From Bacillota bacterium (GTDB taxonomy: Bacteria; Bacillota; Sulfobacillia; RBS10-35; Bu92), in assembly GCA_014896375.1 (NCBI GenBank), contig JADBKN010000051.1, forward strand, positions 62,001 through 126,000: a stretch of DNA of 64,000 nucleotides, read 5' to 3'. Shown piece after piece: positions 1-64,000 of the stretch. The notes under the pieces were generated by a model. It was not told where the DNA came from, searched no databases, and worked only from the letters and a program-made list of their open reading frames with translations. Numbering within the stretch: the first letter of the stretch is position 1; the number at the start of each line of letters is the position of its first letter. The translations under genes and the position numbers were made by a program.

Positions 1-136
1 GCAGTTGCGATGGCATCCGCTGCATCCTGTATGCGCGGCGGCGGTAGGGAAGCGGGCGGGCATGTCGAAGCAATCGTTTGCATCCACACGGTGCATGCAC
101 ACAGTGCACCCACACATGCGGAGGGGGAGGAGCCTC

Positions 137-748
137 ATGGCGCGCATCAGCTACGTGGACCCGGACCGCATCGAGGATCCGGAGATCCGCGAGTTCATCG
201 AGGAAGCCCGGCGCGTGGGCACGCCGCGCCCTGAGATCCAGGCGATCCGCGCCCACCAGCCGGACGTCATCCGGACGTTCGTCTACACGTGGAAGCGGCT
301 CTTCAAGGGGGGCATCGTGGAGCACGAGTTGAAGGAGCTCATCCGCGTCCGCGTCTCCTCGAGCCTCGCCTGCTCCTACTGAGCGGAGCAGCGGTCTGTT
401 CGGTCCGAACAGCAAGTCGTCGCTGAAGACAAACTGTCCCAGTTGTCGAATTACGAGGAGTCGGACGCGTTCACGGAGCGGGAGAAGGTCGCGCTGCGCT
501 ACGCCGACGCGATCACCTGGGATCCGGACAGCGCCGACGACAAGATGTGGGAGGACCTCCACCGCCACTTCACGGAACCGGAACTCGTGGAGCTGGGGGC
601 GTTCATCGGGTTCATCGCGGGAGGTCAGCGCTGGATCAAGACCCTCGGAGTGAAGCACGGGGAGTACCTGGCGGACACCGCGGTAGGACTGAGCCCGAAG
701 GTGGCGCAGCAACTGAAGGGCGATGAGCCGCCGGAGGCTTCCCGGTAG
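137..748 (+). CDS. AhpD-like / carboxymuconolactone decarboxylase family selenoprotein (C-x-x-U), read through UGA
   Basis: A 203-residue frame opens at ATG 137 behind GGGGGAGGAG and meets TGA at 380-382. The frame stays open past this TGA to TAG at 746-748, and both halves read as one carboxymuconolactone decarboxylase/AhpD-like protein. The first half ends SSLACSY, so the TGA is residue 82 in C79-S-Y-U82, the place of the second Cys of the AhpD C-x-x-C redox motif. After it come AEQRS and then FTEREKVALRYADAITWD, as in this all-helical family. A perfect 7-bp hairpin lies 13 nt beyond the TGA. AhpD-type proteins reduce peroxiredoxins or other partners through the two chalcogen residues; the partner here is unknown. 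selD in this window also carries an in-frame UGA. A standard caller would give two pieces, ending at 382 and starting at 443. Alternative: a pseudogene with a nonsense mutation, unlikely given the hairpin and the exact motif position. Confidence 0.85.
396..412 (+). promoter_or_regulatory. Bacterial SECIS-like hairpin of the AhpD-like selenoprotein
   Basis: CTGTTCG (396-402) pairs perfectly with CGAACAG (406-412) around a GTC loop. The loop starts 20 nt after the in-frame TGA and begins with G. This fits the known bacterial SECIS design: a hairpin inside the coding region, apical loop about 16-37 nt after UGA, with a G in the first two loop positions, bound by SelB. Confidence 0.75.
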
Positions 749-823
749 GGGCGCTGCGCCGGGCGCCAAGGGGCGCGCGGCACCCCGTGGCGCATGCATT
801 CACGCCATTCAGGAGGCGGCGAG

Positions 824-1306
824 ATGGAACTCTCTGGCCAGATCTTCATTCCCCTTTCCAAGGAGCGTGTGTGGCAGGCACTGAACGACCCCGCCGTCCT
901 GGAGAAGGCCACCCCCGGTTGCCGCGAGCTGCGGCCGGCCGGTGCGGACCGCTATCAGGCCGTGGTGGAGCTGGGCATCGCCGCGGTCAAGGGGCGGTAC
1001 GAGGGGACGCTCGAAATCGCGGAGAGGCAACCGCCGGACCGCTATCGCCTGCGACTCGCGGGGAGCGGCGGGCCGGGCTTCGTCGAGGCGGAGCTCGAAG
1101 TGGCGCTCGAAGAGGGAGAGGGCGGCACCACCGTGCGGTACACCGGCCAGGCGCAGGTGGGCGGCCCCATTGCGGCGGTCGGGCAGCGCGTGCTGGGCGG
1201 CGTCGCCAAGCTCATCATGGGGGACTTCTTCAAGGCGCTCGCCCGGGAGGCCGCGGCCGCGGCCTCGACCGCACCGCAGTCGCAGCCGCAGCCGCCGAAG
1301 TCGTAG
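824..1306 (+). CDS. CoxG-like SRPBCC family protein
   Basis: A 160-residue protein starting at ATG 824 behind AGGAGGCGG. It begins MELSGQIFIPLSKERVWQAL and continues with DPAVLEKATPGCREL, the signature of the CO dehydrogenase subunit G (CoxG) branch of the START/SRPBCC fold. The body is a single helix-grip domain, ending in a short Ala/Pro/Gln-rich tail. CoxG proteins are linked to membrane recruitment or maturation of molybdenum CO dehydrogenases, but many members stand alone, as here: no coxMSL genes are near. It follows the selenoprotein gene on the same strand with a 75-bp gap, so co-expression is possible. The ligand cannot be told from sequence. Confidence 0.8.
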   Translation: MELSGQIFIPLSKERVWQALNDPAVLEKATPGCRELRPAGADRYQAVVELGIAAVKGRYEGTLEIAERQPPDRYRLRLAGSGGPGFVEAELEVALEEGEGGTTVRYTGQAQVGGPIAAVGQRVLGGVAKLIMGDFFKALAREAAAAASTAPQSQPQPPKS

Positions 1307-1433
1307 GCGGTGCGCGGGAGACCGTCGGACTCGGTGGCGCGGCGCGGTGCGCGGGACGGCCCGCACCACCGGGGTCGGGGGTGGCGGTCGGCTGCGGCCG
1401 GCGGGCTGGGCCGGGCCGGCCCGCATCCGCGCC

Positions 1434-2552
1434 TCACACAATCGCGTCGCCGGCCGCCTCCGCCCGCGGCTCACGCGCGCCGGGGCCTTCGCCGGGCCAG
1501 CCCGCCCCTTCGCCCAGGGAGCCGGCGGCCGGGGACCTCATCTCTAGGCGGGGTCCGTCGTCCGGGGCGGGCAGGATCTCCGCCTGCTCCGCGTCCCTAT
1601 AGATCCGGGGGGCGCGGCGGTGGATGGCCAGCTGGAAGACGTCGGGGCGGTTGTAGTGCCCGGCGAAGTCGTGGCGCAGCTTCATCTTCACGCACAGGGA
1701 GAGGTCGATGTCGGCGTAGAGGATCGCTTCCTCGGCGCCGAGCGGCCCGGCCACCACCGACGTGTCGGGCGCCACGATGACGGAGCCGCCGCTGTTGCGC
1801 GGATCACGTAGGAAGGCCTCGTCCTTGGGTGAGACGCGCATCATGGCGATCATGCGCTCGTCGATGACGCCGCAGGCGCTGATCACGTAGGCCTTCGACA
1901 TCTGCGCGAAGGCGCGCGAGTCCACGAGCACGCGGTCCGGCAGGGGGTTGCTGATCGTGGGGATGTGGTTCGGCCAGCTGGCCACGTGGATGCGCGTGCC
2001 TTCGGCCGTTAAGGCGAAGACGGCAAGGGGATTCGAGTTCTCGCCGCAGATGAGGGCGCTCATGGGGCCGAAGGGCGTCTCGAACGTGCCGAAGGTGTCG
2101 CCGTAGCCGCCCATGTGCACGAGGCGCTCGCCCACCGTGGGCATGAGCTTCTGGTGCTTGCCCAGGTGGCGCCCGTCCGGGCCGATGTAGAGCTGGCTGT
2201 TGAACATCGTGCCCGTGGACCGGGGCAGCTTCTCGCACACGCCGATGACCACGTAGGCTCCCGCGTCTCTCGCCGCCTCGCAGAGCGCCTCCACCTCCGG
2301 GCCCGGCACGACGACACTGTTCTTGAAGAGTTCGACGCTGAGCTCCGTGGCGATGGGTCCCGTGGCCGGGTGGAAGTGGAACCAGATCGGGTGCGCGGGG
2401 ATGAAGCCCTCAGGGAAGGCGATCACCTGGGCGCCGTGGCGGCCGGCTTCACGGATGAGTCGGCAGGCCTTTTCCACGGTCGCCTCGCGGTCGAGGAAGA
2501 CGGGTGCGGCCTGCACGGCCGCGACGCGCAGGACGGGGTATTCGTCACCCAT
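1434..2552 (-). CDS. Nitrilase / carbon-nitrogen hydrolase superfamily protein
   Basis: A 372-residue enzyme with the complete nitrilase catalytic triad: E48 (AFPEGFIP), K135 (GKHQKLMPT) and C169 (LICGENSNP). The motif around the Cys and the overall length match branch 1 nitrilases, which hydrolyse nitriles to carboxylic acids and ammonia, rather than amidases or carbamoylases. The domain covers residues 8-300. The last 60 residues are Gly/Ala/Pro-rich and probably disordered, as often seen in the C-terminal tails of helical nitrilase oligomers. The ATG at 2552 follows GGGAGG about 11 nt upstream. The gene stands alone; substrate preference (aliphatic, aryl or cyanide) cannot be assigned. Its promoter side shares an AAACGATTG motif with the region before the selenoprotein. 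Confidence 0.88.
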   Translation of the reverse strand: MGDEYPVLRVAAVQAAPVFLDREATVEKACRLIREAGRHGAQVIAFPEGFIPAHPIWFHFHPATGPIATELSVELFKNSVVVPGPEVEALCEAARDAGAYVVIGVCEKLPRSTGTMFNSQLYIGPDGRHLGKHQKLMPTVGERLVHMGGYGDTFGTFETPFGPMSALICGENSNPLAVFALTAEGTRIHVASWPNHIPTISNPLPDRVLVDSRAFAQMSKAYVISACGVIDERMIAMMRVSPKDEAFLRDPRNSGGSVIVAPDTSVVAGPLGAEEAILYADIDLSLCVKMKLRHDFAGHYNRPDVFQLAIHRRAPRIYRDAEQAEILPAPDDGPRLEMRSPAAGSLGEGAGWPGEGPGAREPRAEAAGDAIV

Positions 2553-2645
2553 GGCGGCTCCGACCTCCCAGTAAGGTGTGGGAGGGGTGTTCGCGCCAAA
2601 ACAATCGTTTTCCTTCTAGGGTTTTAGGTTCGGGGCGCCACGGCC

Positions 2646-3131
2646 CTAGCCTGGGAAGGCGAGGTCCGTCTCCGGTGGAATGTGGCCCAGCTGCCGGCCG
2701 ATGACGACGAGCTGGCCCTTGTGGTGGAACTCGTGCGTGATGGGATGCAAGAGGAGCCAGCGGGGCGTGACGGTCAGGCCCTGCGGGCGCCAGGAGAGGA
2801 CGCGGTGCAGCGGCTCGTCGATGCGGTCCGCAAAGTGGCCGAGGAAGCGCTCCACGAGCGCGTCCACCTCGGCAAACGCCTCACGCACGCTCGCGGGGTC
2901 CGGGTAGTCCTCGAAGCGCAGGTCCCGCCGGGGCTGCTCAAGTCCCACGTACTCAAGCCAGTACATGTAACAGTCGGCCGCATGCACATGCAGGTTGCGC
3001 ATCGAGCCGCCCAATGGGAAGCCGGACAACTCCTTCGTGTACGCGCCCGGCGGCAGGCTTTCGAGGTATTCGAACAGCACGGCGCGCGAGCCGCGCACCC
3101 AGCCGTAGAGCTCCATCAGGTCACGGACCAT
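2646..3131 (-). CDS. DinB family protein
   Basis: A 161-residue four-helix-bundle protein of the DinB/YfiT-like superfamily. It shows the expected metal-binding histidines: one in the second helix (NLHVHAADCYMYWLEYVG) and the pair in HPITHEFHHKGQL near the C terminus. Members bind a divalent metal; some transfer bacillithiol or mycothiol to substrates, and many, including B. subtilis DinB, have no known activity. The ATG at 3131 follows AAGAGAGGAGCGAC. It lies between a nitrilase and a 2H phosphoesterase on the same strand with loose spacing. A second DinB gene sits at 55908-56411. Confidence 0.85.
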   Translation of the reverse strand: MVRDLMELYGWVRGSRAVLFEYLESLPPGAYTKELSGFPLGGSMRNLHVHAADCYMYWLEYVGLEQPRRDLRFEDYPDPASVREAFAEVDALVERFLGHFADRIDEPLHRVLSWRPQGLTVTPRWLLLHPITHEFHHKGQLVVIGRQLGHIPPETDLAFPG

Positions 3132-3213
3132 CGGAGTCGCTCCTCTCTTACGCGTCCATTACGTGTCCTTATGCGAAATCGGCGGAACGGTCGCACCGGC
3201 CCAGCCGGACCTC

Positions 3214-3765
3214 TCACGTCGAAGTCTCTGGAACGAAGTCGAACCGCGCGCGCAGGCGGGCCGTCTCGCCCGCCGGCTGCTCGATGACGGCCAGGTTGGC
3301 CACGCGGACGGTCCAGTCGAGGTCCGCCTTCGAGAGAAACTCATTCACGGCCAGCAGCCGCTCCCGGTCGATGTCGTGCTGGGCCAGGGTGATGTGGGGC
3401 ACCCAGGTCCCCGTGCGGTAGTATGGGCTGGCGGAGGTGGCGAGCGGCAGCAGACGCTCCCAGAGAGCCTCGTGAAGTTCCTCCAGGTCGCGGGTCCTCT
3501 CCACTGCGACGAACACCACCGGCGCATCCCCCTCGAACACGCCAAGGCCCCTCGTGCGCACCGTCATGGGTTTCGCTTCCCGCGCGACCTCTCGCAGCAC
3601 GGACTCGACGACGTCGAAGCGGTAGCCGGCGGCGATTTGCCACGAGAAGTGGGGAATGGGCGTGACGCCGATGCCCCGGAGTCCGAAGCGGTCGTCGAGC
3701 TCATGCCATAAATGCTCGACCAGGGCGTAGGGCCCGGGTTCGAGAATCGTGGCGACGCTGTCCAC
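3214..3765 (-). CDS. 2'-5' RNA ligase (LigT-like) / 2H phosphoesterase family protein
   Basis: A 183-residue protein with the two H-x-T/S motifs that define 2H phosphoesterases: HFSW near residue 43 and HITL near residue 130. Both sit at the usual positions in a bilobal fold. Family members hydrolyse 2',3'-cyclic phosphates or join RNA ends in vitro; the physiological substrate of bacterial LigT/YjcG-like proteins is mostly unclear. The start is a GTG at 3763-3765, chosen because GGAGGAGGT lies 6 nt before it; the frame extends further upstream but without family similarity. No operon partner is evident: it lies 164 bp downstream of cydB on the same strand. Confidence 0.8.
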   Translation of the reverse strand: MDSVATILEPGPYALVEHLWHELDDRFGLRGIGVTPIPHFSWQIAAGYRFDVVESVLREVAREAKPMTVRTRGLGVFEGDAPVVFVAVERTRDLEELHEALWERLLPLATSASPYYRTGTWVPHITLAQHDIDRERLLAVNEFLSKADLDWTVRVANLAVIEQPAGETARLRARFDFVPETST

Positions 3766-3929
3766 GGGCGGACCTCCTCCGCGGCGGCAACGTGGTCGTC
3801 TTTTCCAATTTCCCACGGGCTGGATCGCCGCCGCAAGGATGCGAAGAGGCGGGATGGACCGCGCCCACCCCGCCCGGGTTGCGCTGTGCTGCGCTTCAAC
3901 CCGCTCAGCCCACGCGCTCCGGCCGCCGC

Positions 3930-4940
3930 TCAATACTCCAGGTGGCTGCTCGTCGTGATGCGCCGACGGAAGATCCAGTACGCCCACGCCTGGTATCCCA
4001 GGATGAACGGAACCAGCGTCAGAGCCACGATGGACATGACCTTCAACGTGTAGTCGCTGGACGAGGCGTTGAAGATCGTCAGGCTCCACGCGGGGTCGAG
4101 GCTCGACACCATGACGCGCGGGAAGAGCGCCGTGAACATCGTCACCGGGAGCAGCGCCACCGCAATGCCGTACGTCAGGAACGCGCCGAGTTCCCCGGAA
4201 GCCGAACCCTGCCGGCGGGCGGCCATGACGAGCAGGGCCAGCACCAGGGCGGCCAGGGCCAAGGTGGCGGCCAGGTTCCCGACCTGGGGCAGCGCCGCCG
4301 TCCACGCAAGGAACGCGGCCACGGCCACCAGGGACAAGCGGCCGGCCACCCGCGCGGCGGCCCGCGCCCGCTGGCGCAGGTCCCCGTCCGTCTTCAGTGC
4401 GAGGAAGTGCGCGCCATGCGCGAGGAAGGCCAGCACGACCGTCACGCCGCCCAGGATCGCGTATGGGTGGAGCAGCGCAAGCAGGCCCCCGGTGACGTTC
4501 ATCGAGGCGTCGATCGGCACCCCGTGGAGCAGGTCGGCCAGCGCGACGCCCCAGAGGAACGCGGGGATGAAGCTGCCGAGCGTGATGGCCCAGTCCCAGA
4601 CGGCCCGCCAGCGCCGGCTGCCGGTGCGGCTGCGGTACTCCAGCGCCGTGCCGCGGGCGATGAGCCCGAGCAGCATGAGGACCAGCGCGAGGTAGAAGCC
4701 GCTGAACAGCGTCGCGTACCAGTTCGGGAACGCCGCGAAGATCGCCCCGCCCGCCGTGATCAGCCAGACCTCGTTGGCGCCCCATGTCGGCCCGATGGCG
4801 TTCAGCGCCATGCGCCGCTCGCGGTCGTTCCGCGCGAGGTACCAATAGAGCATGCCGACGCCGTAGTCGAAGCCCTCAAGGAAGAAGTAGCCGGCGAACA
4901 GGACGACGACCAGCGCGAACCAGAATACTTGTAGATCCAT
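3930..4940 (-). CDS. cydB: Cytochrome bd oxidase subunit II
   Basis: A 336-residue membrane protein with about nine transmembrane helices. It opens MDLQVFWFALVVVLFAGYFF and then LEGFDYGVGML, the CydB N-terminal signature, followed by RRMALNAIGPTWGANEVWL. CydB pairs with CydA to form the bd-type quinol oxidase of the cytoplasmic membrane, which reduces oxygen to water with high affinity. A GTG at 4943 and an ATG at 4940 overlap; ATG is taken as the start, with AAGGGGGG upstream. It starts 16 bp after the cydA stop, so the two are co-transcribed. Confidence 0.95.
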   Translation of the reverse strand: MDLQVFWFALVVVLFAGYFFLEGFDYGVGMLYWYLARNDRERRMALNAIGPTWGANEVWLITAGGAIFAAFPNWYATLFSGFYLALVLMLLGLIARGTALEYRSRTGSRRWRAVWDWAITLGSFIPAFLWGVALADLLHGVPIDASMNVTGGLLALLHPYAILGGVTVVLAFLAHGAHFLALKTDGDLRQRARAAARVAGRLSLVAVAAFLAWTAALPQVGNLAATLALAALVLALLVMAARRQGSASGELGAFLTYGIAVALLPVTMFTALFPRVMVSSLDPAWSLTIFNASSSDYTLKVMSIVALTLVPFILGYQAWAYWIFRRRITTSSHLEY

Positions 4941-4956
4941 CACCGGACACCCCCCT

Positions 4957-6351
4957 TCACATCGCCACGTCGACGTAGCTGGCCACTTCGCCCGGCACCG
5001 CCGCGCGCTGCGCCATCGGGGCCGCGCCGAGGTCGATCGCCCTCTTGAAGAGGTACACGGCCGCCGCCGCGAGCGCGGTGTAGATGAGCGTGAAGGACCC
5101 GAGCGACGTCCACACTTCGGCCGGCGTCACCGTCGGCGACACGGCGCGGGCCGTCGACAGCAGCCCGTAGACCACCCACGGTTGCCGGCCGACCTCCGTC
5201 ATGATCCAGCCGGCCGTGTTGGCCAGGTACGGCAGCGCGATCGCCCAGACCAGGACCTTCAGGAAGCGCCGCCGCGTCGCGAAGCGGCCGCCCCTCAGAA
5301 GCCAGGTGGCGTACGCCGCCAGCGCGAGCATCGCCACCCCGGCGAACACCATGACGCGGAAGGAGTAGTACGTCGGCGCGACAGGCGGCACGTAGTCGCC
5401 CGGGCCGTACTTGGCCGCGTACTGGGCCTGTAGCTCGTCCAGTCCCGTGACCGCCCCGCTGGGACGGTAGTACGTCATCAGGGACAGCAGGTACGGAATC
5501 GAGATGTCCGGCGACACGGTGTGACGATCTTCATGCACCACGCCGATCAGGCTGAGCGGGGCGGGATCCGGCGTCGTCTTCCAGATGGCCTCAGCCGCCG
5601 CGTACTTGAGCGGCTGGCTCGTGGCCAGGTGGTCCGCCTGCAGGTGGCCGACGCCGATCACCCCGACGCTCGCGACGAACGCCGTGATCGCCGCGACGCG
5701 GAAGGACTTCTTGAAGAGCTCGACGTCGCGCCCCCTGAGGATCTGGTAGGCGCTGATGCCGAGCATGAACATCGCGCCGCTGAGGTACGCCGCGAAGATC
5801 GTGTGCGGGAACTCCACCCACAGCTGCGGGTTCTTGACGAGCGCCAGGAAGTCCGTCATCACGGCCTTCCCGCCCTGGAGCGCGTACCCGACGGGTTCCT
5901 GCATGAACGAGTTGGCCGTCAGGATCCAGAAGGCGGAAAGCGTCGTGCCCAGCGCGACCATCCAGATGGAGAAGAGGTGCACGCGCTTGGAGACCTGTTC
6001 CCACCCGAACTGCCAGATGCCGATGAACGTCGATTCCAGGAAGAACGCGAGGAGCGCCTCGATCGCCAGCGGCGCCCCGAAGATGTCGCCGACGAAGCGG
6101 GAATAGCCGGCCCAGTTCATGCCGAACTGGAACTCCTGGAGAATGCCGGTGACGACGCCCACCGCGAAGTTGATGAGAAAGAGACGGCCCCAGAACTGTG
6201 CGAGGCGCTTGTACTCCTCGCGCCCCGTGCGCACGTAGATCGTCTCCAGAATCGCGATGAGCACGGCCAAGCCGATCGTGATCGGCACGAAGAAAAAGTG
6301 ATAGACGGTCGTGATCCCGAATTGCAGCCTCGCCAGGTCCAAGGCTGTCAC
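4957..6351 (-). CDS. cydA: Cytochrome bd oxidase subunit I
   Basis: A 464-residue subunit carrying the haems b558, b595 and d. The N terminus reads TALDLARLQFGITTVYHFFF, with the conserved His haem ligand at residue 18. Further conserved blocks are FQFGMNWAGYSRFVGDIFG, TANSFMQEPVGY and GRQPWVVYGLL. It is shorter than E. coli CydA (522), which suggests the short-Q-loop class common in Gram-positive bacteria. The GTG at 6349-6351 was chosen because AAGGGG lies 8-9 nt before it and it gives the standard N terminus; an upstream ATG at 6381 would add ten residues but has only a weak ribosome site. cydB follows and cydDC diverges upstream. Confidence 0.93.
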   Translation of the reverse strand: MTALDLARLQFGITTVYHFFFVPITIGLAVLIAILETIYVRTGREEYKRLAQFWGRLFLINFAVGVVTGILQEFQFGMNWAGYSRFVGDIFGAPLAIEALLAFFLESTFIGIWQFGWEQVSKRVHLFSIWMVALGTTLSAFWILTANSFMQEPVGYALQGGKAVMTDFLALVKNPQLWVEFPHTIFAAYLSGAMFMLGISAYQILRGRDVELFKKSFRVAAITAFVASVGVIGVGHLQADHLATSQPLKYAAAEAIWKTTPDPAPLSLIGVVHEDRHTVSPDISIPYLLSLMTYYRPSGAVTGLDELQAQYAAKYGPGDYVPPVAPTYYSFRVMVFAGVAMLALAAYATWLLRGGRFATRRRFLKVLVWAIALPYLANTAGWIMTEVGRQPWVVYGLLSTARAVSPTVTPAEVWTSLGSFTLIYTALAAAAVYLFKRAIDLGAAPMAQRAAVPGEVASYVDVAM

Positions 6352-6607
6352 CGCGATCGCCCCTTCCAGCGGGAATGACATCCGCGCGCGCGTTCCGTGA
6401 CGAGCGCGCGGTCGCGGATCCTCCGCTTTTCATGGTCCGGCGACGGCTTCGTCCCCGCCAACGGCACGTCGTCGGAAGCGGCGTGCGACCAACGTTCCAC
6501 GCGCAAATGAACGAATGGACCGGCGGCGTGAGCCGGATGGCCGTGGACCATGGTCCGTTGGCGTGCGCGCGCGCGCTTTGTACGGTCGACACGAGGAGGC
6601 GGTCCAG
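6352..6607. promoter_or_regulatory. Divergent cydAB/cydDC control region with a 12-bp palindrome
   Basis: This 256-bp region must hold promoters for both operons. The clearest element is the perfect palindrome GGACCATGGTCC at 6545-6556, about 50 bp before the cydD start. A redox regulator such as Rex is a typical controller of cyd operons, but the palindrome does not match the usual Rex site, so no regulator is assigned. CG-alternating stretches (for example near 6382 and 6570) make promoter calls unreliable. Confidence 0.35.
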
Positions 6608-8404
6608 ATGTCGGGCGAGCGCGAACGGACGCGAAGCGGTCCGATCGACCGCCGGATCTGGCGCGCGTCGTCCGCGACACGGCCACTTCTCGCCCTGGTG
6701 GGCGTCACGGGCGTGCTCATCGGGCTTCTGATCGTGTGGGAAGCACAGGTGCTCGCGCGCCTCGTCAGCGGGGTCTACGTCGCGCATTGGAGCGCGCGCG
6801 AGGCGACGCGACCGATCTTCGTGCTACTTCTTATCGTCGTCGCACGTGCCGCGGTGACCGGGCTCAGCCAGACGCTGTCGCTCAACCTGGCGACGGCGGT
6901 GCAGGCCGACCTCCGCGAGCGCGCGTTCCGGCACCTCCTGGCCGCGGGGCCGCTGGCGCTTCACGCGGAACGGACCGGCGAATTGGTCCAGATCCTCACC
7001 GAAGGTGTCGAAAGCATCCAGACGTTCCTCGCGCGCTACCTACCGCAACTGGCGCTCACCGTCGCCGTCCCCGGCGTCATCCTCGCGCGCGTGGCCCTGG
7101 CGGACCCGCTCACCGGCGCTGTTCTGCTCTTCACTGTGCCGCTGATCCCGGTGTTCATGATCCTCGTCGGGCGACAGGCCGAGCGGGCGACGCAGCGCCG
7201 CTGGCGCGTGCTCGGCCGGTTGGGGGCTCACTTCCTGGATGTCCTGCAGGGACTGGAGACGCTGAAGCTTCTCGGACGCAGCCGCGCGCAGGAACAGGGG
7301 ATCGCGCGCGCCAGCGAGGACTTCCGGCGCGAGACGATGGCCACCCTGCGGCTCGCCTTCCTGTCCGGTCTCGTCCTGGAACTCCTCGCCTCGCTGAGCA
7401 TCGCGATGGTGGCCGTGTCGGTCGGGCTCCGCCTCGTGGCGGGGCGCATCCCGTTCGAGACGGCGTTCTTCCTCCTCGTGCTCGTTCCGGACTTCTACGC
7501 TCCGTGGCGGGCGCTCGGCGCGAAGTTTCACGACGCGTTGAACGGCGTGGAAGCAGCCGGCCGCATCTTCGACCTGCTCGAGCTGCCGGCGTGGGCGCGC
7601 GGCGGCGGCCGGCGGCGAGTGTCGGGGCGCGGCCCGTGGCGCGTGGCCGCGGAAGGGCTGCGCTTCCGGTACGCGGGCCGCGAGTCGGACGCGCTGCGCG
7701 GCGTGAACGCCGTCCTGGAGCCCGGGGCGCGCGTGGCCGTGGTGGGGCCGAGCGGGTCCGGCAAGAGCACGCTGCTGGCCCTTCTCATGGGGTTCGCGCC
7801 GCCGAGCGGCGGGGTCCTGACGGTGGACGGCGTCCCTCTCCGGGAACTCGAGCTTGACTGGTGGCGCCGGCAGATCACCTACATCTCGCAACAACCCTAC
7901 GTGTTCTCGGGCAGCGTCGCGGAGAACCTGCGCATCGCCCGGCCCGGCGCGCGCCAGGACGAATTGCGCCGCGCCGCGCGCCAGGCGCGCGCGCTGGACT
8001 TCATCGAGAGCCTCCCCGGTGGCTGGGACGCGCGGCTGGGCGAGGGCGGCACACGGCTGAGCGGCGGGCAGCTCCAGCGGCTGGCCCTGGCCCGCGCCTT
8101 CCTCCGCGACGCGCCGTACGTGTTCCTGGACGAACCCACTGCGAACCTGGACCTGGAAAGCGAAGCGGCGGTGCTGGAAGCGCTGCGCGAACTCGTTGCG
8201 AACCGGAGCGCCGTCGTCATCGCGCACCGGCTGGCCACGCTGGAACTCGTGGACGAGGTCTGGGTCCTGCGGGATGGTGTGCTCGTGCGGTCCGGGCCGC
8301 TTGCGAGCCTCGCCGGCCGTCCGGGCCTGCCGCGCGGCTTGCGCGACGGAAGCGGGGGCGATGCCGGTGAACTTCGGATTCCGGACCCTGTCTTCACGCG
8401 ATAG
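6608..8404 (+). CDS. cydD: Thiol reductant ABC exporter subunit CydD
   Basis: A 598-residue half-transporter. Six transmembrane helices fill residues 20-310. The nucleotide-binding domain follows, with Walker A GPSGSGKST, signature LSGGQLQRLALARA, Walker B YVFLDEPTANLD and a switch His in VIAHRLATL. CydDC exports glutathione or cysteine to the outside in E. coli and is needed for cytochrome bd assembly. In organisms without glutathione the exported thiol is uncertain. The ATG at 6608 has GAGGAGG 8 nt upstream; the frame runs further upstream without similarity. It overlaps cydC by 44 bp, so translation is probably coupled. The last 25 residues beyond the ABC domain lie in the overlap. Confidence 0.93.
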   Translation: MSGERERTRSGPIDRRIWRASSATRPLLALVGVTGVLIGLLIVWEAQVLARLVSGVYVAHWSAREATRPIFVLLLIVVARAAVTGLSQTLSLNLATAVQADLRERAFRHLLAAGPLALHAERTGELVQILTEGVESIQTFLARYLPQLALTVAVPGVILARVALADPLTGAVLLFTVPLIPVFMILVGRQAERATQRRWRVLGRLGAHFLDVLQGLETLKLLGRSRAQEQGIARASEDFRRETMATLRLAFLSGLVLELLASLSIAMVAVSVGLRLVAGRIPFETAFFLLVLVPDFYAPWRALGAKFHDALNGVEAAGRIFDLLELPAWARGGGRRRVSGRGPWRVAAEGLRFRYAGRESDALRGVNAVLEPGARVAVVGPSGSGKSTLLALLMGFAPPSGGVLTVDGVPLRELELDWWRRQITYISQQPYVFSGSVAENLRIARPGARQDELRRAARQARALDFIESLPGGWDARLGEGGTRLSGGQLQRLALARAFLRDAPYVFLDEPTANLDLESEAAVLEALRELVANRSAVVIAHRLATLELVDEVWVLRDGVLVRSGPLASLAGRPGLPRGLRDGSGGDAGELRIPDPVFTR

Positions 8405-10115
8405 GCTCTGGGTGGTCCTGGCGCTGGCCTTCGGCGCGGCCACGGTTGCGGCCAACCTGGGCCTGATGTCCACCTCGGCGTACCTGATCGCCCGGGCCGC
8501 GCAGCATCCCGAGACTGTCCTGCTCCTCTGGGTACCCGTGGTGGGCGTGCGCTTCTTCGGCATCTTCCGGGGCGTGTTCCGCTACGCCGAACGGTACTTT
8601 TCCCACGACGTCACCTTCCGGCTTCTCAAGGAGATCCGTGTGCGCGTCTACCGCCTTGTGGAGCCGCTGCTGCCCGAGGGCGGGGACCGGTTGCGCAACG
8701 GAGACCTGCTCGCGCGGCTGGTGGCCGACGTGGACACGCTGCAGAACGAGTTTCTGGGCCTCCGCGCGCCGGTCGCCATCGCTGCCGCGGGGCTGGTCCT
8801 CGCGGGGGCGCTGGCGGCCTGGATGCACCCGTGGCTGGCGGCGGTCCTCGTGGGCTGCCTTCTGGCGGCGGGTTTCGCGCTCCCGTGGATGGCCGACCGG
8901 CTCGCCCGCCGGGGCGCCGCGCGCCGCGTGACGCTGCGGGCCGAACTCAGCCAGCACCTGGTGGAGACGATGAACGGGCTGACGGACGTGCTGGCCTTCG
9001 GCGCGGAGGATCGCGCGGCGGCGCGGCTGGACGGGCTCCAGCGCGACTGGCGGCGCCTTGAGGTGGGGCTGCACCGCGCCAGCGGCCTTACGGCCGCGGC
9101 CACGGCCGCCTTCACCCACCTGACGGTGGCCGCCGTCGCGGCCGTGGGCGTCCTCCTGGTGCAGGCGGGGCGCCTGCCGGGGATCCTGCTGCCCGTGGCC
9201 GCGCTGCTCGCGATGGCGGCGTTCGAAGCCGTCGGGCGGTTGCCTGAGGCGTTTGAGACGCGTGGTGCGATTGAGGAAGCGCGGCGCCGGCTGGCGGAAC
9301 TGGAGGGACGGCACCCGGGCGTCGAGGTCGCGCCGCTGACCGAACCGGTGCCGGAGCGTCCGCGGATCGTCGTCCGCAATGTCCGCTTTCGCTACCGTCC
9401 GGGCGATCCCTGGGTGCTTCGCGACTTTTCCCTGACGCTCGCGCCGGGACGTCACCTGGCGCTGGTCGGCCCGAGCGGCGCGGGGAAGTCGAGCGTCGTG
9501 GCCGTGCTGACGCGCCTGCACGAGTTTCAGTTCGGGTCCATCACCCTGTCGGCGGGCGACCTGCCGCGCGTCGACATCCGGCGGTTCGACCCGGAGGCGG
9601 TGCGCGCGCGCATCGCGGTGGTGGAGCAGTTCCCCCACGTCTTTGACGCGACGCTTCGCCAGAATCTGAGGTTGGCGAGACCGGGCGCCACCGATGACGA
9701 ACTGCGCCGGGCCCTCGAGATCGCGGGGCTGGACCGGTTTGTGGACAGCCTGCCGCACGGGTTGGACTCGCCAGTCGGAGAACGCGGCCTCGCCCTGTCC
9801 GGGGGAGAGCGGAAGCGATTGGCCATCGCCCGCGCGGTGCTCAAGGACGCCCCGATCCTCCTCCTCGACGAGCCCACGGAAGGATTGGACCCGGCGCTGG
9901 CCCGCCGCGTGATGCGGGCGCTGCTCTCTTGGGCGCGCGACCGCGCGGTGCTGTGGATCACGCACTCCGTGGAAGACCTCGACCTCGTCGACGAAGTCCT
10001 CGTGATGGACGGCGGCCGCATCGTCCAGCGGGGCCCGGCGGAGCGCCTGGCGGCCGTGGACGGTCCCTTCCGCGCGCTCCTGCGCTTTCGCCCGCCGCAC
10101 GTCCTCATCGGTTGA
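8361..10115 (+). CDS. cydC: Thiol reductant ABC exporter subunit CydC
   Basis: A 584-residue partner of CydD with a six-helix membrane domain and a C-terminal ATPase: Walker A GPSGAGKSS, signature LSGGERKRLAIARA, Walker B ILLLDEPTEGLD. The N terminus AANLGLMSTSAYLIARAA is the CydC hallmark. The ATG at 8361 lies inside the end of cydD behind AGCGGGGGCG, and the 44-bp overlap implies translational coupling. Together with cydAB on the other side of the promoter region this makes a full, divergently arranged cytochrome bd biogenesis locus. Confidence 0.93.
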   Translation: MPVNFGFRTLSSRDRLWVVLALAFGAATVAANLGLMSTSAYLIARAAQHPETVLLLWVPVVGVRFFGIFRGVFRYAERYFSHDVTFRLLKEIRVRVYRLVEPLLPEGGDRLRNGDLLARLVADVDTLQNEFLGLRAPVAIAAAGLVLAGALAAWMHPWLAAVLVGCLLAAGFALPWMADRLARRGAARRVTLRAELSQHLVETMNGLTDVLAFGAEDRAAARLDGLQRDWRRLEVGLHRASGLTAAATAAFTHLTVAAVAAVGVLLVQAGRLPGILLPVAALLAMAAFEAVGRLPEAFETRGAIEEARRRLAELEGRHPGVEVAPLTEPVPERPRIVVRNVRFRYRPGDPWVLRDFSLTLAPGRHLALVGPSGAGKSSVVAVLTRLHEFQFGSITLSAGDLPRVDIRRFDPEAVRARIAVVEQFPHVFDATLRQNLRLARPGATDDELRRALEIAGLDRFVDSLPHGLDSPVGERGLALSGGERKRLAIARAVLKDAPILLLDEPTEGLDPALARRVMRALLSWARDRAVLWITHSVEDLDLVDEVLVMDGGRIVQRGPAERLAAVDGPFRALLRFRPPHVLIG

Positions 10116-10183
10116 GCCGCGCCCGTCCCGCGCCCGCTCCCCGCCCCCCTGCGGTAGCATGGGAGGCGACGAGGTGAACGCAA

Positions 10184-11488
10184 GTGAAGCAACCCGCGGA
10201 CCTTCTGGTCACGAACGCCGGGCAACTCTGCACCGTGGCCGGCCACGGCGGCCGGCCGGCCGCCGGGCCGGCCCAGGGCGAGGCCGGCGTCGTGGAGCGC
10301 GGCGCGGTGGCGGCGTACCAGGGCAAGGTCGTGGCCGCCGGCCCGGAGGCGGAGGTCCTGGCGTCCGTCGAGCCGGAGCCCGACGCCGTGCGGATCGACG
10401 CCGCGGGACGCCTGGTGACGCCGGGGCTCGTCGACGCGCACACGCACCTCTGCTTCGCCGGATGGCGGGCGGAGGAGTTCGGCCTGCGCATCCGCGGCGC
10501 GGCCTACCTGGACATCCTCAAGGCGGGCGGCGGCATCCTTCAGACGGTTAGGGCCACGCGTGCCGCCAGCGAGGACGAGCTTGTCGCCGGCCTGATCGAG
10601 CGGCTGGAAGAGATCCTCCTTCTCGGCACGACGACCGTCGAGATCAAGAGCGGCTACGGGCTCGCGCTGGGCGCCGAGGTGAAGCAGCTGCAGGCCGTCC
10701 GGCGCGCGGCGGCGGCGGCCGTGCAGGACGTCGTGCCCACGTTCCTCGGCGCGCACGCCGTGCCGCCGGAGTTCCAGGGCCGCGGCCGGGAGTACGCGAT
10801 GATGGTGGCCCAGGCCATGGTGCCGGCCATCGCCAGCGCGGGGCTGGCGGAGTACGTCGACGTCTTCTGCGAGGACGGCGTCTTCGGGCTTGAGGAGACG
10901 CGGCGCATCCTCGAAGCCGCGCGGCGCTTCGGGCTCGGCGTGAAGGTGCACGCGGACGAGGTCGTCCACCTCGGCGGGGCGCGGCTGGCGGCGGAGCTGG
11001 AGGCCGTCTCGGCCGACCACCTCGTCGTCACGCCGCCGGAAGACTGGGAGGCCCTGCGGGCGGCGGGGACCATCGCCGTGCTCCTGCCGGCCACGTCGTT
11101 CTTCCTCATGAAGGAGAAGCACGCGCCGGCGCGCGGCCTCATCGAGGCCGGGGTGCCCGTGGCGCTGGCGACGGACTACAACCCCGGCACGCAGCCCGGC
11201 GGCTCGCTGCCGCTCGTGATGTCGATCGCCTGCCTCACCCTGCGCATGACACCCGCGGAGACCCTCGTCGCCGTGACGCTGAACGCGGCGCACGCCATCG
11301 GCCGCGGGGAGCGCGTGGGTTCTCTGGAGCCCGGCAAGGAAGCCGACCTCGTCGTCTGGAACTGTCCCACCTTGGACCACCTTCCGTACCGCATGGGCGT
11401 CCGCCTGGCGGACACGGTGGTGAAGCGCGGCCGCGTCGTCGTGCGGGGCGGGCGGCGCGTGACGGATTCGGGCGGGGTGACGGGATGA
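10184..11488 (+). CDS. hutI: Imidazolonepropionase
   Basis: A 434-residue amidohydrolase that opens the imidazolone ring to N-formimino-L-glutamate, the third step of histidine degradation. Metal-site motifs are [16 protein letters not shown], where the HutI-type FAGWRAEEF follows the H-x-[13 protein letters not shown], and the Asp in [29 protein letters not shown] is diagnostic of HutI. Length is normal. The start is GTG 10184 with GAGGTG 8 nt upstream. It overlaps the next gene by 4 bp (ATGA). hutH and hutU are not in the window. The partner ureohydrolase two genes on could be a formimidoylglutamase, which would continue the pathway. Confidence 0.93.
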
Positions 11489-12786
11489 ACGCGTTTCGAG
11501 TGCCGCAACGGCTGCTCTTGGGGCCGGGGCCGAGCCCCGTGCCGGCGCGTGTGCTCCAGGCGATGGCCATGCCGACGATCGGCCACCTGGACCCGCGCTT
11601 CCTTGAGCTCATGAACGAGACGATGGAGGGCCTGCGCGTCGCGTTCGGCACGCGCAACCGCCTCACCGTCGCCATGTCCGGCACCGGCAGCGCCGGCATG
11701 GAGACGGTGTTCGTGAACCTCGTGGAGCCGGGGGACCGCGTGCTCGTCTGCGTCCACGGCCTCTTCGGGGAGCGCATGGTGGACGTGGCGCGGCGCTGCG
11801 GCGCGGATGCGGCCGTGGTGGAGGCGCCGTGGGGCCGCGCCATCGACCCGGACGATGTGCGCCGGGCGCTGGCGGCGCGCCCCGCGAAGCTCGTGGCCGT
11901 CGTGCTCGCGGAGACGTCGACGGGCGTGTGGCAGCCGCTGGAGGCGATCGCCGCCGCGGCGCGGGAGCATGGGGCGCTGCTCGTCGTCGACGCCGTCACG
12001 GCGATCGGCGGGATTCCGGTCGACGTCGACCGGCTCGGCATCGACGCCTGCTACGCCGGCACGCAGAAGTGCCTCAGCGTGCCGCCGGGCCTCGCGCCCG
12101 TGACGTTCGGCGAGCGGGCCGAGGCCGCGCTGGACGCGCGCCGCGCGCCCGTGCAGAGCTGGTACCTGGACCTCACGATGATCCGCCGCTACTGGGGCGG
12201 GGAGCGGTTCTACCACCACACGGCGCCCGTCAACATGCTCTACGGCCTGCGCGAGGGGCTGCGCATCCTCCTCGAGGAGGGGCTGGAGGCGTCGTTCGAG
12301 CGCCACCGCCGCGTGGGCCGGGCGCTGCAGGCGGGGCTTGAGGCGATGGGGCTCGAGCTCTTCGCGGAAGCCGGCCACCGGCTGCCGCAGCTCACCACGG
12401 TGCGCGTGCCGGAGGGCGTGGACGATGCCGCCGTGCGCCGGGCGCTTCTTGAGGAGTACGGGATCGAGATCGGCGGCGGCGTGGGCCGCGTTCAGGGGCG
12501 GATCTGGCGCATCGGGCTCATGGGGCACGGGGCGCGGAGGGCGAACGTGCTGGCCGTGCTTTCGGCGCTGGAGGCGGTCCTCGCGCGCGCCGGCGCGCGC
12601 GTGCCGCGCGGGGAGGGCGCGGCCGCGGCGGAGGCGGCGTGGGAGGCCGGGGGTGGCGCCGAGGAAGGCGGAGCGGCTGGGGCCGCGGCCGGCACCGCGG
12701 CGGGCACCGCCGCACGTGAGGCTTGGGAGGCGGAGGGCGGCGCCGTGGAAGGCGGCGCGGCGGCGCGAGGGGAGGGGCGCCCGTGA
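11485..12786 (+). CDS. Class V aminotransferase (alanine-glyoxylate / serine-pyruvate type)
   Basis: A 433-residue PLP enzyme. The N terminus [17 protein letters not shown], the SGTGSAGME loop and the PLP lysine K195 in [15 protein letters not shown] place it with alanine-glyoxylate, serine-glyoxylate and ureidoglycine-glyoxylate aminotransferases. SWYLDL and [18 protein letters not shown] are further family blocks. The catalytic part ends near residue 370; a tail of about 60 residues rich in Ala, Gly and Glu follows and is unlike homologues. The gene overlaps hutI by 4 bp and the next gene by 4 bp, so the three form a translationally coupled operon. The substrate pair is unknown; its place among nitrogen-catabolic genes suggests amino-group transfer to or from glyoxylate. 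Confidence 0.85.
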
Positions 12787-13778
12787 ACGGCGAGGCCGGA
12801 CTGCCGTACACGGGGGTCGCCACCTTCGCCAAGGCTCCTCTCGTCGACCGCAGCGGCGACTGGCACGCCGGTGCGGCCGTGCTCGGGATCCCGTATGACT
12901 GGGGCGTCGGCTACCGTCCGGGCGCGCGCTCGGCGCCGCGCGCCATCCGCGAGGCCTCGGCGCGCTACGCCCTGGCGCCCGGCGGCTTCTGGGACGTGGA
13001 GACCGGGCGCACGCGCCTGGCCGGCGTGGGCCTCGTCGACGCCGGCGACGTGGACGTGCTCTACCTGGACACGGAGGAGACGTTTTCGCGGATCAGCGCG
13101 GCCGTGGCGGAGATCGTGGCTCGCGGCGCCGTGCCGCTCGTCCTCGGCGGTGACCACTCCGTCACCTTCCCCGGCATCCGCGGCTTCGCGCCGGCGTTTG
13201 CCGAGGGCGGCCGCTGGCACGGCCGCCGCCTGCACATCCTTCAGTTCGACGCGCACCTCGATTTCCGCGACGAGCTCCTCGGCGTCCGGCTCGCGAACTC
13301 GAGCCCTATCCGCCGCGCATCCGAGCTCCCCTTCACGGGGCGCGTCGTCAACCTCGGCGTGCGGGGGTTGCGCACGTCGCCCGTCGACTACGAGGCGGCC
13401 GTCCGCTACGGCGCCACGCCCGTGCTGGCGCGGGACATCCACGAGGCCACGCGCCGTGACGGTCCGGAGGCGATCGCGCGGTTCCTGGAGACGCTCCCGG
13501 CGGGCGAGCCTCTCTACGTGACGATCGACATCGACGGCCTCGACCCGTCGCTCTGTCCCGGCACCGGCAGCCCGGAGCCTGAAGGGCTGACGTACACGCA
13601 GGTCAAGGCGGCGCTGCGTGCCGCGGGCGACCGGCATCCGATCGTGGGGATCGACCTCGTCGAGGTGAACCCGTACTTTGACCCGACCGGACGCACCATG
13701 CTGACGGCGGCCGCGCTCCTGCTCGAGGCCCTGAGCGCGGCGTGGGACGGCCGCGCGGCGCAGCGGCGTGCGGGGTGA
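12783..13778 (+). CDS. Ureohydrolase family protein (agmatinase / guanidinobutyrase / formimidoylglutamase type)
   Basis: A 331-residue binuclear manganese hydrolase. Metal-ligand motifs are GGDHS (122-126), DAHLD (156-160) and the IDIDGLDP block near residue 250. [16 protein letters not shown] is typical of agmatinase and guanidinobutyrase. After DAHLDF, homologues usually show a His-Gly pair that contacts the substrate; here the position reads [10 protein letters not shown], so the His is missing, closer to the SSG/HSG form of some formimidoylglutamases. The start is GTG 12783 in a GTGA overlap with the aminotransferase. With hutI in the operon, HutG activity is plausible; with an arginine decarboxylase elsewhere in the window, agmatinase is also possible. 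The family is certain, the substrate is not. Confidence 0.82.
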
Positions 13779-13836
13779 ATCTTCAACGCCGCACATGAAA
13801 CCGGACGCGCTAGACTGGAACGGGGCAGTGAGAGCG

Positions 13837-14061
13837 ATGGATGACAGGCCGCGCAAGTACCGCTGGAAAGGCTGGGAAGCGGAGTCGGAGCGGGCCGCCG
13901 AAGCCGTGCGCCTGCGCGTGCGGAACCCTCTCAGGCGGAGCCCGCGCACCCGCCCGCGTGACCCGGACGCGCTCCGCGCCCTTGTTCAAGCCACGATCCA
14001 TCGCATCCGTTCGGATGACCGCTTCGAGCAGGTCGGGCCGCGCCGTTGGCGCATGAAGTGA
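13837..14061 (+). CDS. Small basic protein of unknown function, upstream of a nucleotidyltransferase
   Basis: A 74-residue, Arg-rich protein (starts MDDRPRKYRWKGWEAE, ends RRWRMK) that I do not recognise. It lies 5 bp before the nucleotidyltransferase gene at 14067 and is very likely co-transcribed with it. A TAGACT hexamer at 13811-13816, 20 bp before the start, may be the -10 box of a short-leader promoter. The ATG at 13837 was preferred to one at 13795 because the latter lies upstream of this box. Small partners next to MNT/AbiEii-like proteins are often antitoxins or toxins; that role here is only a guess from position. Confidence 0.55.
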   Translation: MDDRPRKYRWKGWEAESERAAEAVRLRVRNPLRRSPRTRPRDPDALRALVQATIHRIRSDDRFEQVGPRRWRMK

Positions 14062-14066
14062 GGCCC

Positions 14067-14639
14067 ATGACACCGGAAGAGTTCGAGCAGTTCGTCCGAA
14101 GCCCAGATCCCCTCGAAAGGCACCTTCGCGCCGCCGCGGCCATCACGGAGCTTGCGGCTCCCTTGGGTCTAAAGCCCGTGGTCGTCGGTGGCTCCGCCCT
14201 CGAGTTCTACACGCGGGGCTCCTACCTCACGATGGATATCGACCTCATCGTCGAGGGGCTCCGGGAGATCCAAAGTGTGTTGGAGCGCCTTGGGTTTGAA
14301 AAGGTGGGCGGGGCGTCCTTTCACCACGACAAAGCGATGGTGGTCGTGGACCTTCCACCCGAACCGCTCCACGGGGACCCGCAACGCGTCGTCGAAGTGG
14401 ACGTAGGCGGACGGACGGCCTACATCATCGGTCTTGAGGACATCTTAGCCGACCGCCTGCGTGCCGCCGCCTACTGGCGGGACGAGAGTTCCAAAGAGTG
14501 GGCTGTCCAGCTCCTGGCAGCGTACTGGGACCATCTGGACTGGTCGTACCTAGGGGAATTGAAAGAAGCCGAGCAGCCGGCCTTTGCGGAGGTACTGGCC
14601 AGCTGCTCGGCATTGGCTCAGGAGATCCGAAACCGATAG
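14067..14639 (+). CDS. Nucleotidyltransferase of the AbiEii / DUF6036 type
   Basis: A 190-residue protein with a minimal nucleotidyltransferase core. The helix-turn motif VVGGSALEFYTRGSYLTMDID holds GGSALEFYT and the catalytic DID; a third acidic position follows in VVEVDVGG near residue 115. The C-terminal half is helical. Such proteins include toxins that add nucleotides to tRNA or to partner proteins, and stand-alone enzymes of unknown role. The ATG at 14067 is preceded by GTGAGG overlapping the stop of the small upstream gene. The two genes look like a two-gene module between a metabolic operon and the convergent pepF. Confidence 0.72.
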   Translation: MTPEEFEQFVRSPDPLERHLRAAAAITELAAPLGLKPVVVGGSALEFYTRGSYLTMDIDLIVEGLREIQSVLERLGFEKVGGASFHHDKAMVVVDLPPEPLHGDPQRVVEVDVGGRTAYIIGLEDILADRLRAAAYWRDESSKEWAVQLLAAYWDHLDWSYLGELKEAEQPAFAEVLASCSALAQEIRNR

Positions 14640-14677
14640 CGCGCCCCGCATGCCTCACACGGAGCGACTGCGGTGCC

Positions 14678-16492
14678 TTACGCCGTCGCCCGTGCCGTGA
14701 AGCTCTCCTCGAGCTCCGCCACCAGCTGCCCAAAGAAGGCCACCGCTTGGCGGAGCGGCTCCGGGCTGCGCATGTCCACCCCGGCCATGGCCATGAGCTC
14801 CAGCGGCGGCAGCGTGCCGCCCGCCTTCAGCGTGCGCAGCCAGCGCTCGGCCGCGGGCGGCCCCTCGCGGCGGATGGCGTCGACGACCGCGCAGGCGCAG
14901 GAGAGGCCCGCCGCGTACGTGTACGGGTAGAGCCCGACGTAGTAGTGCGGCACCGTCATCCACGCGAGCCGTTCGACGTCGTCGATGACCACCGTGCCGT
15001 CGTAGAAGCGCTCCAGGATCTCCCCCTGCGCCTCCATGATCGTGGTGAGCGTGAGGGCTTGGCCGGCCTCCGCCATCTGATAGAGGCGCCGCTCCAGATG
15101 CCCCTGCAAGAGGTGCGTGACCATGTTGTGGATGAACGTGCCGAGGAACTGCAGGATGATGAAGCGGCGCATGCGCGGGTCCGTGGTGGTGTCGAGGATG
15201 TGGTGGCCGAGGAGCAGCTCGTTCGCGGTGGAGGGCGCTTCCACGAAGAAGCGTGTCGACCAGGTATTGCTGATGACCTGGTGGCGCGCCGCGAGCATGC
15301 CGTGGCCGGCGTGGCCCAGCTCGTGCGCCAGCGTGAAGACGTTGCGCATCTTCCCGGACCACGTCATGAGGATGTAGGAGTGGACCCCGTAGACGCCGGC
15401 GCAGAAGGCGCCGTGCGGCTTGCCGGCGTTGTCCGCGCGGTCGATCCAGCGGTCGCGGAAGGCCGCGCGGATGATCTCGCCGTACTCCTCGCCCAGCGGC
15501 GCCACCGCTTCCGTGATGAGACGCTCCGCCTCCTCGAACGTGGCGCTGGGATTGAAGTCCGGGTCGAGCGGCGCGGTGAGGTCGTAGCCGTGGACGGCGT
15601 CGAGGCCGAGGACGCGCTGCCGCAGGCGCACGAGCCGGCGCACGTGGGGCGCGATCTCATCGTGGATGACGTCGAGCACGTTGGTGTAGACCTCATACGG
15701 GATCTGCTGCGGTTTGAGGATCATCTCCTCCGCGGAGCTGTACCGGCGCAGGCGCGCGAGGGTGACGTTCTCCCGGATGTGCGCGGCCAGTGTGGCCGCG
15801 AGCGTGTTCTTGTGGCGGTTGAGGCCGGCGAGGAGCGCCTCGTGGGCGCGGCGGCGGACGTCGCGGTCACGGGACTGCAGCAGGCGGTCGTAGCGCGCCA
15901 CCGACATCTCGACCTCGCGGCCGGTTTCGTCGGTGACGGAGGGGAAGGCGAGGTCGGCGGCGATGACGCGGTCGTAAATCGTCCGCGGCGCGCTCAGCGT
16001 CTCCGATAGCGCGGCGAGCGTCTCTTCCACCTCGGCTGAGAGCGTGTGCGGCCGGCGCAGCTCGATGCGCTCCAGCTGGTTCCTGTACGTCTCCAGTTCC
16101 GGCTCGGCCTCCAGGTAGCGCGCCAGGGTGCCCTCCGGCAGGCTCAGGAGCTCCGGCTCCAGGAAGGCGAGGCGCGCGCCCAGGCGCGCGAAGAGCGCGT
16201 GCACGCGCGCGTTCATGGCCTGGTACTTGGGGTCCGTGCCGTCGGCGGACTCGTGCAGCGAGGCGTACGCGCCCACCTTGCGCATGCGCTCAAGGAGCGC
16301 GTCGCGCGCGCGGAGGCAGGCGAGGAGGACAGTCGGGCCCTCGCCCAGCCGGCCGCGGAAGGCGGCCACCGCGGCCGCGTCCTCCTCCAGCCGGGCGAGG
16401 TCCGCCTCCCAGGCCTCGTCCGAGGGGTAGATGTGCGAGAGGTCCCAGGTCAGCTCCACGGGGACTTCCGAGCGTGACAGGCGCTTCTCCAT
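14678..16492 (-). CDS. pepF: Oligoendopeptidase F
   Basis: A 604-residue M3 family zinc metallopeptidase. The zinc motif HELGH sits in FTLAHELGHAGHGMLAA, with the third ligand Glu in FFVEAPSTANELLL. The N terminus TWDLSHIYPSDEAWEADL is typical of PepF. It cleaves short peptides in the cytoplasm and would serve peptides imported by systems such as the dpp transporter in this window. The start is ATG 16492, with GAGGAGGGG 7 nt upstream; eleven more codons upstream are open but lack a ribosome site. The downstream region is convergent with the nucleotidyltransferase gene. Confidence 0.93.
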   Translation of the reverse strand: MEKRLSRSEVPVELTWDLSHIYPSDEAWEADLARLEEDAAAVAAFRGRLGEGPTVLLACLRARDALLERMRKVGAYASLHESADGTDPKYQAMNARVHALFARLGARLAFLEPELLSLPEGTLARYLEAEPELETYRNQLERIELRRPHTLSAEVEETLAALSETLSAPRTIYDRVIAADLAFPSVTDETGREVEMSVARYDRLLQSRDRDVRRRAHEALLAGLNRHKNTLAATLAAHIRENVTLARLRRYSSAEEMILKPQQIPYEVYTNVLDVIHDEIAPHVRRLVRLRQRVLGLDAVHGYDLTAPLDPDFNPSATFEEAERLITEAVAPLGEEYGEIIRAAFRDRWIDRADNAGKPHGAFCAGVYGVHSYILMTWSGKMRNVFTLAHELGHAGHGMLAARHQVISNTWSTRFFVEAPSTANELLLGHHILDTTTDPRMRRFIILQFLGTFIHNMVTHLLQGHLERRLYQMAEAGQALTLTTIMEAQGEILERFYDGTVVIDDVERLAWMTVPHYYVGLYPYTYAAGLSCACAVVDAIRREGPPAAERWLRTLKAGGTLPPLELMAMAGVDMRSPEPLRQAVAFFGQLVAELEESFTARATA

Positions 16493-16521
16493 GCGGCGGC
16501 CCCTCCTCGACATATTTCGAG

Positions 16522-18114
16522 TCACGAAGGACGTCGGGTGGATGGTTCGTCCCTCGCGGGCGAACTCCTTTCGTGCTCCGCCTCCGCTTCACGGACCGGC
16601 CGTTCCTCCGGGCGCGCGGCCGCCATGCGAGTGGCGGCCATGCGCGCGGCCAGCTCCGCCTGGCGCAACTGCCGCGCCAACGCCCACGGGTCCGGCAGCG
16701 CGGGGGGCGCCGCCTCCGCGGGACGGCCGCCGGCCAGCTCCACCACGCGTGTCGCCGTGCGCTCTCGGAATGTGCGGTCGTGCGAGGCGAAGACCACGGT
16801 GCCGGGGAAGGCGCAGAGCGCCTGCTCGAGCGCCTCGCGGCCGGGGAGGTCGAGGTGGTTCGTCGGCTCGTCGAGGAGCAGGAGGTCCGGGCCGGACGCG
16901 ATCGCGAGCGCGAAGGCGAGACGCACGCGCTCCCCGGGGCTGAGGGTGCCGGCCGGGCGCAGGGCCGCATCGCCCATGATGCCGAAAACCCCGAGGAGCG
17001 TGCGCGCCGCGGCCGCTTGCGGCGCACCGGCGGCCAACAGGAGGTCGAGGGGCGTGCGCCGCCCGTCGATCGTCGCCTCCTGGCGGAACCAGAGCACGGC
17101 GGCGCCCGGCGTGACGCTCACGCGGCCGCGCAGCGTGCCCGGCGGCGGGGGCTCCGCTCCCGCCGCCGCGGCGAAGAGGCGCAGGACCGTCGTCTTGCCG
17201 CTGCCGTTCGGGCCGACAAGCGCCAGGCGCTCGCCGCGCCGCACCTCCAGGCGCGCGTCTCGCAGCGCCGGCGCCCGGGCGCCCGCGTACGTGAACGTCA
17301 CGCCGTCGAGCGCGGCGATGCGCTCCGGCAGCCGCTTCACTGGCCGCCAGGCGAGCTTCAGTCGCGCCTCTTCCCAGGGCTTGGGCACGGCGGCCGCCTC
17401 GTGGCGCGCCAGCCGGCGCTCCGTGGCGAGCGCCTTCTTCATGAAGACGGCGGCCTTCTTCTTGGCGGCCGGATCGCGCTCCCCCGCGTCCCGATGCGCC
17501 TTCTCGGCCCAGCGGCGCTGGCGCTCGGCCGCCTCCTTCAAGCGGCGCCGCTCCCGATCCCACTCGCGGTACCGCCGCTCATGTGAAAGGCGCTCGGCCT
17601 CCACCTGTGCCGCGTAGGCGCTGTAGTGGCCGCGGTAGGCGCGCAGGGCGCCGCGATCGAGGGCCAGGATGCGCGTGCACACGGCATCGAGCAGCCAGCG
17701 GTCGTGGCTGGCGAGGAGGATCGCGCCCTCGAAGGCGCGCAGGGCGGCCGCCAGCTCCTCAAGCGCCGCTTCGTCGAGGTGGTTGCCGGGTTCGTCGAGC
17801 AGGAGGACCTCCGGCCGTGCCGCCAGAACGCGCGCCAAGCGGCGCCGCATGCGCTCGCCGCCGCTCTCCGGCGCCACCTCCGGCGCCACAGGGTCTTCTT
17901 GCGGCAGGTAGCCGATGCGCGGCGCGCGTCCCACCCACTCGACCGTACCCGGCGGCGGCGCGATCTCACCGGCGAGGATGCGCAAAAGCGTCGTCTTGCC
18001 GGCGCCGTTCGGCCCGACGAGCCCCGCGCGCTCGCCCCTTTGCAGCTGGAAGCCGATGTCCTTGAAAAGCGGTGTCTCTCCGAAGGAAAAGGACAGGTGG
18101 CGCACAATGAGCAC
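16522..18114 (-). CDS. ABC-F family ATP-binding protein
   Basis: A 530-residue soluble protein with two ABC ATPase domains and no membrane segment, the ABC-F layout. Domain 1 has Walker A GPNGAGKTT (34-42), signature SGGERMRRRLARVLAA and Walker B VLLLDEPGNHLDE. A charged linker of about 80 residues follows; domain 2 has GPNGSGKTT, LSPGERVRLAFALA and LLLLDEPTNHLD. ABC-F proteins act on ribosomes, either in translation quality control or by ousting antibiotics from the peptidyl-transferase centre. The first motif reads EPGNHLD rather than EPTNHLD. The start is GTG 18112-18114 with GGGAGGGA 6 nt upstream. The upstream leader suggests translation-sensing control, typical of the antibiotic-resistance type. 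The C terminus is rich in Arg/Glu and may be disordered. Confidence 0.88.
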   Translation of the reverse strand: MLIVRHLSFSFGETPLFKDIGFQLQRGERAGLVGPNGAGKTTLLRILAGEIAPPPGTVEWVGRAPRIGYLPQEDPVAPEVAPESGGERMRRRLARVLAARPEVLLLDEPGNHLDEAALEELAAALRAFEGAILLASHDRWLLDAVCTRILALDRGALRAYRGHYSAYAAQVEAERLSHERRYREWDRERRRLKEAAERQRRWAEKAHRDAGERDPAAKKKAAVFMKKALATERRLARHEAAAVPKPWEEARLKLAWRPVKRLPERIAALDGVTFTYAGARAPALRDARLEVRRGERLALVGPNGSGKTTVLRLFAAAAGAEPPPPGTLRGRVSVTPGAAVLWFRQEATIDGRRTPLDLLLAAGAPQAAAARTLLGVFGIMGDAALRPAGTLSPGERVRLAFALAIASGPDLLLLDEPTNHLDLPGREALEQALCAFPGTVVFASHDRTFRERTATRVVELAGGRPAEAAPPALPDPWALARQLRQAELAARMAATRMAAARPEERPVREAEAEHERSSPARDEPSTRRPS

Positions 18115-18286
18115 AGCACGTCCCTCCCGTGGCGGCCGGCGGAGGCGCGCGCATGCCGCATCGCATGCGCGCGGGGCCGGCCGGATGTGACGGCCCGGGC
18201 GGAACGCGGCCCGGGCAGGTCAACGGGCGGCTGTGCGCAGGTGCATCGCAGCCTCCTGGGGCGGAACGGATTTGGGCATAGTATAC
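18115..18286 (-). promoter_or_regulatory. Putative attenuation leader of the ABC-F gene
   Basis: Reading leftward: a -10 box TATACT at 18280-18285, a SD AGGAGG at 18252-18257, an eight-residue leader ORF at 18220-18246, then two strong hairpins. GCCCGGGC (18193-18200) pairs with the same sequence at 18209-18216. GCGCGCATGC (18147-18156) pairs with GCATGCGCGC (18163-18172), and flanking GGCCGG/CCGGCC extends this stem. The ABC-F SD comes next. ABC-F resistance genes such as msrD and vmlR are known to be induced when drugs stall ribosomes on short leader peptides. No clear T-tract is seen, so control could be by masking translation rather than by termination. Confidence 0.55.
18220..18246 (-). 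CDS. Leader peptide MHLRTAAR upstream of the ABC-F gene
   Basis: An eight-codon ORF (Met-His-Leu-Arg-Thr-Ala-Ala-Arg, stop TGA) lies 5 nt after a perfect AGGAGG and about 27 nt after the predicted transcription start. It is too short to be an independent gene. Its position before hairpins and an ABC-F gene fits a ribosome-stalling sensor. Evidence is positional; no known stalling motif is recognised. Confidence 0.5.
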   Translation of the reverse strand: MHLRTAAR

Positions 18287-18306
18287 CTCGTACCCGTTTT
18301 CCGAAA

Positions 18307-18329
18307 TTAGGCCAAATGTTTTGGCCTAA
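18307..18329. promoter_or_regulatory. Perfect 10-bp inverted repeat (operator-like) between the ABC-F gene and selD
   Basis: TTAGGCCAAA (18307-18316) and TTTGGCCTAA (18320-18329) are exact complements with a TGT spacer. The site starts about 21 bp upstream of the ABC-F -10 box, so it overlaps the expected -35 region. This is where a repressor of that promoter would bind. A related half-site, TTTGGCCA, lies near 18371. The regulator is unknown. Confidence 0.5.
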
Positions 18330-18554
18330 ACCCGTCTTGAACGGTCCCCGACCGAAAATAGGCGAACTGATTTGGCCACACCTGCGCCGTCGCACTCTTG
18401 GGCCGGCGCCCTGCGGACCCGCGTCACCCTCTGGGCCCGGTTGCCTGCACAGCCCCCCCGGCGGATCCCGACCCGGCGCCGCACCCCCCTCCGGACGGCG
18501 CTCACGGCGGTCGCCCCGGTGGCTGTGCGTTGCGCTACCCTGAAGGCAGGCCCC

Positions 18555-18648
18555 GGCGCTCGCAGGGCGGTTCGCGTGAACCGCCCCGGCCACGCCGGGC
18601 TGCGAACCCTGGCCCGCCCGGGCGCCGGGGTGAGGGAGGTGACCCCGC
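18555..18648 (+). promoter_or_regulatory. Structured 5' leader of selD
   Basis: The roughly 270 bp between the operator and selD hold no convincing gene. The last 90 bp form strong hairpins: GGGCGGTTC (18565-18573) with GAACCGCCC (18578-18586), then CCGGC (18586-18590) with GCCGG (18594-18598), and finally GGGGT (18627-18631) with ACCCC (18642-18646). The last has the selD SD GGGAGGTG in its 10-nt loop. It is not a tRNA-Sec: no anticodon arm or T-loop fits. A regulatory role is inference; GC-rich sequence makes chance hairpins common. Confidence 0.4.
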
Positions 18649-19695
18649 ATGGCGGACGAGCTGCGTCTCACGCAGATGACGGCCAAGGCCGGCTGAGGGT
18701 GCAAGCTGGGTCCGGGGGACCTGCAAGAGATCCTCGCCGGCATCCGGCTGCCGCAGGGCGACCCGAACATGCTCCTCGGCCTCGCCGCGCCGGACGACGC
18801 CGGCGTCTACCGGCTGGCGGATGACCTGGCCATCGTGCAGACGGTCGACTTCTTCACGCCGGTCGTCGACGACCCGTACGCCTTCGGCCAGATCGCCGCG
18901 GCGAACTCGCTTTCGGACGTCTACGCCATGGGCGGCCGGCCGCTCACGGCCCTCAACCTCCTTGCCGTGCCGGCCGGAAGGCTGCCGGCGGAGTTCGTCG
19001 GCCGCATCCTCCAGGGCGGCCTGGACAAGATCGGCGAGGCCGGAGCGGTGGTGATCGGCGGCCACTCGATCGACGACCCGGAACCGAAGGTCGGTTATGC
19101 GGTGACGGGCGTGGCCCATCCGAACCGCCTGCTCACGAAGGCGGCGGCGCGGCCCGGCGACGTGCTCGTCCTGACGAAGCCGATCGGCGTGGGTGTCCTC
19201 ACCACGGCGATCAAGCGGACCGCTGTGCCAGCGGCCGCGGTGGAACGCGTCACCGCCGTCATGGCGGAGCTGAACCGCGTGGGTGAGCGGCTGCCGGACG
19301 TGGGCGTGCGCGCGGCGACGGACGTGACGGGCTTCGGACTGCTCGGCCACGCGGCCGAGATGGCGCGGGAGAGCGGCGTGGGGCTCGTGATCCGCGCGGG
19401 CGCCGTGCCGGTGCTGGAGGAGGCGTGGGAGTACGCGCGGCAGGGCCTCTTCCCCGGCGGCAGCCGCAAGAACGCGCAGTTCGTCGCGCCCGTGGTGGAG
19501 TTCGACGAGGACCTGGGCGACGTCGAACGCATGCTGCTCTGCGATGCCGTCACCTCAGGCGGCCTGCTCATCGCCGTGCCGCGGGCGCAGTTCGATGCGG
19601 CGCTGGCGCTTCTTGAGGAGTTCCGCACGCCGGCGCGCGCCGTCATCGGCGAGGTCACGTCCGGCCCGGCGGGGCGCATCCGCGTGGAGCGATAG
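18649..19695 (+). CDS. selD: Selenide, water dikinase (selenophosphate synthetase), selenocysteine-containing
   Basis: A 348-residue enzyme that makes selenophosphate from selenide and ATP, the selenium donor for selenocysteine tRNA. The frame starts at ATG 18649 behind GGGAGGTG and has an in-frame TGA at 18694-18696. Read as Sec it gives TAKAGUGCKLGPGDL, with Sec16 exactly where SelD has its catalytic Sec or Cys. Later blocks include APDDAGVYRL, NSLSDVYAMGGRPLTALNL and GGHSIDDPEPKVGYAVTG. A hairpin follows the TGA at SECIS distance. Automatic callers would start at the internal ATG 18769 and lose the active site. It is monocistronic, ending at a strong hairpin. selA, selB and selC must lie elsewhere. 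Confidence 0.95.
18709..18721 (+). promoter_or_regulatory. SECIS-like hairpin of selD
   Basis: GGTCC (18709-18713) pairs with GGACC (18717-18721) around a GGG loop. The loop starts 17 nt after the in-frame TGA, within the 16-37 nt window for bacterial SECIS elements, and begins with G. Two more G-U pairs can extend the stem. Confidence 0.7.
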
Positions 19696-19713
19696 GGGCG
19701 ATCCGCATGGAGC

Positions 19714-19741
19714 GATGAGGGGCGCGGCCGCGCCCCTCATC
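19714..19741. terminator. Perfect 14-bp inverted repeat between convergent selD and lipoprotein genes
   Basis: GATGAGGGGCGCGG (19714-19727) is directly followed by its exact complement (19728-19741), starting 18 bp after the selD stop and ending 2 bp before the stop of the convergent gene. It would stop transcription from both sides, although neither side has a long T-tract. Confidence 0.6.
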
Positions 19742-19743
19742 GT

Positions 19744-20562
19744 CTACTTCCCGAACCTCACCGGCACCATCACGACATCCTGCTTGGACCCGTCCCGGGC
19801 GCTGTCCACGTAGACCATGAGCATGCCGTGCTCGTTGGAGGGAGCGTCGTACGTGAAGTCGCCGTCGAGGCTCATCCACGCGGGCGCGCCCTCGCCCTGC
19901 AGCGTCTTTCGGAGGAGCACGCGGTGGCCGTCCTCCAGGGCCAGCTGCACCACGCCTTCAAAGGCGCGCGCGCGGCCGCGGAGCTTGAGCGTGCCGGCGA
20001 GCGCATCGCCCGGACGGGGCGACGTCACCACGATGTTGGGTTCCACCCTCCCCGGCGACTGCGGCGCGCCCTCGCCCTCGAAGACGAGCTCGTACGCCGT
20101 CACCTCCGCGGGGGTGGCGACGATGTCCACGGGGTAGCTCACCACCTGCGCGTACACGGCGCCCGGGTCCGGGTTCTTCCATGCGACCCGCACGTGCGCC
20201 ACGCCGTCGCCGCCGATGGCGACGTCCGTGACCTCGACGCGGTAGCCGGGGTTGGGGCTCTCACCGCGGCTGATCATGAGGTAGCGCGTGTCGCCGAAGG
20301 TGAAGAACGTCCAGCCGCGGTACTGGCGGTTGACCGCCAGCCATTCCCGCATCTCGGCGGCGGGGAAATCCTCCTCGGACACGTGGCGGATAGATGGGGC
20401 GGATGCGCTCTGCTTCTCCGACGCTTCCGAACCCGCCCCCGCTCCGGCGCGGGCGGCGTCCTCCCGCCCGCAGGCCGCACCGAGGGCCGCGAACGCGCCC
20501 CACGTGAGGGCCAGCGCCAGCGCGGCGGCGGCGCGCGCGGGTCTCTGCCGTACGCTCCGCAT
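19744..20562 (-). CDS. Lipoprotein with PrcB-like and Gmad2-type domains
   Basis: A 272-residue exported protein. It has a basic N terminus, a hydrophobic stretch and a lipobox-like LGAAC at residues 28-32, so it is probably a lipoprotein. Residues near 80-160 (GWTFFTFGDTRYLMISRGE, PNPGYRVEVTDV) resemble the PrcB C-terminal domain. Residues 180-272 (NIVVTSPRPGDALAGTLKLRG onward, WMSLDGDFTYDAP) match the Gmad2 immunoglobulin-like domain found in spore-germination-associated proteins. Such pairs occur in spore formers; the exact role (cell surface or spore coat) is not known. The ATG at 20562 was chosen for its signal peptide and GAGGTG upstream. Monocistronic. Confidence 0.72.
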   Translation of the reverse strand: MRSVRQRPARAAAALALALTWGAFAALGAACGREDAARAGAGAGSEASEKQSASAPSIRHVSEEDFPAAEMREWLAVNRQYRGWTFFTFGDTRYLMISRGESPNPGYRVEVTDVAIGGDGVAHVRVAWKNPDPGAVYAQVVSYPVDIVATPAEVTAYELVFEGEGAPQSPGRVEPNIVVTSPRPGDALAGTLKLRGRARAFEGVVQLALEDGHRVLLRKTLQGEGAPAWMSLDGDFTYDAPSNEHGMLMVYVDSARDGSKQDVVMVPVRFGK

Positions 20563-20762
20563 GTGCGCACCTCGTCTCTTCCGCCGCGCAGCCGGGGAGC
20601 CCGCCGGCGGCGGAGGGTGTCGGCGCACCGGATGCGGCGGCCGCATCCCGTGTGCCTCACCCGCTTGGACGGCGGCGCCTGCCGCGGGTTCCCCGGCGCG
20701 CACGGCCGCGTTTCGCGGGACGCGCGAACGTGGTACATTTCAGCCCGGGCGGTGGGCCGAGC

Positions 20763-21686
20763 GTGGAACGGCGGGTCGTTCTGGCGCTGGTGACGGCCGT
20801 CGTGGCCGTGTCCTTCTCCAGCATCTTCATCCGCTTCTCCCACGCGCCGGCCATCGCACTGTCCTTCTACCGTCTGGCGCTGAGCCTGCCCATTCTCGCG
20901 CTGCTCGGCCTCATGGGAGCGCGGCGGGGCTCCGTTCAGCGGGCCGTGCGCGGTCCGCTCGCCCACGCGCGCGGCGCCGCCCTGCGGGACATCGCGGCCA
21001 TGCTGGCGAGCGGGGTCTTCCTCGCGCTCCACTTCGCCGTGTGGATCGCCTCGCTGGCCTACACGACGGTCGCCAGTTCCGTGGTCCTCGTCACCAGCCA
21101 CCCTCTCTTCGTGGCCGCGCTGGGGCTTCTGGTGGGCGACGACCGTCTCCCGCCCGGGGCCTATCTCGGCGGGGGGCTCGCCGTGCTGGGAACGGTCCTC
21201 ATCGGGTGGGGGGATTACGCGCTGGGTGGGCCGGCGCTCTACGGCGACTTCCTCGCCTTCCTGGGCGCCCTCTTCATCTCCGGCTATATCGTCATCGGGC
21301 GCGACGTGCGCCGGCGGGTGGACAATCTCGCCTACACGCTGTGGGTCTACGCCGCGGCGGCGGCCGTGCTGGCGGCGGTGGCGGCCGCGGCCGGCGTGCC
21401 GCTCTGGCCCTACCCGGCCGGCGAGTGGCTGATCTTCCTCGCGCTGGCCGTGGTGCCGACGATCTTCGGCCACACGCTCTTCAACTGGGCGCTGGGCCAT
21501 GTGCCGGCCGCGGCCGTGTCGATCGTGATCCTCGGCGAGCCGGTGGGTTCCACGCTCCTTGCGTGGCTCTTCCTCGGCGAGACGCCCACCGTGCCCGAGG
21601 CGGTCGGCGGCGCCGTCATCCTTGCCGGGCTCGTCTACTTCTCCCTGTCGATGCGCCGCGTGGAGGCCGCGCCGGAGCCCGCCTAG
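20763..21686 (+). CDS. EamA / DMT family transporter
   Basis: A 307-residue membrane protein with ten predicted helices in two EamA repeats. The first opens with TAVVAVSFSSIFIRFSHAPA; the second has GHTLFNWALGHVPAAAVSIV and EPVGSTLLAWLFLGETPT, the classic EamA ending. DMT transporters export amino acids and other metabolites; the substrate is unknown. The start is GTG 20763, chosen because a TACATT box at 20733 suggests a short leader and the hydrophobic domain begins directly after it; the ribosome site is weak (GGTGGG). Convergent with the TPP enzyme downstream. Confidence 0.83.
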   Translation: MERRVVLALVTAVVAVSFSSIFIRFSHAPAIALSFYRLALSLPILALLGLMGARRGSVQRAVRGPLAHARGAALRDIAAMLASGVFLALHFAVWIASLAYTTVASSVVLVTSHPLFVAALGLLVGDDRLPPGAYLGGGLAVLGTVLIGWGDYALGGPALYGDFLAFLGALFISGYIVIGRDVRRRVDNLAYTLWVYAAAAAVLAAVAAAAGVPLWPYPAGEWLIFLALAVVPTIFGHTLFNWALGHVPAAAVSIVILGEPVGSTLLAWLFLGETPTVPEAVGGAVILAGLVYFSLSMRRVEAAPEPA

Positions 21687-21724
21687 GCCGTGGGCGTCGT
21701 GTGGCACGCGCGCCGCACCGCCGC

Positions 21725-23470
21725 TCACACGCTGATCGCGCCCTCGCGGAAGTCCGAAGCCCCCAAGCGCACGTCGACGACAGCCGGCCGCCCGCAAGCC
21801 AGCGCCGCCTCCAGGGCTGCGGCCATCTCCTCCGGCCGTTCCACTCGCCAGCCGCGCGCGCCCAGCGCCTCCGCGAGGCGGTCGTGGCGCGCGTCCGCGG
21901 AGAGGGAGGTGGCCACGGCGCGCTCCGCGCCGTGGATCTTCACCTGCTCCCGGCGGATCTGCGTCCAGGCGCCGTCCGTGCCTACCACGGCCACGAAGGG
22001 GATGTTCTGGCGCGCGGCCGCCTCGAGCTCCATGGCGCTGAAGCCGAAGGCCCCGTCGCCGAAGACGGCCAGGACGGGCGCTTCGGCCTCCGCGAGCCGC
22101 GCCGCCAGCGCATAGCCGGCGCCCACGCCCAGTGTGCCGAGCGGCCCCGCGTCCAGCCAACCGCCCGGCCAGCGCCGCGGCCGCACCACGTTCGCCGCGG
22201 TGGCGACGATGTCGCCGCCGTCGCCGATGACGATGGCGCCATCGGGGAGCGCGCGCTCGATCTCCGCCGCGAAGCGCAGCGGGTGGACGGGGCTCTCCTC
22301 GGAACGGAGGCCCTCCTCCATGCGCGCCGCGCGCCGCTCTTCCTCTTCCCTGAGCGCCTCCAGCCAGGCGAGGCGGCCGGCTGCGACCTCCTCCGAGGCC
22401 GCCGCGGCCGCCCCGGCCCCCGGCCCCAACCGCCCGGCGCGCCCGCGCACGACGGAGACGAGCACCTCAAGCTCCTCGAGGAGCGCCCGCAGGAACGCGG
22501 CCGGCTCGCACGCGGCGGCCACCTGCGCTTCGCGATTGCGGTGCAGCTCGGCCGGGTCCATGTCCGCGCGGATGAGGGCGGCGCGCTCGTTCCACGCCGG
22601 GGCGCGGCCGTAGCCCAGGCGGAAGTCGAGCGGCGCGCCCAGCAACACCACCGCGTCCGCCTCCTGGAGCGCCTTCTTGCGGCTGGCGGCGAAGGCGTGC
22701 GGGTGGCCCGCGGGCAGGATGCCGCGCGCGAGGCCGTTCGCGTAGACGGGGGCGAGGAGGCGCTCCGCGAGGCGGGCGACGTCCGCCGCCACACGCTCCG
22801 GCGCCGTCGCCCAGCGCAGCTGGCTGCCGGCGAAGACGAGCGGCCGGCGGCTCTCTATGAGCAACTCCGCCGCGCGGCGCACGGCGGCGGCCTCCGGGGG
22901 CGGCAGGGGGGCAGGCTCGGCCGGCCACCCCTCGTGCCCCGCGGCCTCCCGCACCGGCGCCGCCACCCCGTAGAGCACGTCCAGCGGCAGCTCCAGCGCC
23001 ACGGGGCCCGGCGGCGCCGTCTCCGCGAGCGCGAAGGCCAGCTCCACGGCCGCCGCGATGTCCGCCGGGTCCGTCACGCGCCAGGCCGCCTTGCACACCG
23101 GCCGCACCACGGAGAGCGCGTCCATCTCCTGCAGCGCCCCCTGCCCGGCCAAGGCGAGCGGCGCCTGGCCCGCCAGGAGGACCATCGGGCTCTGCGCGCG
23201 CAGGGCGGTGGCGAGCGCGGTGACGGCGTTCGTCACCCCGGGGCCCGCCGTCACCGCCGCGACGCCGGCGCGGCCCGTCAGCCGGCCCCAACCGTCGGCC
23301 GCGAAGGCCGCCGTCGCTTCGTCGCGCACATCCACCACGCGGATGCCGTGGTCGAGGCAGCCATCGTAGATGGCCTGGATGTGTCCGCCGCAGAGGGTGA
23401 AGAGGTGCGTCACGCCGTGCTCCGCCAGCGCCCGCGCCACGCGCCGGCCGCCGAAGTCGAGCCCCTTCAC
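21725..23470 (-). CDS. Thiamine pyrophosphate-dependent enzyme (acetolactate synthase / 2-hydroxyacyl-CoA lyase-like)
   Basis: A 581-residue enzyme with the three-domain POX/AHAS fold. The N-terminal domain holds the catalytic Glu in [15 protein letters not shown]; the C-terminal domain holds the TPP motif start [18 protein letters not shown], continuing [10 protein letters not shown], where the usual Asn pair is replaced. The family includes acetolactate synthase, oxalyl-CoA decarboxylase and 2-hydroxyacyl-CoA lyase. The GTG start (23468-23470) overlaps the stop of an acyl-CoA ligase by 4 bp (GTGA). The coupling to a ligase that makes acyl-CoAs favours a CoA-thioester substrate such as 2-hydroxyacyl-CoA (inference). 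The CoA-binding motif was not resolved by eye. Confidence 0.8.
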
Positions 23471-25134
23471 GCCCCCGCCTGCCCCTCCCGCCGGCGCGCC
23501 AGTTCCTCCTCGCGCAGGACGCGCCGCAGCACCTTGCCGACCATGCTCTTCGGCAGGTCGTCGCGGAACTCGTAGGCGCGCGGAACCTTGTACGCCGCGA
23601 GGTGCGCGCGGCAATGGGCCGCAAGCTCATCGGCGGTGAGCGTCACGCCGGGCTTCGGCACCACAAAGGCCTTCACCGTCTCCCCGCGGTACGGGTCGGG
23701 GATGCCCACGACGGCCGCCTCCTTCACACCGGGGTGCGCGAAGAGCACCTCCTCGACCTCGCGCGGGTAGACGTTGTAGCCGCCGGCGATGATCATCTCC
23801 TTCTTCCGGTCGGTGATGTAGAAGTAGCCGTCGTCGTCCATGCGGGCGATGTCGCCCGTGTAGAGCCAGCCGTCGCGCAGCGCCTCCGCCGTCTCCTCCG
23901 GGCGGTTCCAGTAGCCCTTCATCACCTGCGGGCCGCGGATGCAGAGCTCGCCGATCTCGCCCACGGGCACGTCGCGCTCGCCGGTGTCGAGGTCGACAAT
24001 GCGGCACTCCGTGTCCGGCACGGGCAGGCCGATGCTGCCGGGCTTGCGCAGCCCGGTGGTGGGGTTGGTGTGCGTGACGGGCGAGGCCTCCGAGAGGCCG
24101 TAGCCCTCGACGACCGTCGCACCGGTGCGCCGCTCGAACTCCCGCATGACCTCGACCGGCATGGCGGCGCCGCCGCTGTTGCAGACGCGCAAGCTGGAGA
24201 GGTCTTCCGGCGTGACGCCCGGCAGGTTGTTGATGGCGACGTACATCGTGGGCACGCCGGGGAAGGACGTCGGCCGGAAGGCGCGGATCAGGTCCATCAC
24301 CGCCTGCGGCTCGAAGCGCGGAACAAGGAGCATCGTGCCGCCCGTGTGGACGGCGAAGTTCATGCAGACCGTCATGCCATAGGAGTGGAAGAGCGGCAGC
24401 GCCGTGAGGATGACCTCGTCCTCGCCGAGGATGTCGGAGACCCACGTGGCGATCTGCAGCGCGTTGGCCGCGAGGTTGAAGTGCGTGAGCATGGCGCCCT
24501 TGCTGGTGCCCGTGGTGCCGCCGGTGTACTGGAGGACGGCGACGTCCTCTTTCGGGTCGATCTCCACCGGCGCGGGCGCGGCGGGCACGGCCACCGCCTC
24601 GAACGGCAAGGCGAACGGCACATCAGGGCCGGCCGGCTCCGCGCCGGCCGGGGCGCCGGCCGCGCCCGCGCCCGGCGTGCGCACCACGATGGCGCGGCGC
24701 AGCCGCGTGCGGCCGCGCACCGCCTCCACGCGCGGCATGAGCGCATCCAGCGCCACGATGACCTCCGCGCCGGAGTCGTTGAGAAGGTGTTCCAGCTCCC
24801 GCTCTACGTAGAGCGGGTTCACCTGCGCGACGATCGCCCCGGCGATCATCGCGCCGTAATACGCGATCACGTACTGCGGCAGGTTGGGCAGCATCAGGGC
24901 GATGCGGTCGCCCTTCTTCACCCCCAGCCGCTGGAGCCCGGCGGCGAAGGCGGCCGCCGCGCCGTGGAGCTCACGGTACGTCATCCGGAAGGAGCCCAGC
25001 CGCACGGCTGTGCCGTCCGGCTTCCTGCGCGCCGTCTCTGCGAGCAGCTGGCCCAGGGAGATCTCGGGGTAGTCGAGGTGGGGCGGGACGTGAGCCGGGT
25101 AGTGAGCCAGCCAGGGTTTGTCGGCGTAACCCAT
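23467..25134 (-). CDS. Long-chain fatty acid-CoA ligase (FadD-like)
   Basis: A 555-residue AMP-forming ligase of the ANL superfamily. Motifs: P-loop YTGGTTGTSKGAML, VEGYGLSEASPVTHTNP, GWLYTGDIARMDDDGYFYI, and the C-terminal ITDRKKEMIIAGGYNVYPREVEE, ending with the catalytic Lys region PKSMVGKVLRRVLR. It activates fatty acids to acyl-CoA through acyl-AMP. The ATG at 25134 follows GAGGAGGC by 6 nt. The downstream TPP enzyme overlaps by 4 bp, so the two act together, perhaps in alpha-oxidation or in branched or hydroxy fatty acid breakdown. A 3-hydroxyacyl-CoA dehydrogenase lies at the far right of the window. Confidence 0.92.
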   Translation of the reverse strand: MGYADKPWLAHYPAHVPPHLDYPEISLGQLLAETARRKPDGTAVRLGSFRMTYRELHGAAAAFAAGLQRLGVKKGDRIALMLPNLPQYVIAYYGAMIAGAIVAQVNPLYVERELEHLLNDSGAEVIVALDALMPRVEAVRGRTRLRRAIVVRTPGAGAAGAPAGAEPAGPDVPFALPFEAVAVPAAPAPVEIDPKEDVAVLQYTGGTTGTSKGAMLTHFNLAANALQIATWVSDILGEDEVILTALPLFHSYGMTVCMNFAVHTGGTMLLVPRFEPQAVMDLIRAFRPTSFPGVPTMYVAINNLPGVTPEDLSSLRVCNSGGAAMPVEVMREFERRTGATVVEGYGLSEASPVTHTNPTTGLRKPGSIGLPVPDTECRIVDLDTGERDVPVGEIGELCIRGPQVMKGYWNRPEETAEALRDGWLYTGDIARMDDDGYFYITDRKKEMIIAGGYNVYPREVEEVLFAHPGVKEAAVVGIPDPYRGETVKAFVVPKPGVTLTADELAAHCRAHLAAYKVPRAYEFRDDLPKSMVGKVLRRVLREEELARRREGQAGA

Positions 25135-25311
25135 GGCTCTGCCTCCTCGAGCGGTTTGGCAGCGCCATTCCACACCCCCGCGCGCAAGTCCTGCGGCCGG
25201 CGGGTGGCACTCCCGCCGCCCCGCCGTCATACCATTCTCACGTCTTGCGCACTCGCGCCGACGCGCCGCGGCCTGCGCGGGCGCCGATCACGACGATCTG
25301 GAGGGACGCCG

Positions 25312-25779
25312 ATGCTGCCCATACCGACGCGCTTCGCCCTGGTGAGCGGGGCGGCGGAGGGCCGTGAACCCCTCACGGCCTTCGACGCCGCCCTTTTGGC
25401 CGCGGGGATCGGTGACGTGAACCTCTTGAAGGTCTCGAGCATCCTGCCGCCCGGCTGCCGCGAGGTGGAGCGGCTGGAGTTCCCGCCGGGGGCGCTCGTG
25501 CCGATCGCCTACGGCGCCATCCGCTCCACGGAGGCCGGGGCGCGGCTGGCTGCGGCCGTGGCCGTGGGCCTCGGGGGGCCGGGGCGCCCGGGCGTGATCG
25601 TGGAGCACACGCTGCGCGGTTCGCGGGAGGAGGCGGAGCGGGTGGTGCGGGCGATGGTCCTCGAAGCGTTCGCGAACCGCCTGCGCGGTGAGCCGGCGGC
25701 CGTGCGCGTCGCCTCCGCGGAGCACGTGGTGGAGCGCACCGGCTGCGCCTTCGCCGGCGTGGCGCTGTGGTTCGATTGA
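25312..25779 (+). CDS. Pyruvoyl-dependent arginine decarboxylase
   Basis: A 155-residue proenzyme. It begins IPTRFALVSGAAEGREPL, has the self-cleavage site NLLKVSSILPPG (Ser42-Ser43) and the block GALVPIAYGAIRSTEAGARL, and ends CAFAGVALWFD. By analogy with the Methanocaldococcus enzyme, cleavage between the two serines forms alpha and beta chains with a pyruvoyl cofactor. It makes agmatine from arginine, the first step to putrescine. The ATG at 25312 has GGAGGG upstream. The gene is alone; a ureohydrolase that could use agmatine lies 12 kb away. A TACCAT hexamer near 25230 could be its -10 box. Confidence 0.92.
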   Translation: MLPIPTRFALVSGAAEGREPLTAFDAALLAAGIGDVNLLKVSSILPPGCREVERLEFPPGALVPIAYGAIRSTEAGARLAAAVAVGLGGPGRPGVIVEHTLRGSREEAERVVRAMVLEAFANRLRGEPAAVRVASAEHVVERTGCAFAGVALWFD

Positions 25780-25799
25780 GCCGGCCGCCTCGACGCCGG

Positions 25800-27035
25800 T
25801 CACAGCGCCCGGCGGCCGCGGACGCGCGCCCAGGCGAGGATGAGCAAGAGCGGCAGGCTGCCCGCCAGGGCGGCGCGCGGCACAAACGCCAGCCCCAGCC
25901 GGTGCGCCGCCACGCCGCCCAGGAACGCGCCCAGCATGGCCGCGCAGGCCTCCGCCGCGTCGAGCAGGCCGCTTGCGCGACCGCGCGCGCCCTCGGGCAC
26001 GCGCGCGGCGAGCCAGGCGTTCGTCGCCGTGCGCAGCACGGCGCTCATCGGGACGAGGTAGGCGAGGCTCGCCGCCCACGGTGAGCGCGTGGCCATGAGG
26101 AGGTACATGGCCGCGTAGCCGAGCGCGCTCCAGAGAAAGAGCGGCCCGCCGCCGCGCCGCTCGGCGGCGGCGGCGAGGGGGCCGTAGGCCCAGAGGTTCA
26201 CGGCCGTCGAGGCGCCGATCGTCAGCCCGTAGAGGGGGGCCGGCACGCCCAGCTCCTGCGTGACGTACACGCCGTACGTCGCCGCCACGGCTTCCCATGT
26301 GAGCGAGGCGAGGAGGACGAATCCCAGCACCGGCGCGGCCGCGCGCATGGGGCTGGGCGCGGGGCCTCGACCGGCGATGCGGGAACCGGCGCGGCTGCTG
26401 CCGCGCGGGCCGCCGCCGCTGCCGCCACCGCCCCACCCCTCGCGCCGCGGCGCGTCCGGCACGGCCCATGCCACCCACACGGCCGCCGCCGCGAAGAGCG
26501 CCCCCATCGACCACATCCACGCCGCCAGCGCGGCCGCCCCCGAGCCCGCGGCCCAACCGAGGAGCGCGCTGCCGCCGAGGAAGCCGGCGGCCTCCGCGCG
26601 GTACCAGCCGGCCAGGTCGAGCACGGCGCGGCCCGGAGCGCGCAGCGTCCACCACACGCGCGCGACGGGGTTGAAGGCGCACGTGAAGGCCGACGCCGCC
26701 GCCACCAGCGCCACCGCCTGCAGAGATGCCGTCACGCGCGGGAGAAGCAGCATGAGCGCCGCGTACGCGGCGAGCCCCCCGACGAGAAACGGCCGCTGTC
26801 GCGCCAGGCGATCCGCCTGCCGCCCCCAGAAGGGCGCCGCCACGAAGCGCGCGGCGCCGGGCACCGCCGGCAGCAGGCCGATCACCCAGAGGCGCTCCTC
26901 GCCCAGATGCGCGTAGAGGTAGATGGGCAAGTAGGCGTAAAGGAGGACGTCCCCGGCCGCCCGGATCAGCACCGCCAGCTTGAGCGCAGCGATGGCGATT
27001 CCCCCACACCTACCGGAGCCGTCGTTCGCATACAC
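25800..27035 (-). CDS. MFS transporter
   Basis: A 411-residue protein with about 12 helices. The loop 2-3 motif GRQADRLARQRPFLVGGLAA is typical of the major facilitator superfamily. Resemblance of TRAAGDVLLYAYLPIYL-like N-terminal and YVTQELGVPAPLYGLTIG-like central stretches suggests the group of multidrug/sugar-efflux-like MFS proteins; the substrate is unknown. The central loop (about residues 195-225) is Gly/Ser/Arg-rich. The ATG at 27035 lacks a strong SD. It diverges from the vanW gene with only 38 bp between starts, so the promoters must overlap. A frameshifted MFS relative is at 40.8-41.9 kb. Confidence 0.82.
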   Translation of the reverse strand: MYANDGSGRCGGIAIAALKLAVLIRAAGDVLLYAYLPIYLYAHLGEERLWVIGLLPAVPGAARFVAAPFWGRQADRLARQRPFLVGGLAAYAALMLLLPRVTASLQAVALVAAASAFTCAFNPVARVWWTLRAPGRAVLDLAGWYRAEAAGFLGGSALLGWAAGSGAAALAAWMWSMGALFAAAAVWVAWAVPDAPRREGWGGGGSGGGPRGSSRAGSRIAGRGPAPSPMRAAAPVLGFVLLASLTWEAVAATYGVYVTQELGVPAPLYGLTIGASTAVNLWAYGPLAAAAERRGGGPLFLWSALGYAAMYLLMATRSPWAASLAYLVPMSAVLRTATNAWLAARVPEGARGRASGLLDAAEACAAMLGAFLGGVAAHRLGLAFVPRAALAGSLPLLLILAWARVRGRRAL

Positions 27036-27073
27036 GTCTATGTGCGCGGCTAGAGGGAAAGGACTGAGGGGAT

Positions 27074-28033
27074 TTGGTCATCCGTCTGCGGGCCGGATTT
27101 CTGAAGAGCCTCGGCAGCGTGCTGGCGGGCGCCCTCATGGCCTGGGCCGTCCTTCTCCACGGCGCCCACCCGCCCGCCACCGCGCCGTCGGTGGCGGCCG
27201 TGCAGCCGGCCGCGGCCGCGGACGACGCCCAGTGCGGCAAGCCCGGCGCCCCCGACGCGCGCCTCTACGGGCGCGTCTCGGCCGACCAGCTGCCGTGGGC
27301 CGCCTCCCCGCCTCCCCGCCTGCAGGAACTCCTCGCGGAGACGCACAGCGACCGCCTCGTCTCCGCCTTCCGCACCACGCTGCCCAACCCGCTTTTCAAC
27401 GAGGAGTACAACATCGGCCTGGCCGCCGATCTCCTCGCGGGACACGTCGTGCAGCCCGGCCAGGTGTTCTCCGTCCTGCACGCCATCGGGCCCTTCACCG
27501 CCGACCGCGGCTACCGCGACGGCCCCACCTACATCGGCGGCCGCATCGTGCCGACGATCGCCGGCGGCGTGTGCAAGATCTCCTCGACGATGTACAACGC
27601 CGTCGTCTTCGCCGACCTCCAGGTGGTGGAGCGCCACCCGCACGGCATGCCGGTGCCCTACGTGCCGCCCGGCCGCGACGCGACGATCGTCTGGGGCGCG
27701 CTCGACTTCAAGTTCCGCAACAACCGCGACAAGCCGGTCGTGATCTGGTCGGACACCAAGGACAACACGCTCTACATCGCCCTGTACGGCTCCTATGACC
27801 CGCCCGTGGTGACCTGGCACCACGAGGAGCTCGGCCGCGTGAAGGCGCCGACGATCCGCCGGCCGAACCCGGCCCTGCCGCACGGGGAGGAGCGCGTGCT
27901 GGGCGAGGGGCTGGACGGCGTCACGGTGCGCACCTGGGTGACGATCGAGCGGCCCGGCCAGCCGCCGGAGACGAAGATGATGGGCGTCGACAGCTACCGG
28001 CCGCTGCCGCGCATCGTGGAGTACGGACCGTGA
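27074..28033 (+). CDS. VanW family protein
   Basis: A 319-residue exported protein with an N-terminal hydrophobic segment (residues 8-28) and a VanW domain. The core reads FNEEYNIGLAADLLAGHVVQPGQVFSV, then GPFTADRGYRDGPTYIGGRIV and AGGVCKISSTMYNAVVFADL. VanW proteins are common in spore formers and are linked to vancomycin clusters or germination; their activity is not established. The start is TTG 27074 with GAGGGG just upstream. The next gene overlaps by 4 bp, implying coupling with a small EamA protein. Confidence 0.87.
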   Translation: MVIRLRAGFLKSLGSVLAGALMAWAVLLHGAHPPATAPSVAAVQPAAAADDAQCGKPGAPDARLYGRVSADQLPWAASPPPRLQELLAETHSDRLVSAFRTTLPNPLFNEEYNIGLAADLLAGHVVQPGQVFSVLHAIGPFTADRGYRDGPTYIGGRIVPTIAGGVCKISSTMYNAVVFADLQVVERHPHGMPVPYVPPGRDATIVWGALDFKFRNNRDKPVVIWSDTKDNTLYIALYGSYDPPVVTWHHEELGRVKAPTIRRPNPALPHGEERVLGEGLDGVTVRTWVTIERPGQPPETKMMGVDSYRPLPRIVEYGP

Positions 28034-28464
28034 ACAACACGCTTCTCCTGGGGCTCCTGGGCGCGCTCTGCTGGGGCATCGCGCCCGTGTTCGGGAAGCT
28101 GGGGCTGCGCGACATCCACCCGGTCGACGGCCTTGTGGCGCGCACCATCGTGACGATGTCGTTCGTCCTCGCCTGGATCGTGGGGGCGGGGCGCGCCTCG
28201 CGCCTGGCGGAGATCGCGCCCAAGGACTGGCTCTACCTCGGGATCGAGGCCTTCCTCGCCACCCTGGCGGGCGATCTCTTCTATTATCTGGCGCTGAAGT
28301 GGGGCACGGCCGGCGGCGCGGCGGTCGCGCTCTCCGTCTCTCCCGTGTTCACCGTCTGGGTGAGCAGCCTTCTCCTGCACGAATCCTACACGTGGACGCA
28401 GATGATCGGCGCGTTGCTTGTGGCGGCGGGCATCCTCCTCGTGGCGGTCGGCGGCGACGTGTGA
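28030..28464 (+). CDS. Single-domain EamA transporter (half-size DMT)
   Basis: A 144-residue membrane protein with five helices and one EamA repeat: ALCWGIAPVFGKLGLRDIHPVDGLVAR at the N terminus, then GDLFYYLALKWGTAGGAAVAL and VWVSSLLLHESYTW at the end. Half-size EamA proteins work as dimers and are common in Bacillota. The GTG at 28030 overlaps the vanW stop. Substrate unknown. Not a truncation, since the domain is complete. Confidence 0.82.
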   Translation: MNNTLLLGLLGALCWGIAPVFGKLGLRDIHPVDGLVARTIVTMSFVLAWIVGAGRASRLAEIAPKDWLYLGIEAFLATLAGDLFYYLALKWGTAGGAAVALSVSPVFTVWVSSLLLHESYTWTQMIGALLVAAGILLVAVGGDV

Positions 28465-28532
28465 CGGGCGGCGCGCGGGTGGCCGGGGTCGAGGGCGCGG
28501 AGCGAGGCCCGGGGCGATGCCGCGCCGAGCGG

Positions 28533-28538
28533 TATACT
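28533..28538 (+). promoter_or_regulatory. -10 box of the acetolactate synthase gene
   Basis: TATACT, 23 bp before the ATG at 28562, near the housekeeping -10 consensus. The leader would be about 15-17 nt and contain AAGGTG. No clear -35 is seen. Similar GGTAnnnT boxes lie a short way before 10184 and 20763. Confidence 0.45.
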
Positions 28539-28561
28539 GACCATGGGAAGGTGCAGAGCGC

Positions 28562-30265
28562 ATGCCTGAGTGCGAACGGCACGGACGGCCCACCGCCGCG
28601 CGGCTTCTGGCGCGGTGCCTGGAGGTGGAGGGCGTCACCCACGTCTTCGGCGTGCCGGGCGAGGAGAACATCGACCTGCTCGACGCATTGGCGGACTCCT
28701 CGATCCGCTTCGTGCCCACGCGGCACGAGTCCGGCGCCGCCTTCATCGCCAACGTCCTTGGGCGGCTCACCGGCCGCGCCGGCGTCTGCCTCGCCACGCT
28801 CGGCCCGGGCGCCACGAACATGCTCACCGGCGTCGCCGACGCCACACAGGATTTTGCGCCCGTCGTGGCCATCACCGGCCAGACGGCCCTTGCGCACATG
28901 CATAAGGAATCGCACCAGACGATCGACTCGCGCACCCTCTACGAACCGGTGACGAAGTGGAGCGTCCGCGTACTGCGCGGCGAGACGGTGCCGGAGATCG
29001 TCGGCAAGGCGTTCCGCCTGGCGGAGGCGGAGAAGCCGGGCGCGGTGCACATCGAGCTGCCGGAGGACGTGGCGGAGTCGCCGGTCTACGGTGACGCCCT
29101 CTGGGTGCGCGCCCCCTCGCGCGAAGCCGCCGCGCCACCGGAGCCCTCCGATGCCGCTGTGCGCGCGGCCGCAGCGTGCATCCGCGACGCCCGCCGGCCG
29201 GTGATCCTGGCCGGCCACGGCGTGGTGCGGGCCGGCGCGGTGGAGGCGCTGCGCCGCTTCGCGCGGGAGCTGGGCATCCCCGTGCTCAACACCTTCATGG
29301 CCAAGGGCGTCATGCCCCCGGAGGATCCGCTCTCGCTGCTCACCGTGGGATTGCAGTCGCGCGACTATCCCATGGTGGCGCTGGAGGAAGCGGACCTCGT
29401 GATCGCCGTCGGGTACGACGCCATCGAGTACGCGCCGGAGCGCTGGAACCCCGGTGGCCGCGTGCCCGTGGTGCACATCAGCCGCACGCCGCCCGATCCT
29501 GAGGTGCACTACCCCGTCTGCGCGGAAGTGATCGGCGGGCTCGCGGCCGCCCTGGAGCGGCTGCGCGCGACGGTGGGGCGGCGCGTGCCGTGCGAGGCGG
29601 CCGCCGGCTGGCGGGCGCTGGTCGAGGCGCGCATCCTGGGTTGGGGCGCGGGCGCCGCCACCGCGCGCGACCGCGCGGGCCTCGACCCGCGCGCTGCGCT
29701 GCGCCCGCTTGAGCCCTGGCTGGCGCGCGGCGCCACGGTGGTCTCGGATGTGGGCGCGCACAAGGTATGGGTGGCGCGCCACCTGCAGACCGGCCGCCCG
29801 AACTCGGTCCTCATCTCGAACGGCTTCGCCGCCATGGGCATCGCCGTGCCGGGCGCTGTGGCCGCGAAGCTCGTGCGGCCCGACCGGCCGGCCATCGCGC
29901 TCGCCGGCGACGGCGGCTTCCTCATGACCTGCGCGGAGCTGGAGACGGCGCACCGTTTGGGGACGCCGATCATCATCATCGTGTGGGTGGACGGCGGCTA
30001 TGGCCTGATCAGCTGGAAGCAGGAGTTGAAGTTCGGGCGCGTCTTCGGCACGTCCTTCACGAACCCCGACCTCTCCCGCCTGGCGGAGGCTTTCTCCGCG
30101 CACTACGCCTACGCGCCGACGGCGGAGGCGCTCGCGTCCGTCCTGGAGACGGCTGCGCAGGCGGACCGCTCCACGATCATCGAGGTTCCCATCGACTACA
30201 CCGCGAACCTGCGGCTCTCTGAAGAGCTGGAGAGCGCCGCCGCCGCTGCCGGAACCCGCCGTTGA
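28562..30265 (+). CDS. Acetolactate synthase large subunit (AlsS/IlvB-like)
   Basis: A 567-residue TPP enzyme. N-terminal GVPGEENIDLLDAL, catalytic Glu in FVPTRHESGAAFIANVLGRL, LATLGPGATNMLTGVADA, and the C-terminal TPP motif GDGGFLMTCAELETAHRLG with VWVDGGYGLI. These blocks match the catabolic AlsS and related AHAS large subunits, which condense two pyruvates to acetolactate. No small regulatory subunit follows, which favours the catabolic, stand-alone type. No alsD is seen. The ATG has AAGGTG 8 nt upstream. Monocistronic. Confidence 0.87.
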   Translation: MPECERHGRPTAARLLARCLEVEGVTHVFGVPGEENIDLLDALADSSIRFVPTRHESGAAFIANVLGRLTGRAGVCLATLGPGATNMLTGVADATQDFAPVVAITGQTALAHMHKESHQTIDSRTLYEPVTKWSVRVLRGETVPEIVGKAFRLAEAEKPGAVHIELPEDVAESPVYGDALWVRAPSREAAAPPEPSDAAVRAAAACIRDARRPVILAGHGVVRAGAVEALRRFARELGIPVLNTFMAKGVMPPEDPLSLLTVGLQSRDYPMVALEEADLVIAVGYDAIEYAPERWNPGGRVPVVHISRTPPDPEVHYPVCAEVIGGLAAALERLRATVGRRVPCEAAAGWRALVEARILGWGAGAATARDRAGLDPRAALRPLEPWLARGATVVSDVGAHKVWVARHLQTGRPNSVLISNGFAAMGIAVPGAVAAKLVRPDRPAIALAGDGGFLMTCAELETAHRLGTPIIIIVWVDGGYGLISWKQELKFGRVFGTSFTNPDLSRLAEAFSAHYAYAPTAEALASVLETAAQADRSTIIEVPIDYTANLRLSEELESAAAAAGTRR

Positions 30266-30347
30266 ACTTCAACCGCCGATCCGACGTCTCATCGCATAGA
30301 CTTGAGGCGACCACACCGTCGAAGGGAAGCGGAAGGGCGGTGAATGC

Positions 30348-30770
30348 ATGACCATCGCCGAATTCTGGCTCGCGGCGGGACTCGTGCTCTTCATTTTGGA
30401 GATCTTCTCGCTCGATTTCGTGCTCCTGTCCCTGGGCGCCGCGGCGATCGTCGCGGCGGCGGCGGCCGGCTTCGGCGGCGGCTGGACGGGGTCGATCGCC
30501 GCGTTCGCGGTGGCCGCGGCGGCGGCGCTGCTCTTCCTGCGGCCGTTCGCTGTGCGCCGCGTGCGGGCCCGGGGCGGGCCCACAAACGCGGAGGCGCTGA
30601 TCGGCGCCGCCGGCTACGTCACGCAGGCGATCGACCCGCTCAAGGGCGGCCGCGTGCGCGTGGGCGGCGAGGACTGGGCGGCCCGCGCGGACGAGCCGCT
30701 GGCGGAGGACACGCGCGTCGTCGTCGAGGCCATCGAGGGGATCACGCTCATCGTAAGGAGAGACGCCTGA
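30348..30770 (+). CDS. NfeD-like membrane protein
   Basis: A 140-residue protein with two or three N-terminal helices (residues 5-65) and a C-terminal OB-fold domain (ALIGAAGYVTQAIDPLKGGRVRVGGEDWAARAD), the short NfeD form. NfeD proteins partner with SPFH/stomatin proteins; the SPFH gene follows with a 1-bp overlap (TGATG), so the two are coupled. A TAGACT hexamer at 30297 may be the -10 box. Role: membrane microdomain organisation or quality control (family knowledge). Confidence 0.87.
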   Translation: MTIAEFWLAAGLVLFILEIFSLDFVLLSLGAAAIVAAAAAGFGGGWTGSIAAFAVAAAAALLFLRPFAVRRVRARGGPTNAEALIGAAGYVTQAIDPLKGGRVRVGGEDWAARADEPLAEDTRVVVEAIEGITLIVRRDA

Positions 30771-31747
30771 TGTTCACGACCATCCTCTGGGTGATCGTCG
30801 CGCTCTTCGCCGTCACGCTCCTCATGCGCTCCGTGCGCATCGTGGAGCAGGCGACGGCCGTCATCATCCAGCGCCTTGGACGGTACCACACCACGCTGGG
30901 GCCGGGCCTGCACCTCATCGTGCCGTTCATCGACTCGGTCCGCGCGGTGCTGGACCTGCGGGAGCAGCCGGTCGAGTTCCAGAAGGTGCCCGTCATCACG
31001 GAGGACAACGTGACGGTGCAGGTGGACACCATCGCGTACATCCAGGTGGTGGACCCCAAGCGCGCCGTGTACGAGATCAGCAACTACCACATCGCCATCG
31101 AACGGCTGATCCAGACCACGCTGCGCAACGTGGCGGGCGACCTCACACTGGACGAGATGCTCACCTCCCGTGAGCAGGTCAACGCCAAGCTGCGCATCCA
31201 CCTCGACGAGGTGGCCGACAAGTGGGGCGTGAAGGTCAACCGCGTGGAGCTGCGCGCCATCGAGCCGCCCGCCGAGATCCAGAACGCGATGGAGATGCAG
31301 ATGAAGGCGGAGCGGGAACGCCGCGCGACGGTCACCGCCGCCGAAGCGGCGAAGCAGTCGGCCATCCTCCGCGCGGAGGGCGAGAAGCAGGCCGTGGTGC
31401 TGGCGGCGGAAGCGGCGAAGGAGCGCCAGGTGCTGGAGGCCGAGGGCGAGGCGCAGGCCATCCTGCGCGTGCGCCAGGCGCAGGCGGAGGGCTTGCGGCT
31501 GCTGCGGGAGGCCGGTGCGGACCAGGCGGTGCTGGCGCTGCAGGCGCTGGACGCGCTGCGCGCCGTCGCCGACGGGCAGGCGACGAAGATCTTCATTCCG
31601 TCGGACCTGATGAACCTCCTCGGCGCGGTGGGGGCGCTCGGCGAGGTGTTCCAGGCGCGCAGCGGCGCGGCCGCAGCCACGGGCGAAGGCGGGGGCGCGG
31701 CCGCAGGCGGGGGCGCGATGCCGGCGCGCGGGGGCGGCGAGGGGTAG
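30770..31747 (+). CDS. SPFH / Band 7 domain protein (stomatin-like)
   Basis: A 325-residue membrane-anchored protein. One N-terminal helix (2-20), then the SPFH domain with RLGRYHTTLGPGLHLIVPFID and VDTIAYIQVVDPKRAVYEISNY, then a long Ala/Glu coiled coil (about 180-250, AERERRATVTAAEAAKQSAI onward). The tail is Gly/Ala-rich. Stomatin-like SPFH proteins form ring or cage assemblies at the membrane together with NfeD. The ATG overlaps the nfeD stop. Confidence 0.9.
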   Translation: MFTTILWVIVALFAVTLLMRSVRIVEQATAVIIQRLGRYHTTLGPGLHLIVPFIDSVRAVLDLREQPVEFQKVPVITEDNVTVQVDTIAYIQVVDPKRAVYEISNYHIAIERLIQTTLRNVAGDLTLDEMLTSREQVNAKLRIHLDEVADKWGVKVNRVELRAIEPPAEIQNAMEMQMKAERERRATVTAAEAAKQSAILRAEGEKQAVVLAAEAAKERQVLEAEGEAQAILRVRQAQAEGLRLLREAGADQAVLALQALDALRAVADGQATKIFIPSDLMNLLGAVGALGEVFQARSGAAAATGEGGGAAAGGGAMPARGGGEG

Positions 31748-32132
31748 TCGACGCGGGGGCGGCGAGGCAAGGCGGCGGCACGGGCAGCGCGCGGGGCGCG
31801 GCGGCGCGGGCGGGGCGCGGCGACGCGCGCGGCAGCTGCCGTCGAACGAGGCCGCGGACGCGGCCGTTGGAGGCGATGGACGCCTCGAGCGCCGTCGGTA
31901 AGCGCCTCGGGCGCGGGCGGTGGAGGCGACGGGCGCCGTCGATGGACGCCTTCGCCGCAGCCGGTCGACGCTGCCGACGCCACGCACGGAGGCAACGGAG
32001 CGTCGTAAGTGCTTCAAAGGCCTCAACATCGCGTCCGCCGGCCCGGAGGCGGAACTTTAGTGCGGAAACGCAGCTATCAGGGGACGTAACGGCGATTTAT
32101 GTAGCATCTCCTCCGACTTAGCGTTCGAAGGT

Positions 32133-32175
32133 GCCTTAAAGCTCCCGCCACAGCGGCGGGAGTCACGTTTAAGGC
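32133..32175. repeat. Two-part inverted repeat (8 + 8 bp)
   Basis: GCCTTAAA (32133-32140) pairs with TTTAAGGC (32168-32175), and inside it CTCCCGCC (32142-32149) pairs with GGCGGGAG (32155-32162). The stem has a 1-nt/5-nt internal asymmetry and a 5-nt loop. It stands alone in the gap, about 390 bp after the SPFH gene, and could be a terminator relic or a recombination site. No T-tract follows. Confidence 0.5.
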
Positions 32176-32558
32176 ATGATGGAGCCTTATGCAGGGAGCG
32201 CTGGCGGCGGGTGACGTTGTGGCCCGCCGCGGCCAACCCGACGGCGGGGCCTCCGCCCGTCCCTCCCGCCTTCCCGGGCGCACGACCCACGGCCCTTCCC
32301 GTGCCCGATCCCGCCCCTGCGCGCGCCCCTTCCCACCGCCTCCCCGCGGTCGCGAGCGAGCCCGCCATGACTCGTCCGAATGAGTACGGATGAGAGAGGC
32401 GGCCCTTTTCCTGCCGTCCCGGGATTGCCTCTTCGTTCCACGCGCCGCCCGGCCGTGCCGTCACTTGGCTGCCACCGGTTCCAGGTTACATAATGCAGGC
32501 GGAATCGGCGGAAGAAGTTCCCCGGTTCACCGAATTATTCCGATTCACTCGACTCGTT

Positions 32559-32576
32559 CCGGACGTTCGCGTCCGG
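32559..32576 (+). promoter_or_regulatory. UUCG-loop hairpin in the SPW gene leader
   Basis: CCGGACG (32559-32565), loop TTCG, CGTCCGG (32570-32576): a perfect 7-bp stem with a tetraloop, ending 4 bp before the ribosome site GGGAGGTGA. It may stabilise the mRNA or modulate translation. Confidence 0.45.
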
Positions 32577-32595
32577 TACTGGGAGGTGAAGAGGA

Positions 32596-32961
32596 ATGCT
32601 CAGGACTGCTTGGCGTGAATGGTTGATGGCACTGGTCGGCGCCTGGTTCATGGTGAGCGCGTGGGCGCTGGCGTCAGCCGCTAAGAACAGCGGAGTCTTC
32701 TGGAACTTCCTCGTCTTCGGACTTCTCATCCTCATCGCGGGCGTCTGGACCGCTCTGGATGCCTCGCGGGAATCGAGCTGGCGCGAGTGGCTGGCCGCGC
32801 TCTTCAGCGCCTGGCAGGCCGTCTCGCCCTGGGTGTTCGGCTTCTCCCACATGACGACGGACACCTGGGTGACGTTCCTCGCCGGCGTGATCGGCGCGGT
32901 CACGGCGGCGTGGACGGCGATCTCACCGACGGAGCGGCCGACGGAGTCGGCTTCATCGTAA
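32596..32961 (+). CDS. SPW repeat membrane protein
   Basis: A 121-residue protein with four hydrophobic helices in two repeats, each ending in a motif like the SPW signature: WREWLMALVGAWFMVSAWAL and WREWLAALFSAWQAVSPWVF. SPW proteins have two such units and unknown function. The ATG at 32596 follows GGGAGGTGAAGAG. It is monocistronic and flanked by a leader hairpin and a 3' terminator. Possible promoter: TTGGCT near 32465 and CATAAT near 32489. Confidence 0.85.
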   Translation: MLRTAWREWLMALVGAWFMVSAWALASAAKNSGVFWNFLVFGLLILIAGVWTALDASRESSWREWLAALFSAWQAVSPWVFGFSHMTTDTWVTFLAGVIGAVTAAWTAISPTERPTESASS

Positions 32962-32984
32962 CGCCGGTCGCCATCATCGGAGCA

Positions 32985-33025
32985 GCGGGCAGGTGGGCGC
33001 AACCGCCGCCTGCCCGCGTATTTTT
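32985..33025 (+). terminator. Intrinsic terminator after the SPW gene
   Basis: GCGGGCAGG (32985-32993) pairs with CCTGCCCGC (33009-33017), followed by GTATTTTT. It starts 24 bp after the stop: a classic rho-independent terminator. Confidence 0.8.
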
Positions 33026-33128
33026 GTGCCCGCGTGGGGGATTGGGGCCGGGATCTTACGCCGATGGGCGCCCGCACACTCGCGCCCCGCACGCGGTCCT
33101 GACCCCTCGGTTGCCGCCCCCGCGCCCC

Positions 33129-34559
33129 TCACCGCTCCCGCGCCCGCGCCTCGAGCGGCAGCCACACACGGAAGAGCGCGCCGCCCTCCGGCGCCTCGCC
33201 GGCCTCGATGCGTCCGCCGTGCGCCTCCACGATCTCCCTCGCGATGGCGAGGCCCAGTCCGGCTCCGCCGGAAGTGCGGCGCGGACCGCCCTTCAGCCGC
33301 ACGAAGCGTTCAAAGACCTCCTCGCGAGACTCCGGCGGAATGCCGGGGCCGTCGTCGGCCACCTCCAGCACCGCCGCGGCTTCCCGGGTGGCGCCGCCGC
33401 CGCCGCGCCGCACGCTGAGCCGCACGGTGCCGTCGTCGGCCGTGTGACGGAGGGCGTTGTCGAGGAGAGCGAGGAGCATCTGCCGCAGGCGCACGGCGTC
33501 CGCGGTCATTTCCAGGGACGGCTCCCCCTCGTACTTGAGCGACCGCCGCCCGGCCACGGAGCGGACCGTCTCCAGCGTGTCCCGGGCGAGGGCGGCCAGG
33601 TCCACCCGGGCGGGGTGGAGCGGCAGGGAGCCGCCCTTGCCCTCGTCCGCCCGCGCGAGCTGGAGGAGATCCTCCACAAGACGGCCCAGATAGGCCGTCT
33701 CCCGTTCGATCGCGGCGAGCGACGCATCGAGCACGCCGGGGTCGGATTTGCCCCAGCGCAAGAGCATCCTTGCGTGGCCGTGGAGGATGGTGATGGGGGT
33801 GCGCAGTTCGTGCGAGGCGTCGGCCACGAACCGCCGCTGGCGCAGGTACGCCGCCTGGATCCGGTCGAGCATCGCGTTGAAGGTCGCCGAGAGGCGGTAG
33901 AGCTCGTCCTTCGGTCCCGAGAGGGGCAGGCGCGCGGACATGTCCTCGGCGCCGATGCGCGCGGCGGTCGTGGTGATGCGGTCCACGCGGCGCATGGCCG
34001 CGCGGGCGATCGCATAACCCCCGGCCGTGGCCATGAGGAGGCCCGCCGCCCCGTCCCAGAGCAGGCGCTTCAGGAGTTCCGCGAGCGACGCTTCCGCGGG
34101 CTCCCACGGAACGGCCACGGTCAGGAAGGCGACGGTGCGCCCGCCCTGCGGAACCGGCGTGACGAGGTACGCCATGGTGAGGCCCCGGCTCTCGAACCAC
34201 GACAGGCGCCCGACGGGCGCGAGGGGCATGCGCGGGGGCGCGGCGGGCGTCCGCACCCGCACGCGGCCCGCGGTGTCCGCGATCTGCGCCGCGGTGCCGT
34301 CCAGGCCGGCGAGGAGGTCTTCGTCAAAGAGGCCCGCGTGGTTGCCTGTGCTCTCCCCGTCCGCCGCGGGGGCCTCGTTCTCGCCGGAGCTGGCGAGGCG
34401 CGCGAGGACGGTGTCCGCTTGGGTCTGGAGCTCCCGCAGCGTGGCGTTGCGGTAGGCGGCCGACGCCCCGGAGTAGACGAAGAGGCCGGAGAGCAGCAAC
34501 ACAAAGGCGGTCACGGCGGCGTACCAGGCCGTGAGCCGCGCGGTGATGCTCTGTCTCAT
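33129..34559 (-). CDS. Sensor histidine kinase
   Basis: A 476-residue membrane kinase. Two transmembrane helices (about 10-32 and 165-188) flank an extracytoplasmic domain of about 130 residues. HAMP-like region near 190-240; H-box with His250 in ADASHELRTPITILHGH; N-box LLDNALRHTADDGTV; G1 DDGPGIPPESREEVFERFVR; G2 GGAGLGLAIAREIVEAHGG. It phosphorylates the response regulator encoded 16 bp upstream. The periplasmic part (FDEDLLAGLDGTAAQIADTAG onward) is typical of broad cell-envelope sensors. Signal unknown. Confidence 0.92.
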   Translation of the reverse strand: MRQSITARLTAWYAAVTAFVLLLSGLFVYSGASAAYRNATLRELQTQADTVLARLASSGENEAPAADGESTGNHAGLFDEDLLAGLDGTAAQIADTAGRVRVRTPAAPPRMPLAPVGRLSWFESRGLTMAYLVTPVPQGGRTVAFLTVAVPWEPAEASLAELLKRLLWDGAAGLLMATAGGYAIARAAMRRVDRITTTAARIGAEDMSARLPLSGPKDELYRLSATFNAMLDRIQAAYLRQRRFVADASHELRTPITILHGHARMLLRWGKSDPGVLDASLAAIERETAYLGRLVEDLLQLARADEGKGGSLPLHPARVDLAALARDTLETVRSVAGRRSLKYEGEPSLEMTADAVRLRQMLLALLDNALRHTADDGTVRLSVRRGGGGATREAAAVLEVADDGPGIPPESREEVFERFVRLKGGPRRTSGGAGLGLAIAREIVEAHGGRIEAGEAPEGGALFRVWLPLEARARER

Positions 34560-34575
34560 GCCGCCATCTCCGGAG

Positions 34576-35274
34576 TCACCGGTCGGCTCCGGCGTCCGCG
34601 GGGGTGCGGAGCACGTAGCCGACGCCGCGGACGGTGTGGATCAGCTTCCAGCCGAACGGCTCCTCAAGCTTGGCGCGCAGGTAGCGGACGTACACGTCGA
34701 CCACGTTGGAATCGCCGATGTAGTCGTACCCCCAGACGCGGTTCATCAGGGTTTCACGGCTCAGCACCACGTTCTTGTGGCGGAGGAAACACTCCAGAAG
34801 CGCGAACTCCGTCTTCGTCAGCTCCACCGGGACGCCGCGCACGGTCACGGAGTGCTGCTGCGGATCGAGGACGAGTTCTCCGGCGATGAGCTGCGGGGCG
34901 GCCTCGGCGATCCGGTGCCGCCGCAGGGCGGCGCGCAGGCGCGCGAGGAGCTCCTCGATGGCGAACGGCTTGGTCACGTAATCATCGGCGCCGGCGTCCA
35001 GCCCGCCGATCTTGTCGGTGAGCCCATCCCGCGCCGTGAGCATGAGGATGGGGATCGCGGACGCCTGGCGCGCCCGCCGGCACACCTCCACGCCGTTCAA
35101 GCCGGGCAGCATCACATCTAGGATGGCGGCGTCGCAGCGCCCTTCGAGGATCACATCCAGCGCCGCTCGCCCGTCCGCGGCTTCGACGACGTCGTAGCCC
35201 TCATGCTGCAGCTCGAGCACCAGGAAACGGCGCAGGTCCGGCTCGTCCTCGGCCACGAGAATGGAAGCGGGCAT
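34576..35274 (-). CDS. OmpR-family response regulator
   Basis: A 232-residue regulator. Receiver domain (1-120) with acidic pair E9-D10, phospho-acceptor Asp53 in AAILDVMLPG, Thr in LMLTARD and Lys in YVTKPFAIEEL. The C-terminal winged helix (135-228) has VELTKTEFALLECFLRHKN and VWGYDYIGDSNVVDVYVRYLRAKLEE. The ATG at 35274 has AGGAGG and GGGGGAG upstream. Co-transcribed with the kinase gene. A perfect inverted repeat 63-85 bp upstream may be its own target site. Confidence 0.93.
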   Translation of the reverse strand: MPASILVAEDEPDLRRFLVLELQHEGYDVVEAADGRAALDVILEGRCDAAILDVMLPGLNGVEVCRRARQASAIPILMLTARDGLTDKIGGLDAGADDYVTKPFAIEELLARLRAALRRHRIAEAAPQLIAGELVLDPQQHSVTVRGVPVELTKTEFALLECFLRHKNVVLSRETLMNRVWGYDYIGDSNVVDVYVRYLRAKLEEPFGWKLIHTVRGVGYVLRTPADAGADR

Positions 35275-35337
35275 GTCTCCCCCACACCTCCTGAAGGGCG
35301 CCGGAGGGGGCGGCGCCCCCGGCCGTCCCGTCCGGCC

Positions 35338-35359
35338 CCGTGAGATCATTGTCTCACGG
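35338..35359. promoter_or_regulatory. 8-bp inverted repeat upstream of the response regulator
   Basis: CCGTGAGA (35338-35345) and TCTCACGG (35352-35359) with a TCATTG spacer, between the acidic secreted protein gene and the response regulator gene. A likely operator. OmpR-type regulators more often use direct repeats, so another factor may bind. Confidence 0.4.
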
Positions 35360-35379
35360 CGCGCCGCTGGAGACGTGCG

Positions 35380-35435
35380 CCGGCCGGGGGAGACGGAAAG
35401 CAACCGCCCGCCCTTGCGGGCGCGGCGGTCGCTAT
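35380..35435 (-). terminator. GC hairpin after the acidic secreted protein gene
   Basis: On the minus strand GCCCGC and GCGGGC pair around AAGG, with an outer ACC/GGT match, followed by TTGCTTTCC. It lies 20-60 bp after the stop at 35451. The T-run is interrupted, so the call is tentative. Confidence 0.4.
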
Positions 35436-35450
35436 GGAGGAGCCGGGTAT

Positions 35451-35855
35451 TCACTTCCCGGTGGCCGCCTGGCCGGCATCGCCCGCGTCCGTCTCTCCCG
35501 CGTCCTGGTGGTCGCCCTGGGCCTCTACCTGGGCGTTGTCGCCGGCACCTTCGGCTCCGTCGTTGTGTCCGGACTCGTTCTCCACGTTGCCCTGCTCGCC
35601 GTCTTGGGCGTTGTCCTGCTCTCCGTTGTCGACGTTGCCCTGTGCGCCGTCTTCCACCTGACCCTCGTCATCCGGGGCGGCCTGCTCGCCCTCCTGAACG
35701 TCGGCCTCGGCGGTGCCGGCGGTGGCGGCTTCACTCGGCTGGACGGCGGCCGGATGCTCCGATGTCCCCGCCTTCGCAAAGACGGCATGCGCGCCGGCGC
35801 CGCCCGCGGCCAGGAGAAGCATCAACCCTGTGACGAGCGCAACAACCTTCTTCAT
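35451..35855 (-). CDS. Secreted acidic low-complexity repeat protein
   Basis: A 134-residue protein with a clear signal peptide (MKKVVALVTGLMLLLAAGGA). The rest is nearly all Gly, Glu, Asp, Gln, Asn and Ala, with an imperfect repeat of the form DNGEQDNAQ and DGEQGNVEN, no aromatic residues and a strong negative charge. There is no Cys for lipidation. The ATG has the consensus AGGAGGTGATCGC before it, predicting high translation. It precedes the two-component genes on the same strand, so it may be a target or accessory of that system. Function unknown; calcium binding or envelope buffering are guesses. The opposite strand has a long open frame that is a shadow of the repeat. Confidence 0.7.
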   Translation of the reverse strand: MKKVVALVTGLMLLLAAGGAGAHAVFAKAGTSEHPAAVQPSEAATAGTAEADVQEGEQAAPDDEGQVEDGAQGNVDNGEQDNAQDGEQGNVENESGHNDGAEGAGDNAQVEAQGDHQDAGETDAGDAGQAATGK

Positions 35856-35993
35856 GCGATCACCTCCTCTCCGGTCATGGGGTGACTCACGCCCATGACC
35901 ATCATCGAGAAGCGCGGTTAGGCGGCCGTTAGGGGAAGATTAGAGGTCGATGAGAGCGGCGCGGTCTGCCATGGGTGTGATCATGCGCTGCGG

Positions 35994-36956
35994 TCAGGCG
36001 TCTCTCAGATACGCGATGGCGTCCGTCGTCATCGCAAGCGGCTCGAAGCCGAACGCGCGGCGCACCGAATCCGGATCCGTGACATTGTCGAAGGCGAGCT
36101 GCGCCAGCTCATCCGCCGTGACGGGCGGGTCCGGCAAAAGGCGCGCCATGACCGGCACGACGGGGCGCATGAGCCACACGGGGACCGGCACGGGGAGGCG
36201 CCGCAGGCCGAGGGCCTCCATGACGCGCTCCAGGATCTCGCGGTACGTGAGCCGCTCCGGGCCCCCGAGCTCATACACGCGCCCGGCGTGCGCCTCGTCC
36301 GCCAGGGAGGCGACGATGCAGCGCGCCACGTCGTCGGCGGCGATCGGCTGGAACCGCGTGCGGCCGCCCGCAGGCAGGGGCACGAAGGGCGGCGGCGTCA
36401 TGCGCAGCGACTGCACGATCCGGTCGAGGAAGCCGAAGCCCTCGCCGAACATCACCGACGGGCGCAAGACCGTCCACTGCAAGCGCGACTCGCGCACCGC
36501 CTGCTCGCCGAGCCACTTGGAGTAGACATAACGAAGGTGAGGGTCGTCCCGCACGCCGAGGGCGCTCACGTGCACGATGCGCCGGACGCCCTGCCGCTCC
36601 GCGGCCGCGACCACGTTGCGCGTCCCCTCCACGTTGACGGTGTGGAAGGTGGCGCCGCCGCGCTCCCGGATGACGGCCACGAGGTGGACGACGGCCTCCG
36701 CTCCCTCAAGCGCGCGCTCCAGCGCGGCGCGGTCGCGGACGTCGGCGACGGCCATCTCCACGCCGCGCAGCGCCCCCGTGAGGGGCGCCACACCCACGCC
36801 GCTGGGCCGGGCGCCGCGCGCAGCGGAACGGCCGGCCGCGGCGGTATCGCCCGGCGCGGCGCGGAGCACGGCCCGTACGTGGTGCCCGGCCTCCCGCAGC
36901 TGCCGCACGACCCGCCGCCCAAGATATCCGCCTGCACCCGTCACGACGACGTTCAT
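35994..36956 (-). CDS. NAD(P)-binding epimerase-like protein (NDUFA9 / NmrA-like)
   Basis: A 320-residue extended SDR protein. Rossmann motif TGAGGYLGRRVVRQL at residues 6-20, then VNVEGTRNVVAAAERQGVRR, with YSKWLGEQAV supplying the Y-x-x-x-K pair. It resembles the complex I NDUFA9-like and NmrA-like group with a C-terminal domain. Substrate unknown. The start overlaps the stop of the GbsR-type regulator by 4 bp (ATGA), so the two are co-expressed. Confidence 0.82.
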   Translation of the reverse strand: MNVVVTGAGGYLGRRVVRQLREAGHHVRAVLRAAPGDTAAAGRSAARGARPSGVGVAPLTGALRGVEMAVADVRDRAALERALEGAEAVVHLVAVIRERGGATFHTVNVEGTRNVVAAAERQGVRRIVHVSALGVRDDPHLRYVYSKWLGEQAVRESRLQWTVLRPSVMFGEGFGFLDRIVQSLRMTPPPFVPLPAGGRTRFQPIAADDVARCIVASLADEAHAGRVYELGGPERLTYREILERVMEALGLRRLPVPVPVWLMRPVVPVMARLLPDPPVTADELAQLAFDNVTDPDSVRRAFGFEPLAMTTDAIAYLRDA

Positions 36957-37549
36957 CGTCCAACCCCTCCCTTTCCGTCGCCCGCGGCGGCCCGCGCGAG
37001 GTCGGCGAGCGCCGCCGCGAAGCGTTCCAACTCCCGCGGCTGAAGGCGCACGAGAGCGTCCACCACGTCATCCAGCGCCCGGTAGAAATCGCGCAGGGCG
37101 CGGACACGCCGCAGGGCGTGCGCGGCCTCCGCCGCCTCGGGATCCCCGGGTTCCGCGTCCGCAGCTGCGTCCCCAGCCGCGGCCGCCAGCGCCGCCTCGG
37201 CCTCCTCCACCAGGCGGAAGGACGCCTCGAACTCCGGCCTCTGGCGCCGGCTCAGGACGGCCAGGCCGATGCGCCAAAAGTCGGTCTCCGCCTCGAAATA
37301 CACGCGGCGGTCCGCGCGCCGCCAGGAGCGGCGCACCATGCCGAGCTGCTCCAGCGGCCGCACGGCGAGGCTGACGGCTCCCTTGGTGACGCCCAGCGCC
37401 TCAGCCACCTCTGTGAGGCTCAGCGGCCGGCCGGCCAGGTAGAGCACGGCGTAGATCTCCCCGGGCGCCTTGCCGAGGCCCCAGAAGGCGCTCTGGCGGC
37501 CGAGTGCCTCTATCAGGAGCTCTCGCGCGCGATGAGCGGCGCCGGCCAT
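36953..37549 (-). CDS. GbsR/MarR-type transcriptional regulator
   Basis: A 198-residue regulator. Residues 10-90 form a winged helix (LSLTEVAEALGVTKGAVSLAVRPLEQLGMVRR) of the GbsR type, with a characteristic N-terminal GLGKAPGEIYAVLYLAGRPLS. The C-terminal half is helical and Ala-rich. GbsR proteins control osmoprotectant uptake and other genes. The ATG at 37549 has GGAAGGAGGG upstream; a longer frame to 37633 lacks a ribosome site. Probably autoregulated by the inverted repeat at its promoter. Confidence 0.82.
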   Translation of the reverse strand: MAGAAHRARELLIEALGRQSAFWGLGKAPGEIYAVLYLAGRPLSLTEVAEALGVTKGAVSLAVRPLEQLGMVRRSWRRADRRVYFEAETDFWRIGLAVLSRRQRPEFEASFRLVEEAEAALAAAAGDAAADAEPGDPEAAEAAHALRRVRALRDFYRALDDVVDALVRLQPRELERFAAALADLARAAAGDGKGGVGR

Positions 37550-37592
37550 GGGTGGATCCCTCCTTCCGTAGATAGCATACGCCAAACGGAGG

Positions 37593-37618
37593 TCACGTTG
37601 AAAACGATTTAAACGTGA
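37593..37618. promoter_or_regulatory. Inverted repeat at the GbsR-type promoter
   Basis: TCACGTT (37593-37599) and AACGTGA (37612-37618) with a 12-nt AT-rich spacer, about 45-70 bp upstream of the regulator start and next to a possible -10 TATGCT on the minus strand near 37578. Fits an autoregulatory operator. Confidence 0.45.
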
Positions 37619-37770
37619 ACCGACACCGCGCACCCACCCCGGCGGCCGGCGCCGGCACGCGCCCGTCCGCCCGCGCCCGTCCGCCCGCGCCCGGCCGCCC
37701 CCGCGGCCCGGGCACGAACCCGACCGGCCATACCGACCGCGCGCCGCGGCGAATCTGCTACCATGGCCGT

Positions 37771-38700
37771 ATGAGCCTGGAACCGCAAACAGCGACGCAG
37801 CCCAGCCGCATCCGCCTCATCGCGCTGGACCTGGACGACACCCTCCTCGGCCGGGACGGCCGCATCCACCCCGCGGATCTCGCCGCGCTGCACGCCGCAC
37901 GGCGCCGCGGGGTGCGCCTCGTGGTCGCCACCGGGCGCACGTGGGCGGCCTGCCGCGAATACGTCGCCCAGCTGGGGCCGGACGTGCCGGCCATCACCAC
38001 GGGCGGTGCGCTGGTGCAGGACCCGGACGGGCGCCTCTTGGAGAGCTGGCGCCTGCCGGCTGAGGTGGCGCGGGAGGCCGTGGCCTGGGCGGACGCGCAC
38101 GGCGTTCCGGTGCGCGTCGACCTGGACGACGCCTTCCTCTTCAACCGCCATCCGGGCAGCGACTTCTGGAATCCGGACAGCCCGCCGTACCAGCTGCGCC
38201 CCTTCGAGCGCGTGGTGGACGGTCTCGCCCGCTCCCTGGACCGCGACCCGTTCCAGGTGGTGGCCGTGGGGCGGGCGACGGTGCGGGGCCTTCTGCGCGC
38301 GTTCGGGCATCTTGAAGGCGAGATCCGCCTTCTGGCGCTGCCGGACCGCGATGACCCGACGGTGTTGCACATCACGCACCGCCTCGCCACGAAGGGCCTG
38401 GCCCTGGCGTGGCTCTGCGAGCGCCTCGGCATCCCGCGGGAGGCCACCATGGCGTTCGGCGACGGCATCAATGACCTGCCCATGCTGAGCTTCGCGGGCG
38501 TCGCCGTGGCGCCGGAGCACGGCGTGCCGGCGGCGCGCTTTCTCGCGGACGACGTCCTCCGGGGGCCGGGCGGTTTCGCGGAAGTGTTGCGCCGCCACGG
38601 GGTGATCTCCGAGGAGGACGCGGCAGGCGCGGAGGGCCGCGCAGCGGAGGCGGACGTGGACGGCCGCGCGGCCGAGGCGGACGGCCGGGCGGCCGACTGA
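37771..38700 (+). CDS. HAD superfamily hydrolase (Cof type)
   Basis: A 309-residue phosphatase. Motif I DLDDTLLGRDG near residue 20, motif II VVATGRTW, and motif III/IV MAFGDGINDLPMLSFAGVAVA. The large insert between them is the type IIB cap of Cof-like sugar or flavin phosphatases. The last 30 residues repeat GRAAEAD and look disordered. A TACCAT hexamer ending 7 bp before the ATG suggests a leaderless or near-leaderless transcript, and no SD is present. Substrate unknown. Confidence 0.88.
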   Translation: MSLEPQTATQPSRIRLIALDLDDTLLGRDGRIHPADLAALHAARRRGVRLVVATGRTWAACREYVAQLGPDVPAITTGGALVQDPDGRLLESWRLPAEVAREAVAWADAHGVPVRVDLDDAFLFNRHPGSDFWNPDSPPYQLRPFERVVDGLARSLDRDPFQVVAVGRATVRGLLRAFGHLEGEIRLLALPDRDDPTVLHITHRLATKGLALAWLCERLGIPREATMAFGDGINDLPMLSFAGVAVAPEHGVPAARFLADDVLRGPGGFAEVLRRHGVISEEDAAGAEGRAAEADVDGRAAEADGRAAD

Positions 38701-38779
38701 CGCCGCCCAAGAGGCCGCCGTACGGGGCAACGCAGGGACGGCGGCCCAGCGGCCACGCAATTCGGTGGGAGGCGAAGCG

Positions 38780-40096
38780 ATGGCGCGCGCGTTGACGGTC
38801 TACCTCTTCGGTGTGTTCGTCGGGGCCTTGGACATGAGCGTCATCGGGCCGGCCTTTCCCCTGATCGCGCGGGATTTCGGCATCTCCCTCACGTGGGACG
38901 CGTGGACGGTGACGGCGTACACCGTCGCCTACGCGACGGCCACGGTGCTCGCGGGGGCGCTGGGCGACCGCTACGGCCGCCGCCTGCTCTTCGCCCTGGG
39001 GATGCTGCTCTTCGGGGCCGGGTCGGCCGTGGCGGCGGCGTCGGGCACGTTCGCGGCCTTCCTCCTCGGCCGCGCGGTGCAGGGCGCCGGCGCGGGCACG
39101 ATCTTCCCCAACGCCCAGGCCGAGGGCGTGCGCTTCTTCCCCGAGGGGCGGCGCGGGCTGGCGCTCGGCATCTTCGGCGCCGTCTTCGGCCTCGCGAGCA
39201 TCATCGGGCCGAACGTCGGCGGGGCGCTGGCGCAGGCCTTCGGCTGGCCCGCGATCTTCCTCGTGAACATCCCCCTGGCGGCGGTGGTGCTGCTGCTCGT
39301 GCCCACGCTGCCGGCGACGCCGGGGCACGGCCGGGAGCTGCCGGACGTGGTCGGCGGGCTGGCCTTCGCCGGCACCGTGGCCGGCCTGCTCCTGGGCTTG
39401 ACGTTCGGCGGTGCGGCGCGCTCCCGCTGGACGGCGTGGGCCGCCGCCGCGCTGTTCGCGGCCCTCTTCGCCTACCGGCAGCGGCGCGCGCGCACACCCT
39501 TCCTCGACACCGGCGCCATCACCGGCACGGCGGGCGCGACGCTGGTGGCCGGCGCGGCGATCGTCGGCCTCGACATGGCGGCCGCCGTCTTCGTGCCCGG
39601 CCTGGCGCAGCGCGCGCTTCACTTCAGCGTGTTCGGGTCGGGGCTGGCGGTGATGCCGGCCGCCGTCTCCGGGGCCGTGCTCGCCGGCGTTGGCGGCGTG
39701 CTCGTCGACCGCATCGGACCGCGGCGCGTGCTGCAGATCGGCCTGGCCGCGGGCGCGGTGGGCGGCGTGCTGCTCGCGCTGCCGCATCTCACGGTGGCGC
39801 GCTTCATGGTGGCGATGGCCTTCTTCGGCATGGGCACGGCCTTCACGATGGGCGCGCCCCTCAACCGCATCGCGCTCGCGCTCTACCGTGACGAGCGGGC
39901 GGGGGAGGCGCTTTCCCTCGTGGCCGTGTTCCGCACGATCGGCCTTGCGGCGGGGCCGGTGCTGCTCGCGGTGGCGGCGCGGCACGCCGGGGACGCGGGC
40001 CTCTTCGGTACGGTCACGCTCGCGTCGCTCGCGGGGATCCTTCTCTTCAGCCGCGTGCGCGACGTCCGCGCGGCCGCGGGGGAGGCGGCGTCGTGA
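38780..40096 (+). CDS. MFS drug-efflux-type transporter
   Basis: A 438-residue protein with about 12-14 helices. N terminus GALDMSVIGPAFPLIARDFG and loop GALGDRYGRRLLFALG are the DHA motifs A and D1; GRAVQGAGAGTIFPNAQA is motif C-like. It resembles proton-coupled multidrug exporters of the EmrB/QacA group but is shorter. The ATG at 38780 has GGGAGG 9 nt upstream. The 3' end lies in a 29-bp tandem duplication shared with the start of the PAP2 gene. Confidence 0.85.
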   Translation: MARALTVYLFGVFVGALDMSVIGPAFPLIARDFGISLTWDAWTVTAYTVAYATATVLAGALGDRYGRRLLFALGMLLFGAGSAVAAASGTFAAFLLGRAVQGAGAGTIFPNAQAEGVRFFPEGRRGLALGIFGAVFGLASIIGPNVGGALAQAFGWPAIFLVNIPLAAVVLLLVPTLPATPGHGRELPDVVGGLAFAGTVAGLLLGLTFGGAARSRWTAWAAAALFAALFAYRQRRARTPFLDTGAITGTAGATLVAGAAIVGLDMAAAVFVPGLAQRALHFSVFGSGLAVMPAAVSGAVLAGVGGVLVDRIGPRRVLQIGLAAGAVGGVLLALPHLTVARFMVAMAFFGMGTAFTMGAPLNRIALALYRDERAGEALSLVAVFRTIGLAAGPVLLAVAARHAGDAGLFGTVTLASLAGILLFSRVRDVRAAAGEAAS

Positions 40097-40139
40097 TGGG
40101 CGTGCCGGCGGGGGAGGCGTCGTGATGGGCGTGCCGGCG
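40082..40139 (+). repeat. Tandem 29-bp duplication at the MFS / PAP2 junction
   Basis: TCGTGATGGGCGTGCCGGCG occurs at 40091 and again at 40120, period 29, with GGAGGCG before each copy. The first copy contains the MFS stop, the second the PAP2 start with its SD GGGGAGGCG. The copies are almost identical, so the duplication is recent. Confidence 0.75.
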
Positions 40140-41435
40140 ATCGACCTGTCCATCGAACGGTCGGTGACGAGCCTCGCCGGACACCACGCGTGGCTCGACG
40201 CGCTCGGCATCCTCTTCGGCCAGTACGGGCCCCTTCTCATGCTGCTCCTATGGGTGGCCGTCTGGTTCGGCAGCGCGCGCCGCCGCGGGGCGGAGGAGGA
40301 GGCGGGCGTGGACAAGGGCGCGGAGCCGGGCGGCGGCGTGGAAGTGGCCGGGCGCTCGGTGAGGTTGGCGGTGATCGACGCGATGTGGGCGGGGATCGCG
40401 GCCCTCGCGGTCAACGCGCTCTTGTCCCACCTTTGGTACCGCCCGCGCCCGTTCGTCGCGGATCCTCACCTCTTCCGGGCGCTTGTGCCTCATAGCGCGG
40501 ACAGCTCGTTCCCGAGCGATCACGCGGCGCTGGCCTTCGCGTGGGCGACGGTCGCCCTCCTCGCGCGGCTGCGCCTCCGCGGCTGGATACTGGCGCTGGC
40601 CGCGCTGACGGGCGCCGGCCGCCTCTACTTGGGTGTGCACTGGCCGAGCGACGTGGCCGCGGCGGCAGTCGTCGGCGCCCTCGCCGCGGCCGCGCTGTGG
40701 CGGGCGCGCGCGTGGCTGCGGCCGGTGAGCCGGCGGCTGGTGCGCATCGGCGAGCGCATCACGTGGAGGGGCTGCCCGGGCCGGGCGCGCGTCGAGCCGC
40801 CGCCCGCGCTCGCCGCCCGTGGCGTCGCCCTCGCCCGCGGCGCCGCGCCACTGCCTTCTCCCTCGCCGCGAGCGCCGCCGCCGAACGTCGCGAGCGGCCG
40901 CCGGCATCAGCCCGTGCCGCCGCGGCGTTCGCCGGGCGCACGGCAGGCCACGCGATCCCCAGCCCCACACCGGCCGCCACCAGCGACGCCACCGGCAGCG
41001 CATAAACGCACGCGTCCGCCACCGCCCGCTCCGACGGCGCCGAGCGCGGCGGCGAGGGCCGCCGATGCCCTCGCAGATGCCGACGGCCTCGCCGCTCTCG
41101 CGCGGCGTGCGGTACGCGCGAGCCAGCCCATCGCACCAAACCGTCACGAGCGGAGTACATGGGCGCCAACATGCGACCGCCGTGACAGCGGATCGCGCAC
41201 GGCGATGCTCACCGCGAACATCAGGACGTACCCCAGCGCGCCAGCGCGCAGCACGCGCTCGGGCCGTACCGGTCGGCCAGCCGGCCGACCGGCCCGAGGA
41301 CGGCGCGATCCCCAACGCGCTTCCAGAGGCGGCCAGGATAAACCCCACATAGTCCTTAGCGTGCAGGTGCTCGGTGGTGCAGCCGAGAAGGGGCGAAGAA
41401 CGCCTCGCTGGCCTGGAGCGCCACGAACAGTATAA
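40125..41435 (+). CDS. PAP2 family phosphatase with an anomalous C-terminal extension
   Basis: The first 215 residues are a membrane PAP2 phosphatase of the undecaprenyl-diphosphatase BcrC type: YRPRPF near residue 106, SFPSDHA near 127 and GRLYLGVHWPSDVAAA near 165 supply the three catalytic motifs. It recycles the lipid carrier of wall synthesis or dephosphorylates a related lipid. Beyond about 40770 the frame runs for another 220 residues of Pro/Arg/Ala-rich sequence that is antisense to a decayed MFS gene and is unlike any PAP2 protein. The original stop was probably lost by deletion or frameshift. The ATG at 40125 (or GTG 40122) follows GGGGAGGCG. Confidence 0.78.
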   Translation: MGVPAIDLSIERSVTSLAGHHAWLDALGILFGQYGPLLMLLLWVAVWFGSARRRGAEEEAGVDKGAEPGGGVEVAGRSVRLAVIDAMWAGIAALAVNALLSHLWYRPRPFVADPHLFRALVPHSADSSFPSDHAALAFAWATVALLARLRLRGWILALAALTGAGRLYLGVHWPSDVAAAAVVGALAAAALWRARAWLRPVSRRLVRIGERITWRGCPGRARVEPPPALAARGVALARGAAPLPSPSPRAPPPNVASGRRHQPVPPRRSPGARQATRSPAPHRPPPATPPAAHKRTRPPPPAPTAPSAAARAADALADADGLAALARRAVRASQPIAPNRHERSTWAPTCDRRDSGSRTAMLTANIRTYPSAPARSTRSGRTGRPAGRPARGRRDPQRASRGGQDKPHIVLSVQVLGGAAEKGRRTPRWPGAPRTV

Positions 41436-41927
41436 CTGGCGCACGCAGAGGCCGGCGGAGAGGCTGCCCGCGAACCACCCGCCCGTGCGTGCGCGGTAGA
41501 AGCCGGCGGCCGCCTGGGCCGGCCGGTCGGGGTGACGCAGCGTCAGCCACGTCGGAGCGAGCGCCGGCACAGCCGCGAGCGCGGCCGTCGTGGCCACGGC
41601 CTCGGCGAGGAACGCCGCCGCGCCCCGGGTGACGGAGAGCGCCGCGAGGCCCATCGCCATGAGCCCCAAGCCGCACGCGGCCAGCGCCAGCGGCCGGCCC
41701 GTGCGATCTCCCTGCCGCCCCCAAGCCGCGGCCGCCACGAACGTGACGAAGGACGCGACACCCGTGGTCAACGTGACCCGCGAGAGGTGCGTCCATCCCA
41801 GCGCCTCGCGCATGAAGAGGGGGCCGTAGCCGTAGAACGCGGCGCCGAAGGCGCCTTCCGCCAGGGCGGCGCACAGCAGGGACACGTGTTCCCACTCGGT
41901 TCCGGCCAGCCTGCGCATGCGCCGCAT
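40840..41927 (-). pseudogene. Frameshifted MFS transporter
   Basis: Starting at ATG 41927 with GGGGAG upstream, about 160 residues of a normal MFS N-terminal half are readable (FYGYGPLFMREALGW, GRQGDRTGRPLALAACGLG), down to GLCVRQL near 41440. The reading frame then shifts: RYGPERVLRAGALGYVLMF-type sequence appears in other frames near 41144-41350, and ALPVASLVAAGVGLGIAW near 40980. At least two frameshifts are needed. It resembles the intact MFS gene at 25800-27035. Its 3' end collides with the convergent PAP2 gene. Confidence 0.75.
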
Positions 41928-42047
41928 CACTCCCCATGTATGGCCGTGAATGGCCGGCTTCCACCGTGAGATGTGCACGCTCCTCCAGTGGGCGATGCCG
42001 CGGTGACGATGCGCATCGCCGGGAGAGGAGACGCCCCGGCCGAGCAC

Positions 42048-42185
42048 GGTGGGCGCGCCACGCGCGACCGTGACACGCACGAGCGCCGACCGTCGCGCAG
42101 CACCGCGACGATGGCGCGCAACCGCGACGGTGGGGCGTACGACCGGGACGGCGGCGCGCGACCGCGACGGTGGCACGCACAGGAC
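42048..42185 (+). repeat. Degenerate tandem repeat, unit of about 20 bp
   Basis: Four clear units of the form CCGCGACGGTGGCGCGCGA start at 42101, 42120, 42141 and 42160, each 19-21 bp with a few changes, preceded by looser copies from 42048. Located between the MFS pseudogene and the AlkX-type gene. No coding sense. Confidence 0.65.
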
Positions 42186-42469
42186 CGTCCCTCGCACCAT
42201 CTGGGGCGGCGCGGCGCCGCAGCTCAGCCGCGGCTCAAAGGTTAGAGGCCGAAACGACTTTAAACGGGCCGAGAGGCCGGGATTTCGCGATGATAAGGCC
42301 TGGGAAGGCCTCATCCGACGCTGTGGTTGACATAACTCTACCTTCCGGTCACCTTCCAAGATTCAAAACAGCCTTATGGTCCCGGCCGCGCCGCAATCTG
42401 CTGCGGTTAGATGCGGTATAGGCCTTACGGCCGCCGCGGCGTTCAGGAGGACCGACGGGTGACGGCGAT
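42186..42469. other. AT-richer non-coding stretch with several palindromes
   Basis: No gene seen. Composition is less GC-rich than the surroundings. It has AGGCCT GGGA AGGCCT at 42297-42312 flanked by GATG/CATC, a TTGACA hexamer near 42328 without a matching -10, and an AGGAGG at 42435-42440 before a GTG that opens a frame antisense to the neighbouring gene. It may be the remains of a lost gene's promoter. Confidence 0.4.
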
Positions 42470-42520
42470 GGCCGGCGCTGCGCCGGCCAAACGGCGCGGG
42501 CCGCGGCCCACGGCCCGCGC
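42470..42520. terminator. Paired GC hairpins after the AlkX-type gene
   Basis: GGCCGGCG (42470-42477) pairs with CGCCGGCC (42481-42488) around CTG, and GCGCGGGCC (42494-42502) pairs with GGCCCGCGC (42512-42520). They sit 36-86 bp after the stop of the minus-strand gene at 42556. No T-run, so factor-dependent or structural. Confidence 0.45.
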
Positions 42521-42555
42521 CGCCGCCCCGCGCCCGCACCCCGGACCCCCGCCCC

Positions 42556-43836
42556 CTACCCGCGCCCCGCCGCCCGTCCCAACCGGGGCAAGAGCACCTC
42601 CGGCTCCGCGCGCTCCACCGTCCACGCCGCGGCGCCGTGCGCGCGCGCGAAGGCGTCCAACCCCGCGCGCAGCCGCCGCACCCGCGCGCGATCCGGTTCC
42701 ACTCCCGGCTCCAACGCGAGCCGCGCGATCCGCATCGTCGACGACCCTTTCTCCAAACGCGGGTCGATGCGGCCGATCAACGCGTCGCCCTCCACGATGG
42801 GCATCGCGTAATACCCGAAGGCGCGCTTCTCCTTGGGAGTGTACACTTCCCACGAGTACGAAAACCCGAAGAGATCCTCAAGCCGCCGCCGCGACCATAG
42901 CAGGTTGTCCAAAGGCGGCACGAAGGTGAGGCACGGCTCCACCTCGGCGCGCTCCAGCGCCGGCAGCGGCTCCGCATCCTCCTCCAGAATGAAGTACGGC
43001 CGCCGCACACCGTCGACGCGCACCTCGCGGAGAAGGCCCTGGCGCTTGTCCTCCTCCGCCAGGCGCCGGCGCTCGGCGGGGGGCGTCGCGCTCCACCCGA
43101 AGCGGAAATCGGACAGGTCGAACACCCGCAGGGCGCGGTAATATTTCCACCTCAACCGGCGACGGAACTCCGCCAGCGCCTCCGCCAAGCCGGGCAGGCC
43201 ACGCACGGCCTCGACCTGGCGCCACAACTCCGGCGGCAGCCGGCGCTCCGGAACGTCGTACGCCTTCTCGATCCCCCTGCGCCGCGAGACGACGACCCGC
43301 CCGCCTAAGAGGAGCTGGCCCAGGGGAGGGATGCCGTCGGGCCGTGGCGTGTCGCCCGCCGGCATGTAGCCCGCCGACCACGACTCCGACGGCGTGCCGA
43401 GCTGGCGCGCCGTCTGGTCGGGAGAGCGCGTGAGGCTCTCGACGATGCGGTCCAGCGCGACGCGATCCGTGTGGGGCGATGCCAGCGCCGCCCGCCAGAA
43501 ATGCTCCATCACGACGGCGTAGGTGGGCAGGTCTTCCACGGGCAGGATGCAGCGCGCCTGGCTCGCGTACTCGAACACGCGCCCCGCAGGGTACAGCGCC
43601 TCCAGGTCCGCGGCCCGGTACCCGGCCACCCGCGCCGCCAATACCAAATGTTGGTTCGGCGCGACGGCCGACACCGGATCCACCTGGACGCACTCGAGGC
43701 GGCGGATCGCGTCCAGCGCGCCCTCACGGCCCCGCAGTTCCTCCCGCCACGGCCGCCCCGCATCCACCGCATCCGCCTGCAAAAGCCCCTGGCGCCAGAG
43801 CAAAAGCCGCCTCAGGGCGCGCACGCCGATCGGCAA
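42556..43836 (-). CDS. Winged-helix DNA glycosylase of the AlkX/YcaQ (HTH_42) family
   Basis: A 426-residue protein with HTH_42-family blocks: ALRRLLLWRQGL, the catalytic Q-x-D motif in RRLECVQVDPVSAVAPNQHLV, ARVAGYRAADLEALY, FDLSDFRFGWSA and FVPPLDNLLWSRRRLEDLFGF. AlkX-type members unhook interstrand crosslinks and excise alkylated bases; AlkZ protects producers of azinomycin. The start is TTG 43834-43836 because AAGGAGG lies 7 nt before it and it gives the family N terminus. The upstream frame continues with no similarity. The gene is alone, with no biosynthetic cluster nearby. Confidence 0.85.
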   Translation of the reverse strand: MPIGVRALRRLLLWRQGLLQADAVDAGRPWREELRGREGALDAIRRLECVQVDPVSAVAPNQHLVLAARVAGYRAADLEALYPAGRVFEYASQARCILPVEDLPTYAVVMEHFWRAALASPHTDRVALDRIVESLTRSPDQTARQLGTPSESWSAGYMPAGDTPRPDGIPPLGQLLLGGRVVVSRRRGIEKAYDVPERRLPPELWRQVEAVRGLPGLAEALAEFRRRLRWKYYRALRVFDLSDFRFGWSATPPAERRRLAEEDKRQGLLREVRVDGVRRPYFILEEDAEPLPALERAEVEPCLTFVPPLDNLLWSRRRLEDLFGFSYSWEVYTPKEKRAFGYYAMPIVEGDALIGRIDPRLEKGSSTMRIARLALEPGVEPDRARVRRLRAGLDAFARAHGAAAWTVERAEPEVLLPRLGRAAGRG

Positions 43837-44194
43837 CGCCGCTCCTCCTTCCCGGCCATCGTAGACGAACACACGTTCGCCGTCAATCAAGCTGGGTGGG
43901 AGGGAGGGGTGCCGGTCCGGGAGACAAGGGGAGGGGGATGGGCAGGGAGCGGGTTCGGCTGGGAAAACGCCGGAGGGCTGGGAACGCGAGTTCAGCGGAC
44001 GGTTGCCTGCTCGCCGCGCGGCGCGTCGACGGGCGAAGCGCGGCGACCCCAGCGCCTCAGGAGCAACGGGGGAAGGGGGCGATCCCAGCGCGTTAGGCGC
44101 ATTTTGCGACTTCGCCCCGCCACATCCGGGGGTTGGGCTCGCCTTCAGGAGCATCCGATGCCCTATTCCGGGGGGCACCCTGTCCGACTGTTCT

Positions 44195-44268
44195 TTATGT
44201 CAACCAATAGGGCGCACACTGAGCCTAAGCCGGTGGGCGTAACGCATTATGTGAACTGATAGGGCGCA
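44195..44268 (+). repeat. Pair of 22-bp direct repeats 52 bp apart
   Basis: TTATGT(C/G)AAC(CA/TG)ATAGGGCGCA at 44195-44216 and 44247-44268: 19 of 22 positions match. The 52-bp period is close to five helical turns, so a bound regulator would sit on the same face. The second copy runs into the GGCGCA/TGCGCC palindrome. Confidence 0.7.
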
Positions 44269-44399
44269 ATGTGCGCCTTCCTCGTCACGGTCGAGTCCGA
44301 CGACGATGACCGCGTCGGCGGCCGCCCCCCGCCCCCACCCCCGCGCCCCTCGCCCGCGCCCCAAATACCGCTTGCGCGCTTGAATTGCTTTCCACTATC

Positions 44400-44427
44400 T
44401 TGAAACCAATATCTCGACCGGTTTCAA
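44400..44427. promoter_or_regulatory. Inverted repeat TTGAAACC-N12-GGTTTCAA upstream of dppA
   Basis: Exact 8-bp arms at 44400-44407 and 44420-44427, 78-105 bp before the dppA start and just after the possible -10 box. Position suits a repressor operator. The regulator is unknown. Confidence 0.5.
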
Positions 44428-44504
44428 TGTGGTTGAAGCGTGGTTCGTTGACGCTGACTGCGATGGGGGGCGGTCGCACCGTGGACAACCTTAGAAGGAG
44501 GACG

Positions 44505-46106
44505 ATGCGGCGGGCTTGGCGCATCGCCGCCGCGCTCCTGGCGGGAGCCGTGCTCCTGGCCGGGTGCGGGTCGGGCGGTTCCGGCTCCGCCGGCGGCGGC
44601 TCGGAGGCGCAGGGCGGCCAGGGCGCGCAGGGGTCGAACGTGGCCGTTTACGCCGTCACCACCGAGCCGATGATCTTCTGGGACCCCAGCGACGGGTTCT
44701 CCAACGAGATCATCGCCATGAACAACATGTACGAGACGCTCTTGCGCTATGATCCGTCGACGAACTCCTTCATCAAGGTGCTGGCGACGGACTACAAGAG
44801 CTCGCCGGACGCGCTCACGTGGACGTTCACGCTGCGCAAGGGCGTGAAGTTCCACACGGGCAAGACGATGACCAGCGCGGACGTGAAGGCGTCCTTTGAG
44901 CGCACCATCCAGCACGGCAAGGGCGCGGCCTACATCCTCGACCCGATCCAGTCCATCGACACCCCGGACGACTCCACGGTGGTCTTCCACCTCAAGTACC
45001 CGGCGCCGATGGACCTCATCGTGAGCTCGCCCTATGCCGCCTACGTCTTCGACACGGACGTCCTCAAGAAGAACGGCGACGACTGGTTCAACCAGCACCA
45101 CGAGGCGGGCACCGGCCCGTACATGCTGAAGAGCTGGAAAGAGAACGACGCCCTGGTCCTTGAGAAGTTCCCGGACTACTGGGGCGGCTGGAAGACGAAC
45201 CAGTTCGACACGGTGATCATCAAGCCCGTCGAGGAGACCTCGACCAAGATGCAGATGCTGCAGGCCGGCCAGGCGGATGTCGTCGACCAGCTGCCGTATG
45301 AGCAGCTGCAGGCGCTGCAGAACGATCCGAACGTGGAGATCGTCAAGACGAACTCCTGGCAGAACCTCCTGGCCTTCTTCAACACGAAGAAGAAGCCGCT
45401 CGACGATGTCCGCGTGCGGCAGGCGCTCTCGTACGCGTTCCCGTACCAGAGCGTGATCGACGACGTGATGCACGGTATGGCCACGCAGGCGCGCGGTCCG
45501 GTGCCGGCGGGCCTCTGGGGCCACGACGACAACCTCTTCCAGTACCAGGAGGATCTCGAGAAGGCGAAGCAGCTCCTGGACCAGGCGGGCGTGAAGCCGG
45601 GCCTCAAGCTGACGCTGACCTACACCTCCGGCGACGAGAACGAGCGCCGCGTGGCGGAGCTCTGGAAGGCGGAACTCGCGAAGCTCGGCATCACACTGGA
45701 CATCCAGGCCATGCCGTGGGATCCGCAGTGGCAGCTGGCGAAGGCCACGGATCCGCAGAAGCGCCAGGACATCCTCATGATGTACTGGTGGCCGGACTAT
45801 GCGAATCCGTATAGCTTCCTCTTCAACATGTTCCACAGCGAGCAGACGGTGAACTTCAACCTGGCGTACTACAGCAATCCGGACTTCGACAAGCTCATCG
45901 ACGATGCCAACCGGATCTCCGCCACCGACCGCTCGCAGGCGGAGGCCAAGTACGCCCAGGCGCAGGAGATCCTCGTCCGGGACGCGCCGGCCGTGTTCAT
46001 CTACGACCAGAGCTACGTGCGGCCGATCCGCAAGTCCTTCGGCGGCTACGTGGACAACCCGGCGTACCCGAACGTGGTCTTCTTCTACAACACGTACCGG
46101 AAGTGA
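44505..46106 (+). CDS. dppA: Peptide ABC transporter substrate-binding lipoprotein
   Basis: A 533-residue binding protein of the SBP_bac_5 family. Signal peptide with lipobox LLAGC at residues 19-23 (after MRRAWRIAAALLAGAVLLAG), then a Gly/Ser linker. Family blocks: FTLRKGVKFHTGKTMTSADV, the AGTGPYMLKSW block and QALSYAFPYQSVIDDV. It captures di- or oligopeptides outside the cell and passes them to DppBCDF. The ATG at 44505 has AGAAGGAGG upstream. Symbols follow the dpp naming by analogy; opp or nickel-type specificity cannot be excluded. Confidence 0.88.
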   Translation: MRRAWRIAAALLAGAVLLAGCGSGGSGSAGGGSEAQGGQGAQGSNVAVYAVTTEPMIFWDPSDGFSNEIIAMNNMYETLLRYDPSTNSFIKVLATDYKSSPDALTWTFTLRKGVKFHTGKTMTSADVKASFERTIQHGKGAAYILDPIQSIDTPDDSTVVFHLKYPAPMDLIVSSPYAAYVFDTDVLKKNGDDWFNQHHEAGTGPYMLKSWKENDALVLEKFPDYWGGWKTNQFDTVIIKPVEETSTKMQMLQAGQADVVDQLPYEQLQALQNDPNVEIVKTNSWQNLLAFFNTKKKPLDDVRVRQALSYAFPYQSVIDDVMHGMATQARGPVPAGLWGHDDNLFQYQEDLEKAKQLLDQAGVKPGLKLTLTYTSGDENERRVAELWKAELAKLGITLDIQAMPWDPQWQLAKATDPQKRQDILMMYWWPDYANPYSFLFNMFHSEQTVNFNLAYYSNPDFDKLIDDANRISATDRSQAEAKYAQAQEILVRDAPAVFIYDQSYVRPIRKSFGGYVDNPAYPNVVFFYNTYRK

Positions 46107-46171
46107 GCGCGGCGGCCGCGCCCCCGCGCCGCGGGCGCGGAGCCCGATGGGATCACACAGCGGGTCGCCCC

Positions 46172-46199
46172 GGCACCGGCCCCCCCGGGGGCCGGTGCC
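46172..46199 (+). promoter_or_regulatory. Strong intercistronic hairpin between dppA and dppB
   Basis: GGCACCGGCCCC (46172-46183) pairs with GGGGCCGGTGCC (46188-46199) around a CCCG loop, in a 140-bp spacer. No T-run follows, so it more likely stabilises the dppA message or causes partial termination, the usual way to make more binding protein than permease. Confidence 0.6.
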
Positions 46200-46246
46200 T
46201 CGCTTGCCGGGGCCGCGCGGCGGGGATGCGAAGGAGGTGAGCGGCT

Positions 46247-47272
46247 GTGGCCGCGTACATCGCTCGGCGGCTTCTTCTGGGCCTCGTCGTGATCTGGGGC
46301 CTGACGGTCGTGACGTTCGCCATCGCGCGCGTGGCGCCCGGCGACCCGGCCGCGCGCTGGGTGGGGCCGCACGCCACGGCCGAGCAGATCGCGCAGGCCC
46401 GCGTGGAGCTGGGGCTGGACAAGCCTCTTTACGTGCAGTACGCGCGCTACCTGGGCCAGCTGCTGCACGGGGACCTCGGCGTGTCCATCCGCACGCACCA
46501 GCCGGTGGCGGCCGACATCCGCACCTTCCTGCCGGCGTCCCTGGAGCTGACGGTCGCCGGCATGGCGCTGGCCGTGATCCTCGGCATCCCGCTGGGCGTG
46601 GCGGCCGCGGCGCGCTCCGGGCGGTGGCTCGACCACCTCACGCGGCTCACGTCCATCGGCGGCGTGTCGATGCCCACCTTCTGGCTGGCGATGATCCTGC
46701 AGCTCGTCTTCTTCAAGCAGCTGCATCTCTTGCCGCTCTCGGGCCGCATCGACACGATGACGCCGCTCCTCCACCCGGTGCAGCCCATCACCGGCTCCTT
46801 CCTCCTCGACGGGCTCTTGGAGGGCAACTGGCCGGTCTTCAAGGACGCGCTGGCGCACCTCATCCTGCCCGCGGTGACGCTCGCCGCCTACCCGCTGGGG
46901 CTGATCGTGCGCATGCTGCGCTCCTCGATGATCGAGACGCTCGGGGAGGACTACGTGCGCGCGGCGCGCGCGGCCGGCTTCAAGGAGCGCGTCGTCGTCT
47001 ACCGCTACGCCTTGAAGAACGCGATTGCGCCGACGCTTACCGTGATGGCGCTCACCTTCGCCTACTCGCTGACGGGCACGTTCCTCATCGAATCGGTCTT
47101 CGACTGGCCGGGGCTCGGCAACTACGCGGCGGAGGCCGTGATCACGAACGACTACCCCGCCATCATGGGCGTGACCATCGTGGTGGCGGTGATGTACGTG
47201 GCGCTGAACCTCTTGGTGGACGTGGTGCAGGCGCTCCTCGACCCGCGCATCCGGACGGGGGTGGCATCGTGA
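46247..47272 (+). CDS. dppB: Peptide ABC transporter permease
   Basis: A 341-residue permease with six helices. N terminus AAYIARRLLLGLVVIWGLTVVTF and the cytoplasmic EAA-like loop EDYVRAARAAGFKERVVVYRY are hallmarks of DppB/OppB. The start is GTG 46247 with a perfect AAGGAGGTGA 6 nt upstream. It overlaps dppC by 4 bp. Confidence 0.92.
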   Translation: MAAYIARRLLLGLVVIWGLTVVTFAIARVAPGDPAARWVGPHATAEQIAQARVELGLDKPLYVQYARYLGQLLHGDLGVSIRTHQPVAADIRTFLPASLELTVAGMALAVILGIPLGVAAAARSGRWLDHLTRLTSIGGVSMPTFWLAMILQLVFFKQLHLLPLSGRIDTMTPLLHPVQPITGSFLLDGLLEGNWPVFKDALAHLILPAVTLAAYPLGLIVRMLRSSMIETLGEDYVRAARAAGFKERVVVYRYALKNAIAPTLTVMALTFAYSLTGTFLIESVFDWPGLGNYAAEAVITNDYPAIMGVTIVVAVMYVALNLLVDVVQALLDPRIRTGVAS

Positions 47273-48180
47273 GCTCGACAGCGAAGGCCGCGTCGCCGGC
47301 GCCGGGTCCGCGCGCGCTGCCGGCCGCGGCGCGGCGGGCGGAGGGGCTCCGCCTTCTCTTGCGCAACCCGCTCGCGGCCGTGGGCGGGGTCACGGTGCTG
47401 CTTTTGGCGCTCCTCGCCCTCTTCGCGCCGGTCCTCGCGCCGGCGCCGGGCGACGCCTTCTCCGCCGTGCACCCGGCGCAGCAGCTCCTGCCGCCCGGGC
47501 CCGGCCATCCCTTCGGCACGGACGAGCTCGGCCGCGACCTCTTCACGCGCGTGCTCTACGGCGCGCGCATCTCGCTGGCCGCCGGCGCCGTCGCCATCGC
47601 CGCGGCGCTCGCCATCGGCGTGCCCTTGGGCGCCGTGGCGGGCTACGCCGGCGGCTTCTGGGACGAGCTCATCATGCGCTTTACGGACGTCGTGTTGAGC
47701 TTCCCTTCGCTTCTTCTGGCCACGGCCATCGCGGCCATGCTGGGGCACAGCCTCACGAACGCCGTGGCGGCGATCGCGCTCTCCTGGTGGCCGTGGTACA
47801 CGCGCATCGTCCGCGCGCAGGTGGTGTCGCTGCGGGAGCGCCCGTTCGTCGAGGCGGCGCGCGCGCTGGGCGTGCCCGGCTGGCGCATCGTCTTCGAGCA
47901 CCTCGTGCCGAACGCGCTGGCGCCGGTGATCGTGCAGGCCTCCCTCGACTTCGGCTCCGTGATCCTCACCCTCGCGGCGCTGAGCTTCCTCGGCATCGGC
48001 GCCCAGCCGCCGCAGCCGGAGTGGGGGCTCCTCATCAACACGGGGCGCAACTTCTTCCTGACGAACTGGTGGTACGTCACCTTCCCGGGTCTGGCGATCT
48101 TCCTCACCGTCGCCGCCTTCAACCTCTTGGGCGACGGGCTGCGGGAGATCCTCGACCCGCGCACGAGGGGGCGCGTGTGA
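47269..48180 (+). CDS. dppC: Peptide ABC transporter permease
   Basis: A 303-residue permease, the DppC partner. After a disordered N-terminal 25 residues come [21 protein letters not shown], the [21 protein letters not shown] block and the EAA loop [21 protein letters not shown]. About six helices. The start is GTG 47269 in a 4-bp overlap with dppB; the stop overlaps the dppD start (TGATG). Confidence 0.92.
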
Positions 48181-49271
48181 TGGCGGAGAAGGCGCGCGCG
48201 GCGGACGCGTACGCGGTAGGGGCGCGCGAGCCGTTGCTCTCCATCCGCGACCTCGCGCTCGACATCGCGGGGCCGGACGGGATGCGGCCCATCCTGCGCG
48301 TGCAGGCGCTCGACCTCTACCCGGGTGAGGTCCTGGGGCTTGTGGGGGAGACCGGCTCCGGGAAGACGCTGACGGCGATGGCCGTCGTGCAGCTCTTCCC
48401 CACGCCGCACGCGCGCATCACCGGCGGCAGCGTGCGCTTCCGCGGGCGGGAGCTCGTGGGCGCGGGGCCGCGGGAGCTCGCGGCCGTGCGCGGCCGGCGC
48501 GTGGGCGTGATCTTCCAGGACCCGTCCACCTCGCTCAACCCCGTGTTCCCGGTCGACGAGCCGCTCATCCGCGCGCTCCGCATCCACCGCGGCCTCAGCC
48601 GCGCGGCCGCGCGCGCGGAGGCGGAGCGGTTGCTTGAGCGCGTCGGGCTGCCGGGGCTCGTGGGGAAGGGGCGCTACCCGCACGAGCTCTCCGGCGGCCA
48701 GCGGCAGCGCGTGATGATCGCCCTGGCGCTCGCCGGCGACCCGGAACTGCTCATCGCCGACGAGCCGACGACGGCTCTCGACGTCACGGTGCAGGCGCAG
48801 ATCCTGCGCCTTTTAGCGGAGCTGCAGCGGGAGCGGCGCCTGGCCGTGATCTTCATCACCCACAACGTGAGTCTCCTCTCCGGCTTCGCGGACCGCGTGG
48901 CCGTCATGTACGCCGGCGACGTGGTGGAGTGCGGGCCCACGGCCGCGGTGCTCCAGCGCCCGCAGCACCCCTACACGCAGCTGCTCCTCGCCGCGGCGCC
49001 GCGCCTGGGCTCCGGCGCGCGGCGGCTGGCGGCCATCGAGGGCCTGCCGCCCTCGCTGCGGGAGCGGCCGCGGGGCTGCGCCTTCGCCGACCGCTGCCCG
49101 CGCGCGGCCGAGCGCTGCCGCGTGGAGGCGCCGCGGCTCGCGCCGGTGGGCGAGGGCGGGCCAGCGGGCGGGGGCGCGGCGACGGGCGACGGCCTGGCGG
49201 CGGGAGAGGGCCTGGCGGCCGGCGCGGGACACGCGGTGGCCTGCTTCTTCCCCGGAGGTGAGGCGCAGTGA
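48180..49271 (+). CDS. dppD: Peptide ABC transporter ATP-binding protein
   Basis: A 363-residue ATPase: Walker A GETGSGKT, signature [17 protein letters not shown], Walker [13 protein letters not shown], switch His in FITHNVS. The C-terminal oligopeptide-transporter domain has the Cys-rich segment [16 protein letters not shown]. The C terminus carries a repetitive Gly/Ala stretch ([15 protein letters not shown]). Overlaps dppC and dppF. An inverted copy of its 48700-49110 segment is found inside the downstream hyuA gene. Confidence 0.92.
48700..49110 (+). repeat. Source copy of the dppD-derived inverted duplication
   Basis: This segment of dppD, from just after the signature motif to the Cys-rich C-terminal domain, recurs in reverse at 50417-50846 with roughly 85-90 percent identity by eye and many small indels. 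This copy keeps the reading frame, so it is the functional original. Confidence 0.85.
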
Positions 49272-50260
49272 CGGGCGTGGGCGCGCTGCAGACCGAGGCG
49301 GCGGTGCTCGAGGTGCGCGGGCTCAAGAAGCACTTCCCCGTGCGCACGGGCCTCCTGCGCCGCGTGCGCGGCTGGATCGCGGCCGTCGACGGCGTCGACC
49401 TCGTCATCGAGCGCGCGGGGACGGCGCACGGCCTCGCGGGCGAATCGGGCTCCGGCAAGACGACCTTCATCCGCACGCTCCTCGGCCTCACGCCGCCGAC
49501 GGCGGGGGAGGTGCGCTTCTGGGGCCGGGACGTGCGCGGGCTCAGGGGGGCGGATCTCCAGGCCTTCCGGCGCCGGGTGCAGATCGTCTTCCAGGATCCC
49601 ACGGGGGCGCTCGATCCCCGCTGGACGGTGGGCCGCGCCGTGGCCGAGCCCCTGCGCGTCCACCGGCCGGACCTGCCGGAGGCGGAGCGCCGGGCGCGCG
49701 TGGCGGAGCTTCTGGAGCAGGTGGGACTGCTCCCTGAGCACGCGCGGCGCTACCCGCACGAGCTCTCCGGCGGGCAGCGTCAGCGCGTCGTCATCGCGCG
49801 GGCGCTGGCGCTGGAACCGAAGTTTCTGGTGCTCGACGAGCCGACGTCCGCGCTCGACGTCTCCGTGCAGGCGCAGATCCTGAACCTTTTGCAGGATCTG
49901 CGCGAGCGCCTCGGGTTGACCTATCTCCTCATCTCTCACGACCTGGCCGTGATCGACTTCCTCTGCGAGCGCACGTCCGTGATGTACCGCGGGCGCATCG
50001 TGGAGGAGGGGCCGGTGGCGCGCGTGCTGGCGAGGCCGGCGCACCCCTACACGAAGGCGCTCATCGCCTCCCTGCCGCGCATGGAGGCCGGCCGCCTGCC
50101 GGAGCCGCAGCTGAAGGCCGGCGGCACGGCTCCTGCCGGCGGCTGCCCGCTGGCGCCGCGCTGCCCGGCCGCGCAGGCTGTCTGCACACGGGAGGATCCG
50201 CCCTTCATCGACCTCGGCGGCGGCCACCGCGCCCGCTGCCACTTCGCAGGAGAGGTGTGA
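49268..50260 (+). CDS. dppF: Peptide ABC transporter ATP-binding protein
   Basis: A 330-residue ATPase with Walker A AGESGSGKTT, signature [17 protein letters not shown], Walker B FLVLDEPTSALD and switch ISHDLAV. VLEVRGLKKHFPVRTGLLRR at the N terminus is typical of DppF/OppF. The C terminus has the paired Cys CPLAPRCPAAQAVC. The GTG at 49268 overlaps dppD by 4 bp. Walker A is preceded by an unusual TAHGLAG where VALVG is typical, but the P-loop itself is intact. Confidence 0.92.
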   Translation: MTGVGALQTEAAVLEVRGLKKHFPVRTGLLRRVRGWIAAVDGVDLVIERAGTAHGLAGESGSGKTTFIRTLLGLTPPTAGEVRFWGRDVRGLRGADLQAFRRRVQIVFQDPTGALDPRWTVGRAVAEPLRVHRPDLPEAERRARVAELLEQVGLLPEHARRYPHELSGGQRQRVVIARALALEPKFLVLDEPTSALDVSVQAQILNLLQDLRERLGLTYLLISHDLAVIDFLCERTSVMYRGRIVEEGPVARVLARPAHPYTKALIASLPRMEAGRLPEPQLKAGGTAPAGGCPLAPRCPAAQAVCTREDPPFIDLGGGHRARCHFAGEV

Positions 50261-50416
50261 GCCGTTGCGCATCGCGACCGACATCGGGGGAACGTTCACG
50301 GATCTCGTGGGGCTCGATCCCGCCACCGGCGAGGTGATCGTCGCCAAGGTGCCGTCGACGCCGCCCGAATTCGAGCGCGGCGTGGCCGCGGCGCTCGACG
50401 CCGCCGCGGCCGGCCC

Positions 50417-50846
50417 GGCCGCGCGCGGGCAGCAGTCGGCGGGCAGAAGCCCGCGGCCGCTCCCGCAGCGAGAACGGCAGAGCCTCGATGGCCGCCAGCC
50501 GCCGCGCGCCGGGCCGGAAGGCGCGGCGCGCCGCGGCGAGAACGGCTGCGTGTGGGGTGCTGCGGGCGCTGGAGCTTTGCCACGGCGTGGGGCCCGCGCT
50601 TTCCACCGTCGCCCTTCCGGCGTACACTTGGTGTGGCAGCCACGCGGTCCGCGAACCCCGGAGAGGGAGACTCACGTTGTGGAGTGATGAAGATCACGGC
50701 CAGGCGCCGCTCCGCTGCAGCTCCGCTAAAGGCGCAGGATCTGCGCCTGCACCGTGGCGATAAGGAGCCCGTCCGTCGGCTCGTCGGCGATGAGCAGTTC
50801 CGGGTCGCCGGCGAGCGCCGGGCGATCATCACGCGCGCTGCCGCTG
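50417..50846 (-). repeat. Inverted, diverged copy of dppD inserted in hyuA
   Basis: Read on the minus strand this gives fragments such as [23 protein letters not shown] and [11 protein letters not shown] that match dppD 48700-49110 in order. Matching nucleotide runs include CGGCCGCTCCCGCAGCGAG. Small indels break the frame. The left junction has CGGCCGCGCGCGGGCAG in common with dppD, a possible microhomology. Confidence 0.85.
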
Positions 50847-52143
50847 TGAGATCGGCCGCGCCAACCGGCCGGACCTCTACAACATGCTCTACGAGAAGCC
50901 GAAGCCCTTCGTGCCGCGCCGCTGGCGCCTCGAGGTGCGCGGGCGCGTGGACGCGCTCGGCCGCGTCGTGGAGCCGCTCGCGGACGAGGACGTCGTCGCG
51001 GCGGCGGAGTTCTGCCGCGCGGAGGGCATCGAGGCCGTCGCCGTGGCGCTCCTCAACGCCTACGCGAACCCGGAGCTGGAGCAGGCCTGCGCGCGCCGCC
51101 TGCGGGAGCTCCTGCCCGGCGTGCACGTCACGGCCGCCACGGACATCTCCCGCCAGTGGCGGGAGTACGAGCGTTCCAACACGGCCGTCTTCAACGCCTT
51201 TGTGCAGCCCGTGGTGGCGCGCTACGTGGAGCGCCTCGGCGAGGCGCTGGACGCGCGCCGCGTGCCGGCCGGCGGCCGCTACCTCATGCAGTCCGGCGGC
51301 GGCACGATGGACTTCGCCGACGCCCGCCGCGTCCCCATCCACCTCGTCGAGTCCGGCCCCGTGGCCGGCGTGATCGGCGCCGCGTATGTGGGCCGCACCG
51401 TGGGCGAGCCGCGCATCGTGGCGCTCGACATCGGCGGCACGACGGCCAAGGCCTCTCTTGTGGAGGACGGCCGGCCGCGCATCGTGGACGAGTACGCTAT
51501 CGAGCGGCGGCCCGACTGGGCCGGTTACCCGCTCCAGGTGCCGACGGTCGACATCGTCGAAGTCGGCGCGGGCGGCGGCTCCATCGCCTGGGCGGACGAG
51601 ACGGGCGCCATGCACGTCGGCCCGGAGAGCGCCGGCGCCGACCCCGGCCCCGCCTGCTACGGCCGCGGCGGGCGGCGCCCGACGGTCACGGATGCGAACC
51701 TCGTGGCCGGGCGCATCGACGGCGACCGCTTCCTCGGCGGACGCATGCGCCTGGACCGGCGCGCCGCGGAGGCGGCGCTCGCGGAGCTCGGCGCGCGCCA
51801 CGGCCTGGACGCGGCCGCCACGGCGCGCGGCATCCTGCGCCTCGCGCACGCGCGCATGGGCCACGCCATCGAGATGGTCTCCCTGCGGCGCGGCCACGAC
51901 CCGCGCGATTTCACGCTCGTCGCCTACGGCGGCGGGGGGCCCGTGCACGGCGCCGCCCTGGCGCGCGAGCTGCGCCTGAAGCGCGTGCTGATCCCGCGCT
52001 ACCCGGGCGTCTTCTCCGCGTGGGGCATGCTTGCCGCCGACCTGCGCCGCAGCTGGAGCCGCACGCTGCCCGGGCGCGTGCCCGTGCCCGCGGCGGAGGC
52101 CGCGAGCCCGCTCCGCGCCGGCGCGGCGCAGGCCGCGGGCGCG

Positions 52144-52314
52144 GGGGACGGGACGTCGCCGACCGGGCGAAGCGAGCACTCGCGGGGCGCAGCGAGCGCG
52201 GGGGAAGGGACGTCGCCGGCCACGCGAAGCGAGCACTGTCGGGGCGCAGCGAGCGCGGGGGACGGGACGTCGCCGGCCGGGCGAAGCGAGCACTCACGGG
52301 GCGCAGCGAGCCCG
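52144..52314 (+). repeat. Three tandem 57-bp units within hyuA
   Basis: Units at 52144, 52201 and 52258 each encode 19 residues of the form GDGTSPxGRSEHSRGAASA. They differ at a few positions only. The insert lies between the two main HyuA domains, where homologues have a short linker. Confidence 0.9.
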
Positions 52315-52909
52315 GCCGGCGACGGCCCCTCCCTCGCCGCCGCCGCCGCCGTGCGCCGCTGGGCCGAGGCCGTCGCCTCCATGGAGGACGAGGCGCGCGC
52401 CTGGCTGCGCGCCCAGGGCATCGCCCCGGAGGACATGCGCATCGAGCACGCCCTGGACATGCGCTACGCCGGCCAGGAGCACACGGTGCGCGTACCGCTT
52501 CCGACCACCGCGCGCGGCGAGGGGCTGGAGGTCACGGCCGAGACCCTCTCCCGGGCCGTCGCGGACTTCCACGCGCTGCACGAGCGCGCCTACACCTTCC
52601 GCCTTGAGAATCCTGTGGAGATCGTGCACCTGCACGTGACGGCCGTCGGCCGCCTGGAGCGGCCGCCCCTCAAGCCGTGGCGCGGAGGCCGGGCCCGCCC
52701 CGCGCCCTCGGGGCGGCGGCCCGTCGACTGGGACGAGGACGGCGTCCGGGAGACACCCGTCTACGAGCGCCGCGACCTGCCGGCCGGCTGGGAGGCGCGC
52801 GGGCCCGTCGTGATCGAGGAGGACGAGTCGACGACGCTCGTCTTGCCCGGCCAGCGCGTCGCCGTCGACGACTTCGGCCACATCCTCATCGAAGAGGAGG
52901 GGGCGTGAC

Positions 52910-53986
52910 ATGGCGGGGCGCATCGACCCCTTCACGCTGGAGGTGATCAAGGCCGGCCTCGTGGCGGCGGGCGACGAGATGTTCCTCACGCTCGCGCGCA
53001 CGAGCCAGAGCCCGATCATCTACGAGGTGCTCGACTACGCGAGCGGCCTCACGGACGAGGAGGGCCGCCTCATCACGCAAGGGAACGGCGTGACGGGCTT
53101 CCTCGGCACGGTCGCCTCCGCCACGCGCGAGGCCATCGCCCGCCACCGCGGCACCTTCCGGCCCGGCGACGTCATCGCCGGCAACGACCCGTACGTGGGC
53201 GGCGGCACGCACCTCTCGGACGTCTCTCTCGTGATGCCGTACTTCTACAAGGGCGAGCTCATCGGCTTCGGCGCGAACAAGGCCCACTGGACGGAGATCG
53301 GCGGCGCCAACCCCGGCAGCTTCGCCACCGACACGCCGGACATCTTCAGCGAGGGCGTGCAGCTGCCGTTTGTGAAGATCGTCGAGGAGGGGCGCGAGAA
53401 CGAGGCGCTCCTCGCCACGCTCGCCGCCAACGTGCGCACGCCGGAGGCCACGCTCGGCGACTTCCGCGCGCAGTGGGCCGCGCTGCGCGTGGGCGAGCGG
53501 CGCATCCAGGCGCTCTGCGAGCGCTACGGCGTCGAGGCCGTGCGCGCCGCCATGCGCGACGTGATCGAACGCGGCGAGGCGCGCGCCCGCCAGGCCCTGG
53601 CGCGCCTCCCGCAGGGCGTCTTCGAGGCGGAGGACGTGATCGACGACGACGGCGTGACGGACGCGCCCATCCCCATCCGCGTGCGCGTGACGATCCGCGA
53701 CGGCCGCTTCATCGCCGACTTCACCGGCTCCAGCCCCGCGGTGCGCGGCTCGATCAACACCACCTGGGCGGGGCTCGAGGCCGGCGTGCGCACGGCGTAC
53801 AAGGCCGTCCTGCCGCCGGACCTGCCGGCCAACGAGGGTGAACCAAAAGACGAGCGGGAAACGGGACGAAAGCGGGATTTTTCGGCGCACAAGTTGAAGC
53901 GGAATGCGGGGTCCATGCGGAATGAGCGGGATCATGCGGAAAGGGCGCGCGTCAATCCAATGAAAAATTGCGCGTCTGCGCGATGA
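52910..53986 (+). pseudogene. hyuB: Hydantoinase/oxoprolinase subunit B, C-terminally truncated
   Basis: The frame opens at ATG 52910, one base after the hyuA stop, and has good HyuB sequence for about 307 residues (RIDPFTLEVIKAGLVAAGDEM, NDPYVGGGTHLSDVSLV, DFTGSSPAVRGSINTTW). HyuB is normally 520-580 residues. At about 53837 (LPANEG) the family sequence stops and 50 residues of basic, AT-richer sequence follow to the stop. The deletion removes the C-terminal half, so the product is most likely inactive. Confidence 0.85.
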
Positions 53987-54014
53987 GATCTTTTTCATCA
54001 AGGAGGCGACGGCG

Positions 54015-54612
54015 GTGCGTGAAACGATGAAGGGGTGGGCGTTCGCCCCCTGGCGGTCTTCGGCCTCCTGGCCCTGAGTGCGTGCGGAGCGGAACGAAAA
54101 ACAAGGGGCGCCTTCGGAGGGGGGGCGCGGAGTCGGTGACGGTGATGCTCGACTGGTATCCGAACACGAACCACCCTCGGCCTGTGTACTGGGCTCGGGA
54201 GAAAGGGCTGTTCGCGGCGGAGGGCTGGACGTGTCGATCGTCCAGCCGGGGAAAGCGGGTGGCGCAGGCGGTGCGCCGGTCGGGCGGATTTCGGTTACAG
54301 CTATCAGGAAGAGGTGACGTATGCCCGGGCGAGCGGCGTGCCGGTCGTGTCGCTGGGGACGCTGTATCAGCACAACACGTCGGCGTTTGCCGCGCTGAAA
54401 GAGGCGGGCATCCGCTCGGTCCGGGACTTCGAGGGGAAGCGCTACGGGGGCTGGGGACGCCGACGGAGTGAGGCGGTGCTCGGGCGCTCATGACCAACAA
54501 TACGGCGCCGATTTTTCCGGAAGGTGAAAGATGATCGTCCTCGGGCAGTGGCGGATTTTTTTTGCCACGATCGGCAAGGAAGCGGATTTTGAGTGGATCT
54601 ACTACGGCTGGG
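54015..54612 (+). pseudogene. Frameshifted ThiY/NMT1-like substrate-binding lipoprotein remnant
   Basis: After AAGGAGGCGAC, the pieces LAVFGLLALSACGAE (signal peptide and lipobox), VTVMLDWYPNTNH, LDVSIVQPGKAG, ADFGYSYQEEVTYARASGVPV, SLGTLYQHNTSAFAALKEAGI, KRYGGWG and FFATIGKEADFEWIYYGWDG occur in order but in different frames. This is the layout of ThiY, which binds a pyrimidine precursor of thiamine. At least four frameshifts. No TPP riboswitch is visible upstream. It stops abruptly at 54612 in the next fragment. Confidence 0.8.
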
Positions 54613-54928
54613 ACGGCGCCAGGTGGACGGCGCCGTGGCCGCGCTGGATGCGTTGCCGGACGTGTGCGCGGCCGTGGCCGGGCGGGTGCCGGTGCTCTTC
54701 GACAGCGGCGTGCGCCGCGCCGCGGACGTGCTGAAGGCGCTGGCGCTGGGCGCGCGGGCGGTGCTCGTGGGGCGGCCGTACCTCTACGCCATGGCGGTGG
54801 CGGGGGAGGCCGGCGTGCGCATGGTGATCCGGAACCTCATGGCGGAGCTGGACCTCACCCTCGGGCTCTGCGGACTTGCGTCCGTCGCGGACGTGGACCG
54901 CGGGCTGGTGACGGAGGCGCGCGCATGA
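54613..54928 (+). pseudogene. C-terminal fragment of a FMN-dependent alpha-hydroxy acid dehydrogenase/oxidase
   Basis: About 105 residues reading RQVDGAVAALDALPDVCAAV, VPVLFDSGVRRAADVLKALALGARAVLVGRPYLY and NLMAELDLTLGLCGLASV, the last third of lactate oxidase-like enzymes including the phosphate-binding DSGVR and GR. The N-terminal two thirds are missing; the fragment joins directly to the ThiY remnant. It ends in a 4-bp overlap with the next gene. Confidence 0.85.
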
Positions 54929-55890
54929 CCGGGACGGGCGGCATGGAGGCGGAGCCGGAGCGCGGCGGCGCGGGCGGCACGCGCACGCACGCGGGGCGCG
55001 TGGAAGCCGGCGGCCCCAGCCGCGCGGTGCTCATCACGGGGGCGTCCAGCGGGATCGGTCTCGCCTGCGCGCACCGCCTGGCTGGGCTGGGCTTCCTCGT
55101 CTTCGCGGGCGTGCGCAGCGAGGCGGGCGAACACGCCGCCCGCGCCCTGGGACCGAGCGTCCTCCCCGTCCGCCTCGACCTCCTCGACGCCGCCGCCGTC
55201 CGCGCGGCCGCGGATCAGGTGGCGTCGGAGCTTTCGCAGCGCGCGGTCCCGGGGCTGGCGGGCCTCGTCAACAACGCCGGCGTGGCCGTCGCCGGCCCGC
55301 TGGAGTTCCTGCCCGTAGAGGCCTTCCGGGAACAGATGGAGATCAACGTCACGGGGCAGTTGGCCGTCACGCAGGCGTTCCTGCCGCTCCTCCGCCGCGC
55401 CGACCCGCCGGCGCGCATCGTCTTCATGGGCTCCGTCTCGGGGCTGCTGGCGCTGCCCTTCATGGGGCCCTACTCCGCCTCCAAGTTCGCGCTGGAGGCG
55501 CTCGCCGACAGCCTCCGCCTGGAACTGCTTCCCTGGGGCATCCACGTGGCGCTGATCGAGCCGGGCAGCGTGCGTACGCCGATCTGGCAGAAGGGCGCGG
55601 CGCTCGCCCAGCGGATGGCGGACCGCTTCCCGCCGGAGGCGGAGAGGCTCTACGGAAGAGCCATGCGGGCCGTCCAGCGTTACGCCGCGCGCCTTGGCGA
55701 GACGGGCATCGCGCCGGAAGAGGTGGCCCGCGCCGTGGCGCACGCACTCACGGCGCCGCGCCCGCGGACGCGGTACCTCGTCGCGCCGCCGCGCCGCGCG
55801 CGCACCACGCGGCTCCTGAGGTGGCTGCCGGACCGCGTCCGGGATCGCCTTCTGACGAAAGGGCTGCGGCTGTCGCGCGGGCGCGACTGA
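54925..55890 (+). CDS. SDR family NAD(P)-dependent oxidoreductase
   Basis: A 321-residue classical short-chain dehydrogenase. TGASSGIG at residues 36-43, NNAG near 115, catalytic Ser in GSVSG and the Y-x-x-x-K as YSASK. The N-terminal 30 residues are a disordered Gly-rich leader, so a later start is possible; ATG 54925 is kept because it overlaps the upstream fragment in ATGA fashion. The basic C terminus resembles 3-ketosteroid or retinol-type SDRs. Substrate unknown. Confidence 0.85.
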   Translation: MTGTGGMEAEPERGGAGGTRTHAGRVEAGGPSRAVLITGASSGIGLACAHRLAGLGFLVFAGVRSEAGEHAARALGPSVLPVRLDLLDAAAVRAAADQVASELSQRAVPGLAGLVNNAGVAVAGPLEFLPVEAFREQMEINVTGQLAVTQAFLPLLRRADPPARIVFMGSVSGLLALPFMGPYSASKFALEALADSLRLELLPWGIHVALIEPGSVRTPIWQKGAALAQRMADRFPPEAERLYGRAMRAVQRYAARLGETGIAPEEVARAVAHALTAPRPRTRYLVAPPRRARTTRLLRWLPDRVRDRLLTKGLRLSRGRD

Positions 55891-55907
55891 ACCGCCGACC
55901 GTGTCCC

Positions 55908-56411
55908 TCAGGCTTCCGGCGCGGGCATCCCCATCGCCGCCCACTCGTCCTTGGACGGACCGTAGATCCCGGGGACGCTCAGGCCGGCCTGGCGCATGAG
56001 CACCGTCATCTGGCCCCGGTGGTGGATCTGGTGCCGGATTAGAGTCGTCAGGACCTCCGCCCCCGTCCACACCTGCCCATACATCTTGCGGGTCTCCGAC
56101 AGCGTGGCGTCCGTCCACTGCTGGCGCAGCGCCTCCGTGAAGGCCGCGCTCGCCCGGCTGTACGCCTCCGCGATCTCCCGCGCGCTCGCCGGCGCGGGGC
56201 CGTCCTCGCCGGGGGCGGAAAACTTTAGCCCGGCGTGGGTCATCATCTCGTGAATGGTGCCGACGATGTGCCACGCCAAGCGGCCGAGGGTGCGATGCCC
56301 CGGCGCCACGCTCTGCGCAAGGGAATCGTCGGTGAGCCGGCCGAGCAGCTTCTGGGTGCGAGCCGCCTCGCCCTTCCAGTCCTTGAGAAACTCCGTGATC
56401 GTTCGATACAT
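55908..56411 (-). CDS. DinB family protein
   Basis: A 167-residue four-helix protein. Metal ligands in GRLAWHIVGTIHEMMTHAG and in LIRHQIHHRGQMTVLMRQAG. The C-terminal SVPGIYGPSKDEW is common in the DinB/DUF664-like branch. The ATG at 56411 follows GGGAGGATCGACC. Function unknown; bacillithiol-dependent transfer is one option for the fold. Confidence 0.86.
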   Translation of the reverse strand: MYRTITEFLKDWKGEAARTQKLLGRLTDDSLAQSVAPGHRTLGRLAWHIVGTIHEMMTHAGLKFSAPGEDGPAPASAREIAEAYSRASAAFTEALRQQWTDATLSETRKMYGQVWTGAEVLTTLIRHQIHHRGQMTVLMRQAGLSVPGIYGPSKDEWAAMGMPAPEA

Positions 56412-56472
56412 GGTCGATCCTCCCTGTCGGACACGATCGCCCAAGCCTCGAGTCGGCCTCGGCTGGGCCCAG

Positions 56473-56988
56473 TCAGTCGCCTTCTTGCTCCAACTCGCGC
56501 AGAATCCGGCTCAGGGCCCCCGTGAACACGCCGTCGATGTCGCACACGATGATGTCCAGGTCGTCCACAGCGCGCAATTCCTCCGCGTAGACGTGCGCCA
56601 CGTCCTCCTTGGAGAGGCCGCCCACGCCGGTCCCCAAAGCCGGCAGCGCCAGCCTGCGCACCCCCAGGCGGCGCGCCGTGCGCAGCACCTCCTGCAGGCA
56701 GCGGCGCACGCTGTCCAGGTCCGCCGGCTCCGCCGGCTGCACCATGGTCACAGCGTGCAGCACCCACTTCGCCGGCAGGCGGCCGGCGCCGGTCACGTAC
56801 ACGCTGCCGCGCGGGAACGGCCCGCCGTGCTCCCGCACGCGCTGCAGCGCCTCCGCTTCGATGATCTGGCCGCCCGCGCGGCGGATCGCGCCCGCCACGC
56901 CGCCGCCCAGCGTGCCCACGCCGTTGGCGGCGTTCACGATGGCATCCGCCTCGATCGTGGTCAGATCGGCCTGCCGCACAGTGAGCAT
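56473..56988 (-). CDS. Macro domain protein
   Basis: A 171-residue single-domain protein. ADP-ribose-binding blocks: ADAIVNAANGVGTLGGGVAGAI near residues 15-36 (the catalytic-type N-A-A-N and GGGVA) and LALPALGTGVGGLSKED near 116-132. Macro proteins bind or hydrolyse ADP-ribose or O-acetyl-ADP-ribose. The ATG at 56988 has GGGGAGAGAGCG upstream. The MoaD-like gene ends 31 bp upstream on the same strand, so they may be co-transcribed. Confidence 0.87.
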   Translation of the reverse strand: MLTVRQADLTTIEADAIVNAANGVGTLGGGVAGAIRRAGGQIIEAEALQRVREHGGPFPRGSVYVTGAGRLPAKWVLHAVTMVQPAEPADLDSVRRCLQEVLRTARRLGVRRLALPALGTGVGGLSKEDVAHVYAEELRAVDDLDIIVCDIDGVFTGALSRILRELEQEGD

Positions 56989-57019
56989 CGCTCTCTCCCC
57001 CTTCATGACGGATCGGACG

Positions 57020-57310
57020 CTACGGCGGCGCGGCGCCGCCGGACACGGCGCGCAGGATCCAGACCTCGCCGGCGCCGTCGAGGGGGAGCGCCAGCCCGCC
57101 GTCCATGCGCGCGTTGCACTCCCCCACGAAGATGTTCACGTGCGGGCGGATCGCGCCATCGGACTCCACCAACCGGTGCCGGATCCCGGGGATGCGCCGG
57201 TCCAGGGCGTCGATCAGTTCGCCGACCGTGGCCGCGCCCGCCACCTCGACCTCCGTCCCGTCGAGGCCCATCAACTGGGCGAGGTCGCGCGGCAGGTGCA
57301 CCCAGATCAC
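57020..57310 (-). CDS. MoaD/ThiS-like ubiquitin-fold protein with a four-residue extension after Gly-Gly
   Basis: A 96-residue beta-grasp protein: VIWVHLPRDLAQLMGLDG at the start, VGELIDALDRRIPGIRHRLV, then PHVNIFVGECNAR. The C terminus reads VSGGAAPP: the typical VSGG of MoaD is followed by Ala-Ala-Pro-Pro. In MoaD, ThiS and SAMPs the Gly-Gly is terminal and is activated by adenylation; extension would need proteolytic trimming, or the protein is not a sulfur carrier. The GTG start overlaps the BNR protein stop by 4 bp. Genes of this pair often occur together, so a joint role is likely. Confidence 0.82.
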   Translation of the reverse strand: MIWVHLPRDLAQLMGLDGTEVEVAGAATVGELIDALDRRIPGIRHRLVESDGAIRPHVNIFVGECNARMDGGLALPLDGAGEVWILRAVSGGAAPP

Positions 57311-58404
57311 GCGGGACGCGCCGCCTCGATGGACACGATGCGCGGCAGATCGCGCGCGACCTCCATCCACGACTCGCCCTCGTCGAAAGAGGCGTAGACG
57401 CTGCCGGACGTCGTCCCGAAGTAGAGGCCGGCCGGGTCGGCATCGTCCGCGGCGAACGCGTCGCGCATGACTCCCACATAGCTCGGTTCGGCAAGCCCCT
57501 CCCGGAGTTCCCGCCAGGTCCCGCCGGCGTCGTCCGTGCGCCACACGGCCAGGCGCTCGTTGGGGAAGCGGCGCCGCTCCGCGCTGATCAGCGGGATGAC
57601 GTACGCCGTGTCCGGCTTGCGCGGGTGGGCCACGACGGGGAAGCCGAAGTTCGCTGGCAGCCCGGCGTCGATCGGCTGCCAGTGCTCGCCGCCGTCGTCC
57701 GACCGGTACACGCCCCCGTGGTTCTGGAGATACAGCCGCCCGCGCTGGACGGAGCTGGCACTGACCTTGTGCACGCACTGGCCGGCTTCCGGAAACTGCT
57801 GGTCCTCCGGCATGAACTCGGCCCGGATGCCCCGGTTGACGGGGCGCCAGGTCTCGCCGGCGTCGTCGGAGCGGTAGATCCCGCCGGTGGAGCAGGCGAT
57901 GAACATGCAGCGCTCGTCGAACGGGTCGAGCACGATGGTGTGTAGGCACTTGCCCCCGTTGCCCGGCCACCACGAGTCGTGGGTGGGGTGGCGTCGCAGC
58001 GAGGCCACCTCGGTCCAGGTCTCCGCCTCATCGTCCGAGACGAAGAGGCCGCTCGCCTCCACGCCGGCGTACAGCCGGTGGGGCTCCCCCTCCCTTCCCG
58101 GGGTGATGTGCCAGACGCGCGTCACCTTTTCGGGATCGCCCTCCGGGTACGCGGGCGGCGTGCCGCCGCGGTCCCACGTGCGGCCGAAGTCGTCCGAGCG
58201 CCGCACCGAGGGGCCGTAGAACGGCGAGTTGGCCGCCGCGTACAGCACGCCGGTGCGGCGGTCCTGGACGAGATGGAGGATCTCCCACCCCTCCATCAGA
58301 GGTCCTTCCAAGGACCACCGGCCCCTTCCCCGGTGGTGCGCCATGAACGCGCCCTTCGAGGTTCCGATGAGGATCGTGACGTCTCGTCCCGCTATTGCGA
58401 CCAC
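57307..58404 (-). CDS. BNR/sialidase-like beta-propeller protein
   Basis: A 365-residue cytoplasmic beta-propeller with repeated Asp-box motifs: RSDDFGRTWDRGG, SDDEAETWTEVA, RSDDAGETWRPVN, RSDDGGEHWQPID, RTDDAGGTWREL and SFDEGESWMEVA. Six repeats fit a six-bladed propeller. It is usually annotated as exo-alpha-sialidase or glycosyl hydrolase, but there is no signal peptide and no sialidase active site, so enzymatic activity is doubtful. The start is given as GTG 58404; GGAGG lies directly against it, so the true start could be a few codons downstream. Coupled to the MoaD-like gene. Confidence 0.82.
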   Translation of the reverse strand: MVAIAGRDVTILIGTSKGAFMAHHRGRGRWSLEGPLMEGWEILHLVQDRRTGVLYAAANSPFYGPSVRRSDDFGRTWDRGGTPPAYPEGDPEKVTRVWHITPGREGEPHRLYAGVEASGLFVSDDEAETWTEVASLRRHPTHDSWWPGNGGKCLHTIVLDPFDERCMFIACSTGGIYRSDDAGETWRPVNRGIRAEFMPEDQQFPEAGQCVHKVSASSVQRGRLYLQNHGGVYRSDDGGEHWQPIDAGLPANFGFPVVAHPRKPDTAYVIPLISAERRRFPNERLAVWRTDDAGGTWRELREGLAEPSYVGVMRDAFAADDADPAGLYFGTTSGSVYASFDEGESWMEVARDLPRIVSIEAARPA

Positions 58405-58507
58405 CTCCGGGGCTTGGATTCGCCTTCGCCGCCGCGTGCCCTGCGGCCGGCCTGCGATTCGCGCCTGAGGCGCCGGTCTTCACGACTGCCGCCTCCCATG
58501 CGGGCCG

Positions 58508-59260
58508 TCAACCGGCGGCCGCGGCGCCTGCCAACACGCGTTCCACGTCATTTTCCACGGGCACGAAGAAGCTCAGCCCGCTCGCCACCACGAGCCCGCC
58601 GATGAGAAACCACAGCGCCGACAGCGGCAGGTGGACCATCAGCGCCCCGAAGAGGGACACACCGACGGGGCCCGTGAACGTGCTGAACGCGCCGAGCGCG
58701 CCCGCCATGCGCCCGCGCATGGACTCCGGGACCACGCTCAGGAAGAGGGCGGACAGGGATCCGTTCAGCAGGCCGACAGCGACGCCGCCGACGACGATCA
58801 GGGACGTGTCCCAGACGGCGTTCGGCCAGAGGCCCACCGCCCCCACGCAGACGCCCAGGGCCGTCAGCCCGCCGGCCAGGATGGTCTTCAGCTGCGCCCG
58901 CTCCGCCACCGCTCCCAGGACCATGCCGCCCGCGATGGCGCCGGCCGCGAACCCGCCGCTCATCACGCCCAGAAGGAAGGAGCCGCCGTGCATGGGCCCC
59001 TTCACCCACGCCGTGAGGATGATGTCGAGCGGCACCAGGGCGAAGTTGGCGACGCACGCGGCGAGGAGGATGCGCAGGATCAGACGGGAGCGGAAGCCGA
59101 GCCGCAGCCCGGCAAGCCACTCTTGGACCAGGCCGCTCGCCCCCCGACGCTCGACGGCCTCTTCCCGCACGCAAATGAACAGCAGGCTCGTCACAGAAAC
59201 CACGAAAGACAGACTGACGCGGACAGACTCCTGCACTTCGGCGCCCCGCCCGCAATACAC
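58508..59260 (-). pseudogene. MFS transporter, C-terminal half only
   Basis: About 245 residues with the second half of an MFS protein: a central loop LRLGFRSRLILRILLAAC, six helices, VVPESMRGRMAGALGAFSTF (a motif A repeat in loop 8-9), ending VPVENDVERVL. The N-terminal six helices are absent; sequence upstream of about 59250 is that of the yhbH promoter side. Most likely a 5'-truncated gene. Confidence 0.72.
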
Positions 59261-59283
59261 ATGGCGAAAAGAGTGAAACCGGG

Positions 59284-60327
59284 GTGGCCGACATGATCGC
59301 CGACCGGATCTCCCAGGACGTTCAGCGGCACAAGGAACGGGTGCGAGAGGCTCTCAAGAGCCGCCTGCCGGAGGTCGTGGCGCGGGAGGACATCGTCACC
59401 GCCCCCACCGGGCGACGCCTGCGCGTGCCGGTGCGCTTCCTCGACGACGTCCGCTTCCGGCCGGCCCCGCCGGCCGGGGACGACGCCACGCCAGCGGCGG
59501 GGGGCGAGGGCCTGCCGGGCCTCGACCACGAGGAGCCGGCCGTCGAGGTCGAGCTCACGCTGGAGGAGATCGCCGACCTCCTCTTTGAGACGCTGCGGCT
59601 GCCCAATCTGCAACCCAAGACCGCCGAAGACGAGACCCCGCAGGAGGCGGTCGAGGGCGTGGCGCGGCAGGGGCCGGCGCCGCGCCTCGACCGGCGCCGC
59701 ACGCTGTTGGAGCGCCTGAAGACGGGCGGCCCCCTGCGCGAGGACCACCTGCGCTTCCGCGACGCCCGCCCCCGCCCGCGCCCCGTGGCGCGCGCGGTCG
59801 TGGTCTTCGTGCGCGACGCCAGCGGCAGCATGGACGACGACAAACGCTTCCGCGTGCGCGCGGCCGCCTTCTGGACGCTCTCCTGGCTGCGCAGGCAGTA
59901 CCCGCACGTGGAGAGCGCGTTCGTCGTCCACGACACCGCCGCCGAGGAGGTCGACGAGCACGCCTTCTTCCACGTGGGCGTCATGGGGGGCACGCTGATC
60001 TCCACGGGCCTCGAGCTGGCGGCCGAGATCCTGGAGGCGCGCTACCCCCGCCAGGAGTGGAACCGCTACGTGCTCTTCTTCAGTGACGGCGAGAACTGGC
60101 CCGGCGACCGCGAGGATCTCATCGCGGCCGTGCGCCGCCTCCACGAGGCCTGCGAGCTCGTGGCGTACGGTGAGGTGGAGGCGGGTCGCGGGCCGCACCG
60201 GGCCCTGGACATCCTGCAGCCTTTGGCCGCGCAGCTGCCGCGCTACCGCGCCGGCACGATCCGCCACCCGGCCGAGGTGGCCGGCTGGCTCGGCGCCGTG
60301 TTCGGAGGTGGCGGCCATGTGGCGTGA
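59284..60327 (+). CDS. yhbH: YhbH / DUF444 family protein
   Basis: A 347-residue protein (344 from ATG 59293). The N terminus DVQRHKERVREALKSRLPEV and the VWA-like core VVFVRDASGSMDDDKRFRVRAAAFW with YVLFFSDGENWPGD match YhbH/YeaH, including the metal-ion-adhesion DxSxS-like site (DASGS). Start: GTG 59284 or ATG 59293; neither has a strong SD. In spore formers yhbH acts with prkA and spoVR, here in the order yhbH-spoVR-prkA. YhbH is needed for normal sporulation or nitrogen-stress responses. Confidence 0.9.
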   Translation: MADMIADRISQDVQRHKERVREALKSRLPEVVAREDIVTAPTGRRLRVPVRFLDDVRFRPAPPAGDDATPAAGGEGLPGLDHEEPAVEVELTLEEIADLLFETLRLPNLQPKTAEDETPQEAVEGVARQGPAPRLDRRRTLLERLKTGGPLREDHLRFRDARPRPRPVARAVVVFVRDASGSMDDDKRFRVRAAAFWTLSWLRRQYPHVESAFVVHDTAAEEVDEHAFFHVGVMGGTLISTGLELAAEILEARYPRQEWNRYVLFFSDGENWPGDREDLIAAVRRLHEACELVAYGEVEAGRGPHRALDILQPLAAQLPRYRAGTIRHPAEVAGWLGAVFGGGGHVA

Positions 60328-61591
60328 GGCGCTTCCGGAGCTGCGGCGCATCGCCGAGGACCTGGGCCTGGAACCGCGCGAGACGCAGTTCTTCGAGGTC
60401 ACGGCGCACGAGCTCTACGCCCTCGCCGCCACGGGCCTTCCCGGCATGTACAGCCACTGGTCGTTCGGGCGCAACTACGAGCGGGAGCGCACGCGGCACG
60501 ACCAAGGCCGCGCGCGCATCTACGAGCTCGTCGTCAACCTCGAGCCGGCGCAGGCCTATCTCCTCGACCAGAACGGCGACGCCGAGCAGGCCTTCGTGGC
60601 CGCGCACGTACTGGGCCATGTCGACCTCTTCGGGCGCAACGCCTTCCACCGGCAGCAGCGGCTGGACATGGACCGCGTGCTGGCGGCCGCCAGCCTGCGC
60701 TTCGAAACCTATGCGCGCCAGCACGGCCCGCAGGCCGTGGAGCGCACGATCGATGCCGCCCACATGCTCATGTGGCACGCCACGCCGGAAGAGATGGCGC
60801 CGCCGCACCCTCCGGCCGACCCGCCCCCGGACCCCTACGCGCCGCTCTTCCCGGGGGCGCGCCGCGATCCGGACGCCGGCCGCGCGCGCCGCCGCGCGGA
60901 CGCCGAGCGTGCCCGGCGCAGCCTCGGTGAGCGCGATCTCCTGCGCTTCCTCATCACCCACGCCCCGGTGGAGGACTGGGAGCGCGACATCCTCGCCACC
61001 GTGCGCGAGGCCGCGCTCTACTTCCTGCCGCAGGCGCGGATCAAGATCCTCGCCGAGGGCTGGGCCTCCTTCTGGCACAAGCGCATCCTGCGCGCCTGGC
61101 GCGCGCCGCAGGGATGGGCCGTGCAGGAGGCGCGCCTGCACGCGTGGGTGGCCGGGCCGGGCGACCGCCGCCTGCTCAACCCGTACTGGCTGGGCCTCAC
61201 GATCCTTGAGCACCTCGCGGCCCAGGGCGTCGACATCCTCTCCCTCGCACGGGAAGAGTCGGACCGCTCCCTGGTGGGGCGCATCGACGAGCGCCTCGTC
61301 TACAGCGACGACACCCTGCGCGAGGTGGCGCTGCAGATCGAGGCGCGGCGCGAGCCCGGCGACCCGCCCGCGTGGGAGATCCTGCGCGACGCGCTGGTGC
61401 GCGCCGTGCCGGCGCTGCCGGAGGTGGACGTCCACGTGCGCGAGTGGGATGCCCGTCGCCTGGTGCTGGAGGCCGAGACGCCGGTGGAGGAGCGCTACGC
61501 GCGCGTGGTGCTGCAGGCCCTGGCCCGCCTCTGGCGCGGCGAGGCGTGGCTCGTGGCGCCGGGACAAGAGCTGAAGGGGGTGGCGGTGTGA
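60317..61591 (+). CDS. spoVR: SpoVR family protein
   Basis: A 424-residue protein: ETQFFEVTAHELYALAATGLPGMYSHWSFG, then VNLEPAQAYLLDQNGDAEQAFVAAHVLGHVDLFGRN, then ARIKILAEGWASFWHKRI and VHAW-like sequence. SpoVR is linked to spore cortex formation in B. subtilis. The ATG at 60317 has GGAGGTGG upstream and overlaps the yhbH stop by 11 bp. The next gene overlaps by 4 bp. Confidence 0.93.
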   Translation: MWREALPELRRIAEDLGLEPRETQFFEVTAHELYALAATGLPGMYSHWSFGRNYERERTRHDQGRARIYELVVNLEPAQAYLLDQNGDAEQAFVAAHVLGHVDLFGRNAFHRQQRLDMDRVLAAASLRFETYARQHGPQAVERTIDAAHMLMWHATPEEMAPPHPPADPPPDPYAPLFPGARRDPDAGRARRRADAERARRSLGERDLLRFLITHAPVEDWERDILATVREAALYFLPQARIKILAEGWASFWHKRILRAWRAPQGWAVQEARLHAWVAGPGDRRLLNPYWLGLTILEHLAAQGVDILSLAREESDRSLVGRIDERLVYSDDTLREVALQIEARREPGDPPAWEILRDALVRAVPALPEVDVHVREWDARRLVLEAETPVEERYARVVLQALARLWRGEAWLVAPGQELKGVAV

Positions 61592-63498
61592 CCCTGCTGA
61601 ACGACTACCTCTCTCCCGAACCGGAACCGGAAGGCTGGAAGGGCACGTTCGCCGAGTACTTCCCCAAGGTGCTGGAGAACCCGCGCCTGGCCCGCGGCGC
61701 TCACGCCCTTCTCCACGACGCCATCCTCGCGGCCGGCGTGAGCGAGCCGTCCGCGGGCGAGGCGCCCGACGGCACGGCGCCGCCGCGCCGCTACCGCATG
61801 TTCGAGCGCGAGATCTTCGGCCTCGACGACGTCCTCGACCAGATCGTGCGCGTGATTGAGGCCGGCGCGCGCGGGCTGGACATCCGCCGGCGCATCCTGC
61901 TTCTCGTCGGCCCGCCCGGGTCCGCGAAGTCGACGATCGTCACGCTCCTCAAGCGCCGTCTTGAAGCGTACACGCGCACGCCGGAGGGCGCCGTCTACGC
62001 CATCGCCGGCTGCCCTCTGCACGAGGATCCGCTGCACCTGCTGAACCCGACCGCGCGGGAGAGGCTGCGGCGCGAGACGGGCATCGTCGTCGAGGGCGAT
62101 CTCTGTCCCGTGTGTCAGCATCGCCTGGCCAACGAGTGGGAGGGCGACGTGGCCCGCGTGCCCGTGGAGCGCATCGTCTTTTCGGAGCAGGCCCGGGTGG
62201 GCATCGCCACCTTCGCCCCGTCGGACCCGAACGTCCAGGACGTGAGCGACCTCGTCGGCTCGATGGACCTCGTCAAGCTCCAGGAGTTCGGCGTGGAGTC
62301 CCACCCGCTCGCCTGGCGCTTCGACGGCGCCCTCGACGTGGCCAACCGCGGCATCTTCGAAGGCATCGAGCTCTTGAAGAGCAAATCGGAGCTGCTCTTC
62401 ACGCTCCTCACGGTGGCTCAGGAGCGCCAGATCAAGACCGGGCGCTTCGCGCTGGTCTACGCCGACATGGTCCTCCTCGCCCACACGAACGAGGCGGAGT
62501 TCCAGCGCTTCGTCGCCGAGCGCCGCAACGAGGCGCTGCAGTCGCGCACGTACGTCATCCGCGTGCCGTACAACCTGCGCTGGTCGGACGAGGTGCGCAT
62601 CTATGAGAAGCTCCTCGCCGAGTCCTCGGTGCGGGGGCACGTGGCGCCCTGGACGCTCAAGGCGGCCGCCGCCTGGGCGCTTCTCAGCCGCTACGAGAAG
62701 AACGAGAAGTACCCGCCGGCCCTCAAGCTCAAGCTCTACGACGGCCAGTTCGAGGGTGAGTACCGTCCTGCGCACGCCCAGGAGGCGCGGGAGCAGTCCC
62801 CGCGCGACGGCATGCGCGGCGTCTCCCCGCGCCAGGTCATCAACGCGCTCGCCCAGGCGCTCGTCGCCGCCAAGGTGCCCTGCATCCACCCGGTGGACGC
62901 GCTGAAAGCGCTGCGCGAGTCCCTCGCGCACCATGCCGGCGCGGAGACCAAGGAGGAGTCGGAGGCGCTCGTCGCCGCGCTCGCGGAGGTGCGCAAGGAG
63001 TACGACGACTGGGCCGTGAAAACGGTCAGCCGCGCGTTCATCGCCGCCTTCGACGACGCCGCGCAGGACATCCTGAAGAAGTATCTCGACATGGCCGAGG
63101 CCTCCCTGCGCAACGACCGCATCCGCGATCCCGTCACCGGCGAGTGGGTCGAGCCGGACGAGAAGTTCATGCGCTCCCTTGAGGACCTCATCGGCGTGAG
63201 CGCCGCGGCGCGCAAGTCGTTCCGCGAGGAGCTCATGGTGCGCGTGGCCGGCAGCCTGCGGCGCGGCGAGACCTTCCGCTACGACAGCCACCCCAAGCTG
63301 AAGCAGGCCATCGAGGCGCGCCTCTTCGCTGACCTGCAGGGCACCATCCGCACTACCGTGTCCTCGAAGATCCCCGACGAGGACCAGCGCGCCCGCCTGC
63401 GGGAGGTGAAGGAGCGGCTGATCGCGCGCGAGGGCTTCTGCGAGCACTGCGCCGAGGCGATCCTGCAGTATGTGGGGTACCTTCTGGAGCGGCGGTGA
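61588..63498 (+). CDS. prkA: PrkA serine protein kinase / AAA+ protein
   Basis: A 636-residue protein. Walker A GPPGSAKST (108-116), then YAIAGCPLHEDPLHLLNP, FSEQARVGIATFAPSDPNVQD and a Zn-ribbon-like CPVCQHR. The C-terminal block has RNDRIRDPVTGEWVEPDEKFM. PrkA was named a kinase, and recent work in B. subtilis describes ATP-dependent protease activity for it. The start is GTG 61588 in a GTGTGA overlap with spoVR. Length is normal. Translationally coupled to spoVR and yhbH. Confidence 0.93.
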   Translation: MTLLNDYLSPEPEPEGWKGTFAEYFPKVLENPRLARGAHALLHDAILAAGVSEPSAGEAPDGTAPPRRYRMFEREIFGLDDVLDQIVRVIEAGARGLDIRRRILLLVGPPGSAKSTIVTLLKRRLEAYTRTPEGAVYAIAGCPLHEDPLHLLNPTARERLRRETGIVVEGDLCPVCQHRLANEWEGDVARVPVERIVFSEQARVGIATFAPSDPNVQDVSDLVGSMDLVKLQEFGVESHPLAWRFDGALDVANRGIFEGIELLKSKSELLFTLLTVAQERQIKTGRFALVYADMVLLAHTNEAEFQRFVAERRNEALQSRTYVIRVPYNLRWSDEVRIYEKLLAESSVRGHVAPWTLKAAAAWALLSRYEKNEKYPPALKLKLYDGQFEGEYRPAHAQEAREQSPRDGMRGVSPRQVINALAQALVAAKVPCIHPVDALKALRESLAHHAGAETKEESEALVAALAEVRKEYDDWAVKTVSRAFIAAFDDAAQDILKKYLDMAEASLRNDRIRDPVTGEWVEPDEKFMRSLEDLIGVSAAARKSFREELMVRVAGSLRRGETFRYDSHPKLKQAIEARLFADLQGTIRTTVSSKIPDEDQRARLREVKERLIAREGFCEHCAEAILQYVGYLLERR

Positions 63499-63621
63499 GG
63501 ACGCGGGCATCACGCTCCCGCCTCCCCCGCGCGCGCCGTCACCCCCGCGCGCCGCCCCCCCCCCCCGCCGCGCGGCCTCCCGCGCCGCGCAGGAAGGAGC
63601 CGCCGCGGGGAGAATGCTCCT

Positions 63622-63655
63622 CTCTGGGCCGCCGCATGTCCGCAGCGGCCCAGAG
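63622..63655 (+). promoter_or_regulatory. 11-bp hairpin directly before the ribosome site of the hydroxyacyl-CoA dehydrogenase gene
   Basis: CTCTGGGCCGC (63622-63632) pairs exactly with GCGGCCCAGAG (63645-63655) around a 12-nt loop. The next bases, GGGAGG (63655-63660), are the SD for the GTG at 63669. A stem this close to the SD can modulate initiation. Confidence 0.5.
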
Positions 63656-63668
63656 GGAGGTCAAACCC

Positions 63669-64000
63669 GTGAGCGCAACCGAACCCCAGTCCGCTCCGCG
63701 TGTGCGCCTTCTCGGCGTGCTCGGCGCCGGCACCATGGGCGCCGCCATCGCCCACACGGCGGCGTTGCACGGCCTTCCGGCCGTCTGCGTCGACGTCTCC
63801 GCCGACATCCTGGACCGCGCGCGCCACCGCATCGACGGCCTCATGAAAGGCCGCATCGAACGCGGCAAGTTCACGGAAGAGGAGCGGCAGGCCGTGTGGG
63901 AGCGCCTGCACTTCACCACGGAGCGCGACCGCCTCGCCGAGGCCGACTTCGTCATCGAGGCGATCATCGAGGACCTCGGCGCCAAGAAGGCGGCCTTCGC
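63669..64000 (+). CDS. 3-hydroxyacyl-CoA dehydrogenase, N-terminal part (cut by the window edge)
   Basis: A GTG start at 63669 with GGGAGGT upstream opens 110 residues of NAD-binding domain: LGVLGAGTMGAAIAHTAALHG (the GxGxxG motif), a strand-end Asp in VCVDVS, RIERGKFTEEERQAVWERL, and ADFVIEAIIEDLGAKKAAF, where FVIEAI is typical of 3-hydroxybutyryl-CoA dehydrogenase. It oxidises 3-hydroxyacyl-CoA in beta-oxidation or runs the reverse step in butyrate-type metabolism. The rest lies outside. Confidence 0.9.
   Translation, partial: MSATEPQSAPRVRLLGVLGAGTMGAAIAHTAALHGLPAVCVDVSADILDRARHRIDGLMKGRIERGKFTEEERQAVWERLHFTTERDRLAEADFVIEAIIEDLGAKKAAF

Follow-up and report, generated by a model that had tools for sequence, protein, structure and literature searches.

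A predicted selenocysteine-containing CMD/AhpD-like protein linked to a putative LacI-family catabolic regulon in a Bacillota-related bacterium

A gene near the start of the window, the whole 64,000-nucleotide stretch of DNA analysed here, is interrupted by an in-frame TGA. The locus thus raises the question of whether this codon ends a short protein or is read as selenocysteine (Sec) within a longer one, and what role the longer product might play. The explanation that best accounts for the data overall, and which is very probable, is a selenoprotein of the carboxymuconolactone decarboxylase (CMD)/AhpD type with Sec at residue 82, set in a LacI-linked catabolic context. The features of the locus are listed in Table 1.

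Table 1. Features of the selenoprotein locus and of selD, in window coordinates
Feature	Position	Strand	Evidence or remark
Operator-like palindromic site GCAATCGTTTGC	70..81	.	~55 bp upstream of start codon; putative LacI-family binding site
CMD/AhpD-like selenoprotein gene (predicted)	137..748	+	203 aa with Sec82, stop TAG; Pfam CMD 42-124; same-genus homologue keeps the TGA
In-frame TGA, predicted selenocysteine 82 (C79-S-Y-U82)	380..382	+	Aligned with Sec/Cys homologues; purifying selection on either side
Putative bacterial SECIS hairpin	396..412	+	7-bp perfect stem C396-G402/C406-G412, apical loop GUC 403-405
CoxG/SRPBCC-family gene	824..1306	+	Pfam COXG 1e-22; better start 824, after AGGAGG
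Nitrilase-superfamily (CN_hydrolase) gene, putative regulon member	1434..2552	-	Pfam PF00795 1e-41; Nit6803-like, below cut-off
Operator-like site ACAATCGTTTTC	2601..2612	.	Upstream of nitrilase gene
selD, selenophosphate synthetase with its own Sec codon TGA 18694-18696	18649..19695	+	TIGR00476 378 bits; translation

Conservation of the read-through frame

The initial annotation had proposed a C-x-x-U selenoprotein from an in-frame TGA with an open frame on both sides and a Cys three residues before it, and the open reading frame and its translation confirm each of these features. The frame begins at ATG 137 and ends at TAG 746-748; TGA 380-382 is its single in-frame TGA and the sole interruption of an otherwise open frame. 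It lies three codons past a Cys codon within the CMD/AhpD-like domain, and read-through gives a product containing ...LAC(79)SYU(82)AEQRS.... The Pfam CMD domain (PF02627) spans the TGA, scoring 29.1 bits against a gathering cut-off of 23. When all six frames of the 64 kb were scanned for TGA codons lying within coding-like sequence, six candidates passed the filter, and on our reading only TGA 380-382 and the Sec codon of selD look like genuine read-throughs. Judged by codon-position GC or place at the end of an ORF, the other four seem to represent antisense frames or a genuine C-terminus.

A species of the same genus carries a 95% identical homologue in which the TGA is retained. Comparison of the two genes over codons 1-180 reveals 46 synonymous and 3 nonsynonymous changes, distributed as 18 and 1 in codons 1-81 and 28 and 2 in codons 83-180, with a dN/dS of 0.027 in each segment. 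Purifying selection is therefore strong both before and after the TGA, at a dN/dS of about 0.027. Beyond residue 180 the C-terminal tail is free to vary between the two species, and their stop codons differ (TAG here, TGA in the second species). Upstream of ATG 137 nothing is conserved between them apart from the operator-like site, which supports this ATG as the start codon.

In an alignment of 41 same-class sequences, query included, the residue-82 column is occupied by Sec (TGA) in 11 cases and by Cys in the remaining 30, and never by Trp. This is the comparison with CMD/AhpD homologues that the initial annotation had suggested, and the 10 other Sec and 30 Cys homologues bear it out; neither of the observations it had named as contrary to selenocysteine, homologues lacking Cys or Sec at this site and further damage to the frame, was made. 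A 10-row alignment was too diverse for scanning the collection, and the narrower alignment used instead returned only two relatives, both with Cys and both in MAGs labelled Bacillota; these are apparently the same loci as two Cys proteins of the larger set, L054 and L024. A plasmid search gave distant matches only. Among the homologues, one (L027, G088) has Ser at the codon aligned with residue 79, a Ser-x-x-Sec arrangement in which the resolving Cys is missing. Two others (L037 and L042), which come from two genera, are CxxU CMD proteins of shorter length; they have an 8-bp SECIS stem in common and form their own branch.

The SECIS hairpin and the decoding of the UGA

A 7-bp hairpin at SECIS distance with a G at the first position of the loop had also been noted, and it is found at 396-412, its GUC loop beginning 20 nt past the UGA. 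U395 may bulge, with G394-C413 paired beneath it, an arrangement that may resemble the Escherichia coli fdhF element with its bulged U and its GGUCU loop. The hairpin forms with a probability of 0.73-0.98 in folds that begin at position 380 or later, whereas in a 55-nt minimum free energy fold that includes bases just upstream of the UGA a competing helix involving the UGA is preferred. A fold starting at the UGA or later can be likened to a ribosome sitting at the codon, in which case the hairpin would be favoured. The isolated stem, at -6.7 to -7.2 kcal/mol, is modest, near but not past the limit of at most -7.5 kcal/mol in the published bSECIS model (PMC13188914); with neighbouring bases the energy is -8.1 to -13.5 kcal/mol. 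The SECIS_1 model (RF00031) matched nowhere, controls included, and an Rfam scan of 300-520 was also empty; because the controls too were unmatched, this result does not count against a SECIS element.

For comparison among genes, a hairpin was required to have an unbroken stem of 7 bp or more, capped by a G-first triloop that starts 18-23 nt downstream of the UGA. Such a hairpin is present in 11 of 11 Sec genes, a count that is partly by construction since the definition was fixed after the Sec-gene hairpins had been viewed, and in 0 of 30 Cys homologues; the latter count, the control rate and covariation are the fairer tests. The control rate is 0.73% of 16,152 codons, or 0.07% if only Watson-Crick pairs are allowed. 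Across the eight sequences of equal spacing, all seven stem pairs are always formed and each has changed on both sides, so that 56 of 56 stem-pair cells are formed as against 36-48% in slid versions of the alignment.

The genome encodes SelA (534 bits), SelB (above cut-off), SelD and a tRNA-Sec with anticodon TCA, and selD itself has a hairpin of the G-first triloop type (7 bp, loop GGG) 17 nt past its Sec codon. Formate dehydrogenase, a common reason for keeping Sec, was not found apart from one weak partial match. Presence of SelA does not split Sec from Cys genomes, as most Cys-only genomes carry SelA too.

TGA is ordinarily read as stop and the genome is a draft of 65 contigs, both of which favour a true stop in a pseudogene, a sequencing error or an 81-residue protein. 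Such a stop would be hard to reconcile with a second species that keeps the TGA under strong purifying selection downstream, with TGA at the same column in 10 other homologues, with covarying hairpin pairs, with a Pfam domain that crosses the codon, and with a complete Sec machinery; its probability is negligible. Equally negligible is the probability that a different residue, such as Trp, is inserted through near-cognate suppression or a change of code. An open frame by itself cannot discriminate between this and Sec, but the homologues carry Cys and never Trp at the position, the SECIS hairpin is confined to UGA genes, tRNA-Sec, SelA and SelB are all encoded, and among coding-like frames of the 64 kb a plausible in-frame TGA is seen only in this gene and selD. 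On these grounds of conservation, covariation and machinery, a pseudogene, a sequencing error and read-through as a residue other than Sec were all rejected. The same three lines make it nearly certain that UGA 380-382 is read as Sec, with SelB and Sec-tRNA decoding the codon under the guidance of the hairpin at 396-412. Sec at residue 82 is very strongly supported by these sequence comparisons.

An atypical CMD/AhpD-like subfamily

With a Pfam CMD domain across the TGA and Sec/Cys homologues, the proposed C-x-x-U selenoprotein is placed, by sequence, in the CMD/AhpD (COG2128, YciW-like) superfamily. The proposal is thus supported in both superfamily and C-x-x-U pair; an AhpD-like peroxidase is not established. 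The best NCBIfam matches are (seleno)protein and peroxidase-related models, all under their curated cut-offs. The best of them, NF053654 GroundWater_YciW, aligns near full-length at 87.3 bits (1e-24), yet so far under its equivalog cut-off of 310 that the query is not that protein; TIGR01926 ('peroxidase-related') reaches 47.2 bits against 81.8.

The redox pair C79/U82 and a Glu 12 residues ahead of the first Cys (E67) are present, but the proton-relay His expected at +4 from the second Cys is absent, with R86 in its place. This column has His in 34 of 41 rows; Arg also occurs in the three closest homologues, and it is common to the same-genus protein and the Cys proteins L024 and L054. In the tree, these two Cys proteins are the sister group of the query (100/97), within a clade rich in Sec members. 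Since Arg is shared by Sec and Cys members, the subfamily is atypical whichever of the two is used, and since R86 replaces the AhpD proton-relay His, peroxidase activity should not be taken for granted. In the family of Pseudomonas aeruginosa AhpD-like PA0269 (2o4d, 2ijc), Cys48, Cys51 and His55 are described as invariant (PMC3141380). PA0269 shares the predicted fold of the query, and its Glu36/Cys48/Tyr50/Cys51 correspond to E67/C79/Y81/U82, with Sec replacing Cys51 and R86 replacing His55.

Structure prediction from three sequences gives an all-helical AhpD-like fold with a mean pLDDT of 64, which falls below 50 at residues 80-92, so that the active-site stretch is poorly predicted; AlphaFold run on the single sequence gave a poor model (pLDDT 49). 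PDB matches to the three-sequence prediction are AhpD-like proteins and the debrominase Bmp8 (6ohi, 6ohj), at probability 1.00. Bmp8 has the fold in common and a CxxC at the equivalent place, and in the profile alignment it resembles the query in having no His at +4; it differs in using Cys rather than Sec, in sequence (about 20% identity) and in neighbourhood.

By homology, C79 and U82 at the active-site helix would form a selenol/thiol redox pair. The U82 selenol would attack its substrate, a peroxide or some other oxidised or electrophilic compound; C79 would then resolve the intermediate by forming a selenenyl-sulfide, from which a thiol reductant of the cell would regenerate the pair. The selenolate may be held by R86 instead of His, and the protein may use a substrate other than that of AhpD; this substrate step is a guess.

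The initial annotation mentioned AhpD-like selenoproteins from environmental data but regarded this one, in its context, as little described. CxxU selenoproteins of the AhpD-like and CMD-like kinds are in fact well described: Sargasso Sea examples date from 2005 (PMC1088965), and recent reviews list them (PMC9312934, PMC13188914), and the present gene thus adds to a known kind. The Sargasso Sea AhpD-like family (COG2128/YciW, TIGR01926) likewise belongs to the CMD superfamily and has CxxU, an in-frame UGA and a downstream hairpin. Unlike that family, the query falls under the TIGR01926 cut-off, has Arg for the catalytic His, and is encoded in a cluster that combines a LacI-family regulator with catabolic genes. 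The reviewed CMD-like CxxU selenoprotein (PF02627, PMC13188914), a family defined by domain only, shares with the query the redox motif and the Pfam domain, which scores above cut-off here. Novelty is probably limited to the subfamily, which appears to be unnamed, and to its context.

A putative LacI-family regulon and candidate functions

The adjoining CoxG gene, noted from the outset, is probably co-transcribed with the selenoprotein gene, and this gene order is kept in the same-genus species. The pair is, however, part of a larger LacI-family-regulator cluster that reaches upstream of the window. There, on the same contig (C47), lie the LacI-family gene (C47:54529-55533), a branched-chain-type ABC transporter, two FrsA-like hydrolases, a CrtO/phytoene-desaturase-like flavin oxidoreductase, a cyclase/arylformamidase-like gene, and alcohol and aldehyde dehydrogenases. 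The motif [ACG]AAACGATTGY, searched with only A, C or G allowed as first base, has six copies in 2.19 Mb of genome, all within C47:51672-64601, while reversed-pattern controls gave one match in the genome per search. Each copy is located shortly upstream of a cluster gene, the LacI-family gene included, and in the same-genus species two copies are conserved ahead of the selenoprotein gene. The copies are confined to a 13-kb stretch around the LacI-family gene, outlining a compact putative catabolic regulon. From these motif positions it is probable that the selenoprotein gene is controlled, together with the neighbouring catabolic cluster, by the LacI-family repressor, which would bind the operator-like sites. 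The Arg-type Cys relatives, L054/L084 and L024/L085, adjoin 3-hydroxyacyl-CoA dehydrogenase and BKACE genes, and L054/L084 additionally an IclR regulator gene; the neighbours of these two closest Cys relatives also suggest catabolism. Within the cluster, the selenoprotein may clear peroxides or oxidised products arising from the flavin enzyme, or alternatively may act on an intermediate of the catabolic pathway.

A role outside the catabolic cluster, as an AhpD-type peroxide detoxifier in general stress defence, is conceivable though somewhat unlikely. Superfamily membership, the sub-threshold TIGR01926 match and the reduction of H2O2 by PA0269 (PMC3141380) are consistent with it; the Arg in place of the proton-relay His in this subfamily, an operator-like site shared with the catabolic cluster only, and the BKACE genes beside the closest Cys relatives point elsewhere. 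It is also possible, if quite unlikely, that the protein is a selenol-dependent reductive enzyme acting on an organic electrophile in the manner of Bmp8. That debrominase is the best PDB profile match (1e-23), has the top query-normalised TM-score among the matches listed (0.66) and also has no His in the profile-alignment column of R86, and the genes around the query encode catabolic enzymes; the low identity and a neighbourhood in which no dehalogenation gene was recognised weigh against the comparison. A further tentative suggestion, itself rather unlikely, is that a distinct CMD subfamily, with Arg for the proton-relay His and interchange of Sec and Cys, provides a selenium-dependent step in LacI-controlled catabolism, with an organic substrate and not peroxide.

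With this locus, a little-studied Bacillota-related lineage gains a well-supported selenoprotein, whose gene standard annotation would split at the TGA into an 81-residue fragment and a second, separate ORF. The Sec genes examined in this lineage have in common a simple SECIS form that covaries, with a stem of at least 7 bp and a G-first triloop. What is new is the operator-like motif that would place the selenoprotein gene in a putative catabolic regulon. By tying a CxxU protein to a specific putative regulon, it may offer a testable route to the role of CMD selenoproteins.
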